A stretch of DNA of 64,000 nucleotides from assembly GCF_023698535.1 (NCBI RefSeq), contig NZ_JALJCL010000011.1, positions 62,001 through 126,000 of the forward strand. The letters are read 5' to 3'. The notes under the pieces are model-generated. The model worked only from the letters and a program-made list of their open reading frames with translations. It was not told the DNA's origin and searched no databases. Origin of the DNA: Halorientalis regularis (GTDB taxonomy: Archaea > Halobacteriota > Halobacteria > Halobacteriales > Haloarculaceae). Of the stretch, positions 1-64,000 are shown one piece after another (within the stretch, counting starts at the first letter, position 1; each line of letters begins with the position of its first letter). Both the position numbers and the translations under genes were made by a program.

Positions 1-795
1 TGTGTCCCCCGCCAGCAGGGGCGGGAGCGCGGGGGGCATGGATCGGAGGTCCGCCCTGATCGCCGACAGTCCCGCGAAGGACTTGCCGAGACTGTCGCCG
101 CCGGCGTCGTAGAGGACGTGCTGGGCGACCGTCGCGACCAGCCCGAACGCAGCGGCCACCAGGAGGACCGCCCGGAAGCCCAGGTCGAACCCGTAGACGG
201 CGATCAGGGCGGCCGCGAGCAGGGGGCCGACGAGGAAGGCCAGCCGACGGACGGTTTCGGTACTCGCGAAGCCCGTCGCCAGCCGCTCGGGCGGGACGGC
301 CTGTTTCACCACCGCGAAGGTCGCGCCCAGCCCGAACGACTTCCAGGCCTGCGCGAGAAAGAGCCCGAGGAAGATGCCCACGGGGAGCACGACCGCCTCG
401 ACGGTCACGAGCGGGAGGACGGAGGGGTCGACGGTGACGGTGCCGACGAGGGGCGCGGCCAGCCACACCAGAAAGCCCACCGTCGAGGCCAGCCCGAACG
501 CCGTCAGCGCCAGCCGCGAGCCGATCCGGTCGGAGACGGCCCCGCCGGGATAGGGATAGACCGCACTGACGAGGTTGCCGACGGTGCCGAACAGCCCGAT
601 CGCCAGTCCGCCCGCGCCCAGCAGGCTCATGTAGCGGGGCACGTACCGGCCGGTCATCTGGAAGCCGAGGCTAAAGGCGAACATCGCCACCGAGAGGACC
701 AGCACGTCCCGTTCCAGCGCGAAGAAGGCCCGGAGCGTCCCCAGCACGCTCTCCCCGTCGTCTTCGACCCGTCCCCCCTCCGTGGCGTCGGCCAT
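1..795 (-). CDS. MFS transporter, N-terminal part (runs off left edge)
   Basis: Reading the minus strand from the ATG at 795 gives an open frame of 265 codons with no stop before the window edge, so the C-terminal end is missing. After an acidic N-terminus of about 25 residues come repeated hydrophobic helices. A PGGAVSDRIGSR segment matches the cytoplasmic loop 2-3 signature of major facilitator transporters. The substrate cannot be told from the sequence. The gene is divergent from nothing on its right; the next gene, also on the minus strand, ends 121 bp away. Confidence 0.85.
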   Translation of the reverse strand, partial: MADATEGGRVEDDGESVLGTLRAFFALERDVLVLSVAMFAFSLGFQMTGRYVPRYMSLLGAGGLAIGLFGTVGNLVSAVYPYPGGAVSDRIGSRLALTAFGLASTVGFLVWLAAPLVGTVTVDPSVLPLVTVEAVVLPVGIFLGLFLAQAWKSFGLGATFAVVKQAVPPERLATGFASTETVRRLAFLVGPLLAAALIAVYGFDLGFRAVLLVAAAFGLVATVAQHVLYDAGGDSLGKSFAGLSAIRADLRSMPPALPPLLAGDT

Positions 796-916
796 ACTAT
801 CACTTGGCAGCTAGCCGAGTTAAATCGCGGTTCCGACGGCTCCTGTGTGTAACGTTCCCAAACAAAACGAGCGTTTGGCAGTCGATGGCGGCGGAATCGA
901 ATTCAGCGGACGCCGA

Positions 917-2137
917 TCAGGCGCGTCGCCGCAGGACGAGGACGGCCAGCAGGGCGGCCACGACGGCGGCGACGGGTGTGAACCCGGGACCGATGCCGCT
1001 GGAGGTCGTCGTCTCGTCCTCGGTCGTCTCGACTTCGGTGGCGGTGTCTTCCGGCGTGCCCTCGTCGGGGCTGAACCCTTCGACGGTCGCGCTATCCGAG
1101 AGGTCGCCCGACTCGACGCGGATCGCGTTGACGCCGGACCTCTCGATGCTGAACGTGAGCTCGCCGTTGGCGTTGGTCTCGCCGACGGTCTCACCGTCGA
1201 CGGTGACCGTCGCTCCCTCGACGACGGTCCCGTACTCGTTTTCCACGTCGACGGTGACGTTCTCGCCGACGATGATCTGTGAGTTCGAGACGGTCAGGGT
1301 GATGGCCTCTTCACGCTGGATGGTGGCGCTCAGCGTCGTCCGTTCCTCGCCGACGTCCAGTTGCTCCGTCACCGTCTCGTACCTTTCCTTCGTGATCTCG
1401 ACCTCGAAGTTGGTGTTGACGGGGACGCTGGTGGTCGCCTCGCCGTCGGCGAGCGTCTGTGAAGTATCACCGAGCTTGGGGATGGAGACGGTCGCGCCCT
1501 CGACCGGCCGGGCGGGGTCGAAGTGGTCGTCCGTCACGTCGAAGGTCACGAGCACGGATCCCGTCTCGATGCGGGTCGAGACCGACGTGTTCCCGGTCAC
1601 CTCGACGGTGGTCCCGTTGGTGAAGTACCGCTCTTTGAGGGCGCGGAGCGTGTACTCGCCCTGTTCGATGGCGTCGGTCTGGTAGATGCCGTTGGCGTTC
1701 GTCCGGGTGTTGACGACGGTTTCGCCGTCGTGGAACAACTGGACGACGGCCTTGTTGACCGGCACGCCGCTCCGGTCGAGGACCCTGACGGTCGCAAAGC
1801 CCTTCTCGGCGACGGTGATCGTCACCGACTCCTGGCCGGCGTTGTCGACCTCGTAGGGCGTGTTCCGGACGTAGTCGTCGCTCTGGACGGAGATATCCAC
1901 GTCCGCGCCCCGTGGCACGTCGATCAGCGCCTGGCCGTTCGAGACGGTCGTCGCCGTCCGGTTGCCACCGTCCCAGGTCGCGGTCAACTCAGCACCGCCG
2001 ACCGCCGTGCCGGCTTCGTTCTCGACCGTGACAGTGACCGTGACGAGGTCACTCTGTGTCCGTTCTGCGGCCGTTACCGCCGGAACGGCGGCCACCACGA
2101 CGACGACCGCGAGAAGCAACGTCGTTGTCCGGTTCAT
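917..2137 (-). CDS. Secreted PGF-CTERM-anchored surface protein with Ig/carboxypeptidase-regulatory-like repeats
   Basis: 406 aa. The first 24 residues form a Sec-type signal peptide (MNRTTTLLLAVVV... ending near AVTAAE). The middle holds about four beta-rich repeats of the carboxypeptidase-regulatory or Big type, recognisable by recurring G-x-A-x-V-x-V and 'TNANG' turns, with several N-x-S/T sequons. A Thr/Glu/Asp-rich linker follows, then GPGFTPVAAVVAALL and an arginine-rich tail. That is the archaeosortase (ArtA) PGF-CTERM sorting signal, so the mature protein should be lipid-anchored outside the cell. It is probably an S-layer-associated or adhesive protein; the ligand is unknown. Confidence 0.85.
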   Translation of the reverse strand: MNRTTTLLLAVVVVVAAVPAVTAAERTQSDLVTVTVTVENEAGTAVGGAELTATWDGGNRTATTVSNGQALIDVPRGADVDISVQSDDYVRNTPYEVDNAGQESVTITVAEKGFATVRVLDRSGVPVNKAVVQLFHDGETVVNTRTNANGIYQTDAIEQGEYTLRALKERYFTNGTTVEVTGNTSVSTRIETGSVLVTFDVTDDHFDPARPVEGATVSIPKLGDTSQTLADGEATTSVPVNTNFEVEITKERYETVTEQLDVGEERTTLSATIQREEAITLTVSNSQIIVGENVTVDVENEYGTVVEGATVTVDGETVGETNANGELTFSIERSGVNAIRVESGDLSDSATVEGFSPDEGTPEDTATEVETTEDETTTSSGIGPGFTPVAAVVAALLAVLVLRRRA

Positions 2138-2246
2138 GTCCGACGAGCCGGAACACTCTCATATACCTTTGTCGGCTATCACCGACCAACGGCGTCCCGA
2201 AACGATTCCTGCGAGGGCGGAATGGACGCTCTCGCCGCGTGTCGAG

Positions 2247-3218
2247 TTATCTGAGCGGGCCGCCACTTCCGCCCGGTGACCCGTGGTCCAGGTCCGCGAT
2301 GACGTGCTCGACTTCCGAGGGGTCGATGGTCGGGACCGGCCCGTGGATCGTCCGGGTCAGCGCCGCTGCGGCCACCCCGTGTGCCAGCGCGTCGCCCACG
2401 TCGTCGCCGGCCAGCCGGCGGCTCAGGAACGCTCCGACGAAGGCGTCGTGTTGCCCGGTCACGTCGGCGGCGTCGGTCTCGACGGCGTCGCGCTCGTGGA
2501 TCGTCGCGTCGTGCCAGACCAGCGCCCCGTGTTCCCCGCGGGTCATCACGACCGTCTCGAAGTCGCCCTCGTTGGCGAGCTGGTGGGCTATCTCCGGCGG
2601 CTTGCCGGTCTGTTTCAGCACGCGCTGGGCCTCCTCCGTGTTGGTGACGAACACGTCGACCGCCGGGAACAGGTCCGTGATCGTCTCGCGTGCCTCCTCG
2701 CTCGACCACAGGTCGGGCCGGTGATCCAGCCCGAGGACCGACTTGCCGCCAGCGGCCCGCAACACCGCCTGTGTCGTCTCGACCACGTCGTCGGAGAGTG
2801 CTAGCGACTCGCCGCTGGCGAACACCGCCTCGGCGTTCTGGACCGTGTCCATCGGCAACTCAGCCGGTTCGATGGTCTCCAGGGCCGTCCTGTCGCGGTC
2901 GTCGATGGTCGTACTCTCACGGGGTGCCGTGCCGTGTTCGTAGAAGGTCAGCCCCTGTCGGCTCTCGTCGGCGTCGACCCATGCCACGTCGGTCGTGAGC
3001 CCGTGTCCGCGCAGTGTCGCGACCGCTCGCCGGCCCAGCGGCGTGTCCGACAGCTTCGAGAGCCACGTCACGTCCGTCCCCAACCTGCTCGCCGCGACCG
3101 CGACGTTGCTCGCCGCCCCCGTCGTCCACACGTCGAACTGTTCGGCCGTCTCCAGTCGTGCCGTCGGCGGCGGCGACAACCGCAACACCGCCTCCCCGAA
3201 CGTCACCAGCTGTGTCAT
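2247..3218 (-). CDS. PfkB-family carbohydrate kinase with a variant GQHD active-site loop
   Basis: 323 aa from the ATG at 3218. The start MTQLVTFGEAVLRLSPP is the usual PfkB beginning; an upstream in-frame start would add 19 residues without family similarity. The fold is that of ribokinase/2-keto-3-deoxygluconate kinase. The GAASNVAVAASRLG motif lies near residue 35 and the C-terminal phosphoryl-transfer motif reads TGQHDAF, where the family usually has TGAGDAF. The catalytic Asp remains but the anion-hole Gly-Ala-Gly is replaced by Gly-Gln-His. Likely substrates are a sugar or sugar acid (fructose, ribose or KDG). Exact specificity is not decidable here. Confidence 0.85.
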   Translation of the reverse strand: MTQLVTFGEAVLRLSPPPTARLETAEQFDVWTTGAASNVAVAASRLGTDVTWLSKLSDTPLGRRAVATLRGHGLTTDVAWVDADESRQGLTFYEHGTAPRESTTIDDRDRTALETIEPAELPMDTVQNAEAVFASGESLALSDDVVETTQAVLRAAGGKSVLGLDHRPDLWSSEEARETITDLFPAVDVFVTNTEEAQRVLKQTGKPPEIAHQLANEGDFETVVMTRGEHGALVWHDATIHERDAVETDAADVTGQHDAFVGAFLSRRLAGDDVGDALAHGVAAAALTRTIHGPVPTIDPSEVEHVIADLDHGSPGGSGGPLR

Positions 3219-3308
3219 ATCCCCAACATCGGAGTCGGGGGGTTTAGTTCGTGTGGTGGGTTCGCACGCCGACACCAGTACACGCGCCGTCTCCGAATCT
3301 CGCCACGC

Positions 3309-5477
3309 TCAGCCGCCGTGGCCGGGGTAGTCCCGCTCGAACCGGTTCTCGACCTCCTCGTGGTCGAACTCGATGACGACCGGCCGCCCGTGCGGGCAGG
3401 CCCACGGGTTCTCACAGTCGTCCAGCGCCGACAGCAGCGACACGACCGACCCCTCCGTCAGCGACGTGTTGCCCGTGATCGAGGGGTAACAGGCCAGGTC
3501 CGCCAGCAGGTCGTCGGCCACCGCGTCGACGGTCTCGGCGGCCGCCGACTCGCCCGTGACGAAGGCCGACAGCACCTCCCGGATCAACTCCGGCCCGGCC
3601 GCCTGCGCGACCAGTTCCGGGACCGTCCGGACTTCGACGGTTCTCTCACCCTGTCGCTCGGCTCGGAATCCAAGCCGTCGCAACGCTGGCTCGTACTCCT
3701 CGAACAGCGCCGCCTCGCGGGCCGTGAGCGACAGCTCGACGGGATCGGCCAGCGCCTGACTCGTCGCGCCCTCGGCGAAGCGCTCGCGCAACCGCTCGTA
3801 GTTGACCCGCTCGTCGGCGGCGTGCTGGTCGATCAACACCAGTCCGTCGTCGGTCTCGGCCACGAGGTAGGTGTCGCGGTACTGGCCCAGCACCCGCATC
3901 GACGGCAGGCGCTCGAACGACTCGCGCTCGCCCGTCGCTGGCTCCCCGTCGCCGAGTCGCGCCTGGTCGGTGCCCGGCCGGAACCGCCCGGCGCTCCCGC
4001 GGTCGTGCGGGGCCGCTGGCTCGCCCTCGCTTACAGTCCCGTCGCTCCGCCCTGTCCCGGTGTCGCCGGTGGGTTCCGGTTCGGTATCCGTCCCGTCGGT
4101 CACGCGCCCGTCACCCTCGTTTCGGGTCCGCTCGGTCTCTCGGTCCTCGACCGTGCTGGCGTCGACGTCGGCGCTGGCATCGGCCCCCGACTCGGCCGTC
4201 CGGTCGGTCCCGCCCGACTGCTCCGGGTCGGCGTCCCGCACGTCGCCCGGCCCGATGGGCGAGCGGGCCGTCGTCTCCGGGGGCTCGGGGGTCTCGTCGA
4301 CCTCGGTCTCCTGTGCGCTCTCGCCCGCCGACTCGTCGGAATCGGACTCCTCGCCTGCACTGTCGCCACGGTCGGGCGCGATCTCGGTCTGTTCGGGCGC
4401 GCTCCGGCCGCGGGGGGCCGACGAGCGGATCAGCCCCTCCCGGAGCAGGGCGTCCTCGACGGCGGTGCGGACCTGCTCGGCGACGCCCTCGGCGTCGGCG
4501 AAGCGGACCTCCATCTTCCGGGGATGGACGTTCACGTCTACGGTGTCGCCCGGCAGCGAGAGATCGAGGACGGCGAAGGGGTAGCGGTCGGGCGCGAGCT
4601 GGTTGCCGTAGGCTTCGACCACCGCGTCCCGGACCGTCGCGGATCGGACGTACCGGCCGTTGACGTAGGTCGTGACGTACTCGCGGCTCGCCCGGTTGGT
4701 CTCCGGGTGGCTCACCAGTCCGGACACGCCGTCGAGGGGACCCTCGCGGCGGTCGTCTGTTTCGTCGTCTCCGTCGCTGTCGGTCGCACGGACCACGTCG
4801 ACCATCCCCTCGGCCACGTCGCGGCCGTAGACCGACAGCACGGCGCTCTGGAGGTCGCCCTGGCCGGTCGTGGCGAACGTCTCGCGGCCGTCGTGTTCGA
4901 GCGAGACGGCCACGTCCGGGTTCGCCAGCGCGTAGCTCGTGACCAGGTCGTTGATATGCGCGAACTCCGTCCCGTCCTGTTTGAGGTACTTCCGGCGGGC
5001 CGGGACGTTGAAAAACAGGTCCGCGACCTCGATGGTCGTGCCTTCCGGACAGCCGGTCGGTTCGACGGTCGTCACCTCACCGCCCTCGACGCGGAGTTTC
5101 GTCCCCCTTCCACCGCCACGCGGCCGCGTCTCGACGGTCAGCCGCGAGACCGCGCCGATGGCGTGCAGCGCCTCGCCCCGGAAGCCCAGTGTCGTGACGC
5201 CGGCTTCGAGGTCCTCGATGTCCCGGATCTTGGAGGTGGTGTGTTCCTGGACGGCCTTGCGGACCTCGGATTCGGTCATGCCGATCCCGTCGTCGCTGAC
5301 CCGGATGCCGTCCTTGCCGCCGGATTCCACGGCGACCGAGACTCTGGTCGCGTCGGCGTCCAGACTGTTCTCGACGAGTTCCTTCACGACCGAGGCCGGG
5401 CGCTCGACGACCTCGCCGGCCGCGATCCGCTCGACGGTCTTTCCGTCGAGTTCCCTGATCGACCCGTCCTCGCTCAT
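3309..5477 (-). CDS. mutL: DNA mismatch repair protein MutL (endonuclease type)
   Basis: 722 aa. The N-terminal GHKL ATPase has the N-box around residues 33-40 (KELVENSLDA), DDGIGM, and the GFRGEAL loop. An acidic Ser/Thr/Asp/Glu linker of about 180 residues (roughly 340-520) is typical of haloarchaeal MutL. The C-terminal domain carries DQHAADERVNYE near residue 550, which fits DQHA(X)2E(X)4E exactly, and a CPHGRP motif near residue 697. Both are marks of MutL proteins with metal-dependent nicking activity. It would act with MutS, two of which lie downstream in this window. No mutS is directly adjacent. Confidence 0.97.
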   Translation of the reverse strand: MSEDGSIRELDGKTVERIAAGEVVERPASVVKELVENSLDADATRVSVAVESGGKDGIRVSDDGIGMTESEVRKAVQEHTTSKIRDIEDLEAGVTTLGFRGEALHAIGAVSRLTVETRPRGGGRGTKLRVEGGEVTTVEPTGCPEGTTIEVADLFFNVPARRKYLKQDGTEFAHINDLVTSYALANPDVAVSLEHDGRETFATTGQGDLQSAVLSVYGRDVAEGMVDVVRATDSDGDDETDDRREGPLDGVSGLVSHPETNRASREYVTTYVNGRYVRSATVRDAVVEAYGNQLAPDRYPFAVLDLSLPGDTVDVNVHPRKMEVRFADAEGVAEQVRTAVEDALLREGLIRSSAPRGRSAPEQTEIAPDRGDSAGEESDSDESAGESAQETEVDETPEPPETTARSPIGPGDVRDADPEQSGGTDRTAESGADASADVDASTVEDRETERTRNEGDGRVTDGTDTEPEPTGDTGTGRSDGTVSEGEPAAPHDRGSAGRFRPGTDQARLGDGEPATGERESFERLPSMRVLGQYRDTYLVAETDDGLVLIDQHAADERVNYERLRERFAEGATSQALADPVELSLTAREAALFEEYEPALRRLGFRAERQGERTVEVRTVPELVAQAAGPELIREVLSAFVTGESAAAETVDAVADDLLADLACYPSITGNTSLTEGSVVSLLSALDDCENPWACPHGRPVVIEFDHEEVENRFERDYPGHGG

Positions 5478-5532
5478 TGCACAGGAGTGACAGTCTCACG
5501 TACTTGAGTATGCCGCTGGCACATTGGGTCGA

Positions 5533-6744
5533 TCAAACGTCCCCCAGCGCCGCGCCGACGATGACCGCGACGACGCCGCCCCCGACCAGCACGCCGAAGC
5601 CGGGGACGTACGACCCCGTCAGGTCGTGGAGCGTCCCCACGAGGACGGGGCCGAGGAAGCCGCCGATCTCGCCGACGGCGAACACCAGCCCGACGGCGAC
5701 GCCGGTCAGCTCCGGCCCGATCCCGTCGAGATTCGGCGGGATCGCCCGGATCAGCGGGGAGAGCCCGCCGACGCCGAGGCCGGCGATCACGATGCCCAGC
5801 GCCGCGACCGCCGTGGCACCGCCCGCGATGACGCCGGCGACGCCGACCGCCGCCAGCCCGCCACAGCCGATGACCGCCCCGCGCCGGGCGTCGATCCGGT
5901 CGGCCAGCGTCGGGATCGCCAGCACGCCGACGACCTTCGCGCCGACCAGCAGGGTCGTCGTCTGGCCCGCCCGGTCGGCCGACAGCCCGCGGGCCTCAAG
6001 CATCGTCGGGAGCCAGCCCTGCAACCCGTGGACCAGCGCGAGGTACACGATCCCCAGCACGACCATCAGGCGCAGGTCGCGGTGGCTCAGCACCCGCCGG
6101 AGGTCCGTCCGGACCGAGGTCGACGCCCGCTCCCGGTCGCCGTTCGCGGTCCCGTCCTCGCCGCCGATGGGCACGATACGGACGACCGCCAGCCAGACGA
6201 CCGCGTAGCCGAGCGCGGCGACGCCACTCCAGAAGAAGAGCGGCCGCCAGCCGCCGAGCAGGGGACCGACGACGGGCCGCCCCAGCCCGAACGCGCTCGC
6301 CGTCCCGACGGCCGCCCCGACCATGTACACGGAGGAGGGCAGGCCGGTCTCGTCGGGCGGGAAGAGGACCGAGACGAGTTTCGGGAGACCGAAGGTGATC
6401 GCCGTCGCGCCGACGCCAAGGAGCAGGGTGGCCGCCAGCAGGGTGGGAAAGCCGCCAGCGACGCTCCGGACGACCTGAGCGATGCCGGTCACGACGAGGC
6501 CGACCGCGAGACTCCGGGCCGGGCCGATCCGGTCGACCGCGAGGCCCGAGAACAGGGCGATGGGGATGTACGTCAGCGGCACCGCGCCGGCTAGCAGGCC
6601 CGCTTCCGTGCCCGAGAGGCCGACCTCGGCGATGATCGTCGCCAGATAGGCCGGCAGGCTGAACCAGACGAAGGTGAGGCTGGTGTAACAGAGCGCCCCG
6701 GCGACGACGAGGCCGTAGCGGCGCGACACGACCGACGAAGCCAT
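5533..6744 (-). CDS. MFS transporter
   Basis: 403 aa from the ATG at 6744 (MASSVVSRRYG). A start 28 codons upstream would add a hydrophilic stretch unlike an MFS N-terminus. The sequence contains about twelve hydrophobic helices. A loop 2-3 motif (GLAVDRIGPARSL) and a second-half counterpart (PTLADRIDARRGAV) show the two six-helix bundles of the major facilitator superfamily. It resembles the cyanate/nitrate-type MFS group loosely. Substrate unknown. It is divergent from the SDR gene at 6869, with a 124-bp intergenic region that should hold both promoters. Confidence 0.85.
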   Translation of the reverse strand: MASSVVSRRYGLVVAGALCYTSLTFVWFSLPAYLATIIAEVGLSGTEAGLLAGAVPLTYIPIALFSGLAVDRIGPARSLAVGLVVTGIAQVVRSVAGGFPTLLAATLLLGVGATAITFGLPKLVSVLFPPDETGLPSSVYMVGAAVGTASAFGLGRPVVGPLLGGWRPLFFWSGVAALGYAVVWLAVVRIVPIGGEDGTANGDRERASTSVRTDLRRVLSHRDLRLMVVLGIVYLALVHGLQGWLPTMLEARGLSADRAGQTTTLLVGAKVVGVLAIPTLADRIDARRGAVIGCGGLAAVGVAGVIAGGATAVAALGIVIAGLGVGGLSPLIRAIPPNLDGIGPELTGVAVGLVFAVGEIGGFLGPVLVGTLHDLTGSYVPGFGVLVGGGVVAVIVGAALGDV

Positions 6745-6868
6745 TCGACGGAAAGTTGAGTCGGCGATACAAAAGGGCGTTCTATTCCTCGGTTCCGAGT
6801 CGCTCGGCCGACAGGTCGAGTGCTGCACTGCCCCCGCCGCTTAAGCCCCACCCGCCACAGACTCGGGT

Positions 6869-7627
6869 ATGCGACTCGAAGGCGAGACAGCGTTCATCAC
6901 TGGCGCCGGCTCCGGTCTCGGCCGGGCCGCCGCGGAACGGTTCGCACAGGAAGGCGCGACCATCGTCGCCGCGGACGTGGACGAGGACGGCCTCGACGAA
7001 ACTGCCGCGTTGGTCGAGGACCTGGGCGGCGAGGTCGCGACCCACGTGCTCGACGTGCGGGACGGCGACGCCTTCCGGGCAGCGGTCGACGCCGCCGCCG
7101 CGGAGTTCGGGATCGACATCCTCCTGAACAACGCCGGCGTCTCCCACGACCGGATGGATTTCGAGAGTATCGAGGACGCAGAACGGGACCGCGTCCTCGA
7201 CGTGAACGTGAAGGGTGTCTGGAACGGCTGTCAGGCCGTCCTGCCCCACTTCAAGCAACAGGAGTCGGGTGCCATCGTCAACACGGCCTCGCTGGCGGGG
7301 GTCATCGGCGCGCCCCAGTTGACGGGCTACTCGCTGTCGAAGGGCGCGGTCGTGAACTTCACGCGGGCCATCGCCGCCGAGGTCGGCCCCGCCGGCGTCC
7401 GGGTCAACGCGGTCTGTCCCGGCGTGACCGACACGCCGATGCCCCGGGCGGGCCAGACCGCCGAGGAGTGGGAGGCCCGGAAAGAAGAGCTGTCCCGGCA
7501 CTACCCGCTGAAGCGACTGGGTGAACCGGAAGACGTGGCCAACGCGATGCTGTTCCTGGCCTCCGAGGAAGCCGACTGGATCACCGGGCAGGCGCTGGTG
7601 ATCGACGGCGGCTTCTCCTGTGCCTGA
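6869..7627 (+). CDS. SDR-family oxidoreductase (FabG-like)
   Basis: 252 aa. Classical short-chain dehydrogenase: the cofactor loop TGAGSGLG starts near residue 12, NNAG is near residue 90, a catalytic Ser sits in NTASLAG, and YSLSKG supplies Tyr and Lys of the catalytic YxxxK. The C-terminus WITGQALVIDGGFSCA is typical of 3-oxoacyl-ACP reductase and alcohol dehydrogenase members. An acidic residue after the second strand (AADVDE) favours NAD over NADP. Substrate unknown. It lies 89 bp before another SDR and close to the catabolic island, so it may oxidise a hydroxylated intermediate (inference). Confidence 0.92.
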   Translation: MRLEGETAFITGAGSGLGRAAAERFAQEGATIVAADVDEDGLDETAALVEDLGGEVATHVLDVRDGDAFRAAVDAAAAEFGIDILLNNAGVSHDRMDFESIEDAERDRVLDVNVKGVWNGCQAVLPHFKQQESGAIVNTASLAGVIGAPQLTGYSLSKGAVVNFTRAIAAEVGPAGVRVNAVCPGVTDTPMPRAGQTAEEWEARKEELSRHYPLKRLGEPEDVANAMLFLASEEADWITGQALVIDGGFSCA

Positions 7628-7716
7628 CACCACGAGCACGATCACCGTTCCTTCGACCAGATCCTGCCCCGAAAGCCACCGATAGAATCATTTCGCTCGC
7701 GCTCGCCCATCCGTCG

Positions 7717-8514
7717 ATGCACGAAGCAGACTTTGGCGTGGCCGGCGAGACGGCCATCGTCACCGGTGCGAGTCAGGGTATCGGACGCTCTATTGCAGAG
7801 ACACTGGCTGCTGGCGGGGCGAACGTGGGCATCTGTTCCCGAGAGATGGACCGGGTCGGCCCCGTCGCCGACGAGATCAACGACAGCGACGCAGACGGCG
7901 AGGCGCTGGCCGTGGAGTGTAACGTCCGCGAGCGCGAGCAGATGGAGGCCTTCGTCGCGGAGGTCGTCGACGAGTTCGGCGGCCTCGATGTCGTGGTCAA
8001 CAACGCCGGTGGGGAGTTCGTCGCGCCCTTCGAGGACATCTCGCCCAACGGCTTCGACTCCATCCTCGACCTGAACGTGATGGGGACGGTCCACGGGATG
8101 CAGGTGGCCGGCGAACACATGCGCGAGGACGGCGGGGGCAAGATCGTCAACATGGCCAGCGTCAACGGCCAGCACCCCGCGCCCAACGAGAGCCACTACG
8201 CGACGGCGAAGGCGGGGATCATCCAGTTGACCGAGACCGTCGCGACCGAGTGGGCCGACGACGGCATCCGGGTCAACTGCGTCGCGCCCGGGCTGATCCA
8301 GACGCCCGGGGTCGCCGAGACGCTGGGCATCGACAGCGAGGACATGCCACCGCGCGAGCAGACCGACCGCCGCATCGGTTACGGTGAGGATATCGCCGAC
8401 GTGGTACAGTTTTTGGTCTCGCCCGCCGCCGCGTTCATGACTGGCGAGACGGTCACCGTCAAAGGCGTCCCGCGGCCGGGCAACTCGATGCAACACGACC
8501 TCGGTCTGCAGTAG
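7717..8514 (+). CDS. SDR-family oxidoreductase
   Basis: 265 aa. TGASQGIG lies near residue 18, NNAGG near residue 91, the Ser in NMASVNG, and YATAKAG gives the YxxxK pair. The PSPAAAFMTGETVTV-type C-terminus is that of enoyl-ACP reductase or 2,4-dienoyl-CoA reductase-like SDRs, and the family label stays broad. It follows the previous SDR gene on the same strand after 89 bp with its own upstream AT-rich patch, so co-transcription is possible but not certain. The two proteins are clearly paralogous in fold but not recent duplicates. Confidence 0.9.
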   Translation: MHEADFGVAGETAIVTGASQGIGRSIAETLAAGGANVGICSREMDRVGPVADEINDSDADGEALAVECNVREREQMEAFVAEVVDEFGGLDVVVNNAGGEFVAPFEDISPNGFDSILDLNVMGTVHGMQVAGEHMREDGGGKIVNMASVNGQHPAPNESHYATAKAGIIQLTETVATEWADDGIRVNCVAPGLIQTPGVAETLGIDSEDMPPREQTDRRIGYGEDIADVVQFLVSPAAAFMTGETVTVKGVPRPGNSMQHDLGLQ

Positions 8515-8547
8515 GTCGGCCGGGCCCGCGGTTCGACTCGGGTCGGT

Positions 8548-8994
8548 TCACCCCGGCAAGACGAGATTGAGCAGGGCGACGACCAGCCCGGCCAGCCCCA
8601 TCCGGGCCGCGGAGACGTACCACCGCTGGCCCGAGATCGAGCCCATGTAGGCCCCGAAGACGCTCAACACGCCGACGCCGAGGACCACGGCCGCGATGGC
8701 CGCCTCGACCATCGTCAGGAGTCGCCCCGTCCCCGCGACGACGAACGGCGAGAGCGGGACGAGTACCCCGATCAGTGGGCCGAGGCCGCTCGCGGACGCG
8801 TGGAGCACACGCGCGCCTCGCTGTTGGCTCTCGACCCGTGTGTCGTCGAGGTCGGTCAACATCGCCCGCTCCATCCGCCTGATCTCCGCGCGGGTTTCGG
8901 CGCGTTCGATCTCCCAGACGCTCCAGACCGCCGACGTGCCCAGGCCCACCGCCGCTCCCAGGCCGATCTTGACACGTAGCGAGCGGAAGCCCAC
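8548..8994 (-). pseudogene. VIT1/CCC1-family membrane protein, 5'-truncated
   Basis: An open frame of 148 codons (GTG start at 8994) reproduces the C-terminal part of haloarchaeal VIT1/CCC1-type proteins: a KIGLGAAVGLGTSAVWSVWE helix, a charged loop rich in Arg/Glu (residues 29-55), then three helices ending GLVVALLNLVLPG. Family members begin with about 50 further residues containing the first helix, absent here. The first nine codons are read from the adjacent hairpin element. The gene has therefore lost its 5' end and probably its promoter. If still translated, it would be a shortened membrane protein. Confidence 0.7.
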
Positions 8995-9020
8995 CCCTTC
9001 AGGGGTGGGAGGATGTCAAG
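8968..9020. repeat. 53-bp hairpin element resembling an IS200/IS605 end
   Basis: The segment begins CTTGACA and ends TGTCAAG, which are inverted copies. It contains a perfect stem CCCACCCC/GGGGTGGG (8990-8997 and 9002-9009) with a TTCA loop. Read on the minus strand it is TTGACATCCTCCC-stem-CTGAAG-stem-GGGCTTCCG, the form seen at the ends of haloarchaeal IS200/IS605 (IS1341-type) elements. No tnpA or tnpB gene is present. It lies exactly between two truncated genes. The outermost bases may belong to those genes, so the boundaries are approximate. Confidence 0.6.
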
Positions 9021-9163
9021 TCCCGGACCTCCTGATCGAGTTCGAGCAGCGAGCCGGTCGCGCCCTCGACGCTGTCGACGGCGGCGACCTGCTCGGTGAA
9101 CGCGAGCAGGGACGGTTCGTGCGGTTTCAACACGTCGATGACGAGTCTGCGGACGGCGACCAT
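8999..9163 (-). pseudogene. DUF211 protein, 3'-truncated
   Basis: From ATG at 9163 the minus strand reads MVAVRRLVIDVLKPHEPSL and continues to LLELDQEVRDL, the N-terminal half of the small (about 95 aa) archaeal DUF211 family. Similarity stops at residue 48, where the hairpin element begins, and the frame ends six codons later at 8999. The C-terminal half of the domain is missing. DUF211 function is unknown. The fragment was found by reading the strand, since its frame joins a much longer antisense frame upstream. Confidence 0.7.
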
Positions 9164-9268
9164 ACCCGGACCTGGCACCCCGACGCACCTAGAGCCTCGA
9201 CCCGTCGCGGCGGCGAACGCGGGCAGGTCCGGGCCACACCTATACCCCTGCCCGTCGATAGGGGAACC

Positions 9269-10132
9269 GTGTTCGAACGGATCCTGGTGCCGACCGACCG
9301 CAGCGACCCGGCGCGGCGGGCGCTCGAACAGGCCGCCGACCTCACGACACGGTACGACGCGACCCTCACCGCCCTCCGCGTCGTCGATACCCGCGAACTC
9401 GACGGGAGCTCCGATCTTGACGAGCGCACGGAGGTGGCTCGGACGGACCTGGACGACGCCATCGAGGACCTCGACGTCGACCCGACGCCCGAGGGGGTCG
9501 TCCGGGCCGGCATCCCGAGCGAGGAGATTCTGGACTACGCCGACGAGGAGTGGATCGACCTGATCGTGATGGGGACCCACGGCCGGACCGGCGTGCGCCG
9601 CTACCTCCTGGGAAGCGTCGCCGAGAAGGTCGTCCGGCTGTCGGACCTGCCAGTTCTCAGCGTCCACCCCGCGGAGGTCGACGTTGGAAGCGTCCCCTAC
9701 GAGCGCATCCTCGTCCCGACCGACGGGAGCGACGGGGCCGGCGTGGCCGTCGACTGCGCGACCGACCTCGCGAAAACCTACGGGGCGGACCTGCACGCGG
9801 TGTCGGTCGTCGACACCGGCGCGATGGCCCCCGACGTGCAGTTCGACGTGATCAGGGATCAACTCCGGGAACGGGCCCAGACCGCCGTCGAGACGGTCGC
9901 CGAAGCCACACGCGAGGCCGGTATCGACGACACGCAGACGGCCGTGCTGGAGGGGCGAGCGCACGATGCAATCAAATCCTACGCCGACGAGGAGCGGATC
10001 GACCTGATCGTGATGGGGACCCACGGCCGGAGCGGGCTGGACCGGTACCTGCTGGGCAGCGTCGCCGAGAAACTCGTCCGGACGGCGTCGGTCCCCGTGC
10101 TGACCGTCCGGATGCCCGAGGCGTCCGAGTGA
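9269..10132 (+). CDS. Tandem-domain universal stress protein
   Basis: 287 aa from the GTG at 9269, chosen because VFERILVPTDRSDPARRAL is the canonical UspA start; upstream codons in the frame are non-coding. Two UspA domains, residues 1-140 and 148-287, each end with the ATP-binding motif: MGTHGRTGVRRYLLGSVAEKV and MGTHGRSGLDRYLLGSVAEKL. Both keep the G-x2-G-x9-G(S) pattern, so both should bind ATP. The two halves are similar in DNA as well as protein, pointing to an internal duplication. Cytosolic; a role in stress signalling is inferred from the family. Confidence 0.93.
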   Translation: MFERILVPTDRSDPARRALEQAADLTTRYDATLTALRVVDTRELDGSSDLDERTEVARTDLDDAIEDLDVDPTPEGVVRAGIPSEEILDYADEEWIDLIVMGTHGRTGVRRYLLGSVAEKVVRLSDLPVLSVHPAEVDVGSVPYERILVPTDGSDGAGVAVDCATDLAKTYGADLHAVSVVDTGAMAPDVQFDVIRDQLRERAQTAVETVAEATREAGIDDTQTAVLEGRAHDAIKSYADEERIDLIVMGTHGRSGLDRYLLGSVAEKLVRTASVPVLTVRMPEASE

Positions 10133-10147
10133 GGCCGTTCCGGCGCG

Positions 10148-11086
10148 TTACGCGGACTCGTCGAGTCGCCGCACCAGCCGTTCCAGCACGTCGTCGAGGT
10201 CGAACCCCACCTGCTCGAACCGCCGTAGCTCGGCCAGCAGGTCCGGATCGAGCGACGGCCCGAGGACGAACGCGGCCCCGCCGGTCGCGGTCGCCCGGAG
10301 GACCCACCGCGCCAGCGACGCGACCGGCGGGAACCCCACGTCCGTGAGGACCACCGCGACCCGCCAGGCCTGCTCCCGTCCCTCTCTGAGGCCGAGCAGT
10401 GACAGTCGCTCGTCCAGCCGCCCGAGCGCCGCGTCCACGTCCGCCACCCCGGCCGCGTACACCTCGGCCAGCGCCCGCTGCTGGGCGTCGATCAACCGGG
10501 CCAACACCTCGTTCACCGCGCGGTGGTCCGCCCGCTTTGCCGCCCTGTCGGCGTCGATCCCCACGTCCCGCAGGGTGAGCGCCAGATCGTAGTTGATGTG
10601 GGCGTTGATGCCCAGGAAGGCATCCTGGAGTACCAGCGCGTCGCTGCCGGTTGCGGTGCCGAAGGCGATCCGCCAGGGATCGGGCACGGCCCCGAGTTCG
10701 CCGCGCTCGAAGGCCAGGAACGCCCGCCGGTAGTAGTTCGCGAACCTCGTGGTGTAGGCACGCATCCACTCCGGGTCCCGGAAACCGCCGGCCGCGATTC
10801 TCGCACTGATCCGCTCGGTCATGCGGGTGTAGATGGTCAGGAAGACCGCCCGGCGGTCCTCGCGCTCCCGGAGCCGGTCTTCCAGTGTACGCAGGCGCTC
10901 GGCAGCGTCCGCGACGGACTCGAACGCGCCCTGCGCGACGCCGACCAGCTCGGCGTCGGGGGTATCGGGTGGGTCGTACTGCGCTACGTCGTGACGGAGC
11001 GCGCGGGCCATCCCCCGGATCCGGCGGGTGTCGACCAGGCGGGCGGCGTCCCCGTAGGCCGACAGCGTGCGAAGCAGCGCGGTCAT
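10148..11086 (-). CDS. DUF5995 family protein
   Basis: 312 aa, mostly helical. The diagnostic LGINAHINYDLALTL motif lies around residues 157-171, preceded by YTRMTERI and followed by a paired-helix region. I recognise this as the DUF5995 family, found in haloarchaea and actinobacteria and without known function. The conserved His and Asn of INAHINYDL could bind a metal or ligand, but that is only an inference. The gene ends 15 bp from the stop of the convergent universal stress gene. Confidence 0.75.
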   Translation of the reverse strand: MTALLRTLSAYGDAARLVDTRRIRGMARALRHDVAQYDPPDTPDAELVGVAQGAFESVADAAERLRTLEDRLREREDRRAVFLTIYTRMTERISARIAAGGFRDPEWMRAYTTRFANYYRRAFLAFERGELGAVPDPWRIAFGTATGSDALVLQDAFLGINAHINYDLALTLRDVGIDADRAAKRADHRAVNEVLARLIDAQQRALAEVYAAGVADVDAALGRLDERLSLLGLREGREQAWRVAVVLTDVGFPPVASLARWVLRATATGGAAFVLGPSLDPDLLAELRRFEQVGFDLDDVLERLVRRLDESA

Positions 11087-11137
11087 CGTCGGGCCCTCGC
11101 AGCGACGACTGATAGCTGTAGGGGGCTGGACAGTTCT

Positions 11138-11428
11138 TCAGGCGTCCTGTTCGTGAACTTTCTCTAGCACCGCCGACTCAGCCATCGAGACGACGCCGGC
11201 CGATTCGAGCGTCTCGGCGAATTCCTCGCTGTCGTAGTAGGCCAGCGCCTCGTCGAGGCGGTCGTCGGCGACCTCCTGCAGGACGACGACGGTGTTCTCG
11301 TCGTCGGTCGGGCGGAACGCCTGCGTCCCGAGCGACCCGTGGGTCGCCCGCCGGTCGGCGTTTGCCTCGTGGTGGCGCTCCCACCGCTCGTAGTCCTCGA
11401 TCTCGTGTTTCGCGTAGATGTAGGCCAT
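11138..11428 (-). CDS. Small ferredoxin-like-fold protein following the monooxygenase
   Basis: 96 aa from ATG at 11428 (MAYIYAKHEIEDYERW). Upstream in-frame codons overlap the monooxygenase gene and lack coding character. The pattern is beta-alpha-beta with a central VVVLQEVADDRLDEALAYY, like Dabb or antibiotic-biosynthesis-monooxygenase small proteins, but no clear family signature can be claimed. It begins 49 bp after the stop of the flavin monooxygenase on the same strand, so the two probably form an operon. It may serve that enzyme or act on its product. Confidence 0.6.
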   Translation of the reverse strand: MAYIYAKHEIEDYERWERHHEANADRRATHGSLGTQAFRPTDDENTVVVLQEVADDRLDEALAYYDSEEFAETLESAGVVSMAESAVLEKVHEQDA

Positions 11429-11477
11429 ACCAGCAGTGCGGGCGGGAGGGGGAAAGAATCGGGGGCTCCCGCTCCCC

Positions 11478-13166
11478 TCAGTCGCCGGGCTCGGAGACGG
11501 CTCCGTCCGCCGTGTCACTGGCCCGCCCGAGTTCGAAGCCGTCGTAGTCGTCGCGGGCGACCCGGGCACAGATCTCTCGGTAGTTGTCGAGGCCGCCGGG
11601 GAAGGGGGTGAACACCTGCGTCTTCCCGGGAACGTTCGCGCCGCGGTACCAGGACTTGGCCTGTGAGAACAGCATATTCTCGGCCAGCATGTTGGTGTTC
11701 TGGACCCACTGGTCTTCCGAGTCCTCGCTGGCCTCGATGCGGTCGTAGCCGCGCTCGTCCATGTACGCGATGCAGTCGGCGATCCACTCGACGTGCTGTT
11801 CGATGGCCAGTGGCATGTTGGTCAGCACGGACGGGCTCTGGGGCCCGGTGATAGTGAACAGGTTCGGGAAGCCGTGGGTCATGAGACCGAGGTACGTTCG
11901 CGGTCCGGCTTCCCACTTCTCTTCGAGCGTCTGACCGTTCTCGCCCTCGATGTCCATCGCGAGGATCGCGCCCGTCATCGCGTCGAACCCCGTCGCGAAC
12001 ACGAGCATGTCCAGGTCGTAGTGGTCGGCCGTGGTCCGAATCCCGTCGGCCGTCACCCGTTCGATGGGGTTCTCGTCCACGTCGACGAGGCTCACGTCGT
12101 CACGGTTGTAGGTCCCGTAGTAGTCGTTGTAGTCCATCGGCGGGCGCTTCGAGCCGTAGGGATGATCCGTCGGGACGAGTGTCTCGGCCGTCTCGGGGTC
12201 GTCGACTTTCTCGCGGATCTTCTCGCGGATGAACGTCGAGACCACCTCGTTCAACTCGGGGTTCGACAGGATCGACCCCGGCTCGAAACTGTGGAGGAAG
12301 CGAAAGCCGCCCTGTTGCCAGCGGTCTTCGAGGACCTCGCGGATCTCGTCCTCCGAGAGGCCGTAGTCAGTTTCGTGTTCGTGTTCGAACGGCATCCCGA
12401 GCCGGGAGTCTCGCGCCCGCTCCCAGATGTCGTCGTAGTTCTCGCGGATCTCCTCGTACTCGTCGTCCTCCAGCGGTCGGTTCCGGGCCGGTACCGCGTA
12501 GTTGGGCGTCCGCTGGAAGACCGTCAGGTGGTCGGCCCGGCCGCCGACCTCCGAGATGAACTGGATGCCGGTCGAGCCGGTACCGATTACGCCGACGTGG
12601 TCGTCGCCGAAGTCGACTTCCTCGTCGGGCCACCGGGCCGTGTGGTACCACTCGCCCTCGAACTCCTCGAGCCCGTCGAAGTCGGGCAGGAACGGCTCGG
12701 AGAGACAGCCGACGGCGGTGACGAAGTACCGGGTCCTGACCCGTTCGCCGTCGGCCAGCTCGACGGTCCAGGTCGCCGTCTCGTCGTCGTAGGTCGCCGA
12801 CGTGACCTCCCGCTCGAACGCGATATCTCGGTGCAGGTCCAGCCGGTCGGCCACCCACTGCAGGTAGTCCAGAATCTCGGGCTGCTCCGGGTAGCGCTCG
12901 CTCCAGGTCCACTCCCGGTGGAGGCCCTCGTCGAAGGAGAAGCAATAGATGTGGCTCTCGCTGTCACAGCGTGCCCCCGGGTACGTGTTCCAGTACCACG
13001 TCCCGCCGACCTCGCCGCCTTTCTCGTAGACGCGAACGTCCAGCCCCTGTTCGCGCAGTTTGTGTAGCATGTACAGCCCGGAGAAGCCCGCGCCGATCAC
13101 GACGGCGTCCACGTCGGTCTCCGCAGCCCCCCTGTCCACGTCCGCGTCAACGTCTGCGCCAGACAC
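11478..13166 (-). CDS. Flavin-containing Baeyer-Villiger-type monooxygenase
   Basis: 562 aa. The FAD-binding GAGFSGLYMLHKL lies near residue 23. The Baeyer-Villiger fingerprint FxGxxxHxxxWP is present exactly (FEGEWYHTARWP, about residue 167), and the NADPH-binding GTGSTGIQ follows near residue 190. Length and motif order match cyclohexanone/phenylacetone monooxygenases, which insert oxygen next to a ketone to make a lactone or ester using NADPH and O2. The substrate is not known. Together with nearby acyl-CoA dehydrogenases and a CoA-transferase it suggests degradation of a cyclic or branched ketone. Confidence 0.9.
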   Translation of the reverse strand: MSGADVDADVDRGAAETDVDAVVIGAGFSGLYMLHKLREQGLDVRVYEKGGEVGGTWYWNTYPGARCDSESHIYCFSFDEGLHREWTWSERYPEQPEILDYLQWVADRLDLHRDIAFEREVTSATYDDETATWTVELADGERVRTRYFVTAVGCLSEPFLPDFDGLEEFEGEWYHTARWPDEEVDFGDDHVGVIGTGSTGIQFISEVGGRADHLTVFQRTPNYAVPARNRPLEDDEYEEIRENYDDIWERARDSRLGMPFEHEHETDYGLSEDEIREVLEDRWQQGGFRFLHSFEPGSILSNPELNEVVSTFIREKIREKVDDPETAETLVPTDHPYGSKRPPMDYNDYYGTYNRDDVSLVDVDENPIERVTADGIRTTADHYDLDMLVFATGFDAMTGAILAMDIEGENGQTLEEKWEAGPRTYLGLMTHGFPNLFTITGPQSPSVLTNMPLAIEQHVEWIADCIAYMDERGYDRIEASEDSEDQWVQNTNMLAENMLFSQAKSWYRGANVPGKTQVFTPFPGGLDNYREICARVARDDYDGFELGRASDTADGAVSEPGD

Positions 13167-13347
13167 TGTGTATCACTGACGATATACAACGGTCGGTCCC
13201 AATTAAAACCACTCCTCCAGAACATCGGGCGTATATGAGTGGCGATCGGTTCGGTGTGATCCGGGCGGTCCGTGCCGGTGGCCGTGGGTCTCGCGGATCT
13301 CTTCGCGTTCGTTCTCGGTGGCCGACTCGATGGAATCGTCGGCGGAC

Positions 13348-14487
13348 TCAGTCCAACACCGTCGGGACGCCGCCCCGTTTGAGCCAGCGGGCGATGGTGT
13401 TTTTCTGAATCTCGTCGGTGCCGCCGGCGAACCGCCAGCCGCGCTGGAGGCGATAGAGGTACTCGAGCGGGTGGCCCTGCTGGTAGCCGTTCGCGCCACA
13501 GATCTGGAGCGACTCGCTGATGACCGATTCGGCCATCTGTCCCGAAAACAGGTTCGCGGCCCCGGTCTGGAGCGGGTCCGGGATCCGCCCCTTCGCGACG
13601 GCGTCCTCGGCTGCGCGGTAGGTAAGCGACCGCGACGCTTCCAGCTGGGTGACGAGGTCGGCGAGTTTCCACTCGATGCCCTGAAACTCGCCGATGGCCT
13701 GGCCGAACTGCTCGCGGTCCCCCGCGTATTCCAGCGCGTAGTCCAGCGCCGCCAGTGCCCACGTGTTCGAGATCGACGCGACACCGAGCCGTTCCCAGTT
13801 GAGCGCCTTCAGCTGTGCTTTGAACGCGTCGTCGCCGCGCGTGAGGACGTTCTCCTCGGGGACGACGACGTCTTCCATGTAGTAGTGGGTCTGCTTGTGG
13901 CCGGCCATGTTCGTGTAGTGATTGGCGACCTCGACGCCGGGGTCGTCGAAGTCGACGATCACGGTCCCGAGTCCTTCGGGGAACCGCACCCACGTGACGC
14001 CGGCCGAGGAGTCCTCGAACCGCGAGACCCACGTCTTCTCGCCGTTGACGACGAGGTCGCCGTCGCGCTCCTCGACGGTCGTGTTCATCGCGTGCACGTC
14101 GGACCCGGCCTCCGGTTCGGAGATACAGATCGCGACGAAGTCCTCGGCCTCGGTCAGCGGCGGGAGGTACTTCTCTTTGGCCTCGGGGGTCCCGAACATG
14201 TCGATCGTCCGGGGTGCGGTCATGTGCATCGAGTTGAGATACGCCGCGGTGTCCGGACAGACCCGGCCGACGGCCTCGTTGAGCAACATCGCCTCGAACT
14301 CCGAGAGCCCCGCGCCGCCGTACTCTTCGTCGAAGTTGATCCCGAGGAAGCCGCGGTCGGCGAGCAGTTCGAGGTTCTCCCAGGGTGGCTCGTCCTGCCA
14401 CTCGTAGGCCCGCTCCGCGAACTCGTTTTCGGCGAGTTCCGCGGCGGTCTCGACCAGCATCCGCTGTTCGTCGGTCAGCGAAACCAT
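13348..14487 (-). CDS. Acyl-CoA dehydrogenase
   Basis: 379 aa from ATG at 14487 (MVSLTDEQRMLVETA). The FAD/substrate signature CISEPEAGSDVHAM is near residue 130 and a second signature region QICGANGYQQGHPLEYLYR is near residue 325. At the usual catalytic-base position the sequence reads AGGTDEIQKN, with Gly where many family members have the Glu of EGT. Either the base lies elsewhere or the protein works as part of a heteromer, as described for steroid-type acyl-CoA dehydrogenases. It is divergent from the MmgE/PrpD gene, sharing a 104-bp promoter region. Confidence 0.9.
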   Translation of the reverse strand: MVSLTDEQRMLVETAAELAENEFAERAYEWQDEPPWENLELLADRGFLGINFDEEYGGAGLSEFEAMLLNEAVGRVCPDTAAYLNSMHMTAPRTIDMFGTPEAKEKYLPPLTEAEDFVAICISEPEAGSDVHAMNTTVEERDGDLVVNGEKTWVSRFEDSSAGVTWVRFPEGLGTVIVDFDDPGVEVANHYTNMAGHKQTHYYMEDVVVPEENVLTRGDDAFKAQLKALNWERLGVASISNTWALAALDYALEYAGDREQFGQAIGEFQGIEWKLADLVTQLEASRSLTYRAAEDAVAKGRIPDPLQTGAANLFSGQMAESVISESLQICGANGYQQGHPLEYLYRLQRGWRFAGGTDEIQKNTIARWLKRGGVPTVLD

Positions 14488-14591
14488 GGACAGTACTCCC
14501 GCCAAACCGTGTTAGGTCTTTTCCCGCCGGCAGCGGTCCCGCTCGGTCCGCGGGACGAACGTTTATGCGGGCCGCCCCGCGAGGGACGCCA

Positions 14592-15938
14592 ATGAGGGCC
14601 CCCGAGGAGACGCTGAGCGACTTCGTCGCCGCGCTCACCATCGGCGACGTTCCCGAGGCCGCACGCGAGACCGTCCGCCGCGCCTTCCTCGACACCGTCG
14701 GTGTCACGCTCGCCGGCGCGCTCGACGATGCCGGCGCGACCGCGTTCGAGACCGACGGGATCGACGCCGCGGATGCGGACGCGGCCACGATCCTCGGCGT
14801 CGGCACCGAGCGGCCACCGACCGAGCGCGCGCTCCACACCGGCACCGCGAGCCACGCGCTGGACTACGACGACCTCGCGTGGGCGATGGACGGCCACCCC
14901 AGCGTCACGCTCGTCCCGCCACTACTCGTCCTCGCGGGCGAGACCGGCGCGAGCGGCGACGAGTTGATCGCGGCCTACGCCGCCGGCTTCGAGGTCGAGT
15001 GTGCCCTCGCCGCTCCGATCAGCCCCGACCACTACGAGGCCGGGTGGCACGCCACCGCGACGTTCGGCGCGCTCGGTGCCACGGCCGCCGCCGCATCCCT
15101 CCTGGACCTCTCCGCGATGGAAACCCGACACGCCTTGACCGTCGCCGCCTCGACTCCCGCCGGCCTGAAACGCAACTTCGGGTCCACGACCAAACCCCTC
15201 CACGCTGGACTGGCCGCGCGGTCTGGCGTCACCGCTGCCCGCCTCGCCGCCAGGGGTTTCACCGCCGACCCCGACGCGGTGAGCGGCGACCGCGGATTCT
15301 GGGACCTCTACGGCCCCGACGACCGCGACGCCTTCGCGTTCGACCCCGAGGAGTGGGCGCTCGTCGAGCGCGGCATCAACGTCAAGTACTACCCCTGCTG
15401 TTACTTCACGCACACCAGCATCGCCGGGATGCAGGCTCTCGCCGACGAGTACGAGATCCGTCCCGCGGAGATCGAACGTATCCACGTCGCAGTCGCACAG
15501 GGGGCCGCCGACGCCCTCCACCATAGCGACCCAGACACCGGATTGGAGGCGAAGTTCTCCCTGGAGTACACGGTCGCGAGCGCCGCCGTCCGCGACCGCG
15601 TCGGGCTCGCCGCTTTCGACGACGATTGTATCGACGACCCCGCGGTCCAGCGGGTCCGCGACGCCGTCGACTACGAGGTCGACGACGCGCTCCACTACGA
15701 CTCCCACGAGGCCGTCGTCCGCGTCGAGACGGGCGAGGGGACCTACGAACGCCGACGGGAGAATCCGCCGGGCACCCACGACAATCCCCTCTCCGACGGG
15801 GAACTCCGCGGCAAGTTCGAGGAGTGTGCACACCGGGCCGTCCCGGAAGCGACTGCGGACGCGCTCGCGGCCCTGTTCCTGTCGCTCGACGACTGTGCGG
15901 ACGTGGCCGCGGCGATTCGGGCTGCCGGCCCCACATAG
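14592..15938 (+). CDS. MmgE/PrpD family protein
   Basis: 448 aa from ATG at 14592; another in-frame ATG at 14565 would add nine residues. Hallmarks are the N-terminal FLDTVGVTLAGA, HALDYDDLAWAMDGHPS near residue 87, and the KYYPCCYFTH region near residue 265. The fold is that of 2-methylcitrate dehydratase (PrpD) and cis-aconitate decarboxylase, enzymes that dehydrate or decarboxylate tricarboxylic acids. There is no methylcitrate synthase or lyase nearby, so the true substrate is probably a CoA-pathway intermediate of the surrounding island (inference). It is the first gene of a plus-strand run continuing to 20482. Confidence 0.88.
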   Translation: MRAPEETLSDFVAALTIGDVPEAARETVRRAFLDTVGVTLAGALDDAGATAFETDGIDAADADAATILGVGTERPPTERALHTGTASHALDYDDLAWAMDGHPSVTLVPPLLVLAGETGASGDELIAAYAAGFEVECALAAPISPDHYEAGWHATATFGALGATAAAASLLDLSAMETRHALTVAASTPAGLKRNFGSTTKPLHAGLAARSGVTAARLAARGFTADPDAVSGDRGFWDLYGPDDRDAFAFDPEEWALVERGINVKYYPCCYFTHTSIAGMQALADEYEIRPAEIERIHVAVAQGAADALHHSDPDTGLEAKFSLEYTVASAAVRDRVGLAAFDDDCIDDPAVQRVRDAVDYEVDDALHYDSHEAVVRVETGEGTYERRRENPPGTHDNPLSDGELRGKFEECAHRAVPEATADALAALFLSLDDCADVAAAIRAAGPT

Positions 15939-15974
15939 CTTTACTCCGTTCGCCACCTGGTCGACGAACGATAG

Positions 15975-17174
15975 ATGGTAGACCGAGACACGGTCCAGTT
16001 GACCGACCAGCAACGGCTGGTCCGGGATTCGATCCGGGACATCTGCTCGGATTTCGACCAGTCCTACTGGCGCGAGAAGGACGTCCAGGGCGAGTATCCC
16101 CACGAGTTCGCCGACGCGCTCGCCGACGGCGGGTGGTTCGGGGCGCTCCTGCCCGAGGCCTACGACGGTGCCGGCATGGGGACCGAAGAAGTCGTCGTGA
16201 TGATGGAGGAGATCGCGGCCTCGGGCGGCGGGTTCAGCGCCGCTCAGGCCGTCCACGGCGCGATCTACAACTCCGTGCCGCTCGTGAAGTACGGGAGCGA
16301 GTCGATGAAGGACGACCTCCTCCCGAAGGTCGCACGCGGCGAGGAGTCGATCCAGGCGTTCGGACTCACCGAACCGAACGCGGGGTCGGACTCCACGTCC
16401 ATCGAGACTCGCGCCGAACGCGACGGCGACGCGTACGTGATCGACGGTCAGAAGATCTGGATCTCCCGGGTGGACGCGAGCGACTACATCGTCCTGATGG
16501 CTCGCACCACGCCGAAAGCCGAGGTCGAGAAACGGACCCAGGGGTTGACGATGTTCCTCGTCGACCTCGACGACGCGTACGCTCAGGACGGCCTCGAGAT
16601 CGAACAGATCGACAAGACGGCCAGCGGGGCTGTCCACTCCTACGAGTTGTTCTTCGAGTCCCTCCGGGTTCCGGCCACGGCCGTCATCGGCGAGGTCGAC
16701 GAGGGGTTCTACCAGATGCTCGACGGCCTCAACGAGGAACGGCTGGCCATCGCCGCGGAGTGTATCGGTCTCGGGGAAGCAGCCATCGAGGCCGGCGTCG
16801 AGTACGCCAACGAGCGCGAGGTGTTCGGGCGCGCTATCGGCTCGAACCAGGCCATCCAGCACCCGCTGGCCGAGGCCCACGCGCGCGTCCAGGCCGCCAA
16901 GAGCATGGTGTACGACGCCGCGAGCGAGGCGGAGGCAGGGAGCCAGAAGGACGTCGGCGCACGGGCGAACATGTCGAAGTTCCTCGCCGCCGACGCGGCG
17001 TTCGAGGCCGCCGACGCCGCCGTCCAGACCCACGGTGGGTTCGGCATCGCCCGCGAGTACGACGTCGAACGCTACTTCCGCGAAGCCCGGCTCACCAGAC
17101 TCGTCCCGATCACACAGCAACTCGCGCTGAACTACATCGGCGAGAACGTCCTCGGACTTCCCCGATCGTACTGA
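15975..17174 (+). CDS. Acyl-CoA dehydrogenase
   Basis: 399 aa, starting 36 bp after MmgE/PrpD, so probably the same transcript. FGLTEPNAGSDSTSIETR near residue 130 is the first family signature and QTHGGFGIAREYDVERYFRE near residue 355 the second. The position of the usual catalytic Glu reads RLVPITQQL, without EGT. Both acyl-CoA dehydrogenases of this island thus lack the common base, while FAD contacts look normal. It would oxidise an acyl-CoA to the 2-enoyl form with electrons passing to ETF. Its stop overlaps the start of the next frame (TGATG). Confidence 0.9.
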   Translation: MVDRDTVQLTDQQRLVRDSIRDICSDFDQSYWREKDVQGEYPHEFADALADGGWFGALLPEAYDGAGMGTEEVVVMMEEIAASGGGFSAAQAVHGAIYNSVPLVKYGSESMKDDLLPKVARGEESIQAFGLTEPNAGSDSTSIETRAERDGDAYVIDGQKIWISRVDASDYIVLMARTTPKAEVEKRTQGLTMFLVDLDDAYAQDGLEIEQIDKTASGAVHSYELFFESLRVPATAVIGEVDEGFYQMLDGLNEERLAIAAECIGLGEAAIEAGVEYANEREVFGRAIGSNQAIQHPLAEAHARVQAAKSMVYDAASEAEAGSQKDVGARANMSKFLAADAAFEAADAAVQTHGGFGIAREYDVERYFREARLTRLVPITQQLALNYIGENVLGLPRSY

Positions 17175-17392
17175 TGGCGGAAGAATCCGTCTCCGTCGCG
17201 GGGACATTCGAGCATCCGACCCGGGAAGCCCCGGAGAAACCGACGATGCAACTCCACGCGGAGGTCGCGGCGGGCGCGCTGCGGGCCGACGGCGACCTCC
17301 CGTTCAACACCGACGGCGGCGGCCTCTGCTCGAACCGCCTACGCCGAATTAGCGGAGGGCCCTCGAATGATGACCAACTCCGTCGACTGTGA
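17174..17392 (+). pseudogene. Thiolase remnant with large internal deletion
   Basis: The frame starts normally by overlap with the preceding stop. It reads a thiolase-like N-terminus (FEHPTREAPEKPTMQLHAEV, then AAGAL), then jumps directly to a thiolase C-terminal motif LPFNTDGGGLCSN, which in family members lies some 300 residues further on. Similarity ends at about 17335 and the frame stops at 17392. Nearly the whole catalytic core is missing. The family normally continues HPANRGG after CSN. The remnant is followed immediately by a remnant of a DUF35 protein. Confidence 0.7.
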
Positions 17393-17486
17393 TCCCGACG
17401 AGGTCCCGGTCGGTGTCCCCGTCTCCGTCGCGTTCGTGCCCACCGACCGCGAGGACGTCGCGATTCCCGCCTTCCGCCTCGACTGA
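17346..17486 (+). pseudogene. DUF35 OB-fold protein remnant (C-terminal end only)
   Basis: In a different frame from the thiolase remnant, the bases from 17346 read ELAEGPRMMTNSVDCDPDEV and continue to the stop at 17484-17486. EGPRMMTN-VDCDPD is the typical C-terminal segment of archaeal DUF35 (zinc-ribbon plus OB-fold) acyl-CoA-binding proteins, which partner thiolases. The N-terminal zinc ribbon and most of the OB fold are gone. With the thiolase remnant this marks deletion of a former thiolase/DUF35 pair inside an otherwise intact operon. Confidence 0.65.
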
Positions 17487-17548
17487 CGGTCACTCGTCGC
17501 CGTGCTGCGGTGCGTATCGTTAAGAGGGCGGCCGTCACACCCCATGGT

Positions 17549-18757
17549 GTGCCACTCTCAGACACACGTGTCGTCGAGTGCGGGCAGGTCATCGCCGGTC
17601 CCCTCGTGGGCACGTTCCTCGGCGACCTCGGTGCGGACGTCGTGAAGGTCGAACCGCCAGACGGCGAGTTGTTCCGCACCGATCGCCGACGTCTCGACGG
17701 CGAACCGTTCAACCCGGGATTCGAGCTCTACAATCGGAACAAGCGCTCGCTCAGCCTCGACCTGAAGCGCGAGCGGGGCCGCGAGAGCCTCCACGACCTC
17801 GTCGAGAAAGCCGACGTGTTCGTCCAGAACTGGCCGCCGGGCGTCGCCGAGAACCTCGACGCGGACTACGAGACACTCTCGGCGATCAACGAGGACCTCG
17901 TCTACGTCCACATCACGGGCTTCGGCGAGACGGGGCCGCTCGCGAACAACCCTGGGATGGACACCATCGTCCAGCACATGTCCGGGTTCACGAGCCTGCT
18001 CGGGGACGGGCTGGAGGACGGCCCGCCGATTCGCTCCCAGTCCTCGCTCGCTGACGTCTACGCCGCCTACAGCGCCGCGCTCAGCGCCGTCGCCGCGCTC
18101 CGGCGCGTCGACCGCGGCGAGGGCGGCCAGAAAGTCGACGTGTCCCTGCTCGAATCGCTCATCCACAACCTCGACGGCGCGTTCGAGTACTACACGAACC
18201 TCGGTGAGGTGCCCCAGGCGGGCGGCCGGAACACGTTCAGCCGACCGGACATGCTGTACGGGTCCGCGGAGGCCGCGGACGGCTACGTCGTCGTCGCACT
18301 GTTGCTCTACTCCGACCGCATCTGGGACGCCTGCTGTGACCTCATGGACCGACCCGACCTCGCGGCCGCGGAGAAGTACCAGACAGCGGCGGGTCGAATG
18401 GACGACGCGTCGAAGCTCTCGACGCTCTTCGAGGCCTGGCTCGTCGAACAACCGGCCGACGAGGCCGTCGAGAAACTCAACGCCGCCGGCGTGCCGGCCG
18501 CCCACGTCAACGACATCGGCGAAGCGGCGGAACTCGACCACCTCGACGCGCGCGACGCGTTCGTCGACGTGCCCCACCCACGGTACGGCGAGGTGACGCT
18601 GACCGACACGCCGCTCTCGCTCTCGGAGACCCCGCCTTCGATCCGTCGGCACGCACCCGTCCTCGGCGAGCACTCCCGTGACGTGCTCGCCGAACTGGGC
18701 TACGACGAGGAGACCGTCGACGCGCTGCTGGCGGACGGCGTCGCCGAACAGGCCTGA
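17549..18757 (+). CDS. CaiB/BaiF family (class III) CoA-transferase
   Basis: 402 aa from the GTG at 17549 (VPLSDTRVVECGQVIAGP). A GTG 39 bp upstream is also in frame. The first helix-loop GDLGADVVKVEPP, then RNKRSLSLDLK and the SSLADVYAAYSAAL helix holding the likely catalytic Asp, are typical of formyl-CoA transferase relatives. The reaction moves CoA between carboxylic acids without an acyl-phosphate. In this island it probably activates the acid to be degraded, or recycles CoA between pathway acids. Same strand and orientation as its neighbours. Confidence 0.92.
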   Translation: MPLSDTRVVECGQVIAGPLVGTFLGDLGADVVKVEPPDGELFRTDRRRLDGEPFNPGFELYNRNKRSLSLDLKRERGRESLHDLVEKADVFVQNWPPGVAENLDADYETLSAINEDLVYVHITGFGETGPLANNPGMDTIVQHMSGFTSLLGDGLEDGPPIRSQSSLADVYAAYSAALSAVAALRRVDRGEGGQKVDVSLLESLIHNLDGAFEYYTNLGEVPQAGGRNTFSRPDMLYGSAEAADGYVVVALLLYSDRIWDACCDLMDRPDLAAAEKYQTAAGRMDDASKLSTLFEAWLVEQPADEAVEKLNAAGVPAAHVNDIGEAAELDHLDARDAFVDVPHPRYGEVTLTDTPLSLSETPPSIRRHAPVLGEHSRDVLAELGYDEETVDALLADGVAEQA

Positions 18758-18814
18758 CCACGGACCGTTACCGCCCTACAAAGGTTTTTCCGCCGACTCG
18801 CGGAACCGTATGGT

Positions 18815-18931
18815 ATGATAGGCCGAGACACGGCACCCACCGACGCCGGCGACGTGCTCCGGGACGACGACGGCGACGGCGAGGCCGTCGGCACGGAACG
18901 CGACGGGACGCCCCGGAGGGAACAGCGATGA
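18815..18931 (+). CDS. 38-aa ORF overlapping the thiolase-like gene start
   Basis: ATG at 18815, 38 codons, very acidic in the middle (RDDDGDGEAVGTE), stop TGA overlapping the ATG of the following gene. It fills most of the 170-bp gap between the CoA-transferase and thiolase-like genes. I do not recognise a family. The translational coupling suggests it is either a leader peptide or the remnant of a deleted gene of the operon, in keeping with the other deletion nearby. No conserved residues can be pointed out. Confidence 0.3.
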   Translation: MIGRDTAPTDAGDVLRDDDGDGEAVGTERDGTPRREQR

Positions 18932-20085
18932 GCCGGCGGGTCCTCGCCGAGGGCGTGAGCGCCGTCCCGAACGGCAGCTACGACGTGCCGACCTGGCAAC
19001 TCGCGGCGGGTGTCCTCACCGGCGCGGTCGACGACGCGGGCCTCGACCTCGACGACGTGGACGGTCTCTATCTCCCGAAACCGCGGCCGTGGACCGAACA
19101 GGGCTTTTTTTCGACCTCGCTCGCGAACCGACTCGGCCTCCACCTCGACCGGAACGTCGAGACCTACACCGGCGGGACCAGCGGCGGGAGCGCGTTCCGA
19201 CTCGCCGCCCGCGACGTCGCGAGCGGAACGCTCGACGTCGCCGTCGTCTTCGCCGCCGAACGCAACTCCACCGTCGAGACCGACGACTACCTAGCCTACG
19301 TGCTCGAAACCTTCGACCACGACATCCAGGCCCCCGCCGGGCCGACCGTCCCGGGGATCTACGCCCAGAGCCTCCAGCGCTACCGTCACGAGTACGACGT
19401 CCCGCGGGAGGCGATCGCGGACATCGCGGTGAAAAACCACGGGAACGGCGCGTCGAACCCCGAGGGACTGTTCTCCAGCGGGACAACCGTGACGGACGTC
19501 CTCGACTCGCGCCCCATCGCGCGTCCGCTCCGTCTCTACGAGTGTCCCGCGCCCTGTGACGGCGCGGCCGCGGTCGTCCTCGCCAGCGAGGCCGCCGCGT
19601 CGGCCGCGACCGTCGAAGTCGCGGGCACCGGGTACGACCACCCGCCGAGCCAGTATCTCGGGACACGCGAGGGGGCGCTCACCGAACACCCCGCGTTCGC
19701 GGGGGCCGCCGACGAAGCGCTCGGCGCGGCCGGCCTCGCCGTCGCGGACGTCGACGCGTTCGAGCTGTACGCACCCTTCCCGCACACTGAAGCGATCCTC
19801 ACTGAGGAACTCGGCCTGTTCGAGCGCGGCCGCGGGGCACTCGCTGCGGCCGACGGCGCGACTGCCGTCGACGGCCCGACCCCGATCAGTCCCTCCGGTG
19901 GGCCCCTCGGTCGCGGGCATCCCGCGATGGTCACCCCGATCCTCAACCACGTCGAAGCCGTTCGCCAGCTCCGTGGTACTGCCGCGAATCAGGTCGCGAA
20001 CGCCGACGTCGTGTTGACCTCGGCGGAACACGGGCACGTCGACGGCGTCAACACCACCGTCTTCCGGGGTGGTATCGATGCGTGA
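18928..20085 (+). CDS. Thiolase-like protein (SCP2/Ltp2 type) lacking the nucleophilic cysteine
   Basis: 385 aa thiolase fold. The N-terminal half has LDDVDGLYLPKP and the loop TYTGGTSGGSAF, where true thiolases carry the acyl-accepting Cys. Here Thr/Ser/Gly stand in that place. The usual catalytic H-D-x-F region reads ELYAPFPHTE, but the C-terminal GGPLGRGHPAMV motif with its His is kept. Such Cys-less thiolase homologues paired with a DUF35 protein include the aldolase Ltp2 of bacterial steroid side-chain breakdown. Its stop overlaps the next gene by 8 bp, and that gene is DUF35. An aldolase or acyl-transfer role is inferred. Confidence 0.85.
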   Translation: MSRRVLAEGVSAVPNGSYDVPTWQLAAGVLTGAVDDAGLDLDDVDGLYLPKPRPWTEQGFFSTSLANRLGLHLDRNVETYTGGTSGGSAFRLAARDVASGTLDVAVVFAAERNSTVETDDYLAYVLETFDHDIQAPAGPTVPGIYAQSLQRYRHEYDVPREAIADIAVKNHGNGASNPEGLFSSGTTVTDVLDSRPIARPLRLYECPAPCDGAAAVVLASEAAASAATVEVAGTGYDHPPSQYLGTREGALTEHPAFAGAADEALGAAGLAVADVDAFELYAPFPHTEAILTEELGLFERGRGALAAADGATAVDGPTPISPSGGPLGRGHPAMVTPILNHVEAVRQLRGTAANQVANADVVLTSAEHGHVDGVNTTVFRGGIDA

Positions 20086-20482
20086 GGACGTGATCGCCGC
20101 GCCCTTTTTCGAGGCGCTCGCCGACGATGCCTTCGCGGTGCAACGCTGCGGCGCGTGCGACCGCGCGTTCCTCCCGCCGGCACCCGTCTGCCCGCACTGC
20201 CACGCCGCCGACGTGGACTGGGAGCGAACGGACGCTCGTGGTCGCCTCTACGCGTTCACGGAACTCCTCCGGACGCCACCGAACTTCGACGAACCCGCCG
20301 TCGTGGGTACCGTCGTCGTCGAGGGCGTCCGCGTCCTCGCACCGATCGACGCGCCCTACGACGCGCTCTCTATCGGCGACCCGGTCGCACTCGTTCCCAC
20401 CGATGGCGCGGGCGATCACGACCGCGGCCGCTGGGCCGACGCGCCCTTCTTCACCGCTGAACCCCGTCCCGACGCCGAGTGA
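20078..20482 (+). CDS. DUF35 zinc-ribbon/OB-fold acyl-CoA-associated protein
   Basis: 134 aa from ATG at 20078, overlapping the thiolase-like stop. The N-terminal zinc ribbon has the two knuckles CGAC and CPHC (about residues 25-42). A beta-rich OB fold follows, ending in a short tail after LSIGDPVALVP. DUF35 proteins bind acyl-CoA and form fixed complexes with thiolase-type partners, for example in archaeal HMG-CoA synthesis and in steroid aldolases. Gene overlap indicates a stoichiometric complex with the protein at 18928-20085. It is the last gene of the catabolic run. Confidence 0.88.
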   Translation: MREDVIAAPFFEALADDAFAVQRCGACDRAFLPPAPVCPHCHAADVDWERTDARGRLYAFTELLRTPPNFDEPAVVGTVVVEGVRVLAPIDAPYDALSIGDPVALVPTDGAGDHDRGRWADAPFFTAEPRPDAE

Positions 20483-20598
20483 ACGCCGCCGCCACTCTGC
20501 GCTGCGACCCGCTCCGCCGTCGGTTGCGGGTCCGACTGCCGGACCCAGGTGCCCACGTCCGTGAGTCGAGTCGGCGACGCGGCGACGGGCCGGACCAC

Positions 20599-20670
20599 TC
20601 ACTCCTCGGCGACCCGTTCTTGCCACTCCTGGACTTTCGTCAGCAGTTCCACCGGCGGTGTCTCGTCGAC
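20599..20670 (-). pseudogene. Relic of a mutS 3' end (24 codons)
   Basis: On the minus strand this reads VDETPPVELLTKVQEWQERV followed by AEE and a stop. The C-terminus of the intact MutS encoded at 25718-28417 ends VNETPPVELMATVQEWQAEL followed by DGDDD. About 15 of the first 20 residues are identical, and both end within a few residues of each other. Upstream codons (20671-20710) show no MutS similarity, and beyond 20711 the DNA turns AT-rich. So only the last two dozen codons of a diverged mutS allele remain, in the same orientation as the intact gene 5 kb away. Confidence 0.65.
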
Positions 20671-20710
20671 ACCGCGCGGACCCACCCTCGCTCGAGCCGG
20701 GACCGCGGCG

Positions 20711-20916
20711 AAATATCACCTTTTCCAATAATATTATGTCACGGAATCTCTATTTGTTGGGGTGTGATAGGTGAGCAACCCGTACATCTCGAGTCGGACA
20801 AATCGCTCGTTCGAGCGGCTGATAACCTTCGACTGGTGGCAGCTGGAAAAAACGAGAGCAAATGTCGATCACGGACAAAACATCAAAATTCTGAACGGTA
20901 AAATGTTTAACAACTG
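20711..20916 (+). promoter_or_regulatory. AT-rich leader of the HEAT/coiled-coil/bactofilin operon
   Basis: From 20711 the base composition changes abruptly from GC-rich to AT-rich (stretches such as aaatatcacc and ccaataatattatg). This is the only upstream region for the four-gene operon beginning at 20917. TATA-like runs occur around 20730-20740 and at 20901-20909 (aaaatgttta), the latter close enough for a nearly leaderless transcript. The composition change coincides with the end of the mutS relic and suggests the left border of an inserted segment. No repeat or attachment site is obvious. Confidence 0.4.
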
Positions 20917-22122
20917 ATGTTTTTCGCGTTGAAACTCATACGGTTTGTCTTTCGGCTCTTCCTGAAACTGGTACTGTTCCCGTTCAAACTGATCAAGCGA
21001 CTCCTGGGCACCGAGCAGTCGACCGAGCAGTGGGCAGAAACGGGAGAGGCGGAGACTGAGGCCACGGAGGGTACCCCGGAGACGCTGGCGGATTCTCCAG
21101 AGGGGCTCAGCGTGGCAGCGACGCAGGCGAAAAACAACATCCAGCGGTTCCGCAAGGGGCTGATTGCAGTCGGTGTGGTGCAACTGCTGGTCGGTCTCTT
21201 CGCGGTTTTTAATATCGCACAGTCACCGATCGGCGGGTTCCGACCCGCACTGGTCGACGGACTCCTTCTCACAGTCGTCGTCTTCAGCCTCGCACCGATT
21301 GGCGTTGGATTCGGACTGACGAGGTGGACGACGGCCTCGTGGTATCTCGGAATGGCGTTTTGCGGCCTTCAAATCGTCCTCTCGGTGTTCGCGCTGCCTG
21401 GTGGTCTCATCACGATCGGTATCTACGGCATCCTCGGCTATCTCGGATATACGGGACGACCAGCACTGATGACACTATCGAACGCTGGCGGCTCCCCGAC
21501 GGGAGATGAATCCGGGCAGCAGGAGTCAATCGAGCGACAGTCTCACGACACAGGGGGGGCGGTCGACCACGAGGACATCCCTCCGTCAGATTCTGAACCG
21601 GCAGCTGACGCCCCAACTGACGGTACGGCATCGTCACAGACGGAACGAACGGACACTCCTCCCGCGGACACCACCTCGACGGAACCGGCTCCCGAACCGT
21701 CCGCCAACGACGAAACCGAAGATCCGGGCGACGGTGGTCAGGGTGACCACCAATCCGACCCCTCGGAAACGGACGCAGGGGAGACGGACAGTGCGGAACC
21801 CCGGGCGGATGCTGGAGCGGTCGAGGGCGATCCGGTCGAGGAGTACCGGGAGGAGCTACACGCCGACTCGGCATCGATCCGGCGAGCAGCGGTCGAGGAT
21901 CTCGTCGCCGCAACCAGTTCGGATTCCGTTCCCACGCAGGCCGCCATCGACGCACTCTCGGAGCGACTGGAAGACGAGGATCCGGAGGTCCGGGCTGTGG
22001 CCTGTCGCGGACTGGGCCAGCTCGGCGCGGAACAGGTCAAACCGAAACTCGAGGACCTTCGCATCGACACCGACCCGGACGTGAGTCGTGCAGCGAGTCA
22101 GGCACTTCGGAACATAGAATGA
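20917..22122 (+). CDS. Membrane protein with C-terminal HEAT repeats
   Basis: 401 aa. The N-terminus (FALKLIRFVFRLFLKLVLFP) is an amphipathic or membrane-embedded basic helix. Residues about 80-180 contain four hydrophobic helices. A long Ser/Thr/Asp/Glu/Pro-rich linker spans about 190-305. Residues about 310-401 form HEAT-like repeats: a DSASIRRAAVEDLVAA helix pair, then DPEVRAVACRGLGQLG and DPDVSRAASQALRNI. The repeat domain should lie in the cytoplasm as a protein-binding platform. First gene of an operon with three further genes. Function unknown. Confidence 0.75.
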   Translation: MFFALKLIRFVFRLFLKLVLFPFKLIKRLLGTEQSTEQWAETGEAETEATEGTPETLADSPEGLSVAATQAKNNIQRFRKGLIAVGVVQLLVGLFAVFNIAQSPIGGFRPALVDGLLLTVVVFSLAPIGVGFGLTRWTTASWYLGMAFCGLQIVLSVFALPGGLITIGIYGILGYLGYTGRPALMTLSNAGGSPTGDESGQQESIERQSHDTGGAVDHEDIPPSDSEPAADAPTDGTASSQTERTDTPPADTTSTEPAPEPSANDETEDPGDGGQGDHQSDPSETDAGETDSAEPRADAGAVEGDPVEEYREELHADSASIRRAAVEDLVAATSSDSVPTQAAIDALSERLEDEDPEVRAVACRGLGQLGAEQVKPKLEDLRIDTDPDVSRAASQALRNIE

Positions 22123-22216
22123 GTACGATGTATCACTCAGTTACCGATCGTATCGAACGTCGAATCGATCTCGGAGACCAGTCGCGGGTCCCTACACCCG
22201 ACGAGGGGTGGTCCGG

Positions 22217-23890
22217 ATGCGTGTGACCGATGTCGTTCGCGAGGCCGACCGTCCAGTGGCCGAAGACAGAGCTCGCGCACTCGCGATCAACGAAGCACTG
22301 CGGGAACCGCTCTCCGAGTTCCTCGACGAGAAACAAACCAAGTTGCGATACGCGGTCGGAATCGGTGCTGCCACCGCGGTGGTGGGCATCGTTGCGCTCG
22401 GGATAGTCGATGGGGCTCTGGTCGGCGGCGGGCTGTTCCTCCTCGGTCTGGCCATCGCTGGCGGCGGCTATGCCTACCTCAACGATCAGTCTCCGGACGT
22501 GACGGTGCGCTCGGTTCAGAAAGGATACTGGACAGCACACAGTCTTCCCGTGCAGGATGGCTCGATACTCTACGACGCCACCCAGTCTATCGAAACGACG
22601 AGTTTCGATCTGGAGCAACTGACCGATCACGACAAGATCGCAGCGGCCAACGATACACTCGCAGACGTCAGTGAGTACCCGGTCGTGATGGCACAGGACG
22701 AAAACGTCGAGGACACGCTGACGGAGACGCTCGACGAGATTACGACGGAGATCGAAACTGCAGAAGAGTTCACCGTCGAAGCGCCGATCATTCCCGCGAC
22801 CGGCTCCGAACGAGCGGCTATCGAGACGTTGCTCGAGATGGCCGACCCGGACGACACCGTCGATGCGGACTTCGACATTCCAGTTGACCAGGCCCGGACC
22901 GACATTCAGGAACTCGACGAACTCGAGCAAATGGCGGCCTCGGACGGTGCCGAGAGTGAGTTAGAGGAACTGTCCGACACGAGTCGGACGCTCGTCGATG
23001 ACCTATCCGGAATGCAGGAGACTGCCGTCGACCTGTTGAACGACCACATCGGGACCGCTGCAGACGCGTTCGGCCTGGTGAGTTACAACTTCTACTGCCC
23101 GGACTGTCAGACCGACGATATCGATTCGGTGGTCGAACTCACGGACCCACAGGCTGGGAGCTGGTACTGTGAAACGTGCCGAACGACTCACGATACGTCG
23201 GCCGTCATTCCCAGACACCGCCTCAAAGACGATCTCGTGAACCCCGTCTGGGACCAGCTGTGGATCGAGAAAGACGACCAACGTCGCGAGGTGTACGAGA
23301 ACATCGAGGACCAGAAAGCCGACTTACAGGAGCGGGAATTCGAACAGCGCAGCGAGGAGATCCGGTCGACGACCGACCGGATCCGTGACCTCCGATCGCG
23401 GATCCGAGACCTCAAGACGGAAGCCAAAGCCGCGGAGGGGAAAGTCTCGGAGATCGGGGATCTGATGGTCAAGTACGAGCGGATTCACGACGAGCGAAAG
23501 CAGGCCTTCGAGCAAGAAGTCGAGTCGTCGTTCGCCGAAATCGACGAGGAGACGGAAGAGATTCTCGAACAGACCCGGAACGAAGAGCAAGAACGAATCG
23601 AGGAGGCTGAACAGGCGGCCAAGGAGAAAGCCGAGATGATGCGCGAGGAGAAACGGCGGCGGGAGATCGAGAAATTCGTCGCCGAGCAACAGCTGGAGGA
23701 CCAACGAACGCGTGCGACACTCGCACAACAAGCGGACCGTCACGACGAGGAAATGGAGATGCAACGGCGCCAACACCGGGAGGAGTGGATGCTAGAGACC
23801 CGTGGCCGAACGTCGTTTTCCGGTCGGATCGACAAGGCACGGATGAAAAAAGACCGGCTCCTCGGAGCGTCTGCCGGGGGTGATTCCTGA
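22217..23890 (+). CDS. Membrane protein with zinc ribbon and long coiled coil
   Basis: 557 aa from ATG at 22217; a GTG nine bases upstream is also possible. Two adjacent transmembrane helices lie near residues 43-88. A mixed, acidic globular region follows, then a zinc ribbon CPDC...CETC around residues 292-318. From about residue 345 to 540 there is an almost unbroken charged coiled coil (repeats like RDLRSRIRDLK and EEAEQAAKEKAEMMREE), and a basic tail ends the protein. No named family is recognised. Architecture suggests a membrane-tethered rod. Its stop overlaps the start of the next gene (TGATGG). Confidence 0.75.
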   Translation: MRVTDVVREADRPVAEDRARALAINEALREPLSEFLDEKQTKLRYAVGIGAATAVVGIVALGIVDGALVGGGLFLLGLAIAGGGYAYLNDQSPDVTVRSVQKGYWTAHSLPVQDGSILYDATQSIETTSFDLEQLTDHDKIAAANDTLADVSEYPVVMAQDENVEDTLTETLDEITTEIETAEEFTVEAPIIPATGSERAAIETLLEMADPDDTVDADFDIPVDQARTDIQELDELEQMAASDGAESELEELSDTSRTLVDDLSGMQETAVDLLNDHIGTAADAFGLVSYNFYCPDCQTDDIDSVVELTDPQAGSWYCETCRTTHDTSAVIPRHRLKDDLVNPVWDQLWIEKDDQRREVYENIEDQKADLQEREFEQRSEEIRSTTDRIRDLRSRIRDLKTEAKAAEGKVSEIGDLMVKYERIHDERKQAFEQEVESSFAEIDEETEEILEQTRNEEQERIEEAEQAAKEKAEMMREEKRRREIEKFVAEQQLEDQRTRATLAQQADRHDEEMEMQRRQHREEWMLETRGRTSFSGRIDKARMKKDRLLGASAGGDS

Positions 23891-24837
23891 TGGCGAACGA
23901 CGACCTCCTCAAGCCACTCAGAGCGATCAACGAGACGATATCGAATCTCCGTCAGGACGTCCAGAAGCTCACGGGTGAAGCCAAGAAGATCAAAGAAGCG
24001 ATCACGAACGGGGCCGAAACCATCCGGGACGCTATACAGGAGAACATCCAGGCACAGGCCGAACTCAAGCTGATGGAGTACGTCATGGAGGTAAAGTCGG
24101 TCAAGCCACAGATCGACGCCGAGTACGAACAGATCAAAACGGAGCGGAGCGAACTCGAGGGCCGACTCGAGAGCATCGGCGAGCGATACCAGCGAAAGCA
24201 AGCCGAACTAGACGAGAAAGCCCAGGACCGTATCCGGGACCTCGGCTCCCATATCTTCGAGATCGAAGAAGAGCAGTTCGAAGACGGGATCGAAGACCCC
24301 TTCACCGAGCAAGTGACCACGGCGTGGCAGTCGCTCCAGGCCCACAACGCCGACGTCGGTGACGAACGGGCAACAGCGGTCAAGGAGACGACGAGTGAGG
24401 CAATTCAGCGGATCTACGACTTCATCGACCGGCAGGAGCAGCTCCTCGAATCGATCCGGGATCACCGATACGATCCCGCCGAGCACACACTCCCGACGGA
24501 CGAACCGGGCCAGTTACAGGTCCCGTACTACGTCGTCGAGTACGAGAAAGACGGTGTGGTCGACAGGCAGGTGATCGTCCCATCGTCGGTGTCCGAGGGC
24601 GGGACCGAGTGGTGTAGCGCGACCCTCGAGGCCAGCGACGGCGTGGCGACGCTGCTTGGCAACGTCGACCCAGTTACCGATCCGGCGACGACCGACACGC
24701 TATCCGAACAGACGCTGCGGGACACGCTCTCCGAGTACAGTTCGTCCTCACCACTGGGGTTGTCTTACGCCGACGCTGTCGCGGATGCCGTTCCCGAGAG
24801 TGGACGCGTCGACGTGCCACAGGAGGTCGCGGAATAA
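23890..24837 (+). CDS. Coiled-coil protein of the bactofilin-like operon
   Basis: 315 aa, cytosolic by prediction (no signal, no hydrophobic helix). Residues 1-190 are heptad-rich helices (LRQDVQKLTGEAKKIKEAIT; ELEGRLESIGERYQRKQAEL), likely a long coiled coil. From about 215 a compact beta-rich domain begins with QVPYYVVEYEKDGVVDRQVI and looks like a small barrel. No named family is recognised. It overlaps both neighbours by one to four bases, so its expression is translationally coupled. It could pair with the coiled coil of the preceding membrane protein (inference). Confidence 0.75.
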   Translation: MANDDLLKPLRAINETISNLRQDVQKLTGEAKKIKEAITNGAETIRDAIQENIQAQAELKLMEYVMEVKSVKPQIDAEYEQIKTERSELEGRLESIGERYQRKQAELDEKAQDRIRDLGSHIFEIEEEQFEDGIEDPFTEQVTTAWQSLQAHNADVGDERATAVKETTSEAIQRIYDFIDRQEQLLESIRDHRYDPAEHTLPTDEPGQLQVPYYVVEYEKDGVVDRQVIVPSSVSEGGTEWCSATLEASDGVATLLGNVDPVTDPATTDTLSEQTLRDTLSEYSSSSPLGLSYADAVADAVPESGRVDVPQEVAE

Positions 24838-25646
24838 TGGCGGAGATCGAACAGAGCCGTGCGGTCGTCGAGGCCGAGGAAACGTTCGATGGACGGATCA
24901 TTCCCGACGAACAGGCGGAACTCGGACGGCCCGTTCGGTTACGGGATGGGGCCGTGGTTCAGGGAAGCGTCTACGGCGGCACGGTCGAAGCCGACGACGG
25001 CGTCACCGTCGAAGGATCGATCATGGCGGCCGCGGGTATCGAACTCGACGGCGCACACGTCGATGGCGAGGTCGGGTCACCCGACAAGGTCCTCGCGACC
25101 GACACGCACATCGACGGGACCGTAACCGGCCAGCGTGTTCGTCTCACCGACTGTGTCGTCCGCGGGAACGTCGTCGGTGCCAACGTCATCCTGGAAGACT
25201 GTATCGTCCTCGGCATCGCCACTGCCGAACGTGAACTCGCCATCGAGGAGTCTCTCTGCTACACGTTCCGTAGCCAGGGGGAGACGACGCTCGAAAACAC
25301 CACGCTGGTCCTGCCACAGGCGATCGCCGAGGGCCCCCTGGAACTGACGACGCCCGTCGCAGTGGCCGGACTCGGGCAGATCGAAGTCGACGACGCGGGC
25401 GGCCCTGCGGAACGACTCCCGGAGATGGGCGCGGACGATCTCTACGAACAGGACGGGACGACCTATCTCACGCTCGCACCTCGCATCCTGAATCTCGAAA
25501 AGATCACCGAACGGTTGGAAGAACTGGAAGACGCAGTCATGGCCGCCGTCGACGACACGAGCGGCGACGACGGAACAGAGATGAGCGTCGACGACGTTCT
25601 CTCGCTGTTCGACATCGATCTTCGAGACGGGACGACACCGGACTAA
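24837..25646 (+). CDS. Bactofilin-like polymer-forming beta-helix protein
   Basis: 269 aa. Residues about 15-135 consist of short repeating strands with G-x-V/I-x-G turns (VQGSVYGGTVEADDGVTVEG; HIDGTVTGQRVRL), the pattern of a left-handed or bactofilin-type beta helix. Residues 200-269 are acidic and partly helical (LEKITERLEELEDAVMA). Bactofilin-domain proteins self-assemble into filaments, and haloarchaeal relatives (halofilins) act in cell shape. Here the gene closes an operon whose other members are coiled-coil and membrane proteins, and it stops 71 bp from the 3' end of mutS. Confidence 0.75.
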   Translation: MAEIEQSRAVVEAEETFDGRIIPDEQAELGRPVRLRDGAVVQGSVYGGTVEADDGVTVEGSIMAAAGIELDGAHVDGEVGSPDKVLATDTHIDGTVTGQRVRLTDCVVRGNVVGANVILEDCIVLGIATAERELAIEESLCYTFRSQGETTLENTTLVLPQAIAEGPLELTTPVAVAGLGQIEVDDAGGPAERLPEMGADDLYEQDGTTYLTLAPRILNLEKITERLEELEDAVMAAVDDTSGDDGTEMSVDDVLSLFDIDLRDGTTPD

Positions 25647-25717
25647 CCGAGCGTTCCCCTGCAGACAGCAAAACCGGCGCTACTCGGGCGAAGCAAGGTC
25701 GGATCCGAGTGGGTAAC

Positions 25718-28417
25718 TCAGTCGTCGTCCCCGTCGAGTTCGGCCTGCCACTCCTGGACCGTCGCCATCAGCTCGACCGGCGGCGTCTCGTTCACGTCGA
25801 GGTCCTGCAACTGGTCGAGGACCGCCTCGGCCGCCGGATCGAGCGTCGCGCCGTCCGCGCCCACTTCGGCCGCGTCCCCGCCGTCGGCCGTCGCTCGCTC
25901 GTCCGCTGTGGCCTGTCCCTCATCGCCGGCCGCTCCGTGCTGGAAGCTCCCCGAGGAGAGATCGAAGACGGCCTGCACCGGTTCCCCGCTCCCGCCGCCT
26001 TTCGCCTCGATGGCCTTCTCTTCACGGAGCCGTTCCAGCACGTCCCGCGAGCGGTCGACGACCGGATCGGGGACACCGGCCAGATCCGCGACGTGAATTC
26101 CGTAGGAGCGATCCGTCGGGCCCTCCCGCACCGTCCGGAGGAAGGTCACGTCGCCGTCGCTCTCGTCCGCAGCGACGTGGACGTTGGCCACCCGCTCCAG
26201 GTGGTCGGCCAGCCCGGTCAGCTCGTGGTAGTGGGTCGCGAAGAGCGTCTTCGCGCGGACCTGGTTGTGGATGTACTCCGTCGCGGCCCACGCGATGGAA
26301 ATGCCGTCGTAGGTCGCCGTCCCGCGACCCACCTCGTCGAGAATCACGAGCGAGTCGTCGGTCGCCGAGTGCAGGATGTTCGAGAGTTCCTGCATCTCGA
26401 CCATGAACGTCGAGCGGCCCTGGGCCAGCTCGTCCAGCGCACCGACGCGCGTGAAGATGCCGTCGACCAGGCCCACCCGCGCCGACTCCGCGGGGACGAA
26501 ACTCCCGATCTGGGCCAGCAGCGTGATCAGCGCCGCCTGTCGCATGTAGGTGGACTTCCCGCTCATGTTCGGGCCCGTCACGATCAAAAAGCGCCGGTCG
26601 TCGTCCATCGCGAGGTCGTTGGGGACGAACGAGGTGGTCTGTTCGACGACGGGGTGGCGGCCCTGCCGGATGTCCAGGTCCCGACCCTCGACCAGTTCCG
26701 GCCGGGTCCAGTCGTTGCGGACGGCGTGGGTCGCGAGGCTCCCGAGCGCGTCCAGTTCCGCCAGCGCCCGGCCCACGTCCTGCAGGAGCGTCGCCCGGTC
26801 GGCAACCCGCTCCCGGAGGGTCTGGAACAGGTCGTACTCCAGGTCACCCCGTTGCTCCTCCAGTCGCAGAATCTCCCGTTCTTTCTCCTCCAGTTCGGGG
26901 ATGGTGAACCGCTCCGAGTTTTTCAGCGTCTTGATCGGCTCGTACTCGTCGGGCACGTCGTCGGCCTCGCTCTTGCCGACCTGGATGTAGTATCCATCAG
27001 TTTTGTTCCGGTCGACCTGCAGGTGGGTGATTCCATGCCGCCCCTTCTCGCGCTGATCGAGCGTCTCGATCCACTCTCTGGCCGCCTCGTGTTGCTCGAT
27101 GATCTCGTCGAGTTCGTCGTCGTACCCCCGCCGGAAGAGGCCGCCCTGCGTGACCGTGCCGGGCGGGTCGTCGGTCAGCGCCTCGTCGAGTTCGGCGGCG
27201 AGGTCGGCGGCGCTCTCGCGGTCGGCTCCGGCGACGATCTCGCTCAGCGGCGATTCCGCCAGCTGGTCCCGTCCGTCGATCACCTCGGCGGCGCGGGGCA
27301 GGAGTGCGAGCGTCTCGGCGACCCGCAGGAGGTCGCCCGCGTCGGCGCTCCCAGAGGCCGCCCGGCTGGCCAGCCGTTCGAGGTCGTACGCGCCGGAAAG
27401 CACCTCCCGGAGTTCTTCGCGAGCCATCGCGGCCTCGGTCAGCGCGGCCACCGCGGACTGGCGGCGCTTCAGTTCTCGCCGAGAGCGCCGCGGTCTGACG
27501 AGCCACTGGCTCAGCAGGCGACCGCCGGCGCTGGTGACGGTGTGGTCGATGGTCGCGAACAGGGATCCCGACCGGTCGCCCTGCATGGTCTCGGTGAGTT
27601 CGAGGTTGCGCTGGGTGGTCGCGTCCAGTTCGACGTGGTCGCTCCCGCTGTAGGTCTGCAGGCGCGTCACCGACGCGAGCGCGCCCTGGCCGGTTTCCTC
27701 GACGTAGGCGAGCACCGCGCCGGCTGCCCGGATCGCCGCCTCGTCGTCGTCGATCCCGACGCTCTCGGTCGTGTCGTCGCCGAACTGCTCGCGGACGCGG
27801 TGGCGCGCCCGTCCCGGCGCGAACGACTCCGCGGCGTGCAACGTCAGCGTCGCCGTCGTCCGCTCGCGAATCCGGTCCAGCAGCGCCTCGTCGGCCCGTA
27901 CGTCCGGGCCGGGCAGCACCTCCGCGGGGTCGAACTTGTACAACTCCGTCAGGAGCGCGCCCTCGCTGTCCTCGCCGCCGACGCTGGTCACGAAGAACTG
28001 GCCGGTCGTCACGTCCGCGGCGGCGACGCCGTACCCGTCGCCCTCGCGGACCACCGCGGCGAGGTACTGGGCGTCGTCGTCGGTCGTCTCGATCAGCGTC
28101 CCCGGCGTCACGACACGGGTGATCGCCCGCTCGTGGCCGTCCTCGGTCTCGTGCTGGTCCGCGACCGCGACCCGGTACCCGCGTTCGACCAGCGCCGTCA
28201 GGTAGGGGGTGAGATCGTCGACCGGCACGCCCGCCATCGGGTACGACGAGCCATGCGAGGACTTCTGTGACACTTTCAGGTCGAGTTCGTCGGCCACGGT
28301 TTCCGCGTCCTCGTCGAAGAACTCGTAGAAGTCACCGCACTGCATCGCCAGCAGATCCGCATCCGTCTCCTCCTTGAGGGCGAGAAACTCTCCGACGATG
28401 CCCGTCGCCTCTGTCAT
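25718..28417 (-). CDS. mutS: DNA mismatch repair protein MutS (copy A)
   Basis: 899 aa from ATG at 28417 (MTEATGIVGEF). Domain I has the mismatch-reading GDFYEFF with the F-x-E motif. The ATPase has Walker [14 protein letters not shown] near residue 605, Walker [11 protein letters not shown], and the FATHYHELT signature. An acidic tail with the VNETPPVEL C-terminus follows. It is full length, so a functional MutS1. It recognises mismatches and recruits MutL, encoded 20 kb upstream. Convergent with the bactofilin-like operon. A relic of a related 3' end lies at 20599. Confidence 0.97.
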   Translation of the reverse strand: MTEATGIVGEFLALKEETDADLLAMQCGDFYEFFDEDAETVADELDLKVSQKSSHGSSYPMAGVPVDDLTPYLTALVERGYRVAVADQHETEDGHERAITRVVTPGTLIETTDDDAQYLAAVVREGDGYGVAAADVTTGQFFVTSVGGEDSEGALLTELYKFDPAEVLPGPDVRADEALLDRIRERTTATLTLHAAESFAPGRARHRVREQFGDDTTESVGIDDDEAAIRAAGAVLAYVEETGQGALASVTRLQTYSGSDHVELDATTQRNLELTETMQGDRSGSLFATIDHTVTSAGGRLLSQWLVRPRRSRRELKRRQSAVAALTEAAMAREELREVLSGAYDLERLASRAASGSADAGDLLRVAETLALLPRAAEVIDGRDQLAESPLSEIVAGADRESAADLAAELDEALTDDPPGTVTQGGLFRRGYDDELDEIIEQHEAAREWIETLDQREKGRHGITHLQVDRNKTDGYYIQVGKSEADDVPDEYEPIKTLKNSERFTIPELEEKEREILRLEEQRGDLEYDLFQTLRERVADRATLLQDVGRALAELDALGSLATHAVRNDWTRPELVEGRDLDIRQGRHPVVEQTTSFVPNDLAMDDDRRFLIVTGPNMSGKSTYMRQAALITLLAQIGSFVPAESARVGLVDGIFTRVGALDELAQGRSTFMVEMQELSNILHSATDDSLVILDEVGRGTATYDGISIAWAATEYIHNQVRAKTLFATHYHELTGLADHLERVANVHVAADESDGDVTFLRTVREGPTDRSYGIHVADLAGVPDPVVDRSRDVLERLREEKAIEAKGGGSGEPVQAVFDLSSGSFQHGAAGDEGQATADERATADGGDAAEVGADGATLDPAAEAVLDQLQDLDVNETPPVELMATVQEWQAELDGDDD

Positions 28418-28499
28418 ACCCTGCTCTGGGAGCGACACCGAATAAAACGCTGTGGGTCCGTGGCGGAAGTGGTCGCCCCACCTCGGCCCGGCGGCCGCC

Positions 28500-28624
28500 G
28501 GCCCGTTCGCTACCGCATCCCCGATCGGGTAAAAATTTCAACGCGTAACATATAAAATACCGAAAATAGATGGGAGATATAAACACTTAATTGAATTCGT
28601 TTGTGAAGCTTGTTGGTACGCATC
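28500..28624. promoter_or_regulatory. AT-rich divergent promoter region (mutS / exported hydrolase)
   Basis: The region between the divergent genes turns markedly AT-rich from about 28530. Candidate archaeal TATA boxes for the plus-strand gene are catataaaat (28548-28557) and agatataaac (28575-28584). The latter lies about 40 bp before the ATG at 28625. Promoter elements for mutS on the minus strand are not distinct in the GC-rich part near 28440-28500. No operator-like palindrome was seen. Confidence 0.4.
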
Positions 28625-30139
28625 ATGGGAGCGGACCACAATGCGGACGAACGGGGTACAGACGTGGGGCGGGTGAACCGACGGCGATTCCTCGGGGCCT
28701 CGGGGGCGGCCCTGACGGCGCTCGCGACCGGCGTGGGGACGGCCTCGGCGTCGTTCGGATCGGGTGTCACCTCCGAGGACTACACCATCGAGTCGTGGGA
28801 CGGGACCGAACTGGAGGCGACGCTGTACACGCCCGACGCCAACGAGCCACAGCCGGCCGTCCTGATGACCCACGGCTGGGGGGCGTTCCGGGAATCGCCG
28901 CTGACGCTGCCGAAGGCGAAGTTCCACGCCAAGCAGGGGTACACCGTCCTGACCTACGACTCCCGCGGGTTCGGGAGTTCCGAGGGGACCGTCGGGCTCG
29001 ACGGGCCCAACGAGATCAAAGACGCCCAGCGGCTGGTCGACTGGCTGGCCAACCGGCCGGAGGTGGCGCTCGACGCCACCGACGACCCGAAGGTCGGCAT
29101 GGACGGCGTCTCCTACGCCGGGGGCATCCAGCTGTCTGCGGCGGCGGCCGACGACCGGATCGACGCGGTCGCACCGCGGATCGCCTGGAACGACCTGCAG
29201 TACTCGCTGGCACCGAACGGCGTCATCAAGATCGGCTGGCTGTCGATCCTGCTCGGACTCGGGGGGCTCAGCGCCAACCTGATCGGGCCCGACACCAACA
29301 TCGACCCGCGGCTGTACGACTGGTACGAGCAGGCGCTGCGGACCAACGACCTGCCGCCGGGCATCCTCGAAGCGAACGAGAAGCGATCCTTCCCGTATTT
29401 CGAGGACTACGACACGCCGACCTTCCTCATCCAGGGGTGGGACGACTCGCTGTTCAAGCCCATCGAGGCTGTCCGGACCTACCGGACCCTGCAGGACCGG
29501 GGCGTCGAGTCGCGACTGGCCTTCTACGAGGGCGGGCACGCCCCCGAGGAGATCACCGTGCCGTTCGACCAGCGCGGGTACATGAACGGACTGGTGAACA
29601 CGTGGTTCGACCGCCACCTCCGCGGCGAGAGTACCGACATCCCCCAGTCGAACACGTACCTCAAACAGCGTGAGGAGTTCCGGACCGAGGAGCAGTTCCC
29701 GCCGGACGACACCGAGTTCGTCACGTACGACCTCGGCAACGCCGACGCGAACGGGGACGACCGCATCGAGCAGTGGAGCTGGTGGTACGACTCGAACGTC
29801 ACCTACACCTGGGACGTGCGCGACCGCGCCGAGTGGTACGGGACGCCACAGATCGACCTCTCGCTGGACGTGCACGGCCCCGAAGCCCGGATCTTCGTCA
29901 ACATGCTCCGGAACGGCGAGCCGATCAACGGCATCGGCGAAGCCTACCGGATCGAGGGCTCGGGCGTCTCGCGGATCAGCTTCGAGTTCCCGACGCTTCA
30001 GCGGTTCGTCTCGCCGAGCGATCAGTTGGGACTCCAGATCGAGGTCTCCAGTCCCTACTATCTGGACTCCCGCGAGTCCGAAGGCGTCACGATCAGGCCC
30101 GGCGAGTCCAGGGTGAATCTGCCACAGCGACCGCGGTAG
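28625..30139 (+). CDS. Tat-exported CocE/NonD-family hydrolase
   Basis: 504 aa from ATG at 28625. A twin-arginine signal NRRRFLGASGAALTALATG begins near residue 18 and is cut around ASASFG, so the protein is exported folded. The alpha/beta-hydrolase core has the HGWG oxyanion region near residue 85, the nucleophile in GVSYAGG, an Asp in QGWDDSLF, and a His in EGGHAPEE. The C-terminal beta-sandwich (residues about 345-504) is the X-Pro dipeptidyl-peptidase domain. The family includes acyl-peptide and ester hydrolases; the substrate is unknown. It acts outside the membrane. Confidence 0.88.
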   Translation: MGADHNADERGTDVGRVNRRRFLGASGAALTALATGVGTASASFGSGVTSEDYTIESWDGTELEATLYTPDANEPQPAVLMTHGWGAFRESPLTLPKAKFHAKQGYTVLTYDSRGFGSSEGTVGLDGPNEIKDAQRLVDWLANRPEVALDATDDPKVGMDGVSYAGGIQLSAAAADDRIDAVAPRIAWNDLQYSLAPNGVIKIGWLSILLGLGGLSANLIGPDTNIDPRLYDWYEQALRTNDLPPGILEANEKRSFPYFEDYDTPTFLIQGWDDSLFKPIEAVRTYRTLQDRGVESRLAFYEGGHAPEEITVPFDQRGYMNGLVNTWFDRHLRGESTDIPQSNTYLKQREEFRTEEQFPPDDTEFVTYDLGNADANGDDRIEQWSWWYDSNVTYTWDVRDRAEWYGTPQIDLSLDVHGPEARIFVNMLRNGEPINGIGEAYRIEGSGVSRISFEFPTLQRFVSPSDQLGLQIEVSSPYYLDSRESEGVTIRPGESRVNLPQRPR

Positions 30140-30162
30140 CCGCCCGGCACCGTTTTCCGGAC

Positions 30163-32115
30163 TCACTGCTCGCGAACGGTGACGCCGGAGATCTCGAAGC
30201 GTGCGCCCGTCCCGGCCGCGCCGTCCGCGATGCGAATCCGCCAGTCGTGGGCGTCGACGATGTCCTTGACGATGGCCAGCCCCAGCCCCATCCCGCCGTT
30301 GCTGCCGGCGGTCCCGTACTCGAAGAGGTGGTCGCGCTGGTCGGCGGGGATACCGGGCCCGTCGTCTTCGACGTAGAAGCCATCGGGCTCTCCGTCGTCG
30401 TCGAAGACGAGGCCGACGCGGACGGAGACGGACGGGGCCGAGCCGTCGGTGTCAGCCTGCCCGACAGCGTCGCCGGACCCCGTCCGACTGCTCGTGGAGC
30501 CATGCTCCACGGCGTCACCGGAACTCTGTGAGTTCCGGTTGCCTGTCGAGCCGTGCTCGACAGCGTTCCGGAAGCAGTTCTCGAACAGTTGCTGGAGGCG
30601 GCTCCCGTCGGCGCGGACGGTGCAGTCGCTCGCGACCGTCAGCGCGGCGTCGCCCGTATCGACGACCTCCCAGGCAGCACGGGCGACGCGGTCGAGGCGG
30701 ACGAGTTGGGTGTCCTGTACTGTGGTTCCCTGGCGGGCCAGCGCGAGCAGGTCGTCGACGATGGTCTCCATCCGGTCGATGGCACCGTCGACGTGTTCGA
30801 GGTGGCGGTCGTCACCGTGTTCCTGTGCGAGTTCTAGCCGGCCCCGCGCGACTTCGAGCGGATTGCGGAGGTCGTGGGAGACGACGCTGGCGAACCGTTC
30901 GAGCCGCTCGTTCTGTCGTTCGAGTTCCGCTTGCCGGCGCGTCCGGTCGGTGATGTCGCGCATGACGCCGACGGTCCCGCGGAACTCCCCGTCGACCGAC
31001 CGGAGCGTGACGTGGACTTCGTACGTGCGCTCCCGTCCGTCGGGCGTGGTCAGCGTGACCTCGAATCGCCCCGGCGCGTCGGTGTCGGAGTCGAGGAGCC
31101 GCGCGACCGTCTCCAGATAGCGGTCGACTGCCTCCCGGCCGAACACGTCCGCGTCGAGCAGGTCGGTGTAGGACCGCCCGATCAGGTCCGCCCGGTCGAT
31201 CCCGAACACGTCGGTCGCGCGCTCGTTGGTCGTCTCGACGACCCCGTCGGCGTCGAACACGAAGACTACGTCGGGAACGGTCTCGAAGATCCGCTTGTAG
31301 CGTTCGAGTTCGCGCTCGCGCGCCCGCCGGTCGGTGATGTCCCGGACCACGCCCACCGACCCGGCGAAGGCGCCCTCGTCGTCACGGACGGGTGCGAGCG
31401 ACACCTCACAGGGCACCCGCTCGTCGGCAGCGGTCAGCAGGTCGATCTCGACGGTCTCGTGGGTCCCGCCGCCGTTGGCGAGCAGGCGCTCGATGGCCGC
31501 GTCGGCGGTCGCTACCGAGTCGGGCGTCGTGAACCGTTCGACGCTCTCGCCGACGAGATCCGCGTCTTCGTAGCCCACCCGCTCGGCCATGGCCTCGTTG
31601 TACAGCCGCAGGTTCCCGTCCGCGTCCAGCACGTACATCGGATCGCCGGCGGTCTCGACGAGCGTCCGGTAGTAGTCCGCGGGCCGAGCGCTCCCGGCCT
31701 CGGCGTCGGAACCGCGCCGCGCGGAGTGGTCGCCCGAACTCCACTCGTTGGCCGCCTCGACCGCCGCGGCGAGCCGACCGCTCGGATCCGACTCCGCTGC
31801 GAGGTTGACGTACGCGGCCACGTCGACCTCGACCGCTGCGGCCGCCAGCCGCTCGCTCCCGTCCGGCGCGACCAGGACGACGGGCAGTGTGGCGTCGACA
31901 GCGCGAACGGCGTCCACGCACCGTCGCCACGCTCCGTCCGGCGATTTGCCGGTCACGACGATGCAATCCGGCTCGGTGTCCGCCATCGCCCGACGAATCG
32001 CCGAGACCGTCGCTACCCGTTCGACCTCGTATCCGTTCAGGAGATTCCCGAGGTCGAGTACGGCGTCCGCGAGGTCGGCCGTCACCACCGCTGGAACTGT
32101 ATCGTCGGTCGTCAC
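30163..32115 (-). CDS. PAS-domain sensor histidine kinase with receiver-like N-terminus
   Basis: 650 aa, no transmembrane helices. Residues 1-115 resemble a receiver domain (VVTGKSPDGA, LPVVLVAPDG) whose phospho-acceptor pocket is not obviously complete. Two PAS domains follow at about 145-265 and 275-395, each ended by a VRDITDR/MRDITDR link. The HisKA box SHDLRNPLEVARG lies near residue 415. The HATPase has NCFRNAVEHGS, DDGPGIP and GGMGLGLAIV. Between the N-box and next strand sits a repetitive Ser/Gly/Asn-rich insert made by three DNA hairpins. It is cytosolic and senses an unknown signal; no partner regulator is adjacent. Confidence 0.93.
   Translation of the reverse strand: MTTDDTVPAVVTADLADAVLDLGNLLNGYEVERVATVSAIRRAMADTEPDCIVVTGKSPDGAWRRCVDAVRAVDATLPVVLVAPDGSERLAAAAVEVDVAAYVNLAAESDPSGRLAAAVEAANEWSSGDHSARRGSDAEAGSARPADYYRTLVETAGDPMYVLDADGNLRLYNEAMAERVGYEDADLVGESVERFTTPDSVATADAAIERLLANGGGTHETVEIDLLTAADERVPCEVSLAPVRDDEGAFAGSVGVVRDITDRRARERELERYKRIFETVPDVVFVFDADGVVETTNERATDVFGIDRADLIGRSYTDLLDADVFGREAVDRYLETVARLLDSDTDAPGRFEVTLTTPDGRERTYEVHVTLRSVDGEFRGTVGVMRDITDRTRRQAELERQNERLERFASVVSHDLRNPLEVARGRLELAQEHGDDRHLEHVDGAIDRMETIVDDLLALARQGTTVQDTQLVRLDRVARAAWEVVDTGDAALTVASDCTVRADGSRLQQLFENCFRNAVEHGSTGNRNSQSSGDAVEHGSTSSRTGSGDAVGQADTDGSAPSVSVRVGLVFDDDGEPDGFYVEDDGPGIPADQRDHLFEYGTAGSNGGMGLGLAIVKDIVDAHDWRIRIADGAAGTGARFEISGVTVREQ
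30494..30562. repeat. Three tandem perfect hairpins inside the histidine kinase gene
   Basis: Three consecutive perfect inverted repeats occupy 69 bp: GTGGAGC-cat-GCTCCAC (30494-30510), ACCGGAACT-ctgtg-AGTTCCGGT (30517-30539) and TGTCGAGC-cgt-GCTCGACA (30544-30562). They encode the repetitive insert of the kinase ATPase domain, in which AVEHGST occurs twice and flanks shorter Ser/Gly/Asn-rich pieces. The reading frame stays open. The array looks like a hairpin-driven expansion. Confidence 0.8.
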
Positions 32116-32194
32116 CAGTCTTGCTTGCCAGTCTTGCCGACCCCGTTGAATGTTTTCCGGAATAGTTCTATGGAAAAATACCGGATGTATCAGT

Positions 32195-33562
32195 CTACTC
32201 GACCTCGAGCCCGTCCCGGACCGCCAGTGTTCGCTCGGCCAGCGCCGCGGCGTCGTCGGCCAGCAGTTTCACCATCGGTTCCCGCCCGACGCCGCCCCGG
32301 TCGACGACCGCGACGGGCGACCCCTCCGCTCGCTCGAACGCCCTCTCGGCCAGCCACCGCTGGATCGACTCCGGCGCGTCGGGTGCGGCATCGTGGACTG
32401 TGACGACCTCGCCGTCCAGATCGGACAGCGCTGCCGCCACGTCGTCGTCGACCCGGCAGTTCACCGCGAACCGCCGGGCGGCGTCGAACTCCCGGCAGGC
32501 GATCAGGAAGTGCGCGACGTGACTCGACGCGCCGAAGCGAACCCCCCGGTTGGGCCGGACGCCCGAGAGCGTCCGCGTAATTCTGCCTTCGACGGCAGCT
32601 GTCTCGTCGGGACGTTCGGCGTAGGGGGTCGCACCGACGACGTTCATCCCGACTTCGGGGACCAGTGGTGACACGTCGCGGTCGACGAACCGCTCGACGA
32701 CCTCGGTGACGCGCTCGGCCGTCGGTTCGCGGGCGGCCCGGTTCCGACGCTCGACCGTGTGATGGACGCTGCCCGGTCCCTCACCCACGTCCAGCGGGTA
32801 GCGCACGGCCCGCGCGAGCAGGTCGACGCCGGTCGCGACGGCCGCCGAGAGGTCGGCCCCGCGAGCCAGGTGGGCCGCGATGGCGCTGGAGAGGGTACAC
32901 CCCGACCCGTGAGTCGCGTCGGTCTCGACGCGGGGGTGACGGAACGTCTCGACGGTCTCCTCGGTCACCAGCACGTCCACGACCTCGTCGGTTCGGTCGT
33001 CGTCGGCGAACTCGACGTGGCCGCCCTTGACCAGCGCGGCGGTCGCGCCGAGGTCGCGCAGTTGCTCGCCCACCGCCTGCATCTCCGCTTCGGTCTCCGG
33101 CTCGATCCCGGTCAGGACTGTCGCCTCGTCGGCGTTGGGCGTCACGAGCGTCGCCGCACCGATCAGGTCCTCGTAGGCCGCCTCCGCTTCGGGTTCGAGC
33201 AGGCGGTCGCCCGAGGCCGCGACCATCACCGGGTCGACCACGAGGTTCGGGAGGCGGTCGGCATAGCTCTCGACCGTCTCGACGACCTCGGCGGTCGCGA
33301 GCATCCCCGTCTTCACCGCGCCCACGTCGAAGTCGTCGAGGACGGCGTCCAGCTGGGCCTCGATCTCCGCGGTCGGGAGCAGGTGGGTCCCCTCGACGCC
33401 GCGGGTGTTCTGTGCCGTGACGCTCGTGATCGCGCTGGTCCCGAACGCCCCGCAGGCCTCCATCGTCTTCAGGTCCGCCTGGATGCCCGCGCCACCGCCG
33501 GAATCGCTGCCGGCGACGGTCAGCGCGACCGGCCGGGACTCCGGTGCCGCTCGTCGTTTCAT
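32195..33562 (-). CDS. thiDN: Bifunctional HMP-phosphate kinase / thiamine-phosphate synthase
   Basis: 455 aa fusion. Residues 1-270 are Thi[20 protein letters not shown] near the start, [13 protein letters not shown] and the [15 protein letters not shown] anion-hole motif. This part phosphorylates hydroxymethylpyrimidine and its phosphate. Residues about 285-455 are the ThiN domain ([30 protein letters not shown]), which in archaea joins the pyrimidine to thiazole phosphate in place of ThiE. No other thiamine genes are nearby except thiI at 45857. No thiamine riboswitch is visible upstream. Confidence 0.95.
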
Positions 33563-33769
33563 ACCCCCAAGTCCGGCCGGGACACACTAAGTTGCTGGCG
33601 GTGCGGTCCGTCGACTCCGAGCGAGTGCCACTCCCTTATCCATCCTAGTATGCTAACAATACTCCATACAACATTCAGCACAATACTTATATTCGACAAC
33701 GGCTCCCATACGGGTGAGACGCGACGGACGTGGTGTGATGACACGGCGCGACCGCGCGTGAACACAACA

Positions 33770-33916
33770 ATGGCAGAACCAGCAGAACGGATCGATTCCG
33801 AGATCGACGAGAAGTACGGCGAGTTCGAGACCGACGACGGCGACCTGATCGTCTACGACCGCGACGACAAGGCGGCGTGGATCCAGTCCAACACAGTCAC
33901 GCCGGTCGAGCAATAA
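33770..33916 (+). CDS. Small acidic haloarchaeal protein
   Basis: 48 aa from ATG at 33770. The sequence is acidic and contains EFETDDGDLIVYDRDDKAAW, ending IQSNTVTPVEQ. The same type of tiny protein, with a D-G-x-L-I-x-Y-D core and a following W-I, is widespread in haloarchaea, but I cannot assign a function. A TATA-like tacttatatt about 85 bp upstream (33684-33693) and the AT-rich region 33640-33700 support a promoter. The stop is adjacent to the end of the convergent AIR-synthase pseudogene. Confidence 0.6.
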   Translation: MAEPAERIDSEIDEKYGEFETDDGDLIVYDRDDKAAWIQSNTVTPVEQ

Positions 33917-34453
33917 TCACTCCAGTTTCTCCGCGTACTCCTCCACGGCCGCCCAGAATGGGTCCTATCCCGGGTGGTCCTGTTCCTGGCCGTCGACGGC
34001 CAGCCCCGACCTCGCGACGACCTCGCCCACGTCGGCGGCTGGAATCCCCTCGTCGTCGAGGGCCGCGAGTACGTCGTCGACCCCCGACGGGCCGACCGTC
34101 GCCAGGCGCGTCCCCCCGCTGATCGAGATCCAGGGATCGATGCCGAAGAAGTCACACGCCTCGACGACGCCGTGCTGGACCGGCACCGCGTCCCGTTCGA
34201 TCTCGATTCGGACGTCCGCGGCGCGGCCCATCTCGAACAGTCCGCCGTAGATGCCACACTCGGTGGCGTCGTGCATCGCCGTCACCGGGCCCGCCGCCGC
34301 GGCCGTCAGCGCGTCCCTGACGGGACTCATGTCGTAGACGCGGTCCTGTGTGGCCTGCAGCGTGTCGGCGTCGACGGCCTCGGCCAGCAGGGGTTCGTAC
34401 TGGATCGAGAGGGGTCCCGTGGCCTCGATGGCCGGCTTCGTGTCGCTCGTCAC
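33917..34453 (-). pseudogene. AIR synthase-related (HypE/ThiL-like) gene, truncated and interrupted
   Basis: The frame from the GTG at 34453 encodes only the C-terminal half of an AIR-synthase-related protein: KPAIEATGPLSIQYEP, then MHDATECGIYGGLFEM and ISISGGTRLATVGP. Family members have a further N-terminal ATP-binding half of about 150 residues, absent here. Near the end, codons read DHPG-TAG-DPFWAAVEEYAEKLE-TGA: an in-frame stop at 33962-33964 cuts off the last 14 residues, which are still recognisable. Two independent lesions make this a decaying pseudogene. Confidence 0.75.
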
Positions 34454-34613
34454 CGTCGCTCCCGTCGCGCTCGAACGCGTCGTCGTCAGGCTCGGGACGG
34501 TGCTGAAGTTCCTCGGCGAGGAGGGCGAATCGAGCGCCTGACCCGTCGGGTCACCGTCGCGACTGGCTCTCTCGTATCGCGTCTTTTTCCCGTTTCAAGC
34601 CACTGGAACGGCT

Positions 34614-35249
34614 ATGCCCGACACCACCGGCGACGACCGGATCACCGTCTACTCCGACTACGTCTGTCCGTTCTGTTATCTCGGCCGGCACTCGCTGGCG
34701 GAGTACCAGGACGAACGCGACGAGGACCTCGTGATCGACTGGCACCCCTTCGACCTCCGGGCCGGCAAGCGCAACCCCGACGGGAGCATCGACCACGACG
34801 TGGACGACGGCAAAGACGAGGACTACTACGAACAGGCCAAAGAGAACGTCCGCCGCCTGCAGGACGAGTACGACGTGGCGATGGACCTCGAACTCTCCCG
34901 GGACATCGACTCCCTGTCCGCCCAGATCGCCTCGGTCCGCGTCCGCGACGAGTACGACTACGACACGTGGCTGGACTTCGACTGGGCCATCTTCGAGGCC
35001 CTCTGGACCGAAGGGCGCGACATCGGCGAGCCGGACGTGTTGGCCGACCTCGCCGAGGACACCGGCGTCGACCCCGACGACGTTCGGGCGGCCCTCGACG
35101 ACGACGACCTCCGCGAGCGCGTCCGCACGCTGTTCGACGACGCGAAAAACCAGGGCGTCAGCGGCGTGCCGACGTTCACGTACGACGGGTACGCCGCCCG
35201 CGGCGCGGTCCCGCCCGAGCAGTTGCGACGGCTGGTCGAGGGAAGTTAG
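34614..35249 (+). CDS. DsbA-family (FrnE-like) oxidoreductase
   Basis: 211 aa. The N-terminal thioredoxin-fold strand leads into SDYVCPFCYLG, a CxxC redox site near residues 18-21. A helical insert follows, and the C-terminal cis-Pro region reads GVSGVPTFTYDGYAARG. The pattern matches FrnE/2-hydroxychromene-2-carboxylate isomerase-type DsbA proteins. There is no signal peptide, so it is cytosolic. The second half is rich in Asp/Glu as expected for a halophile. The usual role is thiol-disulfide exchange or oxidative-stress protection; the partner is unknown. Confidence 0.88.
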   Translation: MPDTTGDDRITVYSDYVCPFCYLGRHSLAEYQDERDEDLVIDWHPFDLRAGKRNPDGSIDHDVDDGKDEDYYEQAKENVRRLQDEYDVAMDLELSRDIDSLSAQIASVRVRDEYDYDTWLDFDWAIFEALWTEGRDIGEPDVLADLAEDTGVDPDDVRAALDDDDLRERVRTLFDDAKNQGVSGVPTFTYDGYAARGAVPPEQLRRLVEGS

Positions 35250-35388
35250 GTATCTCTCGTGTACAGTATCTGCGGTTTGATGGTTCGGTCCCTGCAGATG
35301 CTCACCCGGCGACAGACCTGACACGGATTCGGAAGTGATGGTCCTGATCCCATAGTTCAAGCTGATGGGGACAATACCATAGTACGAG

Positions 35389-35670
35389 ATGGGCCGCGAG
35401 GTCATCGAAGACGTCGAGGACCGCGACGGTAACCTGGTCGTCCGGCGGAAAATTCACCGCACCGACGACCCGAAGTTCCCGAGTGGGTATCGGTACGCGC
35501 TCCGCTACGGGCACACCGACGGCCGTGGCACCATCCCCCGATACGACAACGAGAACCGGACGCCGGGTCGTCACGAGCGACACACGCCCGACGGTATCGA
35601 GGAGATCGAGTTCCCGGGAATGCTGGCACTCCGGAACCGTTTCACGACCGAAATCGAGGACCTACCATGA
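35389..35670 (+). CDS. TumE-family (DUF6516) toxin
   Basis: 93 aa. The sequence pattern (GNLVVRRKIHRTDD, YRYALRYGHTDG, IPRYDNENRTPGRHERHTPDG) is that of DUF6516, now called TumE toxins. The conserved R-Y-D-N and H-x-R-H positions are probably the active or RNA-binding site. Its stop overlaps the next gene by ATGA, which gives translational coupling to its partner antitoxin. A TATA-like sequence (ccatag/taccatag) precedes it near 35375. A second TumE, much diverged, lies at 61765-62073. Confidence 0.75.
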   Translation: MGREVIEDVEDRDGNLVVRRKIHRTDDPKFPSGYRYALRYGHTDGRGTIPRYDNENRTPGRHERHTPDGIEEIEFPGMLALRNRFTTEIEDLP

Positions 35671-36092
35671 CCACGGACACGCTGAAAATCACGTTCGGAC
35701 AGGCCGACGAACACGCCGATGCGGCCCGGGACCGCCTGCGAAAAGCGGAAGCCGGCGAGCGCGGCGGGGAGATCGAACAGGATGCCCGGTTCATCCTGAA
35801 CTTCGAGGACTTCGGCGAGGTCGAACGCCTCATGCGAACGTCGAATCTGACGCTGCTGGAAGCCATCGTGAACGACCGGCCCGATAGTATTCGTCAGACT
35901 GCGGCGGCTGTCGACCGCGACTACAAGGAAGTCCATCGGAACCTGAAAGAACTGGAGTCACTGGGAGTGGTCGAGTTCGAGGACGACGGTGCGAGCAAAC
36001 GACCGGTCCTCAGAGGTGGTGCAGAGACCGTCGACATCTCGTTCAGTATCGGACGCGGTACTGTCGGTGGTCACTCCGGTGCCTCCGCCTGA
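35667..36092 (+). CDS. HVO_A0114-type putative antitoxin (TumA-like), winged helix
   Basis: 141 aa. The region RLMRTSNLTLLEAIVNDRPDSIRQTAAAVDRDYKEVHRNLKELESLG is a winged helix-turn-helix of the MarR/ArsR type (positions about 65-115), with a wing at EDDGASKRP. This is the layout of HVO_A0114 DNA-binding proteins that accompany TumE toxins. The N-terminal ITFGQADEHADAARDRLRKA helix probably binds the toxin. It starts inside the toxin stop codon. Likely autoregulates the pair. Confidence 0.78.
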   Translation: MTTDTLKITFGQADEHADAARDRLRKAEAGERGGEIEQDARFILNFEDFGEVERLMRTSNLTLLEAIVNDRPDSIRQTAAAVDRDYKEVHRNLKELESLGVVEFEDDGASKRPVLRGGAETVDISFSIGRGTVGGHSGASA

Positions 36093-36126
36093 CTTCCGGA
36101 ACGAAATTTGTCGGAGACTGCCCCGA

Positions 36127-37785
36127 CTACAGGTCCTCGTCCTCGGACCGAAGCGGCTCGCTCAACCGGTCCTCGGTCTCTTCCTCCAGCTTGTACCGCT
36201 GGACTTTCTGGGTCGCGCTCCGAGGCAGTTCGTCCACGAAGAACACCCGGCGCGGGTGGGCGTAGGACGGGACGTAATCCAGCGTGAACTCCCGGAGTTC
36301 CTCTTCGTTCACGTCTGTCCCCTCCGCGAGGACGACGTAGGCGACGGGGGCTTCACCTTTCACCTCGTGGGGTGCGCCGACCACGGCGGCCTCCTCAACG
36401 TCGGGGTGTTCGTAGAGGGCGTCCTCGACCTCCGCGGGGTAGATGTTCTCCCCGCCGGCGATGATCATGTCGTCGGCGCGGTCGACGATCCAGAAGTAGC
36501 CGTCCTCGTCGACACGGGCGATGTCTTTCGTGTAGAAGTAGCCCTCGTCGTCGAACACCTGTTCGTTCTTTTCCGGGCGGTTGTAGTAGCCCTCGAAGAC
36601 GTTGGGGCCCCGGATCGCGATTTCGCCGGTGACCGATTCCTCGTCCTCGAAGTCGAGGTCGTCGTCGGGGAACGGCTCCAGTTGGTCGGTCGATACCTTC
36701 GTCTCCCGCGTCTCGGGATCGACGAGCTTGATCTCCACGTCGTCCAGCACTGGCCCGACACAGCCGGCGGCCTTCTGGACGCCGCGAGAGGGTTCGACCG
36801 TGCCGGCGGGTGCCGTCTCGGTCATCCCCCAGCCCTCGACCATCGGTACGTCCCACTCCGCCATGATCTCCCGCCGGGTCGCGTCCGCGAGGGGCGCGGC
36901 CGCGCAGGTGACCGAGTCGAGACTCGAGAGGTCGTACTCCCCGGGGTTCTCGCGGTACTCCCGGAACATCATCGTGTACATCGCGGGGACGCCCGCGAAG
37001 TTGGTCACGTCGTTGTTCTGGATCGCGTTCAGCATCGGCTCCGGTTCGGGCTGGGCGACCAGCACCATCTTCGAACCGCTGTACAGGCCGGACCCGAGCA
37101 GGGCGTTCAGCCCGTAGATGTGGAAGAGTGGCAGGACGAGCAGGAAGGTGTCGTCCGGGTCGAGCGGGAGCCCGCCGTTGTCGTAGGCCGCGATGGTCGA
37201 CAGCAGGTTCCCGTGGGTCAACTGCACCCCTTTGGGCTTGCCCGTCGTCCCGCTGGTGTAGGGCTGGACCGCTACGTCCTCGAACTCGCGGTCGACGCCG
37301 TGGGCCTCGCGGTCGAATGTCTCCGCGTGGTCGGCGATGGCGTGCGAGTAGTTGACCACGCCGTCGTCGGAGACGCCCGGCAAAAAGAGCGTCCCGACCT
37401 CGGCGGCCGCGGCCAGCTCCTGGACCTCGTCGGCGAGGAAGGGCGAGCCAAAGAGTACGTCGATGCCCGCGTCCTGAATGACGAAGGCCAGCGTCTCCGG
37501 GTCCATCCGGAGGTTCAGCGGGACCGGGATCGCGCCGGCCTTGATCGCCCCGAAGTAGCTCTTTGGGAATCGTGGTGTGTTGGGAATGAACAGCCCGACG
37601 CGGTCGCCCGCCCCGACGCCGTGGTCGACGAGCATGTTCGCGACTTGGTTGGCCTCGGCCTCTACCTCCGCGAAACTCGTCTCCAGTCCCTGGAAGACGA
37701 ACGCCGTTTGCTCCCCGTACCTGTCCGCCGCCATCGACGGCAGGTCGCCCATGTGTGCCAGTTGGTTACCGTTGTAATACTCCAT
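36127..37785 (-). CDS. Acyl-CoA synthetase (AMP-forming)
   Basis: 552 aa from ATG at 37785 (MEYYNGNQLAHMGD); an ATG 9 bp upstream is also in frame. Adenylation motif A3 reads YTSGTTGKPKGVQ near residue 170, A5 is GWGMTET, A7 is TKDIARVDEDGYF, and A10 is SATQKVQRYKL with the catalytic Lys. It activates a carboxylic acid with ATP and attaches CoA, as fatty-acyl-CoA ligases do. It might feed acids to the acyl-CoA dehydrogenases at 13-17 kb, though it is 20 kb away. Divergence from other genes is unclear; mobA follows upstream with its stop 59 bp away. Confidence 0.93.
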   Translation of the reverse strand: MEYYNGNQLAHMGDLPSMAADRYGEQTAFVFQGLETSFAEVEAEANQVANMLVDHGVGAGDRVGLFIPNTPRFPKSYFGAIKAGAIPVPLNLRMDPETLAFVIQDAGIDVLFGSPFLADEVQELAAAAEVGTLFLPGVSDDGVVNYSHAIADHAETFDREAHGVDREFEDVAVQPYTSGTTGKPKGVQLTHGNLLSTIAAYDNGGLPLDPDDTFLLVLPLFHIYGLNALLGSGLYSGSKMVLVAQPEPEPMLNAIQNNDVTNFAGVPAMYTMMFREYRENPGEYDLSSLDSVTCAAAPLADATRREIMAEWDVPMVEGWGMTETAPAGTVEPSRGVQKAAGCVGPVLDDVEIKLVDPETRETKVSTDQLEPFPDDDLDFEDEESVTGEIAIRGPNVFEGYYNRPEKNEQVFDDEGYFYTKDIARVDEDGYFWIVDRADDMIIAGGENIYPAEVEDALYEHPDVEEAAVVGAPHEVKGEAPVAYVVLAEGTDVNEEELREFTLDYVPSYAHPRRVFFVDELPRSATQKVQRYKLEEETEDRLSEPLRSEDEDL

Positions 37786-37844
37786 GCCTGTCATCATCTC
37801 TCTCACACACCATAAGCGAGGGGGGCCACTCACACGGCCGAAGG

Positions 37845-38456
37845 TCACCCCTCCAGGTCGGTGGCCGCCGCCCGCAGGTCCGCGCGGGTGTTGACGTTCC
37901 GGAGCGAGTCTAGCGTGGCGTGGGTCTCGATCTCCCCTTCCGGGACGAAGACCCAGTCGAGATCGTTCAGGGCGGCGAAGACCGCTCGCTGGTCCCGGGC
38001 GAGCGCGGCCTCGCAGGCCGCGACGGTCGCCTCGGTCCGGTAGACCGCCTGCAGGGGTTGATCGCGCCCGTCGACGCGCGGAACCGCGGCGTCGTGTCCC
38101 TGCGCCCGCTCGGCGAGGTACTCGACCAGCGCGGGCGCGACGAAGGGCATGTCACAGGCCACGACGACCGCGAACTCGGTCTCGACCGCGCGCAGGCCGG
38201 TCAAGATACCTGTCATCGGCCCGCGGTCGGGGTCGTCGTCCTCGGCGACGGTCACGGAGTGGTCGTAGCCCGCCAGCGCGGCCGCGATGCTCCCTCGCTG
38301 GTCGGGGCGGCAGTTGACGACCAGTCGGTCGATCACGGGTGCGAGACGGTCGGCGACCCGTCGGAGCATGGGCGTGCCCGCGAGGTCGGCGACGGCCTTG
38401 TCGCCGTCCCCGAACCGCGTGGAGTACCCGCCCGCGACGATCACACCCGTTCGCAT
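37845..38456 (-). CDS. mobA: Molybdenum cofactor guanylyltransferase
   Basis: 203 aa from ATG at 38456 ([16 protein letters not shown]). The nucleotidyltransferase loop [13 protein letters not shown] and the metal-binding [11 protein letters not shown] are the hallmarks of MobA. QPLQAVYR matches the later conserved strand. It transfers GMP to molybdopterin to give the dinucleotide cofactor, cytosolic. Upstream in-frame codons overlap the promoter of the divergent mutS and are not counted. No other molybdenum genes are in the window. Confidence 0.9.
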
Positions 38457-38561
38457 GACCGGCGCTACGAACCCGGCCCACAAGAAGGCCGCCCCGAACG
38501 GCCGACCGCGGCCCGCCGGCCATCCGGAGGGCATATGCCGTCCGCGACACTGCGGTCGCCC

Positions 38562-41243
38562 ATGGACGCGGCGCTTGGCCCACCCGAACGGATGGCGGAC
38601 CGGGCCGACGAACTGACGCCGATGATGTCGCAGTACTTCGAGCTGTGTTCGGCCTACGAGGACTCCCTGGTCCTCTTTCAGGTGGGGGATTTCTACGAAG
38701 CGTTCTGTGACGCCGCCGAGCGGGTATCGCGACTCTGTGAGATCACCCTCACGAAGCGGGAGGACTCGACTGGCGAGTACCCGATGGCCGGCATCCCCAT
38801 CGACAACGCCGAGAGCTACATCGAGACCCTGCTGGACGCGGGCTACCGCGTGGCCGTCGCCGATCAGGTACAGGACCCAGATGAGGCGACTGGCGTCGTC
38901 GACCGTGCGGTCACCCGCATCGTCACGCCCGGCACGCTCACCGAGGACGAACTCCTCCGGACCGACGACAACAACTTCGTCGCCTGTCTCGCTCGCTCGG
39001 GGGACCGGTACGGGCTGGCCCTGCTGGACGTGTCCACCGGCGATTTCTACGTCACCAGCACGACCGACGAGTCCGCCGTCGCCGACGAACTCGGCCGGTT
39101 CAGTCCCTCAGAAGCCGTCGTCGGTCCCGACGCCCCGACCGACCCCTTCGACGACGACTGCATGGTGACGCCCCACGACCGGAGTGCCTTCGAGGGAGAC
39201 AGTCCCGAACGGCTCGTCGAGTCGTACTTCGGCGACCCCGGGACCGTCCTCGGGACCGCGGCCGAAGTTCGGGCCTGTGGAGCCCTGCTTGATTATGCCG
39301 AATATACGAGAGGTGCGGAGGGCGACGACACCGACGGCGAGCGCGACCGACTGGACTATCTCAACCACGTCACCCGATACGACCCGCGCGAGTACATGCT
39401 ACTGGACCGGGTGGCCCTGGAGAGTCTGGAACTGTTCGAGCGCCGGGCCGTCCACGGCCGCGCCGGGGCGACGCTCGTGGAGGTGCTGGACGAGACCGCC
39501 TGCGCCCTGGGGAGCCGCGAGCTGAAAGACTGGCTCCGGCGACCGCTGACCGAGCGCGAAGCCATCGAGGCCCGTCACGACGCGGTCGGCGAACTCGCCG
39601 GCGACGTGCGAACTCGTGAGCGCCTCCACGACCGCCTGCGGGACGTGTACGACGTGGAGCGGCTGATCTCGCGAGTCTCACGGGCCCGAGCCAACGCCCG
39701 CGACCTGCGGTCGCTGAAAGACACCCTCGACGTGGTGCCCGAGATCGAAGCCGCGCTGGCCGACGCCGACTGCGCCACGCTCCGGGAGATCCGGGCCGAC
39801 CTCGACGCGCTCGACGAGATCAGGGACCTGATCGGACGTGCGATCCGCGCGGAACCACCCATCGAGGTTACCGAGGGCGGCGTCATCGCCCCGGGATACG
39901 ACGAGCGACTGGACGACCTCAGAGAGACCGAACGCTCCGGCAAGCAGTGGATCGACTCGCTGGAGGCGCAAGAGCGCGATCGGACGGGGATCGACTCGCT
40001 GAAGGTGGGCCACAACTCCGTCCACGGCTACTACATCGAGGTCACGAACGCCAATCTCGACTCGGTGCCCGACGACTACACGCGCCGCCAGACCCTGAAA
40101 AACTCCGAACGGTTCTACACACCCGAACTCAAAGCGAGGGAGGACGAGATCATCCAGGCCGAACAGCGCGCCGACGACCTCGAATACGACCTGTTCCGAG
40201 AGGTCCGGGACACCGTCGCCGCCGAGTCCGAACGAATCCAGACGCTGGCCGACACGCTCGCCCGACTGGACGTGCTGGCTTCGTTCGCCACCGTCGCCGC
40301 CGAGTACGACTACGCCCGTCCCGCGTTCGTCGACGACCCGAACCGAACCGAGATCGAGGGCGGACGCCACCCCGTCGTCGAGCGCACGCAGGAATCGTTC
40401 GTTCCCAACGACACCCACCTCGACGCCGAGAACTGCTTCGCTGTCCTGACGGGACCGAACATGAGCGGGAAGTCCACCTACATGCGCCAGGTGGCGCTGA
40501 TTCAACTCCTGGCCCAGGCCGGTAGCTTCGTCCCTGCCGCCGACGCCCGCCTCTCGCTAGTCGACCGGGTGTTCACTCGCGTCGGGGCCAGCGACGACAT
40601 CGCCGGCGGGAAGTCGACGTTCATGGTCGAGATGACCGAACTCGCCGAGATTCTGGCGAGTGCCACCGACAGTTCGCTGATCCTGCTGGACGAGGTGGGG
40701 CGAGGCACCAGCACCACCGACGGCCTCGCCATCGCCCGCGCAGTGACCGAGTACGTCCACGACGAGATCGGCGCGCGGACGCTTTTCGCCACCCACCACC
40801 ACGAACTCACCGACGCCGCCGACGCGCTCGACGGCGTGTTCAACCTGCACTTCGCGGCGGATCAGGACGGCCAGGACGTGGTCTTCGATCACGAAATTCG
40901 CCAGGGTCCCGCCGCTGCCTCCTACGGTGTCGAGGTCGCCCGCGAGGCCGGGATTCCGGACGCCGTCGTGGACCGCTCCCGGGAACTGCTCGACGCCGAC
41001 ACCGCCGACCGGTCGGAGCACGGAAAGAACGTGACCAACGGGCACCGGCCGGACGCGCGGACGAACGGCGAGACCGCCGCGACGGCGGACGATGCGACGG
41101 CGGGCCGGTCGGGTGACGACGGGGCGGCGGACGCGGACCCCGACCTCGCCGAGACCATCCGCGAGCAGAATCTCGCGACGACGACGCCGATGGAGGCGCT
41201 GGCGCTGTTACAGGATCTCCAGGAGCGAGTGGAGGACGAGTGA
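38562..41243 (+). CDS. mutS: DNA mismatch repair protein MutS (copy B)
   Basis: 893 aa from ATG at 38562; an in-frame ATG at 38535 is possible. GDFYEAF carries the F-x-E mismatch-binding motif. The core domain has [16 protein letters not shown] and the clamp, and the ATPase has [25 protein letters not shown] and FATHHHELT. The tail is variable and acidic, ending [15 protein letters not shown]. It is full length and distinct from copy A: roughly the same domain order but clearly diverged, so not a recent duplicate. Divergent from mobA with 105 bp between starts. Confidence 0.97.
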
Positions 41244-41307
41244 CCGTCCGGTGTCGCCGCCGGGGCGGCGTGGTTGTGGATCCCGGGACCGGCCCGACCG
41301 CGGCGTG

Positions 41308-42051
41308 TCAGGCGGTCGGACTGCCGGCGGCTCCCTCGTCGGTCGTCGCGTCGCTCGCCGGGTCCGCCGACCCCGTCTCGAACGCCCGGGCGTTCTGCCA
41401 GACGAAGTAGAGGTACGGTGTCTTCGCCACCACGTCGAGGTACGCGATGATCATGCTGAGTCCCACGCCCGACATGAGGCCGAACCCGGCCGGGCCGACC
41501 AGCCAGACGTTCGGGTACGCCAGCCACAGGAGGCCGACGTGGTTCTGGAGGAGTTTGAACAGCCCCTTGCGTTTCGGCTCGTCCGGGAGGTACTGGGGTA
41601 AGACGACGTAGAGGACGACCAACAGCGACGCGTGGCCGAGCCCCGACAGGCCGAGGGACAGCCACTTCGTGGGGCCGGTCGTCACTGTCGCGACCGCGCC
41701 CAGCAGGATCATCGCGCCGTCGGCCGCGGCCAGCCCGACGATCCACCGGCGGGGTGCGCCGGCGACGTACCCGATGTACCCGACCAGTATCGGCGTCGTG
41801 ATCAGCCAGTCGACGTACCGCGGGACGACGATCGACTGCTCCCCGACCGTCAGCGTCCCGATGTCGAAAAACATCAGAACGTAGGACGCGCCGGCGACGA
41901 CCGGGATGACGAGGAGGTACTTGAACGCGCCCCGCTCCGCGAGGGCCGGATCGTCGGTGAGCAACCGCCACCCGATCCAGACCCCGACGCCGAAGCCGAG
42001 GACCGCGAGCGCGTACAGGACCCGGACCGGGTCGACGGGCAAGGCGACCAT
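41308..42051 (-). CDS. sopI: Sensory rhodopsin I
   Basis: 247 aa, seven transmembrane helices. Retinal Lys is K210 (YLDVVAKTPYLY). The counter-ion is D81 (PRYVDWLITTP), and H171 in LLQNHVGLLWLAYP lies at the place of the SRI-specific His166 of Halobacterium; spacing D81-H171 is the same 90 residues. The Y-G-Y at the cytoplasmic proton-donor position of pumps, instead of Asp, rules out bacteriorhodopsin. It controls phototaxis through its transducer, whose gene precedes it with a 1-bp stop/start overlap (ATGA). Motif RKGLFKLLQNH favours SRI over SRII. Confidence 0.9.
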   Translation of the reverse strand: MVALPVDPVRVLYALAVLGFGVGVWIGWRLLTDDPALAERGAFKYLLVIPVVAGASYVLMFFDIGTLTVGEQSIVVPRYVDWLITTPILVGYIGYVAGAPRRWIVGLAAADGAMILLGAVATVTTGPTKWLSLGLSGLGHASLLVVLYVVLPQYLPDEPKRKGLFKLLQNHVGLLWLAYPNVWLVGPAGFGLMSGVGLSMIIAYLDVVAKTPYLYFVWQNARAFETGSADPASDATTDEGAAGSPTA

Positions 42052-43622
42052 CAGCGCTCACCCCCGTCGGTCGCGGCGGCGCTGTGATGGCGGCCGGGTT
42101 CGGTCGTCACCTCGAACCGGTCGATCTCGCCGATCAGTTCGTTCGCGGTCGTCTCGAAGCCCCGCATCGTCGCCGTGATCTCGTCGACGGCGCTCGCCTG
42201 GTTCGTGACGGTGTCCGCGATTGTCTCGGCGGAGTCTTCCGTCTCGCGGCTCCGATCGGTCACCTCGTTGATCGCCGCCGCGGTCGCCTCGACGGTCTGT
42301 GCCTGGTCGTCGGTGGCGTCGCTGATCTCGAACACGCCGTCGTTGATGTCCTCCATCGAGTCGGCGATCTCCTCCAGTTCGCTGAGCGCGTCCTCGACGG
42401 TCTCGACGCCGTCCTGGACGCGCGTTCGGGTCGCCCGGACCGACGCGGCCGCCTCGTCGGTCTCGGTCTGGACCTCCTCGACCATCGCGGCGATCTCGTC
42501 GGCCCGTTGCTGGGTCTCCTCGGCCAGTTGCTTCACCTCGTCGGCGACGACGGCGAACCCGTCGCCGGCCTCGTCGCCGGAGCCGCCCTCGCCGGCGCGG
42601 GCGGCCTCGATGGAGGCGTTCAGCGCGAGGATGTTCGTCTGCTCGGCGATGTCGCGGATGATCGCCACGATGTCCGTGATCTCGTCGGCGCTGTCGGCCA
42701 GCGTCTCGATCTGTTCGACCGTCTCGGCGGTCTCTTGCTGGATCCGCTCCATCTCCTCGATCGCGTCGGTCGCGGCCGTCCGGGCCTGGTCGCTGGCCGC
42801 GGTCGCCTCCTCGCTCCGGCTCGCGAGGTCGTCGGCGGTCGCGGCGATCTCCTCGGCGGCGGCCGACATGCTGTCGATGTCCTGGGCCGTCGACTCCAGT
42901 TTCTCCCGCTGTGTCCGGGTCTCCTCGGTGATCCCGGCCGCGGTCTCCGCGGCGTCGTCGACGTTTCGCTCGATCCGCTCGGCGCTGTCGGCGACGGTCC
43001 GTGCCTCGTTCTGGATCTCGGTCGCGAACGACCGCACGTCCTCGAACGCGGCGGTGAGGTCGTCCATCGTCGCGTTGAACTCGCGGCCGATCGTGGCCAG
43101 CGCGTCGTGGTCGGTCTCGACGTCGATCCGCCGCGTCAGGTCGCCCGCCGCCACCGCCTGCATCGTCTCGGCGTACTGCTCGGCCGCGGCCCGGTACTCG
43201 GTCGCCAACTCGGACGCCTCCTCCCGGGCCTGCTCGGCCTCCTCCCGGGCCGTCTCGGCGTCCTCTCTCGCGGCCTCAGCCTCCCGCTTTGCTGCCTCCA
43301 GGTCCTCTATCCGACTCGCCAGCGACTCGCGCATCTCGTCGAGCGTCACGTACAGCTGGCCGATCTCGTCGACCCGCTCGGTCTCGACCCTGGTCTCGAA
43401 GTTCCCGTCCGCGATCTCGTTCGCCTGTTCTTCCAGTTCGGACACGGCTGCGATCGTCGCCGTGCCTGTCACCGACCCGAGCGCCAGCAGCCCGGACAAC
43501 CCGGCCACGACCGTCGCCGCGAGGTTCCCCGTTCCGACCGCCACGACGACGATCAACAACCCGGTCGTCCCGTACCCGAGGAACAGTTTCAACCCGAAAC
43601 TCCGCCGGACCCGTTCCAACAT
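42051..43622 (-). CDS. htrI: Sensory rhodopsin I transducer (methyl-accepting)
   Basis: 523 aa. Two N-terminal transmembrane helices (about residues 13-30 and 34-52) have almost no extracellular loop, as in HtrI. Two HAMP segments span about 60-200, and a long coiled coil leads to the signalling tip [22 protein letters not shown] near residue 330. It relays the rhodopsin signal to CheA/CheW. Gene order transducer-rhodopsin with ATGA overlap matches the known htrI-sopI operon. Glu/Gln pairs around the flanking helices should be methylation sites. Confidence 0.93.
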
Positions 43623-43731
43623 GCCTGACTGTTGGCTCTCACCATGTTATATGACGGGCCGCGATTATCACGAATTAATATGGTCTCACACCGCGGAAAA
43701 ATCAACTCCGGCCGTGAGCGGTCGGAACGGG

Positions 43732-44493
43732 TCAGGCCGCGGGTTCCAGCGCCACGAACTCCATGCCCTGCTCGGCGAGCAGTCGCCGCGCCCGGTCCGT
43801 CACAGAGGGCGCGACCAGAATCCCGCGCACGTCGGCCTCGGCGTGGAGGTCACGCTCCAGGGCGTCGACGTAGCGGCCGAGTTGCCCCACCGCATCCGGC
43901 CCGACCCGCCTGCGTTTCAACTCCACGACGACCCGCCGCCCCTGTCCGTCCTCGCCGAAGATGTCCACCGCGCCCGCCGGCGTCTCGCGCTCTGTCGCCA
44001 GCGGGGTAAAGCCCGACTCGACGAGGTCCGGGTTGTCGAGGACCCGCTCCCGGAGGTCCTCCTCGGTGCCTTCGAGGGCGAGTTCGGTCTCGTCGGTCAC
44101 GTCGTAGGCGGTGACCTGGATTATCTCCGCGAAGCGGACCAGCAACTCCTCCTCGGGCGTCGAGCGCAGGCTGTGGAGTTCGAGGCGGCCGTCGGTCAGC
44201 CGGGCCTCCTGGGTCGAGCCCGGCGGTTGCCAGTTGACCGGCTGGTGGCCCTCGTCGGTGTGGACCAGCGTCGTCCCGTCGGGCTTGCAGACGACGAGCC
44301 GGTCGCCCGGGCCGAGATGGCTCGACGCCCGGCCCTCGTACTCGACCGTACAGGTGCCGAAGACCGAGACCACGTCCTCGCGTTCGATGGCGGCGGCGAC
44401 CGCCTCCCGGGCGTCGGCGGGCGTCGGACTCGCGAGGGTCGTCACTGCGGCCGCGTCCTCGGCGTCCACACTCCCGTCACCCTCGTCTGTCAC
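43732..44493 (-). CDS. nucS: Mismatch-specific endonuclease NucS (EndoMS)
   Basis: 253 aa. The C-terminal PD-(D/E)xK nuclease reads AGAVDIFGEDGQGRRVVVELK near residues 168-190, preceded by a beta-barrel DNA-binding domain (GDRLVVCKPDGTTLVH and HQPVNWQPP). This is the NucS/EndoMS pattern, an enzyme that cuts both strands at mismatches in archaea and actinobacteria. It lies between the sensory-rhodopsin operon and a DUF6735 gene. With mutL and two mutS genes in the same window the cell holds two independent mismatch-correction systems. Confidence 0.93.
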   Translation of the reverse strand: MTDEGDGSVDAEDAAAVTTLASPTPADAREAVAAAIEREDVVSVFGTCTVEYEGRASSHLGPGDRLVVCKPDGTTLVHTDEGHQPVNWQPPGSTQEARLTDGRLELHSLRSTPEEELLVRFAEIIQVTAYDVTDETELALEGTEEDLRERVLDNPDLVESGFTPLATERETPAGAVDIFGEDGQGRRVVVELKRRRVGPDAVGQLGRYVDALERDLHAEADVRGILVAPSVTDRARRLLAEQGMEFVALEPAA

Positions 44494-44731
44494 TGCCCGG
44501 CCGTAGTCACGGTCGGCGGATAAGCGCGTCGGGAGCGGGCGACGGCGGTGAATCGGGTGAGAACGCCTCGAAAGCCCTCGGCCGTCTCGACTCCCGCGGC
44601 TCGCTGTGCGCTTCGGCCGCGACGCGGCCTGCAGTGCTTGCGTCGCCGGGGTTCGTCGAGACGACCTCGCCCTTTCAGTCCGCCAGGATGTGGAAGCAGC
44701 GCCTGCAGATACTGACTGTTCCCGAACCGCC

Positions 44732-45298
44732 TCAGTCCCCCCACCCTTCCGGATCGGCGTCGGGCCCGAGGTGGACCGTCCGGCCCTCGGCGTGCCAGGA
44801 CCGGACTTCGCTGGCCAGGAAGGATCTGGCGGTGGCCAGTGGGAGGCGGTCTGCCCGGACCATCGCCAGCGTGGCGGCTTTCAGCCCGGCGACGCGGCCG
44901 CGCAGGAACTCCCCGTCCGGTTCCACGCGGTCGGGATCGACGCCGACCAGCGCGCCGTCCCGGGGACGGACCGTGTCGTGACCCGGCAGGCCGAACCAGG
45001 CCGCGAGGTACGGCTGGACGGTTCCGTCGGCCGCGACGACGTAGCAGGCGTCGTAGGTCTGCCAGTCGACGTGGCTGGTCAGGAGGTCCTCGAACGACCG
45101 GTCGGTCGCCAGCGGGTCCGGGTCGACGCCGGTGAGCGAGCCGGTGCCGTCGGTCGGGCCGAACCGGCTCCCCGGCCGGATCGCGGCGAGTGACGCCGCC
45201 AAGAGCCACTCGTGGGCACCCCAGTGTGCGTAGTGGAGGTCGTATCGGCTGTCCGTCCGTTCGTAGGCGACGAGTGCGCGCTGTCCCACGGTGGTCAC
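44732..45298 (-). CDS. DUF6735 family protein
   Basis: 188 aa haloarchaeal protein. It begins MTTVGQRALVAYERTDSRYDLHYAHWGAHE in two parts and has a W-rich, His/Trp-containing core (HVDWQTYDACYVV, YLAAWFGL) typical of this uncharacterised family. No signal peptide or transmembrane helix. No function can be inferred. It shares no operon with nucS because of a 238-bp gap holding nothing recognisable. Confidence 0.65.
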   Translation of the reverse strand: MTTVGQRALVAYERTDSRYDLHYAHWGAHEWLLAASLAAIRPGSRFGPTDGTGSLTGVDPDPLATDRSFEDLLTSHVDWQTYDACYVVAADGTVQPYLAAWFGLPGHDTVRPRDGALVGVDPDRVEPDGEFLRGRVAGLKAATLAMVRADRLPLATARSFLASEVRSWHAEGRTVHLGPDADPEGWGD

Positions 45299-45340
45299 GG
45301 GCCGGGCTGGTCCCGTTCTCGGACAAAAAAGTGCGGCCGG

Positions 45341-45712
45341 TCAGCTCTCGACCTCGATGCTGTGGCCGCGTCGCGTCGCGCCTTCGAGGACCGGGAGCCG
45401 GACTTCGAGGACGCCGTTGCGGTACCGGGCACCGATCTCCTCGGGATCGATCTCCTTGGGCATCCGGAACGCGCGGTGATAGGTCCGCTCGCGCCCGGCT
45501 GACCCGTCGACGTGTTCGGCCGAGATGTTCAGTCGGCCCTCGTACCAGTTGACCTCGATCTCCTCGGGCTCGAAGCCCGGCATCTCCACGGTGAGGACGA
45601 ACTCGTCGTCCTCCTCGTAGAGTTCGTAGTCGTCACTGCCGAACCCGGAGAACAGCCGGGACGGCAGGTCGATACCTCTCGTCCACGAACTGGCGGGATC
45701 GGGCAGTGCCAT
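45341..45712 (-). CDS. hsp20: Small heat-shock protein (Hsp20/alpha-crystallin)
   Basis: 123 aa from ATG at 45712 (MALPDPASSW). The alpha-crystallin domain runs from EEDDEFVLTVEMPGFEPEEI to GVLEVRLPVLEG, with the family G-x-L motif present as NGVLEVRLP and a short C-terminal tail. The I/V-x-I/V-like tail motif reads SIEVES. It would be an oligomeric, ATP-independent chaperone. The upstream DNA (45713-45770) is AT-richer, in line with a stress promoter, but no regulator site was identified. Confidence 0.93.
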   Translation of the reverse strand: MALPDPASSWTRGIDLPSRLFSGFGSDDYELYEEDDEFVLTVEMPGFEPEEIEVNWYEGRLNISAEHVDGSAGRERTYHRAFRMPKEIDPEEIGARYRNGVLEVRLPVLEGATRRGHSIEVES

Positions 45713-45856
45713 TGCGCAACACCCAGCTAGATGTAGGCTCGCGCTTCGTGATAAATGTTGTTGAGGTATGGTCACAAACCAGAACCGAAACCGCTGTACT
45801 GCAGCGTGTTTCTGGTACCACGGACGAAGACGGATCTTCGACAGACGGTCAGTTTA

Positions 45857-47032
45857 TCAGTGACACTCGACCAGTTCCAGGTCCGCCACCGCGTCGCGGG
45901 CGCGCTCGCGGAGGTCGTCCGGTTCCAGTTCGCGGAGTCGGTCCAGTCGTGCGTTGGTCTCGGCCTGTACGGGGGCGAAGCGGTTACAGCCCGCGGGGAT
46001 CGTCGAGTCGGTGAACGTGCCGATCTCCCTGGCCCGTTCGGTGATGCTGTTCTTGTCCATCGTGAGGAGCGGGCGGAACACGGGCAGGTCGGTGAGCGGA
46101 TCGGTGACGCTGAGGTTCTGGGTGGTCTGGCTCGACTTCTGGCCGATGGCCTCGCCGGTGACGATCCCGGCCGCGCCCGCGTCGAGGGCGACCTCCTCTG
46201 CGACCGCGAGGCAGAACCGGCGGAAGGCGAGCATCCGGCCCTGTTCGAGGTCGGCGGCCAGCAGTTCGACCGTCTCGCCGCCGGGGACCACCCGAAGGGG
46301 CTCCCGGAAATTGGGCGCGTACGAGCCGAGCGTCCGGACGGTCTCGACGGCTCGGGCGCGGTGGTCCTGGCCGCCGTACTCCCCGAGGTCGACGTACACG
46401 GGGACGACGGGACAGCCTTTCCGCAGCATCTCGTAGGCCGCCACGGGCGAGTCGATACCGCCGCTGACCAGCGCGACGACCGGGCGCTGACTCCCCAGCG
46501 GGAGGCCGCCCGGCCCCGCCATCTCGTCGAGGTACAGGAAGGCCGCGTCCTCGCGGACCTCCACGTTGACCGTGAAGTCCGGGTCGTCCAGGTCTACTTC
46601 CGGCTCGAAGTCACCCTCGACGGCGTCCCAGATCGCCTGTCCGCCCTCCCGGCCGAGGTCCTCGCTGTCCATCGGAAATGTGTCGCCCGCGCGCCGCGCG
46701 CTGACGGCGAAACTCCCGCCGTCGTAGTGGGCCTCGGCGGTCTCGGCCATCGCGTCGAGGATCGGGTCAGGCTTGGCCAGGAGCGACCGCGCCGGACTGG
46801 TCGAGACGACGCCGAACGCGTCGGCGGCGACTTCGGCGGCCGCCGTGGGTTCGTCGGTCCAGACGAGCGGTCTGGTCGGCCGTCGCTCCACGTCCCCGCC
46901 GACGCCGCGGTCTTCGAGCAGGGCCTCGATGTTCTCGACCAGGCGCTTTTCCATCCCACGACGGACGCGACTGCTCTTCGTACTCATGTCCCCGTAACGG
47001 ACGACGACTGTGTCCGCACCCGGCGGCTCCAT
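45857..47032 (-). CDS. thiI: tRNA 4-thiouridine synthetase ThiI
   Basis: 391 aa from ATG at 47032 (MEPPGADTVVVRYGDMSTKS); longer frames lack similarity. Residues about 55-165 are the THUMP RNA-binding domain. The ATP-binding PP-loop VALVSGGIDSPVAAY is near residue 180, and the conserved VTGEAIGQKSSQT near residue 280 is the AANH-type GQ motif. There is no rhodanese domain, as is usual in archaea. It adds sulfur to uridine 8 of tRNA and supplies sulfur for thiamine thiazole in some organisms. Confidence 0.94.
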   Translation of the reverse strand: MEPPGADTVVVRYGDMSTKSSRVRRGMEKRLVENIEALLEDRGVGGDVERRPTRPLVWTDEPTAAAEVAADAFGVVSTSPARSLLAKPDPILDAMAETAEAHYDGGSFAVSARRAGDTFPMDSEDLGREGGQAIWDAVEGDFEPEVDLDDPDFTVNVEVREDAAFLYLDEMAGPGGLPLGSQRPVVALVSGGIDSPVAAYEMLRKGCPVVPVYVDLGEYGGQDHRARAVETVRTLGSYAPNFREPLRVVPGGETVELLAADLEQGRMLAFRRFCLAVAEEVALDAGAAGIVTGEAIGQKSSQTTQNLSVTDPLTDLPVFRPLLTMDKNSITERAREIGTFTDSTIPAGCNRFAPVQAETNARLDRLRELEPDDLRERARDAVADLELVECH

Positions 47033-47106
47033 ACCCGCCCAGAGACGACTGGGGCTTAAATCCCCTTTGTCGTCGGTGCGCGCCGGTGCTGTGCCGCCGA
47101 CGGCAC

Positions 47107-47568
47107 TCAGCGCAGGGCCGTGTAGACGACGCCGAGGACGCCGCCGTACACGACGTGCCACACGAGACTCGGGATCGCGAAGTTGGGCAGCGGCGGTGCC
47201 TTCGGGAACCCGACCGCACCCAGCCACACCGGCATCACCAGCGCCGCGAGGGTGATCCACGTCACGACGCCCCAGGCCAGCCCCGTCCCGACGACGGCGG
47301 CCGCCGAGTCGTCAGGAATCGGCGCGAACCGCAGGAGCGCCGCGAACGCGACGCCCAGCACCGCCCCGTGTGCCACGTGGACGGTGATGCCAGCGATACC
47401 ACCCGAGAGTCCGTACAGCGCCGGGATCGCGGCCGCGATCGTCGGTGGGTTCATCGCGACGATCAGCGCCGCCATCACTGCCGCAGCGACGACGCCACCC
47501 GCGACGCCGGCCTGCCAATCTTTCAGCCCCGTTCCACGCTTCATGATCGTATCTGTTTCGGTCGCCAT
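47107..47568 (-). CDS. Four-helix membrane protein next to bop
   Basis: 153 aa from ATG at 47568 (MATETDTIMKRGTG). Four hydrophobic helices with small residues lie near 18-36, 50-72, 88-112 and 125-150. A His in VHVAHGAVLG and another in SLVWHVVYGG are in membrane segments. Proteins of this type are often found in haloarchaea without known function. It is transcribed away from bop, with a 345-bp intergenic region between the two genes that holds the bop control sites. Confidence 0.65.
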   Translation of the reverse strand: MATETDTIMKRGTGLKDWQAGVAGGVVAAAVMAALIVAMNPPTIAAAIPALYGLSGGIAGITVHVAHGAVLGVAFAALLRFAPIPDDSAAAVVGTGLAWGVVTWITLAALVMPVWLGAVGFPKAPPLPNFAIPSLVWHVVYGGVLGVVYTALR

Positions 47569-47856
47569 CGCATCCGGAGTGTCCACGGCTGAGTACGTAA
47601 CACCACCTCGCGTCTGTGTCTGTGTTATAGCCGCACACGAGCGCAAAAAACACATCCGTATCCGGCGACGACGAACCACGCACGGACGCTGGCGGCCGTC
47701 TGGGTTCGGTCGTCCAGTGGTCCCCTATCGGCGGCCGGTCACGTGCCGGTCGACACGGATACGTCGAGTCGATGGCCGCAAGGCTGTCGATCTATTCTTG
47801 CCGCTCGGGTTCTGAAAAATGCTGGCTTCCGGCTTTTCAGACACGCTACTCCGCAA

Positions 47857-47888
47857 GCCCAACTGGTTGGGCAAGGATGTTTTAACTA
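47857..47888 (+). promoter_or_regulatory. bop-type activator site (UAS) and TATA box
   Basis: GCCCAACTGGTTGGG at 47857-47871 has arms CCCAAC/GTTGGG and agrees with the Bat-regulated bop upstream site ACCcnactagTTnGG at 13 of 15 positions. A TATA-like ttttaacta follows at 47880-47888. If transcription starts one to three bases before the ATG at 47914, the site lies at about -55 to -41, the place where it works in Halobacterium. The match and the spacing together support control of this opsin gene by low oxygen or light through an HTH-10 activator. Confidence 0.7.
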
Positions 47889-47913
47889 TCTAAATATAAT
47901 TATACAGTGCATC

Positions 47914-48651
47914 ATGCCACAACCTGGTCCGGAGAGCATTTGGCTGTGGATCGGCACCGCACTGATGGCGTTAGGTACGTTGGCGTTCATCGGTATGGGT
48001 TGGAACGAGACGGACGAACAGAAACAAGAATTCTATATCATCACGATATTCATCCCGGCCATCGCAGCCGTGTCGTACTTTTCGATGGCCATGGGATACG
48101 GCCTGACGGAGGTGACAGTGGCCGGTGAGATGCTGGACATTTACTGGGCTCGGTACGCCGACTGGCTGTTCACCACGCCGCTGCTGTTGATCGACCTGGC
48201 ACTGCTCGCCGGGGCCGACCGCAACACCATCGCGACGCTCGTCGGCCTGGACGTCGGGATGATCATCACGGGTCTGGTGGCTGCGCTGACCACCGCGAGC
48301 CAGGCGATGCGGATCGCCTGGTGGGGCATCAGCTGTGGCTTCTTCCTGGTCCTGCTGTACATCCTCGTCAGCAGACTCACCGCGCAGGCATCGGAGATGC
48401 CCGGTGACGTTGGCAACCTGTTCGGGACGCTCAGGAACGTGGTGATCCTGCTGTGGCTGGCCTATCCCGTCGTGTGGATCGTCGGGACCGAAGGCCTCGG
48501 CCTCGTCCCGCTGTACTACGAGACGGCCGCGTTCATGGTGCTCGACGTGCTGGCCAAGGTCGGCTTCGGCTTCCTGCTGCTCCGGAGCCGGGGCGTCCTC
48601 GACCAGGCCACCTCCAGCACCGCCGAACCCGAAGCCGCCGCCGCCGACTAA
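47914..48651 (+). CDS. bop: Bacteriorhodopsin (light-driven proton pump)
   Basis: 245 aa, seven transmembrane helices. Residues equivalent to the BR pump path are all present: R80 and D83 ([11 protein letters not shown]), proton donor D94 ([11 protein letters not shown]), D113, the release pair E193 and E203, and retinal Lys K215 ([11 protein letters not shown]). It therefore should pump protons outwards in the light. The N-terminus lacks a long pre-sequence; [10 protein letters not shown] starts directly. It is followed by lycopene cyclase and beta-carotene cleavage genes that make retinal. Nearly leaderless transcript expected. Confidence 0.96.
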
Positions 48652-48669
48652 CCGCCGACCACGGTGCAG

Positions 48670-48675
48670 TTTTTT
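48670..48675 (+). terminator. Poly-T terminator after bop
   Basis: Six T residues occur 18 bp after the bop stop codon on the coding strand, which is the simple oligo-T stop used by archaeal RNA polymerase. There is no strong hairpin before it. It suggests that bop is mainly transcribed alone, with crtY and brp from a separate promoter. Confidence 0.5.
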
Positions 48676-48780
48676 CGTACCCGGAACCCACCGATACCAC
48701 ACCAACCACTAACAGACCCGCCCTGGATACCACCACTATGACCGGATCAGCCATCCACGCTCCCGGGGAGGCCCGCCCCG

Positions 48781-49551
48781 ATGAGTGACGGGGCCGTCCT
48801 CGCCGCACTCACCTATCTGGAGTTTCATCTCCTGTTCATCCTGCCGCCGCTCGTGGCATTGTTCCTCCTCGCCGGTCCCGTCGAACGCCCCTACGCCGGC
48901 CCGTTCGGCGTGGCGCTCCTCGCGGCCGTCGCCATCCTCTACACGACGCCGTGGGACAACCACCTCATCGCCACCGGCGTCTGGGCCTACGGCGAGGGGA
49001 CCGTCGCCTTCCGGATCTGGCACGCGCCGATCGAGGAGTACCTCTTTTTCATCCTCCAGCCCGTGCTGACGAGTCTCTGGCTCGCCCGGCTGCCGACCGC
49101 GAGCGACCACGAGTTCGGTATCTCGCTCCCCCAGCGCGCGCTGGGCCTGCTCGGCGGTGGCCTCGTCGCCGGCCTCGGCTTCGTCTTCCTCGCCGAGTCG
49201 ACCTACTACCTCGGGACCCTGCTGCTGTGGGCCAGTCCGGTCCTGGCCGTCCAGTGGGCCTTCGGCTGGCCCGTCCTCTGGGAGCGTCGCCGCACGTTCG
49301 CGCTCGGCGTCGGCGTCCCCACCGCCTACCTCGCGGCCGTCGACCGCATCGCCATCGAACTCGGCATCTGGACCTTCGACGAGGCGTTCATGACCGGGCT
49401 GGCGATCTTCGGCCTCCCCATCGAGGAACTGCTCTTCTTCGCGCTGACGAACACCTTTCTCGTCCAGGGTCTCCTCCTCTTTTGGTGGGTGACCGACCGC
49501 TGGGAGCAGGTCCGGACGGTCTGGAACCGCAGGACCCCCACTGGCTCATGA
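48781..49551 (+). CDS. crtY: Lycopene beta-cyclase (CrtYc/CrtYd fused type)
   Basis: 256 aa, seven hydrophobic helices. Two internal repeats of the heterodimeric cyclase type are fused: TTPWDNHLIATGVW with HAPIEEYLFF in the first half, and RIAIELGIWTFDE with GLPIEELLFF in the second. The PIEExLFF motifs are the diagnostic sites. It converts lycopene to beta-carotene in the membrane, the direct precursor of retinal. Its stop overlaps the start of brp (ATGA). Confidence 0.94.
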   Translation: MSDGAVLAALTYLEFHLLFILPPLVALFLLAGPVERPYAGPFGVALLAAVAILYTTPWDNHLIATGVWAYGEGTVAFRIWHAPIEEYLFFILQPVLTSLWLARLPTASDHEFGISLPQRALGLLGGGLVAGLGFVFLAESTYYLGTLLLWASPVLAVQWAFGWPVLWERRRTFALGVGVPTAYLAAVDRIAIELGIWTFDEAFMTGLAIFGLPIEELLFFALTNTFLVQGLLLFWWVTDRWEQVRTVWNRRTPTGS

Positions 49552-50600
49552 TCCGTACCGCCCCCGGCGTCGACCTCGACGGCTCGATTCGGGCCACGCT
49601 GACCCGGGGCGTCCTCTGGCCGTCCTGGGTCCTCACCGCCGCCCTGATCGTGCCGTTCGGCTTCGGCGTCACCGTCCCGCCGGTCGTCCAGTACGTCCCG
49701 CTCGTCGCCAGCGTCCTCGTCCTCGGGTTGCCCCACGGCGCGATCGACCACCTCGCGCTCCCCCGCGTCCGCGGACAGGACCCCACGCTCCGGGCCATCG
49801 CCGGCGTGTTCGCCCTCTATGGCATCCTGGGGGTGGTCTACGCCGTCGTCTGGTTTCTCGCCCCTGCGGCCGCGTTCGCCCTCTTCATCCTGCTGACCTG
49901 GGCGCACTGGGGGCAGGGCGACCTCTACGCACTGCTGGCCGTCCTCGACGCCGACTACCTCTCGACCCGCGCCGAGCGCGCGCTCGCGGTCGTCGTCCGC
50001 GGCGGGTTGCCGATGCTCGTACCGCTCCTCTTCTTTCCGGACTGGTACCGCCGGGTCGCCAACGCGCTGATCTCGCTGTTCGCACTGGGTTCGACCGCCA
50101 GCCTCGCCTGGGTGTTCCAACTCGACACCCGACTCGCACTCGGCGTTGGCTACGCCGCGGTGATCGTCGGCTACCTCGTGCTGACGGGCGTGCGCGCCGG
50201 GGCTCGATCCGTCTGGTTCGTCGACGCCGGGGAAGTCGCGTTGCTCGTCGTCTTCTTCGCCCTCGTCCAGCCCGTGCTCGCCGTCGGCGTCTACTTCTGT
50301 GTCTGGCACGCCTACCGACACATCGCCCGCCTGCTCCCGCTGGAACCGACTTCCCGGGCCGCGCTCGACGACCACCAGCTTCGTCCCGCGCTGGCTCGTT
50401 TCGCCAGGGAAGCCACGCCGCTGACGCTGGCGTCGCTCGCGTTGCTGGGGGGATTCTACCTGCTGGTCCCGAATCCACCCGCCGACATCCTTGGGTGGGT
50501 CGGGCTCTATCTCGTCCTCATCGCGGTGCTGACGTTGCCACACGTCGCCGTCGTGACACTCATGGACCGCGAGCAAGGGGTGTGGACTACCGGTCGGTGA
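49548..50600 (+). CDS. brp: Beta-carotene 15,15'-dioxygenase, Brp/Blh family
   Basis: 350 aa, about eight transmembrane helices. Histidines that bind the iron are in LPHGAIDHLAL near residue 63, TWAHWGQGD near residue 115, and VWHAYRHIARL near residue 250. A C-terminal helix pair with HVAVVTLMD closes the sequence. Brp/Blh cleaves beta-carotene to two retinal molecules. ATGA overlap with crtY shows a two-gene operon. The 3' end overlaps the convergent lipoprotein gene by 14 bp. Confidence 0.94.
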   Translation: MIRTAPGVDLDGSIRATLTRGVLWPSWVLTAALIVPFGFGVTVPPVVQYVPLVASVLVLGLPHGAIDHLALPRVRGQDPTLRAIAGVFALYGILGVVYAVVWFLAPAAAFALFILLTWAHWGQGDLYALLAVLDADYLSTRAERALAVVVRGGLPMLVPLLFFPDWYRRVANALISLFALGSTASLAWVFQLDTRLALGVGYAAVIVGYLVLTGVRAGARSVWFVDAGEVALLVVFFALVQPVLAVGVYFCVWHAYRHIARLLPLEPTSRAALDDHQLRPALARFAREATPLTLASLALLGGFYLLVPNPPADILGWVGLYLVLIAVLTLPHVAVVTLMDREQGVWTTGR

Positions 50601-51102
50601 CTGCCCGCAACTGCGCCCGGGCGTACTGTTCGGACCCGTTCAGCGGCACGGTCCCGGTCACCTGCACGTACACGTTCGCCTGCTGTGCGTTGACGGCCGT
50701 CTCGGTCAGCGACGTGACCCCGAACGCCCGGTCCCCGACGCTCACGTTCGTCGCGTTGACCCCGTCCGACCGATAGGTCTCGCGCTGTGCGGCCAGGAAA
50801 GCCCGCGCGTCGGCGGGCGACTCGAACACCAGCAGCGCGATCTGGAGGTTCGAGCTTCCGTTTCGCAGTTCGAGGACCCGCCCGGACTCCATCCCCGCGG
50901 GCGCAGCGCCCGGCGCGCGCGTGCCGTTGCCTTCCCAGTTTGTGAACTCCGCCGCCGTCAGCAGGTACTCGCTCGCCGGTTCGTGATACCCCGAGGCGTT
51001 CGGCGTCGGCGTCGCGTCGCCGGGTGCCCCGCTACAGCCCGCGAGGACGAGGAGCACGGCCACGGCACCGACGACCGCGACGGACCGACTTCGACTTTCC
51101 AT
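50587..51102 (-). CDS. Haloarchaeal lipoprotein of unknown function
   Basis: 171 aa from ATG at 51102 (MESRSRSVAVVGAVAV). The signal peptide ends in a lipobox LVLAGC, so Cys near residue 23 would carry the lipid. A Thr/Pro linker precedes a small alpha/beta domain containing RVLELRNGSSNLQIALLVFE and SPADARAFLAAQRET, a pattern seen in many uncharacterised haloarchaeal lipoproteins. Extracellular. Several N-x-T/S sites. Convergent overlap of 14 bp with brp. Confidence 0.78.
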   Translation of the reverse strand: MESRSRSVAVVGAVAVLLVLAGCSGAPGDATPTPNASGYHEPASEYLLTAAEFTNWEGNGTRAPGAAPAGMESGRVLELRNGSSNLQIALLVFESPADARAFLAAQRETYRSDGVNATNVSVGDRAFGVTSLTETAVNAQQANVYVQVTGTVPLNGSEQYARAQLRAVTDR

Positions 51103-51172
51103 AAACCACCCGTAGCCACCCACTTCTTAAAAACGTGGTCGCCGTTTCGCCCGCCGTGGCACCGATCCCGAC

Positions 51173-52459
51173 TCACGCCCGCCACAGCCGGCCGGCGACA
51201 CCGCCTGCGACCCCCGCCAGCGCCGCGAGGACGCCCAGCCCCGGCCCCGTGGTCCCCGTCGCGTCGGGCGGAGCGGTCGTCGCCCTCGAATTATCGGCCC
51301 GTGTCGCCGTCCTGGTCGCCGTCGCGGTCCCGACCGACGCCGACGCCGAGAGCGCGAACGTCCCGACCACGCCGGCGTGATCCGAGGGCCAGACCCGTAC
51401 CGTCTCCCCCTCGGTCTGATAGGCGATCCGATCCGACGCGCGGTGGCCGACGCGGCTGGCCGCCGTCACGGACACGTCGCCGCGGACGAGCAGGCCGTCG
51501 ACACGGCTGTCCAGCCGCGACTGGGCGTTCCGAAGCCCCGCCGCCTGACAGCAGGTGAACCCGTCCCGGTCGGGGTGCCGCGCGGCGTAGGCATCGGTCA
51601 GTTCGGCCGTCAGCCGCTCGTAGGCCGCCGGTTCCGTGCCGGGGCCGCTGTTGAAGTCGCCGCCGACGATCACCGGTCGGTCGGTCGGGAGCCAGTCGAG
51701 CAGTTCCTCTGCCTGGCCGGTTCGGAGATCCTGACGTACCGACGAGAGATGCGTCGAGACGACGGTGACCGTCTCGCCGGCCACCGTCACGTCCGCGGCA
51801 CAGAACCCGCGCTGGACTGCGAGCCCACCGAGCCCGGGAATCAGCGCTGGAACGCTAAACGCCGCCTCGAAGGTCCCGCTCGCGGTCGCCGTGGCGTCCA
51901 GATCACTCCGGACCAGCACGGCGTCGCGGTCGGTGAGGCGCACGTCGGCCGTCCCGTCGTCGGTCTCGGCGGGGAGTTCCACGTCCGTCGTGACGGTCGA
52001 GGCGGCCACCTCGTACTCCAGCCCCCGCTCGGAAAGCGCCGACTGGATGGCCGCCAGCAGGTCGACGATGACGGTCTCCGCGGGCTCCGGGGAGTCGGTC
52101 CCGAAGTCACTCGGGCGCTGAACCCGGAGCACGGCGGCCTCCTGGAGCGCCACGGCGTCCGCGCCGGTAGCCTCGATCTCGGCCGCGATGGCGTCGGCCC
52201 GCGCCCTGACGAGTCCGGGATCGACCTCGCCGAGCAGGTTCCCGGCGATCCGTCGCACGTCGGCGAGCGAGCGCGCCTCGAACAGTCTGAACAGATCGAC
52301 GCCGAGGTAGACGTTGCGGGTCAGGACCGCCAGTTCGGGTGCCTGGGACGCCGACCGAGCCGACGCGCCGGTCGTGGCGGCCGCGCCCGCGCTCAGGCCG
52401 GCGACCGCGCCCAGTACCGTCCGTCGGCTGACCGACCTGTCGTCTGCCGGTGGTTCCAT
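51173..52459 (-). CDS. Exported endonuclease/exonuclease/phosphatase-fold protein
   Basis: 428 aa from ATG at 52459 (MEPPADDRSVSRRTVLG). A twin-arginine signal SRRTVLGAVAGLSAG is present. The EEP fold starts at LAVLTRNVYLGVDL, has the metal Glu in VALQEAAVL, the His-containing VVSTHLSSVRQD, GGDFNSGPGT with the catalytic Asp-Asn pair, and SDHAGVVGTF at the end. The C-terminus TGPGLGVLAALAG followed by an Arg is a variant PGF-CTERM-like anchor. It should hydrolyse a phosphodiester (nucleic acid or lipid) outside the membrane. Confidence 0.85.
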   Translation of the reverse strand: MEPPADDRSVSRRTVLGAVAGLSAGAAATTGASARSASQAPELAVLTRNVYLGVDLFRLFEARSLADVRRIAGNLLGEVDPGLVRARADAIAAEIEATGADAVALQEAAVLRVQRPSDFGTDSPEPAETVIVDLLAAIQSALSERGLEYEVAASTVTTDVELPAETDDGTADVRLTDRDAVLVRSDLDATATASGTFEAAFSVPALIPGLGGLAVQRGFCAADVTVAGETVTVVSTHLSSVRQDLRTGQAEELLDWLPTDRPVIVGGDFNSGPGTEPAAYERLTAELTDAYAARHPDRDGFTCCQAAGLRNAQSRLDSRVDGLLVRGDVSVTAASRVGHRASDRIAYQTEGETVRVWPSDHAGVVGTFALSASASVGTATATRTATRADNSRATTAPPDATGTTGPGLGVLAALAGVAGGVAGRLWRA

Positions 52460-52583
52460 TACCGACAGGTTCCGTGACGGCGGCACCTGAAGCTACTGAC
52501 TGAATCGCAGTCTGTGGTCGGCGGTACGGTCGCGGCGGCTGTGGCGGATGCTGTGCGGAAAGAATCGAGCGTAGCACCCGCGA

Positions 52584-52600
52584 GCGCGGCGAAGCCGCGC
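52584..52600. repeat. Perfect GC-rich palindrome followed by T tract
   Basis: GCGCGGC-gaa-GCCGCGC is a perfect 7-bp stem. On the plus strand it is followed at 52609-52613 by five T residues. Such CGCGGCGAAGCCGCG palindromes are frequent between haloarchaeal genes. There is no plus-strand gene just upstream, so its use as a terminator is unclear. It may belong to the 3' region of the ribosomal protein gene. Confidence 0.4.
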
Positions 52601-52632
52601 GAGCGGCCTTTTTCCCCAAGTTTCTGCGCAGG

Positions 52633-52680
52633 GGGTCGCCAGCGGCGACCCTCTGACGGAAAAAGTGGGAACTAAAAAGT
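52633..52680 (-). terminator. Terminator region after rpl15e
   Basis: On the minus strand, right after the L15e stop, two T5 tracts occur (52674-52678 and 52660-52664), followed by a perfect hairpin GGGTCGCC-agc-GGCGACCC (52633-52651). Oligo-T tracts are the usual archaeal stop signal and the doubled tract fits a highly expressed ribosomal gene. Confidence 0.6.
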
Positions 52681-52690
52681 GGGTGCGGAG

Positions 52691-53281
52691 TTATTTGGCG
52701 CGGCCCTGACCGCCGTTGTTGCTCGGACGGTTGTGTTCGGTGCCCTTGCCCTTCTGGTCGAGCCCTCGGTTGGACTTCCCGGCGTTGGTCAGGCCGCGGT
52801 AGGCCCGACCCCGCTGGGTGTCGTCGCAAATCCAGTTGAGGTCGTCGTCGTTCTCGATGGCGGGGTGGTGCGGGTCGAGCAGGATCACTTCGAACCACTT
52901 CTGGCGGCCGTCCTGCCCGACGGAGTAGGAGTTGAGCACGCGTAGGTTCCGATATTTGCGGGTGGCACGCTCCTCGGCGACGCGCTGGAGGTTCTTGCGG
53001 CGGGTGATCCGGGTCACACCCTGGCGCTTCGAGCGCCGGCCGGCGGTGAACCGCTGTTTGCGTGCGCCGCCTTTGCGGATACTGGCGCGCACGACGACCA
53101 CGCCCTGCTTGGCCTTGTAGCCGAGCGAGCGGGCCTTGTCCAGTCGGGTCGGGCGCTCGATGCGTTCGAGTGCGCCCTGGTTGCGCCACTCCTGCTGGCG
53201 CTGCCACTGCAGTTCTGCGAGCTGTCCGTCGTCGGGGTCTTCCCACGCCTCTCGGATGTGGGAGTAGAAGCTCCGTGTCAT
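52691..53281 (-). CDS. rpl15e: Large-subunit ribosomal protein L15e
   Basis: 196 aa. N-terminal FYSHIREAWEDPDD, the basic GYKAKQGVVVVRASIRKGG segment near residue 55, and the C-terminal tail RGLDQKGKGTEHNRPS are all diagnostic for eL15 (L15e). Basic, as expected for ribosomal proteins even in halophiles. It is a component of the 50S subunit in archaea and eukaryotes and marks the window as chromosomal. Start ATG at 53281 with an in-order coding context; no ribosomal neighbours. Confidence 0.97.
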   Translation of the reverse strand: MTRSFYSHIREAWEDPDDGQLAELQWQRQQEWRNQGALERIERPTRLDKARSLGYKAKQGVVVVRASIRKGGARKQRFTAGRRSKRQGVTRITRRKNLQRVAEERATRKYRNLRVLNSYSVGQDGRQKWFEVILLDPHHPAIENDDDLNWICDDTQRGRAYRGLTNAGKSNRGLDQKGKGTEHNRPSNNGGQGRAK

Positions 53282-53485
53282 GGGCTATCACCACGGGCGT
53301 CGAGTGGTTCAACTCCCCGCCGGGGAGTCACATCCCGTCCTGTGGGCGGAGGCCGTCTCGAACCACCTCCGACGCGGCAGGTGCCCGCTGGTGCCCGTCG
53401 ACCAGCGAGTTACCGACTCTTCCCCACTGGCGCGGTTAAACACTTCGAACTCTCCCCGGCCCCACCACCGACCCTCCCGTGGTAC

Positions 53486-54181
53486 CTATTCGAAGTAGGT
53501 GAGCAGTCGCTCGCGGTTCAGAAATCCCCACGCCGACCCGACGAGCAGGATCAGCAGCGTCACCGCCGTCAGTCGGAGGTCGCCGCTGGCCAGCCCCGAC
53601 CCGGAGACGTTCACCAGCACGTAGGCCGGCAGGCGACCGAAAAACGAGATCGCGACGAGTTTCGGGAGGTCGATGTCGGTCAGGCCGCCGACGAAACAGA
53701 GTACGTCGTCGGGCAACCCGGGGATCAGAAAGATCACGAACAGGCTCACCGTGCCGGCTTCTTCGACGAAGGCGTCGAAGCGAACCAGCAGGTCTTCCCG
53801 AACCACGCTCGCCACGAAGGGGCGGCCGTACCGCCGCGACAGCCAGAACGCGACGGCGCTCCCGATGGTGACTCCGACGAGACTGTAGACGGTCCCGCGG
53901 ACGCTCCCGAACAGGTAGCCGCTGGCGAAGGCCGTCACCTGGCCCGGGATCGGCGCGACGACGACCTGGGCCGCCTGGAGAGCGACGAACACGAGCGGTG
54001 CGAGGACGCCGTACCCGTCGACGAACCGGCGCAGTGCCGCCCCGTCGGCGAGCATCGGTAGATACGCCTGGACGAACAGCCAGAGGCCGACGACGGCGGT
54101 GACGACGGCCACGGCCGCCGCGACGAATCGCCGGCGGGCCGCCCGTGACTCGAACACGCTCGTCGGTCGTCCCTCGGCCAT
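53486..54181 (-). CDS. TVP38/TMEM64-family membrane protein
   Basis: 231 aa from ATG at 54181 (MAEGRPTSVFESR). Six hydrophobic helices. The central SNARE-associated/VTT domain reads PGQVTAFASGYLFGSVRGTVYSLVG in pieces, followed by SRRYGRPFV and LPDDVLCFVGGLTDI, the signature region of TVP38/DedA-like proteins. These are thought to move lipids across membranes. The gene's 5' end is 103 bp from that of the divergent gene at 54285. Confidence 0.85.
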   Translation of the reverse strand: MAEGRPTSVFESRAARRRFVAAAVAVVTAVVGLWLFVQAYLPMLADGAALRRFVDGYGVLAPLVFVALQAAQVVVAPIPGQVTAFASGYLFGSVRGTVYSLVGVTIGSAVAFWLSRRYGRPFVASVVREDLLVRFDAFVEEAGTVSLFVIFLIPGLPDDVLCFVGGLTDIDLPKLVAISFFGRLPAYVLVNVSGSGLASGDLRLTAVTLLILLVGSAWGFLNRERLLTYFE

Positions 54182-54284
54182 ACGGACACGTCGGATCGAT
54201 GGCAATTAGTCTCGCCGGTCGCTACCGAACGCCGGGAATCACGCACGCGTTTAACAGGCCACCCTCCGTCCCCCGAACCGTCGT

Positions 54285-55538
54285 ATGTCTCCGTCGGGAC
54301 TCCCGGATCGCCGACGCCTCGTCCGTGCTGGCACCCGTCTCCTCCAAGCCAGTATACTGGCGATACTGGTGGTCGGCCTCTACACGCGCAACGTCGGGAT
54401 CGTGGTCAACGCCGCCATCGCGTTCGCGACGACGTTCGTCCCCGCGATAATCGAGCGTGATCTCCGGATCGAACTGGACGCGCGGTTCACGCTCTGGATC
54501 ACTCTCGCGCTGTTTCTGCACGCGCTGGGAATGCTTGGGTTCTACCACCAGGTGGGGTGGTACGATCGCCTCACGCACACACTCTCGGCGGCGGTCGTCG
54601 CGACCGTCGGCTACGTCCTGGCCCGCGCCATCGACGACCACAGCAGGGCCGTCGTCCTTACGGATCGGTTCCTGTTCGTCTACGTCCTCGTATTCACGCT
54701 GGGGCTGGGCGTCCTCTGGGAGATCCTCGAATTCGGGACGGCGCTGGGGGCCCGGGTCCTCGGCCTCGAGCCGGTGCTGGTCCAGTACGGACTGTGGGAC
54801 ACGCTGGGGGACCTGCTGTTCGATATGTTCGGAGCCCTCGTTGCCGCGGCGGTCGCGACCGAACGCGTCTCGTCGGCCGTCGACTCGCTCCGACGGGGCC
54901 TCGACCGCCACGAGCCGGACGGCGATAGCCCCCTCCGCCCGATCGCCCACGAACGCTCGGCCGTGGCCAGCCTCGACGAGGTGGTGCGGCGCGACCGGAC
55001 GAACGCGCGGCGCTCGTGGCTGGTCGTGGGCGTCCTCGCCCTCGTGGTCGTCGGCGCGGTCGCGACCGGGGCGGTCCCGTTCGCCGTCCCCGTCGCGATC
55101 GTCGTCGCGCTCGCGCTCGTCCCCCCGGTCGCCTACGGCGACCCCCGTGCGACGCTCCCCTGGCAACTCCTCGCTCTCCCCGCGCTCCCCGTGTTCGGCG
55201 GCGTGTTCGCCCAGCCGTGGCTCGCCGCGACCCCACTCGTCTACGTCGCCGTCGCCGCCGTCGCCCTCACCGTCGCGGTCGAACTCCACCTCTTTACCGC
55301 CGTCCGCATGACGCCCACCTTCGCCGTCCTGCTGGTCGTCGTCACCACGATGGCCGCAGCCGGCCTCTGGGCCGTCGGCCGCTGGCTCGTCGACCTGACG
55401 CTCGGCACCCACTTCTTGCTCGACCCCGGCCTGACCGGCGACGAGATCGAGACCCGACTCCTGTGGGAGTTCGTCTACGCCGCTGCCGCGGGCCTGTTCG
55501 CCGGTGTCCTCTTCGAGTGGCGGTTCCGACGGGGCTGA
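54285..55538 (+). CDS. Membrane protein with DUF2238 (YjdF-like) N-terminus
   Basis: 417 aa. The first 190 residues contain five helices and the family motifs YDRLTHTLSAAVV and LGVLWEILEFGTA, with the LWDTLGDLLFDMFGA helix; that is DUF2238/YjdF. A cytoplasmic linker of about 50 charged residues (AVDSLRRGLDRHE) follows, then another five to six helices without a recognised family. The fused second half is unusual in length. Substrate or role unknown. Confidence 0.78.
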   Translation: MSPSGLPDRRRLVRAGTRLLQASILAILVVGLYTRNVGIVVNAAIAFATTFVPAIIERDLRIELDARFTLWITLALFLHALGMLGFYHQVGWYDRLTHTLSAAVVATVGYVLARAIDDHSRAVVLTDRFLFVYVLVFTLGLGVLWEILEFGTALGARVLGLEPVLVQYGLWDTLGDLLFDMFGALVAAAVATERVSSAVDSLRRGLDRHEPDGDSPLRPIAHERSAVASLDEVVRRDRTNARRSWLVVGVLALVVVGAVATGAVPFAVPVAIVVALALVPPVAYGDPRATLPWQLLALPALPVFGGVFAQPWLAATPLVYVAVAAVALTVAVELHLFTAVRMTPTFAVLLVVVTTMAAAGLWAVGRWLVDLTLGTHFLLDPGLTGDEIETRLLWEFVYAAAAGLFAGVLFEWRFRRG

Positions 55539-55786
55539 ACGGCTGTCTCGGGCGCTTTATCGGCCGGCTAGTGTCTGATCTGTCTCAACTGCCGCCCACC
55601 GGAAGTTGAGACTACAGCGGGTATAGCGGACCTGTAATGCGCGGTTTCGGCCGAACCGAAAAGGAGAATCTACTTCAGATCGCTTTCTGAACGACCGTTC
55701 CTGTTTTGCAGGCAACTATTTCAGGGGATTTCCGAGACTCTGGATAGTGTTGCCACTCAGACGCCAACTACCCGGGGAGAGTCCCT

Positions 55787-56721
55787 TCACTCTCCGATTC
55801 CAGTCTCCTTCTTCACCAGTGTCAGCGTATTGTCGGCTGTTACGATCGGCGAGTGGTCGTACTCACCGGTCAACTGTACCTGCACGAGTAAATCAACTGC
55901 CCGCCAGATCGAGTACAGGAGACAGGCGAACGCGAAGTAGAAGAACCGCAGGCCGAAGTGCTTCGACGTTGTGGCGGCCATGAACCGCTCGATCGATTTG
56001 TAGCCGCTCTCGATCTCCCATTCCGTACTCGGCAAGGAGCCCGCTATTCCGATTCGTCATGAACACCGAATACTGTCGATGATCGGTGTGTTCGGAGTTC
56101 TCCTTCCGCCGGTAGATCAATGTCGTCGAGTGCCACTCTTGTCGCCCAAGTGCAATTTTCGATCAGTCTCGTAGCGGTCTTCCCCCGCTTGAGAAGTCGT
56201 TTCGCCTGCGCTTTTTCGCTGGTCTGCATCCGCTTGGGCACGACGTAGGAGAGGCCGCGCTGGCTGAGCATCTCCAGGATGTGCTGGCTGTCGAACTCTC
56301 TATCCATCAGTACGTTATCGACGTGACCAGCCGCCTCTGCCGAGTCCAAGAGGTCCGCGGCGATCTCCTTGCGCGCATCGCCTTTCCGTACCGGCCGTGC
56401 GTCTAAGACGATTGGGACAGCGTTCCCGACTAACTGGACCGTCGCCCACTGGTAAGCGTACTCGTCGGTCTTCTCCTTCGTGCCGATGATCTCGTCTCCG
56501 TGACCCGCACGGTCGCCAGTGAACGGGTCAGATTCGGTAATATCGATGGCAACGATGCCGGCTCGGAAGAATTCCTCTGGCTCTGCGACTCGATCCAAGA
56601 GGCGACTCACGGCGTGGCGGTACATCTCCCGAATCTGTGTGACCGAGAGATCACGGACGTGCTCGCGATGGGCGTGGCCGAGTGGTGTTCGCTCTCGCCT
56701 GGATTCGTGAGGGGGTGTCAT
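55787..56721 (-). pseudogene. Degenerate DDE transposase (truncated, frameshifted)
   Basis: The minus strand from 56721 reads AIDITESDPF, a DDE first Asp, then NVLMDREFDSQHILEML with the second Asp. The frame breaks near 56045. The rest continues in another frame (55787-56035) with EWEIESGYKSIERFM, the Glu of the catalytic triad. The intact relative at 62435-64000 shows the same three motifs plus about 200 extra N-terminal residues, so this copy lacks its start and has a frameshift. Possible 6-bp inverted ends TAGTGT/ACACTA lie at 55569 and 56734. Confidence 0.75.
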
Positions 56722-56765
56722 TGAACGGTTACCACACTAAAGAGCTAGATGAACGCCGAGGTGGG

Positions 56766-57665
56766 ATGGTTCCGGTCGTGAGGTATTTTGGCCTGCACCG
56801 GATAGTAGCGAGAGTGTTCGGAGGAGACATTACGCCAGCAGAGGAAGTACTCGGTCCCGGAGACGACGCTGACGTGGCGATTGTCGGGGGCATTCACGGC
56901 GATGAACCGAGTGGCGTTCGGGCAGTCCGGGAGGTTCTCGACTCCTCCACGAACTTACAGCGACCGATACAACTCGTCGTAGCGAATCCGCCTGCCGTCG
57001 CGAGCCATCGCCGATATATCGATGCCGACATGAACCGAGTGTTTCCAGGCGATCCGGCCAGCGAGGACCGCGAACGCCGACTCGCTGCTGCGCTCCTCAA
57101 AACAATCAGCGACTGTGGCGTCGTCCTCTCTCTCCATTCCACCCACTCCTACGATGATCCAATCGCGCTCGTTTCACGGTCACACCCCGAGGTACAGGCA
57201 CTAGCCGCTCGCCTCCCAGTGTCTCACGTTGTTGACCAGACGCCCTGTTTCGAGGGAGCATTCGCAACGTCAGCACCCGTTCTCACTATCGAAGCAGGCC
57301 GAACGCGTACCGAGGAGGCGACGGAAAACGCGCGGCAAATCGTTGAGGCCTTCCTCCAGTTGGTTGATGCACTTCCTGGGGAACCTGTAGAGACAGATTC
57401 GACGTATTACACGATGACTGAGGCAGTCTCGACACAGCCGGACGCCAACTACGATCTCCTCGTCGACAACTTCGAAGTGGTCGAACCAGGGACAACCGTC
57501 GCACGGAGCGATAGGGGCGAATACGTAGCCGATAGCTCCTTCGTTCCGATTCTGATGTCCGAAACAGGGTATGACGACATCCTGGGATACAAAGGCGCTG
57601 TCGCTGGCGAGACGCTTTCGTCAGCTCGCAACGCTTGGGGAGTCTCCCCGACTCCTAGGAACTAA
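56766..57665 (+). CDS. Succinylglutamate desuccinylase/aspartoacylase-family protein
   Basis: 299 aa from ATG at 56766 (MVPVVRYFGLHRIV); the upstream frame overlaps the decayed transposase. The zinc carboxypeptidase-like core has GGIHGDEPSGV near residue 40 (His and Glu ligands), ADMNRVFPGDP near residue 85, and LSLHSTHSY with the third ligand His. A C-terminal beta domain starts around residue 215. Known members remove acyl groups from amino acids. Substrate unknown. Codon use is less GC-biased than in neighbours to the left, in keeping with an accessory region. Confidence 0.82.
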   Translation: MVPVVRYFGLHRIVARVFGGDITPAEEVLGPGDDADVAIVGGIHGDEPSGVRAVREVLDSSTNLQRPIQLVVANPPAVASHRRYIDADMNRVFPGDPASEDRERRLAAALLKTISDCGVVLSLHSTHSYDDPIALVSRSHPEVQALAARLPVSHVVDQTPCFEGAFATSAPVLTIEAGRTRTEEATENARQIVEAFLQLVDALPGEPVETDSTYYTMTEAVSTQPDANYDLLVDNFEVVEPGTTVARSDRGEYVADSSFVPILMSETGYDDILGYKGAVAGETLSSARNAWGVSPTPRN

Positions 57666-58007
57666 TTCACCCGTGTCGTTCTGTAGAGAGTGAGTAGCCA
57701 CCAGACTCTCGGCAGAAGGATGGCAACTGTTTTGCGACACTCTCTCGTGAACTCTTCTCTGACACCCTCTCATCCCGTACCAAGCGACGCCTCGAAGGAG
57801 TTCCTCACCCATCACAGAGTATTTAGAGTGATTTTCGCACACGGCTCCAATGAAGTAGAAACCAGCAAGTGGGCCAGAAAAGCCGAGAGGAAAGACGAGC
57901 GGCTGTAACGACCCCCCGAGAACGTATGCCAGCACCGCACCGACAATCGCTACGATAGACAGTATTGCCCCGTAGCGATGGATAGATTGGAAGGTTTCGA
58001 CATCCAT
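57621..58007 (-). CDS. Small membrane protein, C-terminus overlapping the aspartoacylase gene
   Basis: 128 aa from ATG at 58007. The first 75 residues look genuine: two hydrophobic helices (AILSIVAIVGAVLAYVLGG and PLVFPLGFSGPLAGFYFIGA). The rest is basic and overlaps the last 45 bp of the convergent gene. No family recognised. Real gene likely but its 3' end may be altered, since the tail (HSLQNDTGELVPRS) lacks the acidic character of haloarchaeal proteins. Confidence 0.4.
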   Translation of the reverse strand: MDVETFQSIHRYGAILSIVAIVGAVLAYVLGGSLQPLVFPLGFSGPLAGFYFIGAVCENHSKYSVMGEELLRGVAWYGMRGCQRRVHERVSQNSCHPSAESLVATHSLQNDTGELVPRSRGDSPSVAS

Positions 58008-58053
58008 AGGATACTCTCGTTCTTTGACGGATTAACTATTTTGTGGACTCCCC

Positions 58054-58091
58054 ATTGACGTCCTCCCCGCGCTGAAGCGCGAGGACTCTTC
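58054..58091 (+). repeat. Second IS200/IS605-like hairpin end
   Basis: ATTGACGTCCTCCCC followed by the stem CGCGC-tgaa-GCGCG and then GAGGACTCTTCCG has the same plan as the element at 8968-9020 (TTGACRTCCTCCC, CTGAAG loop, CTTCCG). No transposase of that family is nearby. It sits between two genes and interrupts nothing visible. Confidence 0.5.
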
Positions 58092-58240
58092 CGTGGGTAA
58101 GGGAAACGCCCCAAGTTATCCCAAGGATTGGTGGCGGCGATTCTGCGGGGGCCGAACAGAAGTGCAGACGAGACACTGATCACTACGAGATACGTGGTGA
58201 CAGGAACGAGCGATCCCCTTCGAACGCCGGCAATTCTGCG

Positions 58241-59011
58241 TCAGCACGTAACATCCTCAGGTGACTCCAATTCAGGCTGCTCAACATGCCGGTTCCAAAA
58301 GGACGCGTCGAGATACACATCCGTAATGCCAGTCGCTCCTGACAGCCGAGCGATCCTCTCAGTGGTAGCCCAGAGAACTCGCTGGACCGACTGGGGAACC
58401 ATCGTCATCACCGTCTCATCATAAAGATCCGCCGCGATCACGAGCGACTCTACCGGACCCGGACCAGGAAAGTTGCCGCCCTCATCGCGACCACGTTTGT
58501 GGGCCAGTCCCCAGGCGGTGTAGAGCCCTTTTACCATCCGAATCGACGGGAGTTCGGCTCTGAATGCAACTATTTCGTTAGTGTCGTTACGGAAGGTATG
58601 CTCGTGTCCTGGTTCGACAGTCAGCGATTCTCCAGGGTCGAGTTGGATTGGCTCTCCATCGCGAACGACAGTGAGCTGTCCCTCAAGCGTCTTGAACGTC
58701 TCTGTCTTCGGATGGTAGTGAGCTGGCGGCTCAGGAGAGTCCGGCGACACCCACTGGACAAGAACTGGACGATCGGTGTTCCCCGCGTCTGGTCGCTCCA
58801 TCAGTGTCGCCCATGTCCGACTTACTGGATCGGAAACGAGTGGACGGGGTGACCGTCGCAGGAGGACACTTGCAGGAGTTTCAGGATTCAATTCGAGTGA
58901 GGGCTCGTCAATCGGGCTTCCGTTTACGAGTGGGCGGCCAGTCCGAATGGTCACCTCTTTCTTATCACCGGTACTCTGTCCCTGTTCATTGGACTGCGTC
59001 TCGGTCTCCAT
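58241..59011 (-). CDS. Cupin-domain protein
   Basis: 256 aa from ATG at 59011 (METETQSNEQGQS). A single cupin barrel spans about 95-165 with metal-binding motif 1 (PPAHYHPKTETFKTLEGQL) and motif 2 (PGHEHTFRNDT); the His/Glu ligands are present in both. The C-terminal helices (VLWATTERIARL) may sit at a membrane or dimer face. No signal peptide. Family members bind small molecules or act as dioxygenases; substrate unknown. Divergent from the HTH-10 gene with only 88 bp between starts. Confidence 0.8.
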   Translation of the reverse strand: METETQSNEQGQSTGDKKEVTIRTGRPLVNGSPIDEPSLELNPETPASVLLRRSPRPLVSDPVSRTWATLMERPDAGNTDRPVLVQWVSPDSPEPPAHYHPKTETFKTLEGQLTVVRDGEPIQLDPGESLTVEPGHEHTFRNDTNEIVAFRAELPSIRMVKGLYTAWGLAHKRGRDEGGNFPGPGPVESLVIAADLYDETVMTMVPQSVQRVLWATTERIARLSGATGITDVYLDASFWNRHVEQPELESPEDVTC

Positions 59012-59099
59012 CTCCGTTACGTATAACGGACCGACGTAGATGGAAATTCTGTGAGGTATGCATGTGGGTTTTATGACTGATTCAGTCGATGGATGGGTT

Positions 59100-59774
59100 A
59101 TGAAACACCTCCACGTCACTGTCCATATCGACGACGATCACGCACCGGAATTCTTCGAATTATTGGCCAATTCGTCGGCCATTAATGAGACCCGTTTGGT
59201 CGACTGGAGCATGACAGCCGACGATCAGTCGACGCTCTTGTATACGGTCGATGGTGATCCAACGACGTTCGCCGAACGGGCCGCTGACACCGCGGGTATC
59301 GATTCGGTGGAACTGTCCGATACCACACCGGGACAAACATATGTGCTGGTCGTCATGCGACCGCTCGAAACCCCTCTGTTCGCTGCTATCCAGCGAGCAA
59401 GTACAGAGGCGGGACTCATCGTCCGCAAACCAATCGTATATCGCAATGGAACGATGTCTGCCCGCGTCATTGGAGACGCTTCAGTACTCCAGCGCGCTCT
59501 CGACGATGCCCCCAACGGCGTCGAGGTACAGATCGACAGGATCGGCCGACTTCAGAGTCATTCCAACGATCCAGTAGGTACGCTAAGCGAAAGACAGCGT
59601 GAAGCAGTCGGGGCTGCACTCGAACTCGGCTACTATAACCAGCCTCGAGAAGCAACTCATGAAGACGTCGCCGCCAAACTTGACTGTGCACCGCCAACAG
59701 CCAGCGACCATCTACAGAAGGCAGAAGCAAAAATCATCCGCGCAATGATGGACGAGTTTGGTGGTACTGCATGA
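59100..59774 (+). CDS. HTH-10 (bacterio-opsin activator-like) transcription regulator
   Basis: 224 aa from ATG at 59100 (MKHLHVTVHIDDD). The C-terminal helix-turn-helix reads LSERQREAVGAALELGYYNQPRE with THEDVAAKLDCAPPTASDHL, the haloarchaeal HTH-10 domain of the Bat family. The N-terminal 150 residues are a ligand or ACT-like domain without PAS or GAF, unlike Bat itself. It may regulate the divergent cupin gene, and possibly others. DNA target unknown; no link to bop 11 kb away can be shown. Confidence 0.85.
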   Translation: MKHLHVTVHIDDDHAPEFFELLANSSAINETRLVDWSMTADDQSTLLYTVDGDPTTFAERAADTAGIDSVELSDTTPGQTYVLVVMRPLETPLFAAIQRASTEAGLIVRKPIVYRNGTMSARVIGDASVLQRALDDAPNGVEVQIDRIGRLQSHSNDPVGTLSERQREAVGAALELGYYNQPREATHEDVAAKLDCAPPTASDHLQKAEAKIIRAMMDEFGGTA

Positions 59775-59891
59775 AATTCCCACTATATCACGGGTGCTTG
59801 GGCTATTGAAGCGTGTCATTGGGCGTCCTCTCAAGGGTGTAGGTTTCAGTGTTGATCTTGGATATATGGGACCACCCGTTAAAAATCACAC

Positions 59892-60113
59892 ATGCATATT
59901 CTATGGCATGCCGGATCCGCCATAGCTGTAATCCTTGGTCTTGCCTACGTTATACTTCCAAAGAGAATTCACACCTTTGGCTTTGAGCTCCTTCGGCGTT
60001 CTTCGTCCGACCAATCTGAAGAGTCCAACACCCCCGTCTGGCTTTACCGGAGGGTGAGGGTGTCATACAACGGTTCACATAGCTGTTCTTCGCTTCCCCG
60101 ATTCGCTCAGTAG
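59892..60113 (+). CDS. Small membrane protein
   Basis: 73 aa. One hydrophobic helix (residues 4-22, AGSAIAVILGLAYVILP) with a following KRIHTFGFELLRR segment looks like a genuine small haloarchaeal membrane protein. After about residue 45 the sequence (NTPVWLYRRVRVSYNGSH) loses the acidic bias and may be read-through of a damaged end. No family recognised. TATA-like tttgttaaa sequences are not clear; the upstream region is AT-rich. Confidence 0.4.
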   Translation: MHILWHAGSAIAVILGLAYVILPKRIHTFGFELLRRSSSDQSEESNTPVWLYRRVRVSYNGSHSCSSLPRFAQ

Positions 60114-60221
60114 AGCGCGCGTGTCTTGCACAACTGGTGTGGTCGTAGTCGGTCGAGACGGCTGAACAGCTACCGACATTTTGTCAGAAAACATTTTCAC
60201 TTGGGGGTCAGATGGCGAGAT

Positions 60222-60404
60222 CTATCGGCCAGAATACTCGTCCAATCGTCGGATTGCCTCGTCGAAAACCACCCAGAGTAGAATAAAACCGCTAACGAAG
60301 ACTAGCGGAAAGAGCGCTGGAATCAGCACTGCGAACAGGGAGAGTTGGATACCAACACCGATTAACAGGAGGTCTTTTTGTCGGTCTTCCTGGGAGGGCA
60401 TCAT
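60222..60404 (-). CDS. Two-helix small membrane protein
   Basis: 60 aa. After MMPSQEDRQKDL two hydrophobic helices follow (LLIGVGIQLSLFAVLIPALF and PLVFVSGFILLWVVF), ending in a charged EAIRRLDEYSGR. Composition fits a real protein. No family recognised. An AT-rich, TATA-like tatatatcgg/gttcaatatat element lies at 60417-60433, about 15-30 bp before the ATG on the same strand, a good promoter position. Confidence 0.5.
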   Translation of the reverse strand: MMPSQEDRQKDLLLIGVGIQLSLFAVLIPALFPLVFVSGFILLWVVFDEAIRRLDEYSGR

Positions 60405-60480
60405 GCACTTTTTGATAGGTTCAATATATATCGGTACCGATTACCAACAACTCAAACGATTACTCCAGAGAGTCTACCGG

Positions 60481-60849
60481 TCACGTTTCATCGAACGACC
60501 ACTTTCCCTTAACGCTGTGTATTGAGAGGCCAGCGTTGGTGGTTTTGGAGGCGCTCACGCGGTCGTGGACTTGAACGCGGTTGAAATCTTCTCGACCTGC
60601 ACTCGCATTGTAACAGCCTGTCGTCGTCTCGTCCTCACCCCAAGATGGACTACAAACTCCGACGACATAGCGGACCTCTTCGTAGACTTGTTGGAGTTCA
60701 TTATGTAAGGATTCAGAAACTACGGGGGTAGAAGGGGATTCAAACCGGTCCCGCCAATCATCGTGTAGCCAGTTGATTTGAGGCGAGCCGGAGCCGGGTG
60801 AATTGCTGAGAGTGACGGTTATAGAGCGTGGACTCACCAGAGTGATCAA
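60481..60849 (-). CDS. Hypothetical protein, weak support
   Basis: 122 aa. It contains LHDDWRDRFESPSTPVVSES and LQQVYEEVRYVVGVCSP, with no signal peptide and no transmembrane helix. The end SASKTTNAGLSIHSVKGKW looks unlike a coding region. No family is recognised. It could be a remnant of a larger gene. The neighbourhood is gene-poor and AT-rich. Confidence 0.25.
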   Translation of the reverse strand: MITLVSPRSITVTLSNSPGSGSPQINWLHDDWRDRFESPSTPVVSESLHNELQQVYEEVRYVVGVCSPSWGEDETTTGCYNASAGREDFNRVQVHDRVSASKTTNAGLSIHSVKGKWSFDET

Positions 60850-60930
60850 ATCGCACGTACCGAAGCAGTATGTGAAATTCTCCTATGAGTCTTCCCCAGG
60901 GTTTAGTGAATAGCTCAGAGACAGAGTAAC

Positions 60931-61026
60931 ATGGAACCCAAGGATTACGCGATATTGTTCGCACTTCAGGTAGTCGCAACCGTTGTTGGAATTTTCGTAT
61001 ACATCGGTATCGGTGGTTCGTTCTAA
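60931..61026 (+). CDS. 31-aa single-helix membrane peptide
   Basis: ATG at 60931, TAA at 61024. After MEPKDYAI the sequence is one transmembrane helix, LFALQVVATVVGIFVYIGIG, ending GSF. Clear Met-acid start, helix and compact stop make it a credible tiny membrane protein, of a kind often missed. No family recognised. It sits alone in an AT-rich region with no neighbour in the same operon. Confidence 0.5.
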   Translation: MEPKDYAILFALQVVATVVGIFVYIGIGGSF

Positions 61027-61316
61027 TCACTCCTCTAAGACAGGGTACAAAATCGAGATGCAACATACGCATCTACACTGAGCACTCGAGTTTTGCACAC
61101 ACGCGGCTGGATGTGACGTTGGCCGATCACTGAGCCTTCCTCGTACCCCTGCACGGGTTGGGCCGTCGTCGTAATCGTGGCGGCAGCCGAGTCCGGCGAC
61201 TCTCCCGAGCGGCGGAAATTGCACACAGCGTTTCCGGTGGACGTGTGCAGAACGAGGCTCAGGAAAATATCGACGCGCAACCGGTCTCAGTCGCACCGAA
61301 ACCGGTCCAACGCGAT

Positions 61317-61784
61317 TCACGCCGATGCGGCCGACTCTGACCCTTCGCCACGAGGGAGGCCGAACTCAACTTCGATTCGGACCGTGTCGTAGGGAACGTA
61401 CGGCTTCTTCGCGCGCCCATCCTTCTCGAAGTGGATGATGTCGTACTCGGCCAGCAGGTGGAGATCGTCGTGGACATCGTGGACGTCGCGGTCGAGGTGG
61501 TCAGCCAGCGCGCGGATGCTCTCGGGTGGCTGTTCCATCACCTCCTCAAGCAGTTCCATCCGCCGGTCAGTGAGCAGCTGGCGGAGCCGCGCCCGGTCTT
61601 CGAAGTTGACGACGTGGGGTACCTCCTCGCCGTCCTCCCACTGTTCGGCGCGCTCGATGGCCGCCTGCTGTGCCTGCTCCGCTGGCAGCGACGTGATGCG
61701 GAGGGTCGACGGGTAGTCGACCTCGTCCGGGCCGGGCGTGAATTCGTCGTGCGTGGGTTCGGTGTCAGTCGGTTCGTTGCTCAT
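61317..61784 (-). CDS. HVO_A0114-type putative antitoxin (TumA-like), winged helix
   Basis: 155 aa. The winged helix reads RRMELLEEVMEQPPESIRAL with LADHLDRDVHDVHDDLHLLAE, followed by the wing FEKDGRAKKPYVPYD, about residues 75-135. An acidic N-terminal arm (TDTEPTHDEFTPGPDEV) precedes it. The toxin gene lies just before it on the same strand and the two overlap by 20 bp. It is paralogous to the protein at 35667 in plan but with little close similarity. Confidence 0.78.
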   Translation of the reverse strand: MSNEPTDTEPTHDEFTPGPDEVDYPSTLRITSLPAEQAQQAAIERAEQWEDGEEVPHVVNFEDRARLRQLLTDRRMELLEEVMEQPPESIRALADHLDRDVHDVHDDLHLLAEYDIIHFEKDGRAKKPYVPYDTVRIEVEFGLPRGEGSESAASA

Positions 61785-62073
61785 AGATTTCGGTCACCTC
61801 GGTTTGGAAGTCAGCGATCAGGTCGGAGAGGCCTGTGAACTCCAGTTTCGTGATGTCGCCCTCGGGTGTGTGTCGATGGTGCCGGCCGACGTCCAGGTGG
61901 TAGGGCGCGTTGTCGTATCGCAGGAGCGTGTCGCTGTCAGCGTCCATGTACTGGAAGCTGTACTTCAGCCCCTGCGGGAACTCCTCGCTCACCGGGACTC
62001 GCCACGCGACCATCTCGTACCGGCTCCCGTCCGGTTTCTCGCTTCCGTCCCGGTACACAACTGACGCAGGCAC
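61765..62073 (-). CDS. TumE-family (DUF6516) toxin
   Basis: 102 aa. The pattern RYEMVAWRVPVSEEFPQGLKYSF, then LLRYDNAPYHLDVGRHHRHTPEG, is the DUF6516/TumE signature, with R-Y-D-N and H-x-R-H also seen in the first copy at 35389. It overlaps the antitoxin gene. A TATA-like tttatctc lies at 62104-62111 on the minus strand, about 35 bp before the ATG. Together the two genes form a toxin-antitoxin operon next to mobile DNA. Confidence 0.75.
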   Translation of the reverse strand: MPASVVYRDGSEKPDGSRYEMVAWRVPVSEEFPQGLKYSFQYMDADSDTLLRYDNAPYHLDVGRHHRHTPEGDITKLEFTGLSDLIADFQTEVTEIYEQRTD

Positions 62074-62434
62074 CGTCTCCTATGTTGTATTTCAACCCCA
62101 ACAGAGATAAACCTTACCCGGCGAAGATGCCTGCAGCATTCATCTATTTGTGTATATGTTGTTTGGTGAAAATGGTGTTAAGAACCATTACCACCCAACG
62201 AATTGATTCGGACCTGCCCAACTTCCAGACTTTGAGTAGATGATGGGCGCTACAACCAAGACACGGGATTACGGTGCTATTTCATACAGGATATCATCTG
62301 GAAACTACATAGTATCTAAATTGGAAGAAGACTCAGACGAGAATTCCCGGAATTGACGGATTAAACCGTCAAAAAGTCAGATTCGAAGAGTGCTGCCGCT
62401 CACAAACGACGAAAACCGAGAGGAGGCTTCGTGC
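62074..62434. other. AT-rich gap between TumE operon and transposase
   Basis: 361 bp without a credible gene. It contains the promoter of the TumE/TumA operon near 62090-62115. The right part (62345-62434) includes an inverted pair TGACGG/CCGTCA around ATTAAA (62354-62371). This is probably the end region of the insertion sequence whose transposase stops at 62435. Confidence 0.4.
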
Positions 62435-64000
62435 TTAAGCGTACCGGCGCAGGAAGTCACCCAATGCACGAACGAATGTATTTGCCGAGATGACCGGCGG
62501 TGACCGGATCGGTTCGCCGATCCCGACTTTGATGAGATAATCGGTGAGCCGCCAGAGGTTGTACAGCAGTGACGCCAACACAAAATTACACAGACGTACG
62601 CGGTAGTCAGTTGACGATGTCCGCGGGAGGAACTCTTCAATAGACTTGTACTGGTTCTCGATATCCCGTCGGCGGTTGTATTCGTTGACGACCGAGTCGA
62701 TTTCCTCGGGAGCGACGTGGTCACGGTTCGTGACGTATGCGCCGTAGTTCCCATCAGCACCATCAGTATCAACCGGCGCATAGATGTATTCCGCGGTGTG
62801 ACGATGGCCGCCGTCACTCTCGAACGGCACATCGTGAATGACACCAGCGTCCACACCCTCGGTCGATTTGATGTCCTCGATGGCGTCGAGGTCATCTTCA
62901 TACTTCGGGACAGGCGCAAGATACGTCAGGTCACGTTCATCGACTGCTATATAGACATCGTGGCTGTGGAAGCCACGGTCGAACATCACTTGGTCAATGT
63001 CGACATACTGTTGTGCCTGGTCCAGAAGGCGTGCGACTAGTTCGCCCTTCGCGTACGAGGCAGCGCCTTCATCCTCCCAGACAGAGTTTTCTTTGACTGG
63101 CTCAACAGCGAGGATGATCGGAGCGACATCGCCCACAAGCGTGATAGTGGCGTACTTGTAGCCGCGCTTCACCTCGCCATCGTGCTTGTAGCCGCTTACC
63201 ATCGGTGGGAACGTACTCTTCGCAATCCCCTCGTCCTTGTTCTCCCACGGCGTGGGCCAGAATCGCTCGTAAGTAATGTCGATAGCGGCGGTGACGTGGC
63301 GATCATCGAACGGATCGTCGCCACGAATCGTTCCCAAGATGTGGTCAGTCGCAGATTCGAAGGAGTCCATCAGCGTATCGCGGATTTCCGTGATCGCCGG
63401 CATTCGGTCATCCCCAGCGAAGTCATCGATGGTGAGCTGTGCCTCTTCGGTTCCAGGTGTGGCGAATTGCTTGAGCACTCGAAGAATCGTATCGCCGGAG
63501 GCAGTGGTATCATCGTCGGTGAGCCAGCCGTATTCGCCTTCGCCGTGGGCGCTCTCGCCCATCGTGCAGATCCGAGCAACCATCTCCAAAATCGCTTTGT
63601 CGTCGTAGGTGCGGTTGTCTGCTCGACCGCTGTCGAAGACAGGGAAGGCATACCTGCGCGCGAGTTCGATCGTCTTCGTGGCCTTCTGGCGTTTCCACTC
63701 GCGGTCTTGCTCGGTTGCTTGTTCGTCGGTGTCTCTTTTGTCTTCGTCGGGACTTGTCGGTAGAAGTGCCTCCGAGATTACATCGTTCTCATGTGCGACG
63801 TGGGCGATAGCAATTGCCGATTCGTCGATAACACGCTGTGTCTCGTCATCAAGGGCCCGCCACGTCTCCGAGAGAGTTTGCTGTGTCGGCGGCGTCGTGA
63901 ACCCAAACTGTTTGCACAATGCCGGACGGGTATGGAGTTGATCAGCCAATTCATTGTGTGAGAATTCTCGAATCTCTGCGTACAGGAAACAGCGCACCAT
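62435..64000 (-). CDS. DDE transposase of an insertion sequence (5' end at window edge)
   Basis: 521 codons from an ATG exactly at the right edge to a stop at 62435; the gene may extend further. DDE motifs: AAIDITYERF near residue 240, VMFDRGFHSHDVYIAV near residue 335, and DIENQYKSIEEFLPR near residue 460. The insertion domain is acidic. The layout is of IS4/ISH3-like haloarchaeal transposases; I am unsure of the exact family. The decayed copy at 55787-56721 belongs to the same group. Terminal repeats could not be fixed as the element leaves the window. Confidence 0.85.
   Translation of the reverse strand: MVRCFLYAEIREFSHNELADQLHTRPALCKQFGFTTPPTQQTLSETWRALDDETQRVIDESAIAIAHVAHENDVISEALLPTSPDEDKRDTDEQATEQDREWKRQKATKTIELARRYAFPVFDSGRADNRTYDDKAILEMVARICTMGESAHGEGEYGWLTDDDTTASGDTILRVLKQFATPGTEEAQLTIDDFAGDDRMPAITEIRDTLMDSFESATDHILGTIRGDDPFDDRHVTAAIDITYERFWPTPWENKDEGIAKSTFPPMVSGYKHDGEVKRGYKYATITLVGDVAPIILAVEPVKENSVWEDEGAASYAKGELVARLLDQAQQYVDIDQVMFDRGFHSHDVYIAVDERDLTYLAPVPKYEDDLDAIEDIKSTEGVDAGVIHDVPFESDGGHRHTAEYIYAPVDTDGADGNYGAYVTNRDHVAPEEIDSVVNEYNRRRDIENQYKSIEEFLPRTSSTDYRVRLCNFVLASLLYNLWRLTDYLIKVGIGEPIRSPPVISANTFVRALGDFLRRYA

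Follow-up and report, generated by a model that had tools for sequence, protein, structure and literature searches.

A conserved haloarchaeal gene cassette predicted to encode a membrane-tethered bactofilin-type scaffold

The window analyzed here is a stretch of 64,000 nucleotides from Halorientalis regularis, in which an earlier note had pointed to four closely spaced genes as an undescribed operon encoding membrane-anchored, coiled-coil and beta-helix proteins. All four open reading frames are present on the forward strand, and we refer to them as A, B, C and D (Table 1). The last three were said to overlap by 1-4 bases, which is correct in substance: the B/C junction (TGATGG) and the C/D junction (TAATGG) are overlaps of exactly one base each. 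Genes A and B do not overlap and are separated by a gap of about 95 bases. Translation of B most likely starts at the ATG at 22217 rather than at the GTG at 22208, because homologues begin with MRV. A further open reading frame of about 35 codons (window 22119-22228, plus strand) begins on the stop codon of A (ATGA) and extends into the start of B, and the congener G167 has one of similar size and dissimilar sequence at the same position between A and B. This short frame may be a translational-coupling relay, not a gene.

Table 1. Coordinates in the window of the four genes and of the features recognized in their products.
Feature	Position	Strand	Description and basis
Gene A	20917..22122	+	ORF, 401 aa; PF13646 (HEAT_2), E 1.1e-12; hydropathy
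HEAT repeats of A	21850..22110	+	PF13646, residues 312-398
Gene B	22217..23890	+	ORF, 557 residues; 560 from the alternative GTG start at 22208
Two predicted TM helices of B	22352..22468	+	Hydropathy, residues 46-84 (segments 46-64 and 66-84)
Zinc ribbon of B	23096..23179	+	C294, C297, C318, C321; alignment
Long coiled-coil region of B	23228..23812	+	Residues 338-532; model and alignment
Gene C	23890..24837	+	ORF, 315 aa; N-terminal coiled coil, C-terminal region without recognized fold
Gene D	24837..25646	+	ORF, 269 aa; beta-helix and conserved C-terminal motif
Beta-helix of D	24924..25364	+	About residues 30-176; AlphaFold model, VIA-align

Coding of the four genes was examined by comparison with G167, whose B, C and D proteins are 77-80% identical to those of the window. 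The dN/dS values of 0.13 for B, 0.10 for C and 0.18 for D, with 0.33 for A, show that the reading frames do not arise by chance. The G+C content of the cassette is 0.60-0.64, as compared to 0.66-0.71 in most of the surrounding DNA.

The membrane tethering proposed in the earlier note is predicted, with two putative transmembrane segments in B. The best-conserved part of this protein, residues 255-470, holds the zinc ribbon, whose cysteines are invariant across nine aligned homologues, and the motif WIEKDDxRR..YE.IEDQK. The structural model of B is poor overall (mean pLDDT 57, pTM 0.21) and shows N-terminal helices at residues 16-61 and 67-90 and a long helical region at residues 338-532, where the block pLDDT is mostly 65-86 with a dip at residues 402-417. 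B matched nothing at a meaningful score among the families of Pfam, NCBIfam, PHROGs and PADLOC. In the PDB, its profile matched a "circular tendon repeat" protein (E 4.8e-7) over 42 residues of helix, which we do not regard as convincing. Gene C likewise matched no Pfam or NCBIfam family at a meaningful score, its profile gave no significant match in the PDB, and PDB profile searches with B, C and D returned no convincing relative. C is a soluble coiled-coil protein and a partner in the cassette. The product of A combines a hydrophobic, basic N-terminal anchor with a transmembrane region (about residues 82-169), an acidic linker and a C-terminal pair of HEAT repeats.

Gene D, which the earlier note took to encode a bactofilin-like beta-helix, gave a confident model. 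An AlphaFold prediction built from seven sequences contains a beta-helix with block pLDDT values of 86-97 over residues 31-150, so that the failure to predict such a helix, named in the earlier note as grounds against its proposal, did not arise. Superposition with VIA-align on right-handed beta-helices gave rmsd values of about 3-4 (best Z 15.1, rmsd 3.0), while the left-handed helices of LpxD and LpxA fitted with rmsd values of about 11 (above 11 for LpxD). We are confident that the predicted fold is a right-handed parallel beta-helix. Downstream of it, the protein carries the conserved C-terminal motif PRILNLE..RLEELE. Foldseek searches with the D model yielded nothing below E 0.1 and generic beta-helices only, and no bactofilin entry was among the structural matches listed by Foldseek and VIA-align.

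The relation of D to bactofilins is apparent from sequence profiles. Against the Pfam bactofilin family PF04519, D of the window scores 20.0 bits (E 8.5e-4), below the gathering cut-off of 27.9, whereas its homologues in G168 (28.6 bits) and G137 (28.4 bits) lie above it; the remaining homologues score 20.7-25 bits. A profile of D matches canonical haloarchaeal bactofilins with E values from 8e-8 to 4e-4. Because the homologues straddle the Pfam cut-off and the D profile finds canonical bactofilins, we regard D as a divergent bactofilin-like family, whose place in PF04519 is borderline by sequence and agrees with the predicted fold. Bactofilins are polymers whose hallmark is nucleotide-independent assembly into filaments. 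One could also read D as a discrete, non-polymerizing beta-helix adaptor in a membrane signaling complex with B and C, as might be suggested by the score of the window protein below the bactofilin cut-off and by the generic beta-helices among its top structural matches. This reading appears improbable to us: relatives of D do exceed the cut-off, the D profile recognizes canonical haloarchaeal bactofilins, and the helix is right-handed, as in bactofilins.

To our knowledge, dedicated membrane partners of bactofilins are poorly known in archaea. D shares with bactofilins (PF04519) the right-handed beta-helix core and is related to them in sequence. With the halofilins HalA and HalB, haloarchaeal proteins with a role in curvature-dependent morphogenesis (review: PMC12186497), it has the haloarchaeal setting in common, a likeness drawn from their description. 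It differs from both in being divergent and in its fixed operon linkage to B and C; the window genome encodes a canonical bactofilin separately (G000 C1:134276).

The distribution of the genes was examined in a fixed order-level sample of 195 genomes, and further searches raised the number of genomes with B, C and D to 20. The same set of nine among the 195 genomes holds B, C and D at full length (with B interrupted in one), adjacent and in identical order. The order is retained in all 20 genomes, of which nineteen belong to haloarchaea and the other, G212, to a distant archaeon with AT-rich DNA. The 20 are the window genome, G167, G137, G494 (probably Halorientalis marina), G474, G488, G490 (probably Halorhabdus amylolytica), G493, G499, G109, G051, G006, G010, G023, G168 (probably Halonotius aquaticus), Halolamina pelagica, Halorubellus salinus, Natronorubrum thiooxidans, G588 and G212. 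The set is found in about 5% of the haloarchaeal species sampled; in broader samples, C was present in 14 of 292 genomes (class) and B in 5 of 295 (phylum). Pairwise distances correlate strongly among the three proteins (B-C 0.95, B-D 0.92, C-D 0.91). B, C and D thus evolve together and are co-inherited as a unit. The earlier note had considered that the genes might prove scattered and unlinked elsewhere, and we found B, C and D linked in every genome in which they occur. Its description of an undescribed operon also agrees with our survey of open-licence papers, in which the combination was not found.

The four-gene unit proposed in the earlier note did not hold up, since three genes are conserved and A is facultative and variable in position. 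A homologue of A adjoins B-C-D in 13 of the 20 loci, lying upstream in seven (window, G167, G006, H. salinus, G499, G488 and G588) and downstream in six (G109, G051, G168, H. amylolytica, H. marina and G474); in G168 a further, divergent homologue precedes the cassette. In G137, N. thiooxidans and H. pelagica a mostly hydrophobic protein of 79-81 residues is encoded directly 3' of D, in place of A, and neither gene is found at the other four loci (G010, G023, G212 and G493). Its absence from seven of the 20 loci rules out A as an obligate member. Because A is present in 13 loci, the small transmembrane protein in three and neither in four, we infer that the core is B-C-D and that the additional membrane protein is interchangeable.

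The flanks of the cassette are mostly unrelated between genomes, and apart from the ESCRT-like and kinase genes described below no clearly recurring flanking gene was found. The patchy spread and the largely unrelated flanks suggest that the cassette has moved horizontally among haloarchaea. As an empty-site comparison, the congener G098 was of no use, its upstream neighbor being not clearly syntenic. Degraded copies were also observed. In G051 (L031 8813-11568), B is broken into three pieces by a shift of frame and by an insert of about 1 kb containing a further open reading frame, which marks it as a decaying copy. In G043 (L033 7964-8230), D is reduced to its last 73 or so residues, with genes resembling TnpB and Orc1 just upstream, as named from their translations.

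A role in immunity, which the earlier note had kept in view, received no support. An antiviral or stress-triggered membrane defense system would share with defense genes the patchy distribution, the variable flanks, the decayed copies in G051 and G043 and the linkage to kinases. PADLOC matches were, however, partial and confined to coiled-coil or HEAT background, Pfam and NCBIfam searches brought up no effector domain, whether of a nuclease, an NADase or another kind, and the neighbors in the window include genes resembling those for acyl-CoA dehydrogenase, thiolase and MutS (from translations). We regard defense as very unlikely. A mobile or viral origin was rejected as well: relatives of B, C and D were absent from viral contigs, B was absent from phages, and neither B nor D was found on plasmids.

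The context of the cassette in some relatives gave a functional lead. In G109, Halorhabdus amylolytica and G212, B-C-D is clustered with genes for a CdvC/Vps4-like AAA ATPase, Ser/Thr kinases and a small protein that is ESCRT-III-like. The clusters of G109 and H. amylolytica hold, together with B-C-D-A, a 92-residue transmembrane protein, a 224-residue helical protein, the AAA ATPase, a transmembrane protein, a zinc-ribbon protein that matches SPFH weakly, more small proteins, a divergent pair of 180 and 718 residues, and a Ser/Thr kinase. Genes of these kinds are also found upstream of B-C-D in G212, with a kinase on the opposite strand; this genome has 31.6% G+C, belongs to a class of three genomes and encodes a D with only about 32% identity. 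Halonotius has a kinase adjoining the cassette, and its ESCRT-like genes are elsewhere in the genome. G051 has a B fragment beside an ESCRT-like/kinase locus, with B-C-D-A about 600 kb away.

The best NCBIfam match of the AAA ATPase is CdvC (E 9.6e-52), nearly full length (residues 9-375) and below the equivalog cut-off. In Pfam it has AAA and AAA_lid_3 domains and no MIT domain, and its N-terminal 80 residues match TPR-like designs. The small helical protein matched no Snf7 or PspA profile and nothing significant in the PDB, and we call it ESCRT-III-like by position and general character only. Clusters with the CdvC/Vps4-like ATPase, the ESCRT-III-like protein, the weak-SPFH zinc-ribbon protein and kinases are conserved in several haloarchaea (L108, L107, L099, L109 and L122-L125).

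We estimate a probability of about 0.55 that A-B-C-D encodes a membrane-tethered bactofilin-type scaffold that likely organizes membrane remodeling. In such a scaffold, D would stack end to end to form filaments or patches, C would join D to B at the latter's coiled coil, and B, plus A or the small transmembrane protein where present, would keep the polymer attached to the membrane on its cytoplasmic side. The scaffold may organize membrane remodeling or sorting and may be regulated by phosphorylation, because the cassette, in the genomes with a conserved context, lies beside the CdvC/Vps4-like ATPase, the ESCRT-III-like protein and Ser/Thr kinases.

An ESCRT-III-like gene was present in five of the 19 B-C-D genomes tested, two of which carry the ESCRT-like genes apart from the cassette, and absent from the other 14, including the window's own. 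Since most genomes with the cassette have no such gene, the ESCRT link is not the core function everywhere. Conversely, the gene is enriched in B-C-D genomes: in the 195-genome sample it occurs in three of nine, against one of the 186 others (Fisher p 2.7e-4, ignoring relatedness). This enrichment and the direct association of the two gene sets in three genomes, including a very distant one, could also mean that the cassette is primarily an accessory of the euryarchaeal ESCRT-III/Vps4 machinery, as a cargo platform or organizer of membrane domains, with stand-alone copies being relics or using another remodeling ATPase. We hold this to be a possible but rather unlikely explanation. It has to contend with the majority of B-C-D genomes that are devoid of an ESCRT-III-like gene, and no profile confirms that the small protein belongs to ESCRT-III. 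Moreover, G122 possesses an ESCRT-like locus and gave no B-C-D match in the order search. The strong purifying selection on the copies of the window and its congener means that these copies are not relics. Under the scaffold reading, the cassette of the window genome is probably a stand-alone envelope or shape scaffold acting without an ESCRT-III-like partner. A wider proposal, in which a B/C-anchored bactofilin-like polymer serves as a phosphorylation-controlled platform for ESCRT-III/Vps4 remodeling and has spread horizontally as a cassette, forming an undescribed archaeal cytoskeletal system, is put forward tentatively and seems rather unlikely.

Two known systems resemble this arrangement in part. 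The main-clade ESCRT loci of euryarchaea contain Vps4, ESCRT-III, arCOG09748, arCOG08177 and an STK; the parts described include a coiled-coil protein with a C-terminal winged helix, a Cas2-like protein and kinases (PMC10936438). The clusters of G109, H. amylolytica and G212 have the same kinds of parts, and two flanking genes can be likened to arCOG08177 and arCOG09748 by the published descriptions. Unlike the clusters described here, these loci have no bactofilin or beta-helix partner in the main text of that paper, and the window genome differs in having no ESCRT-III-like gene. In the ydj operon of Bacillus subtilis (PspA/band-7/zinc-ribbon), membrane-associated zinc-ribbon and coiled-coil proteins are encoded beside an ESCRT-III-family protein (PMC11237479). 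The proximity of membrane zinc-ribbon or coiled-coil proteins to an ESCRT-III-family protein is a shared trait, whereas no sequence relation of B, C or D to the ydj-type proteins was found and the main text of that study describes no bactofilin. There is a real chance that B-C-D with the ESCRT-like machinery is a new combined system. The clustering of the cassette with the CdvC/Vps4-like ATPase, the ESCRT-III-like protein and kinases in three genomes is a new lead, and the cassette offers a small gene set for testing membrane scaffolding and bactofilin-ESCRT cooperation in archaea.

Two other features of the window were observed. A two-gene pair at 35389-36092 (plus strand) is possibly toxin-antitoxin-like; related open reading frames precede the cassette of G006 by about 3-4 kb (L026 3520-4837). 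At the end of the window (56000-64000), the G+C content drops from about 0.68 to 0.54-0.58, which suggests a foreign segment.
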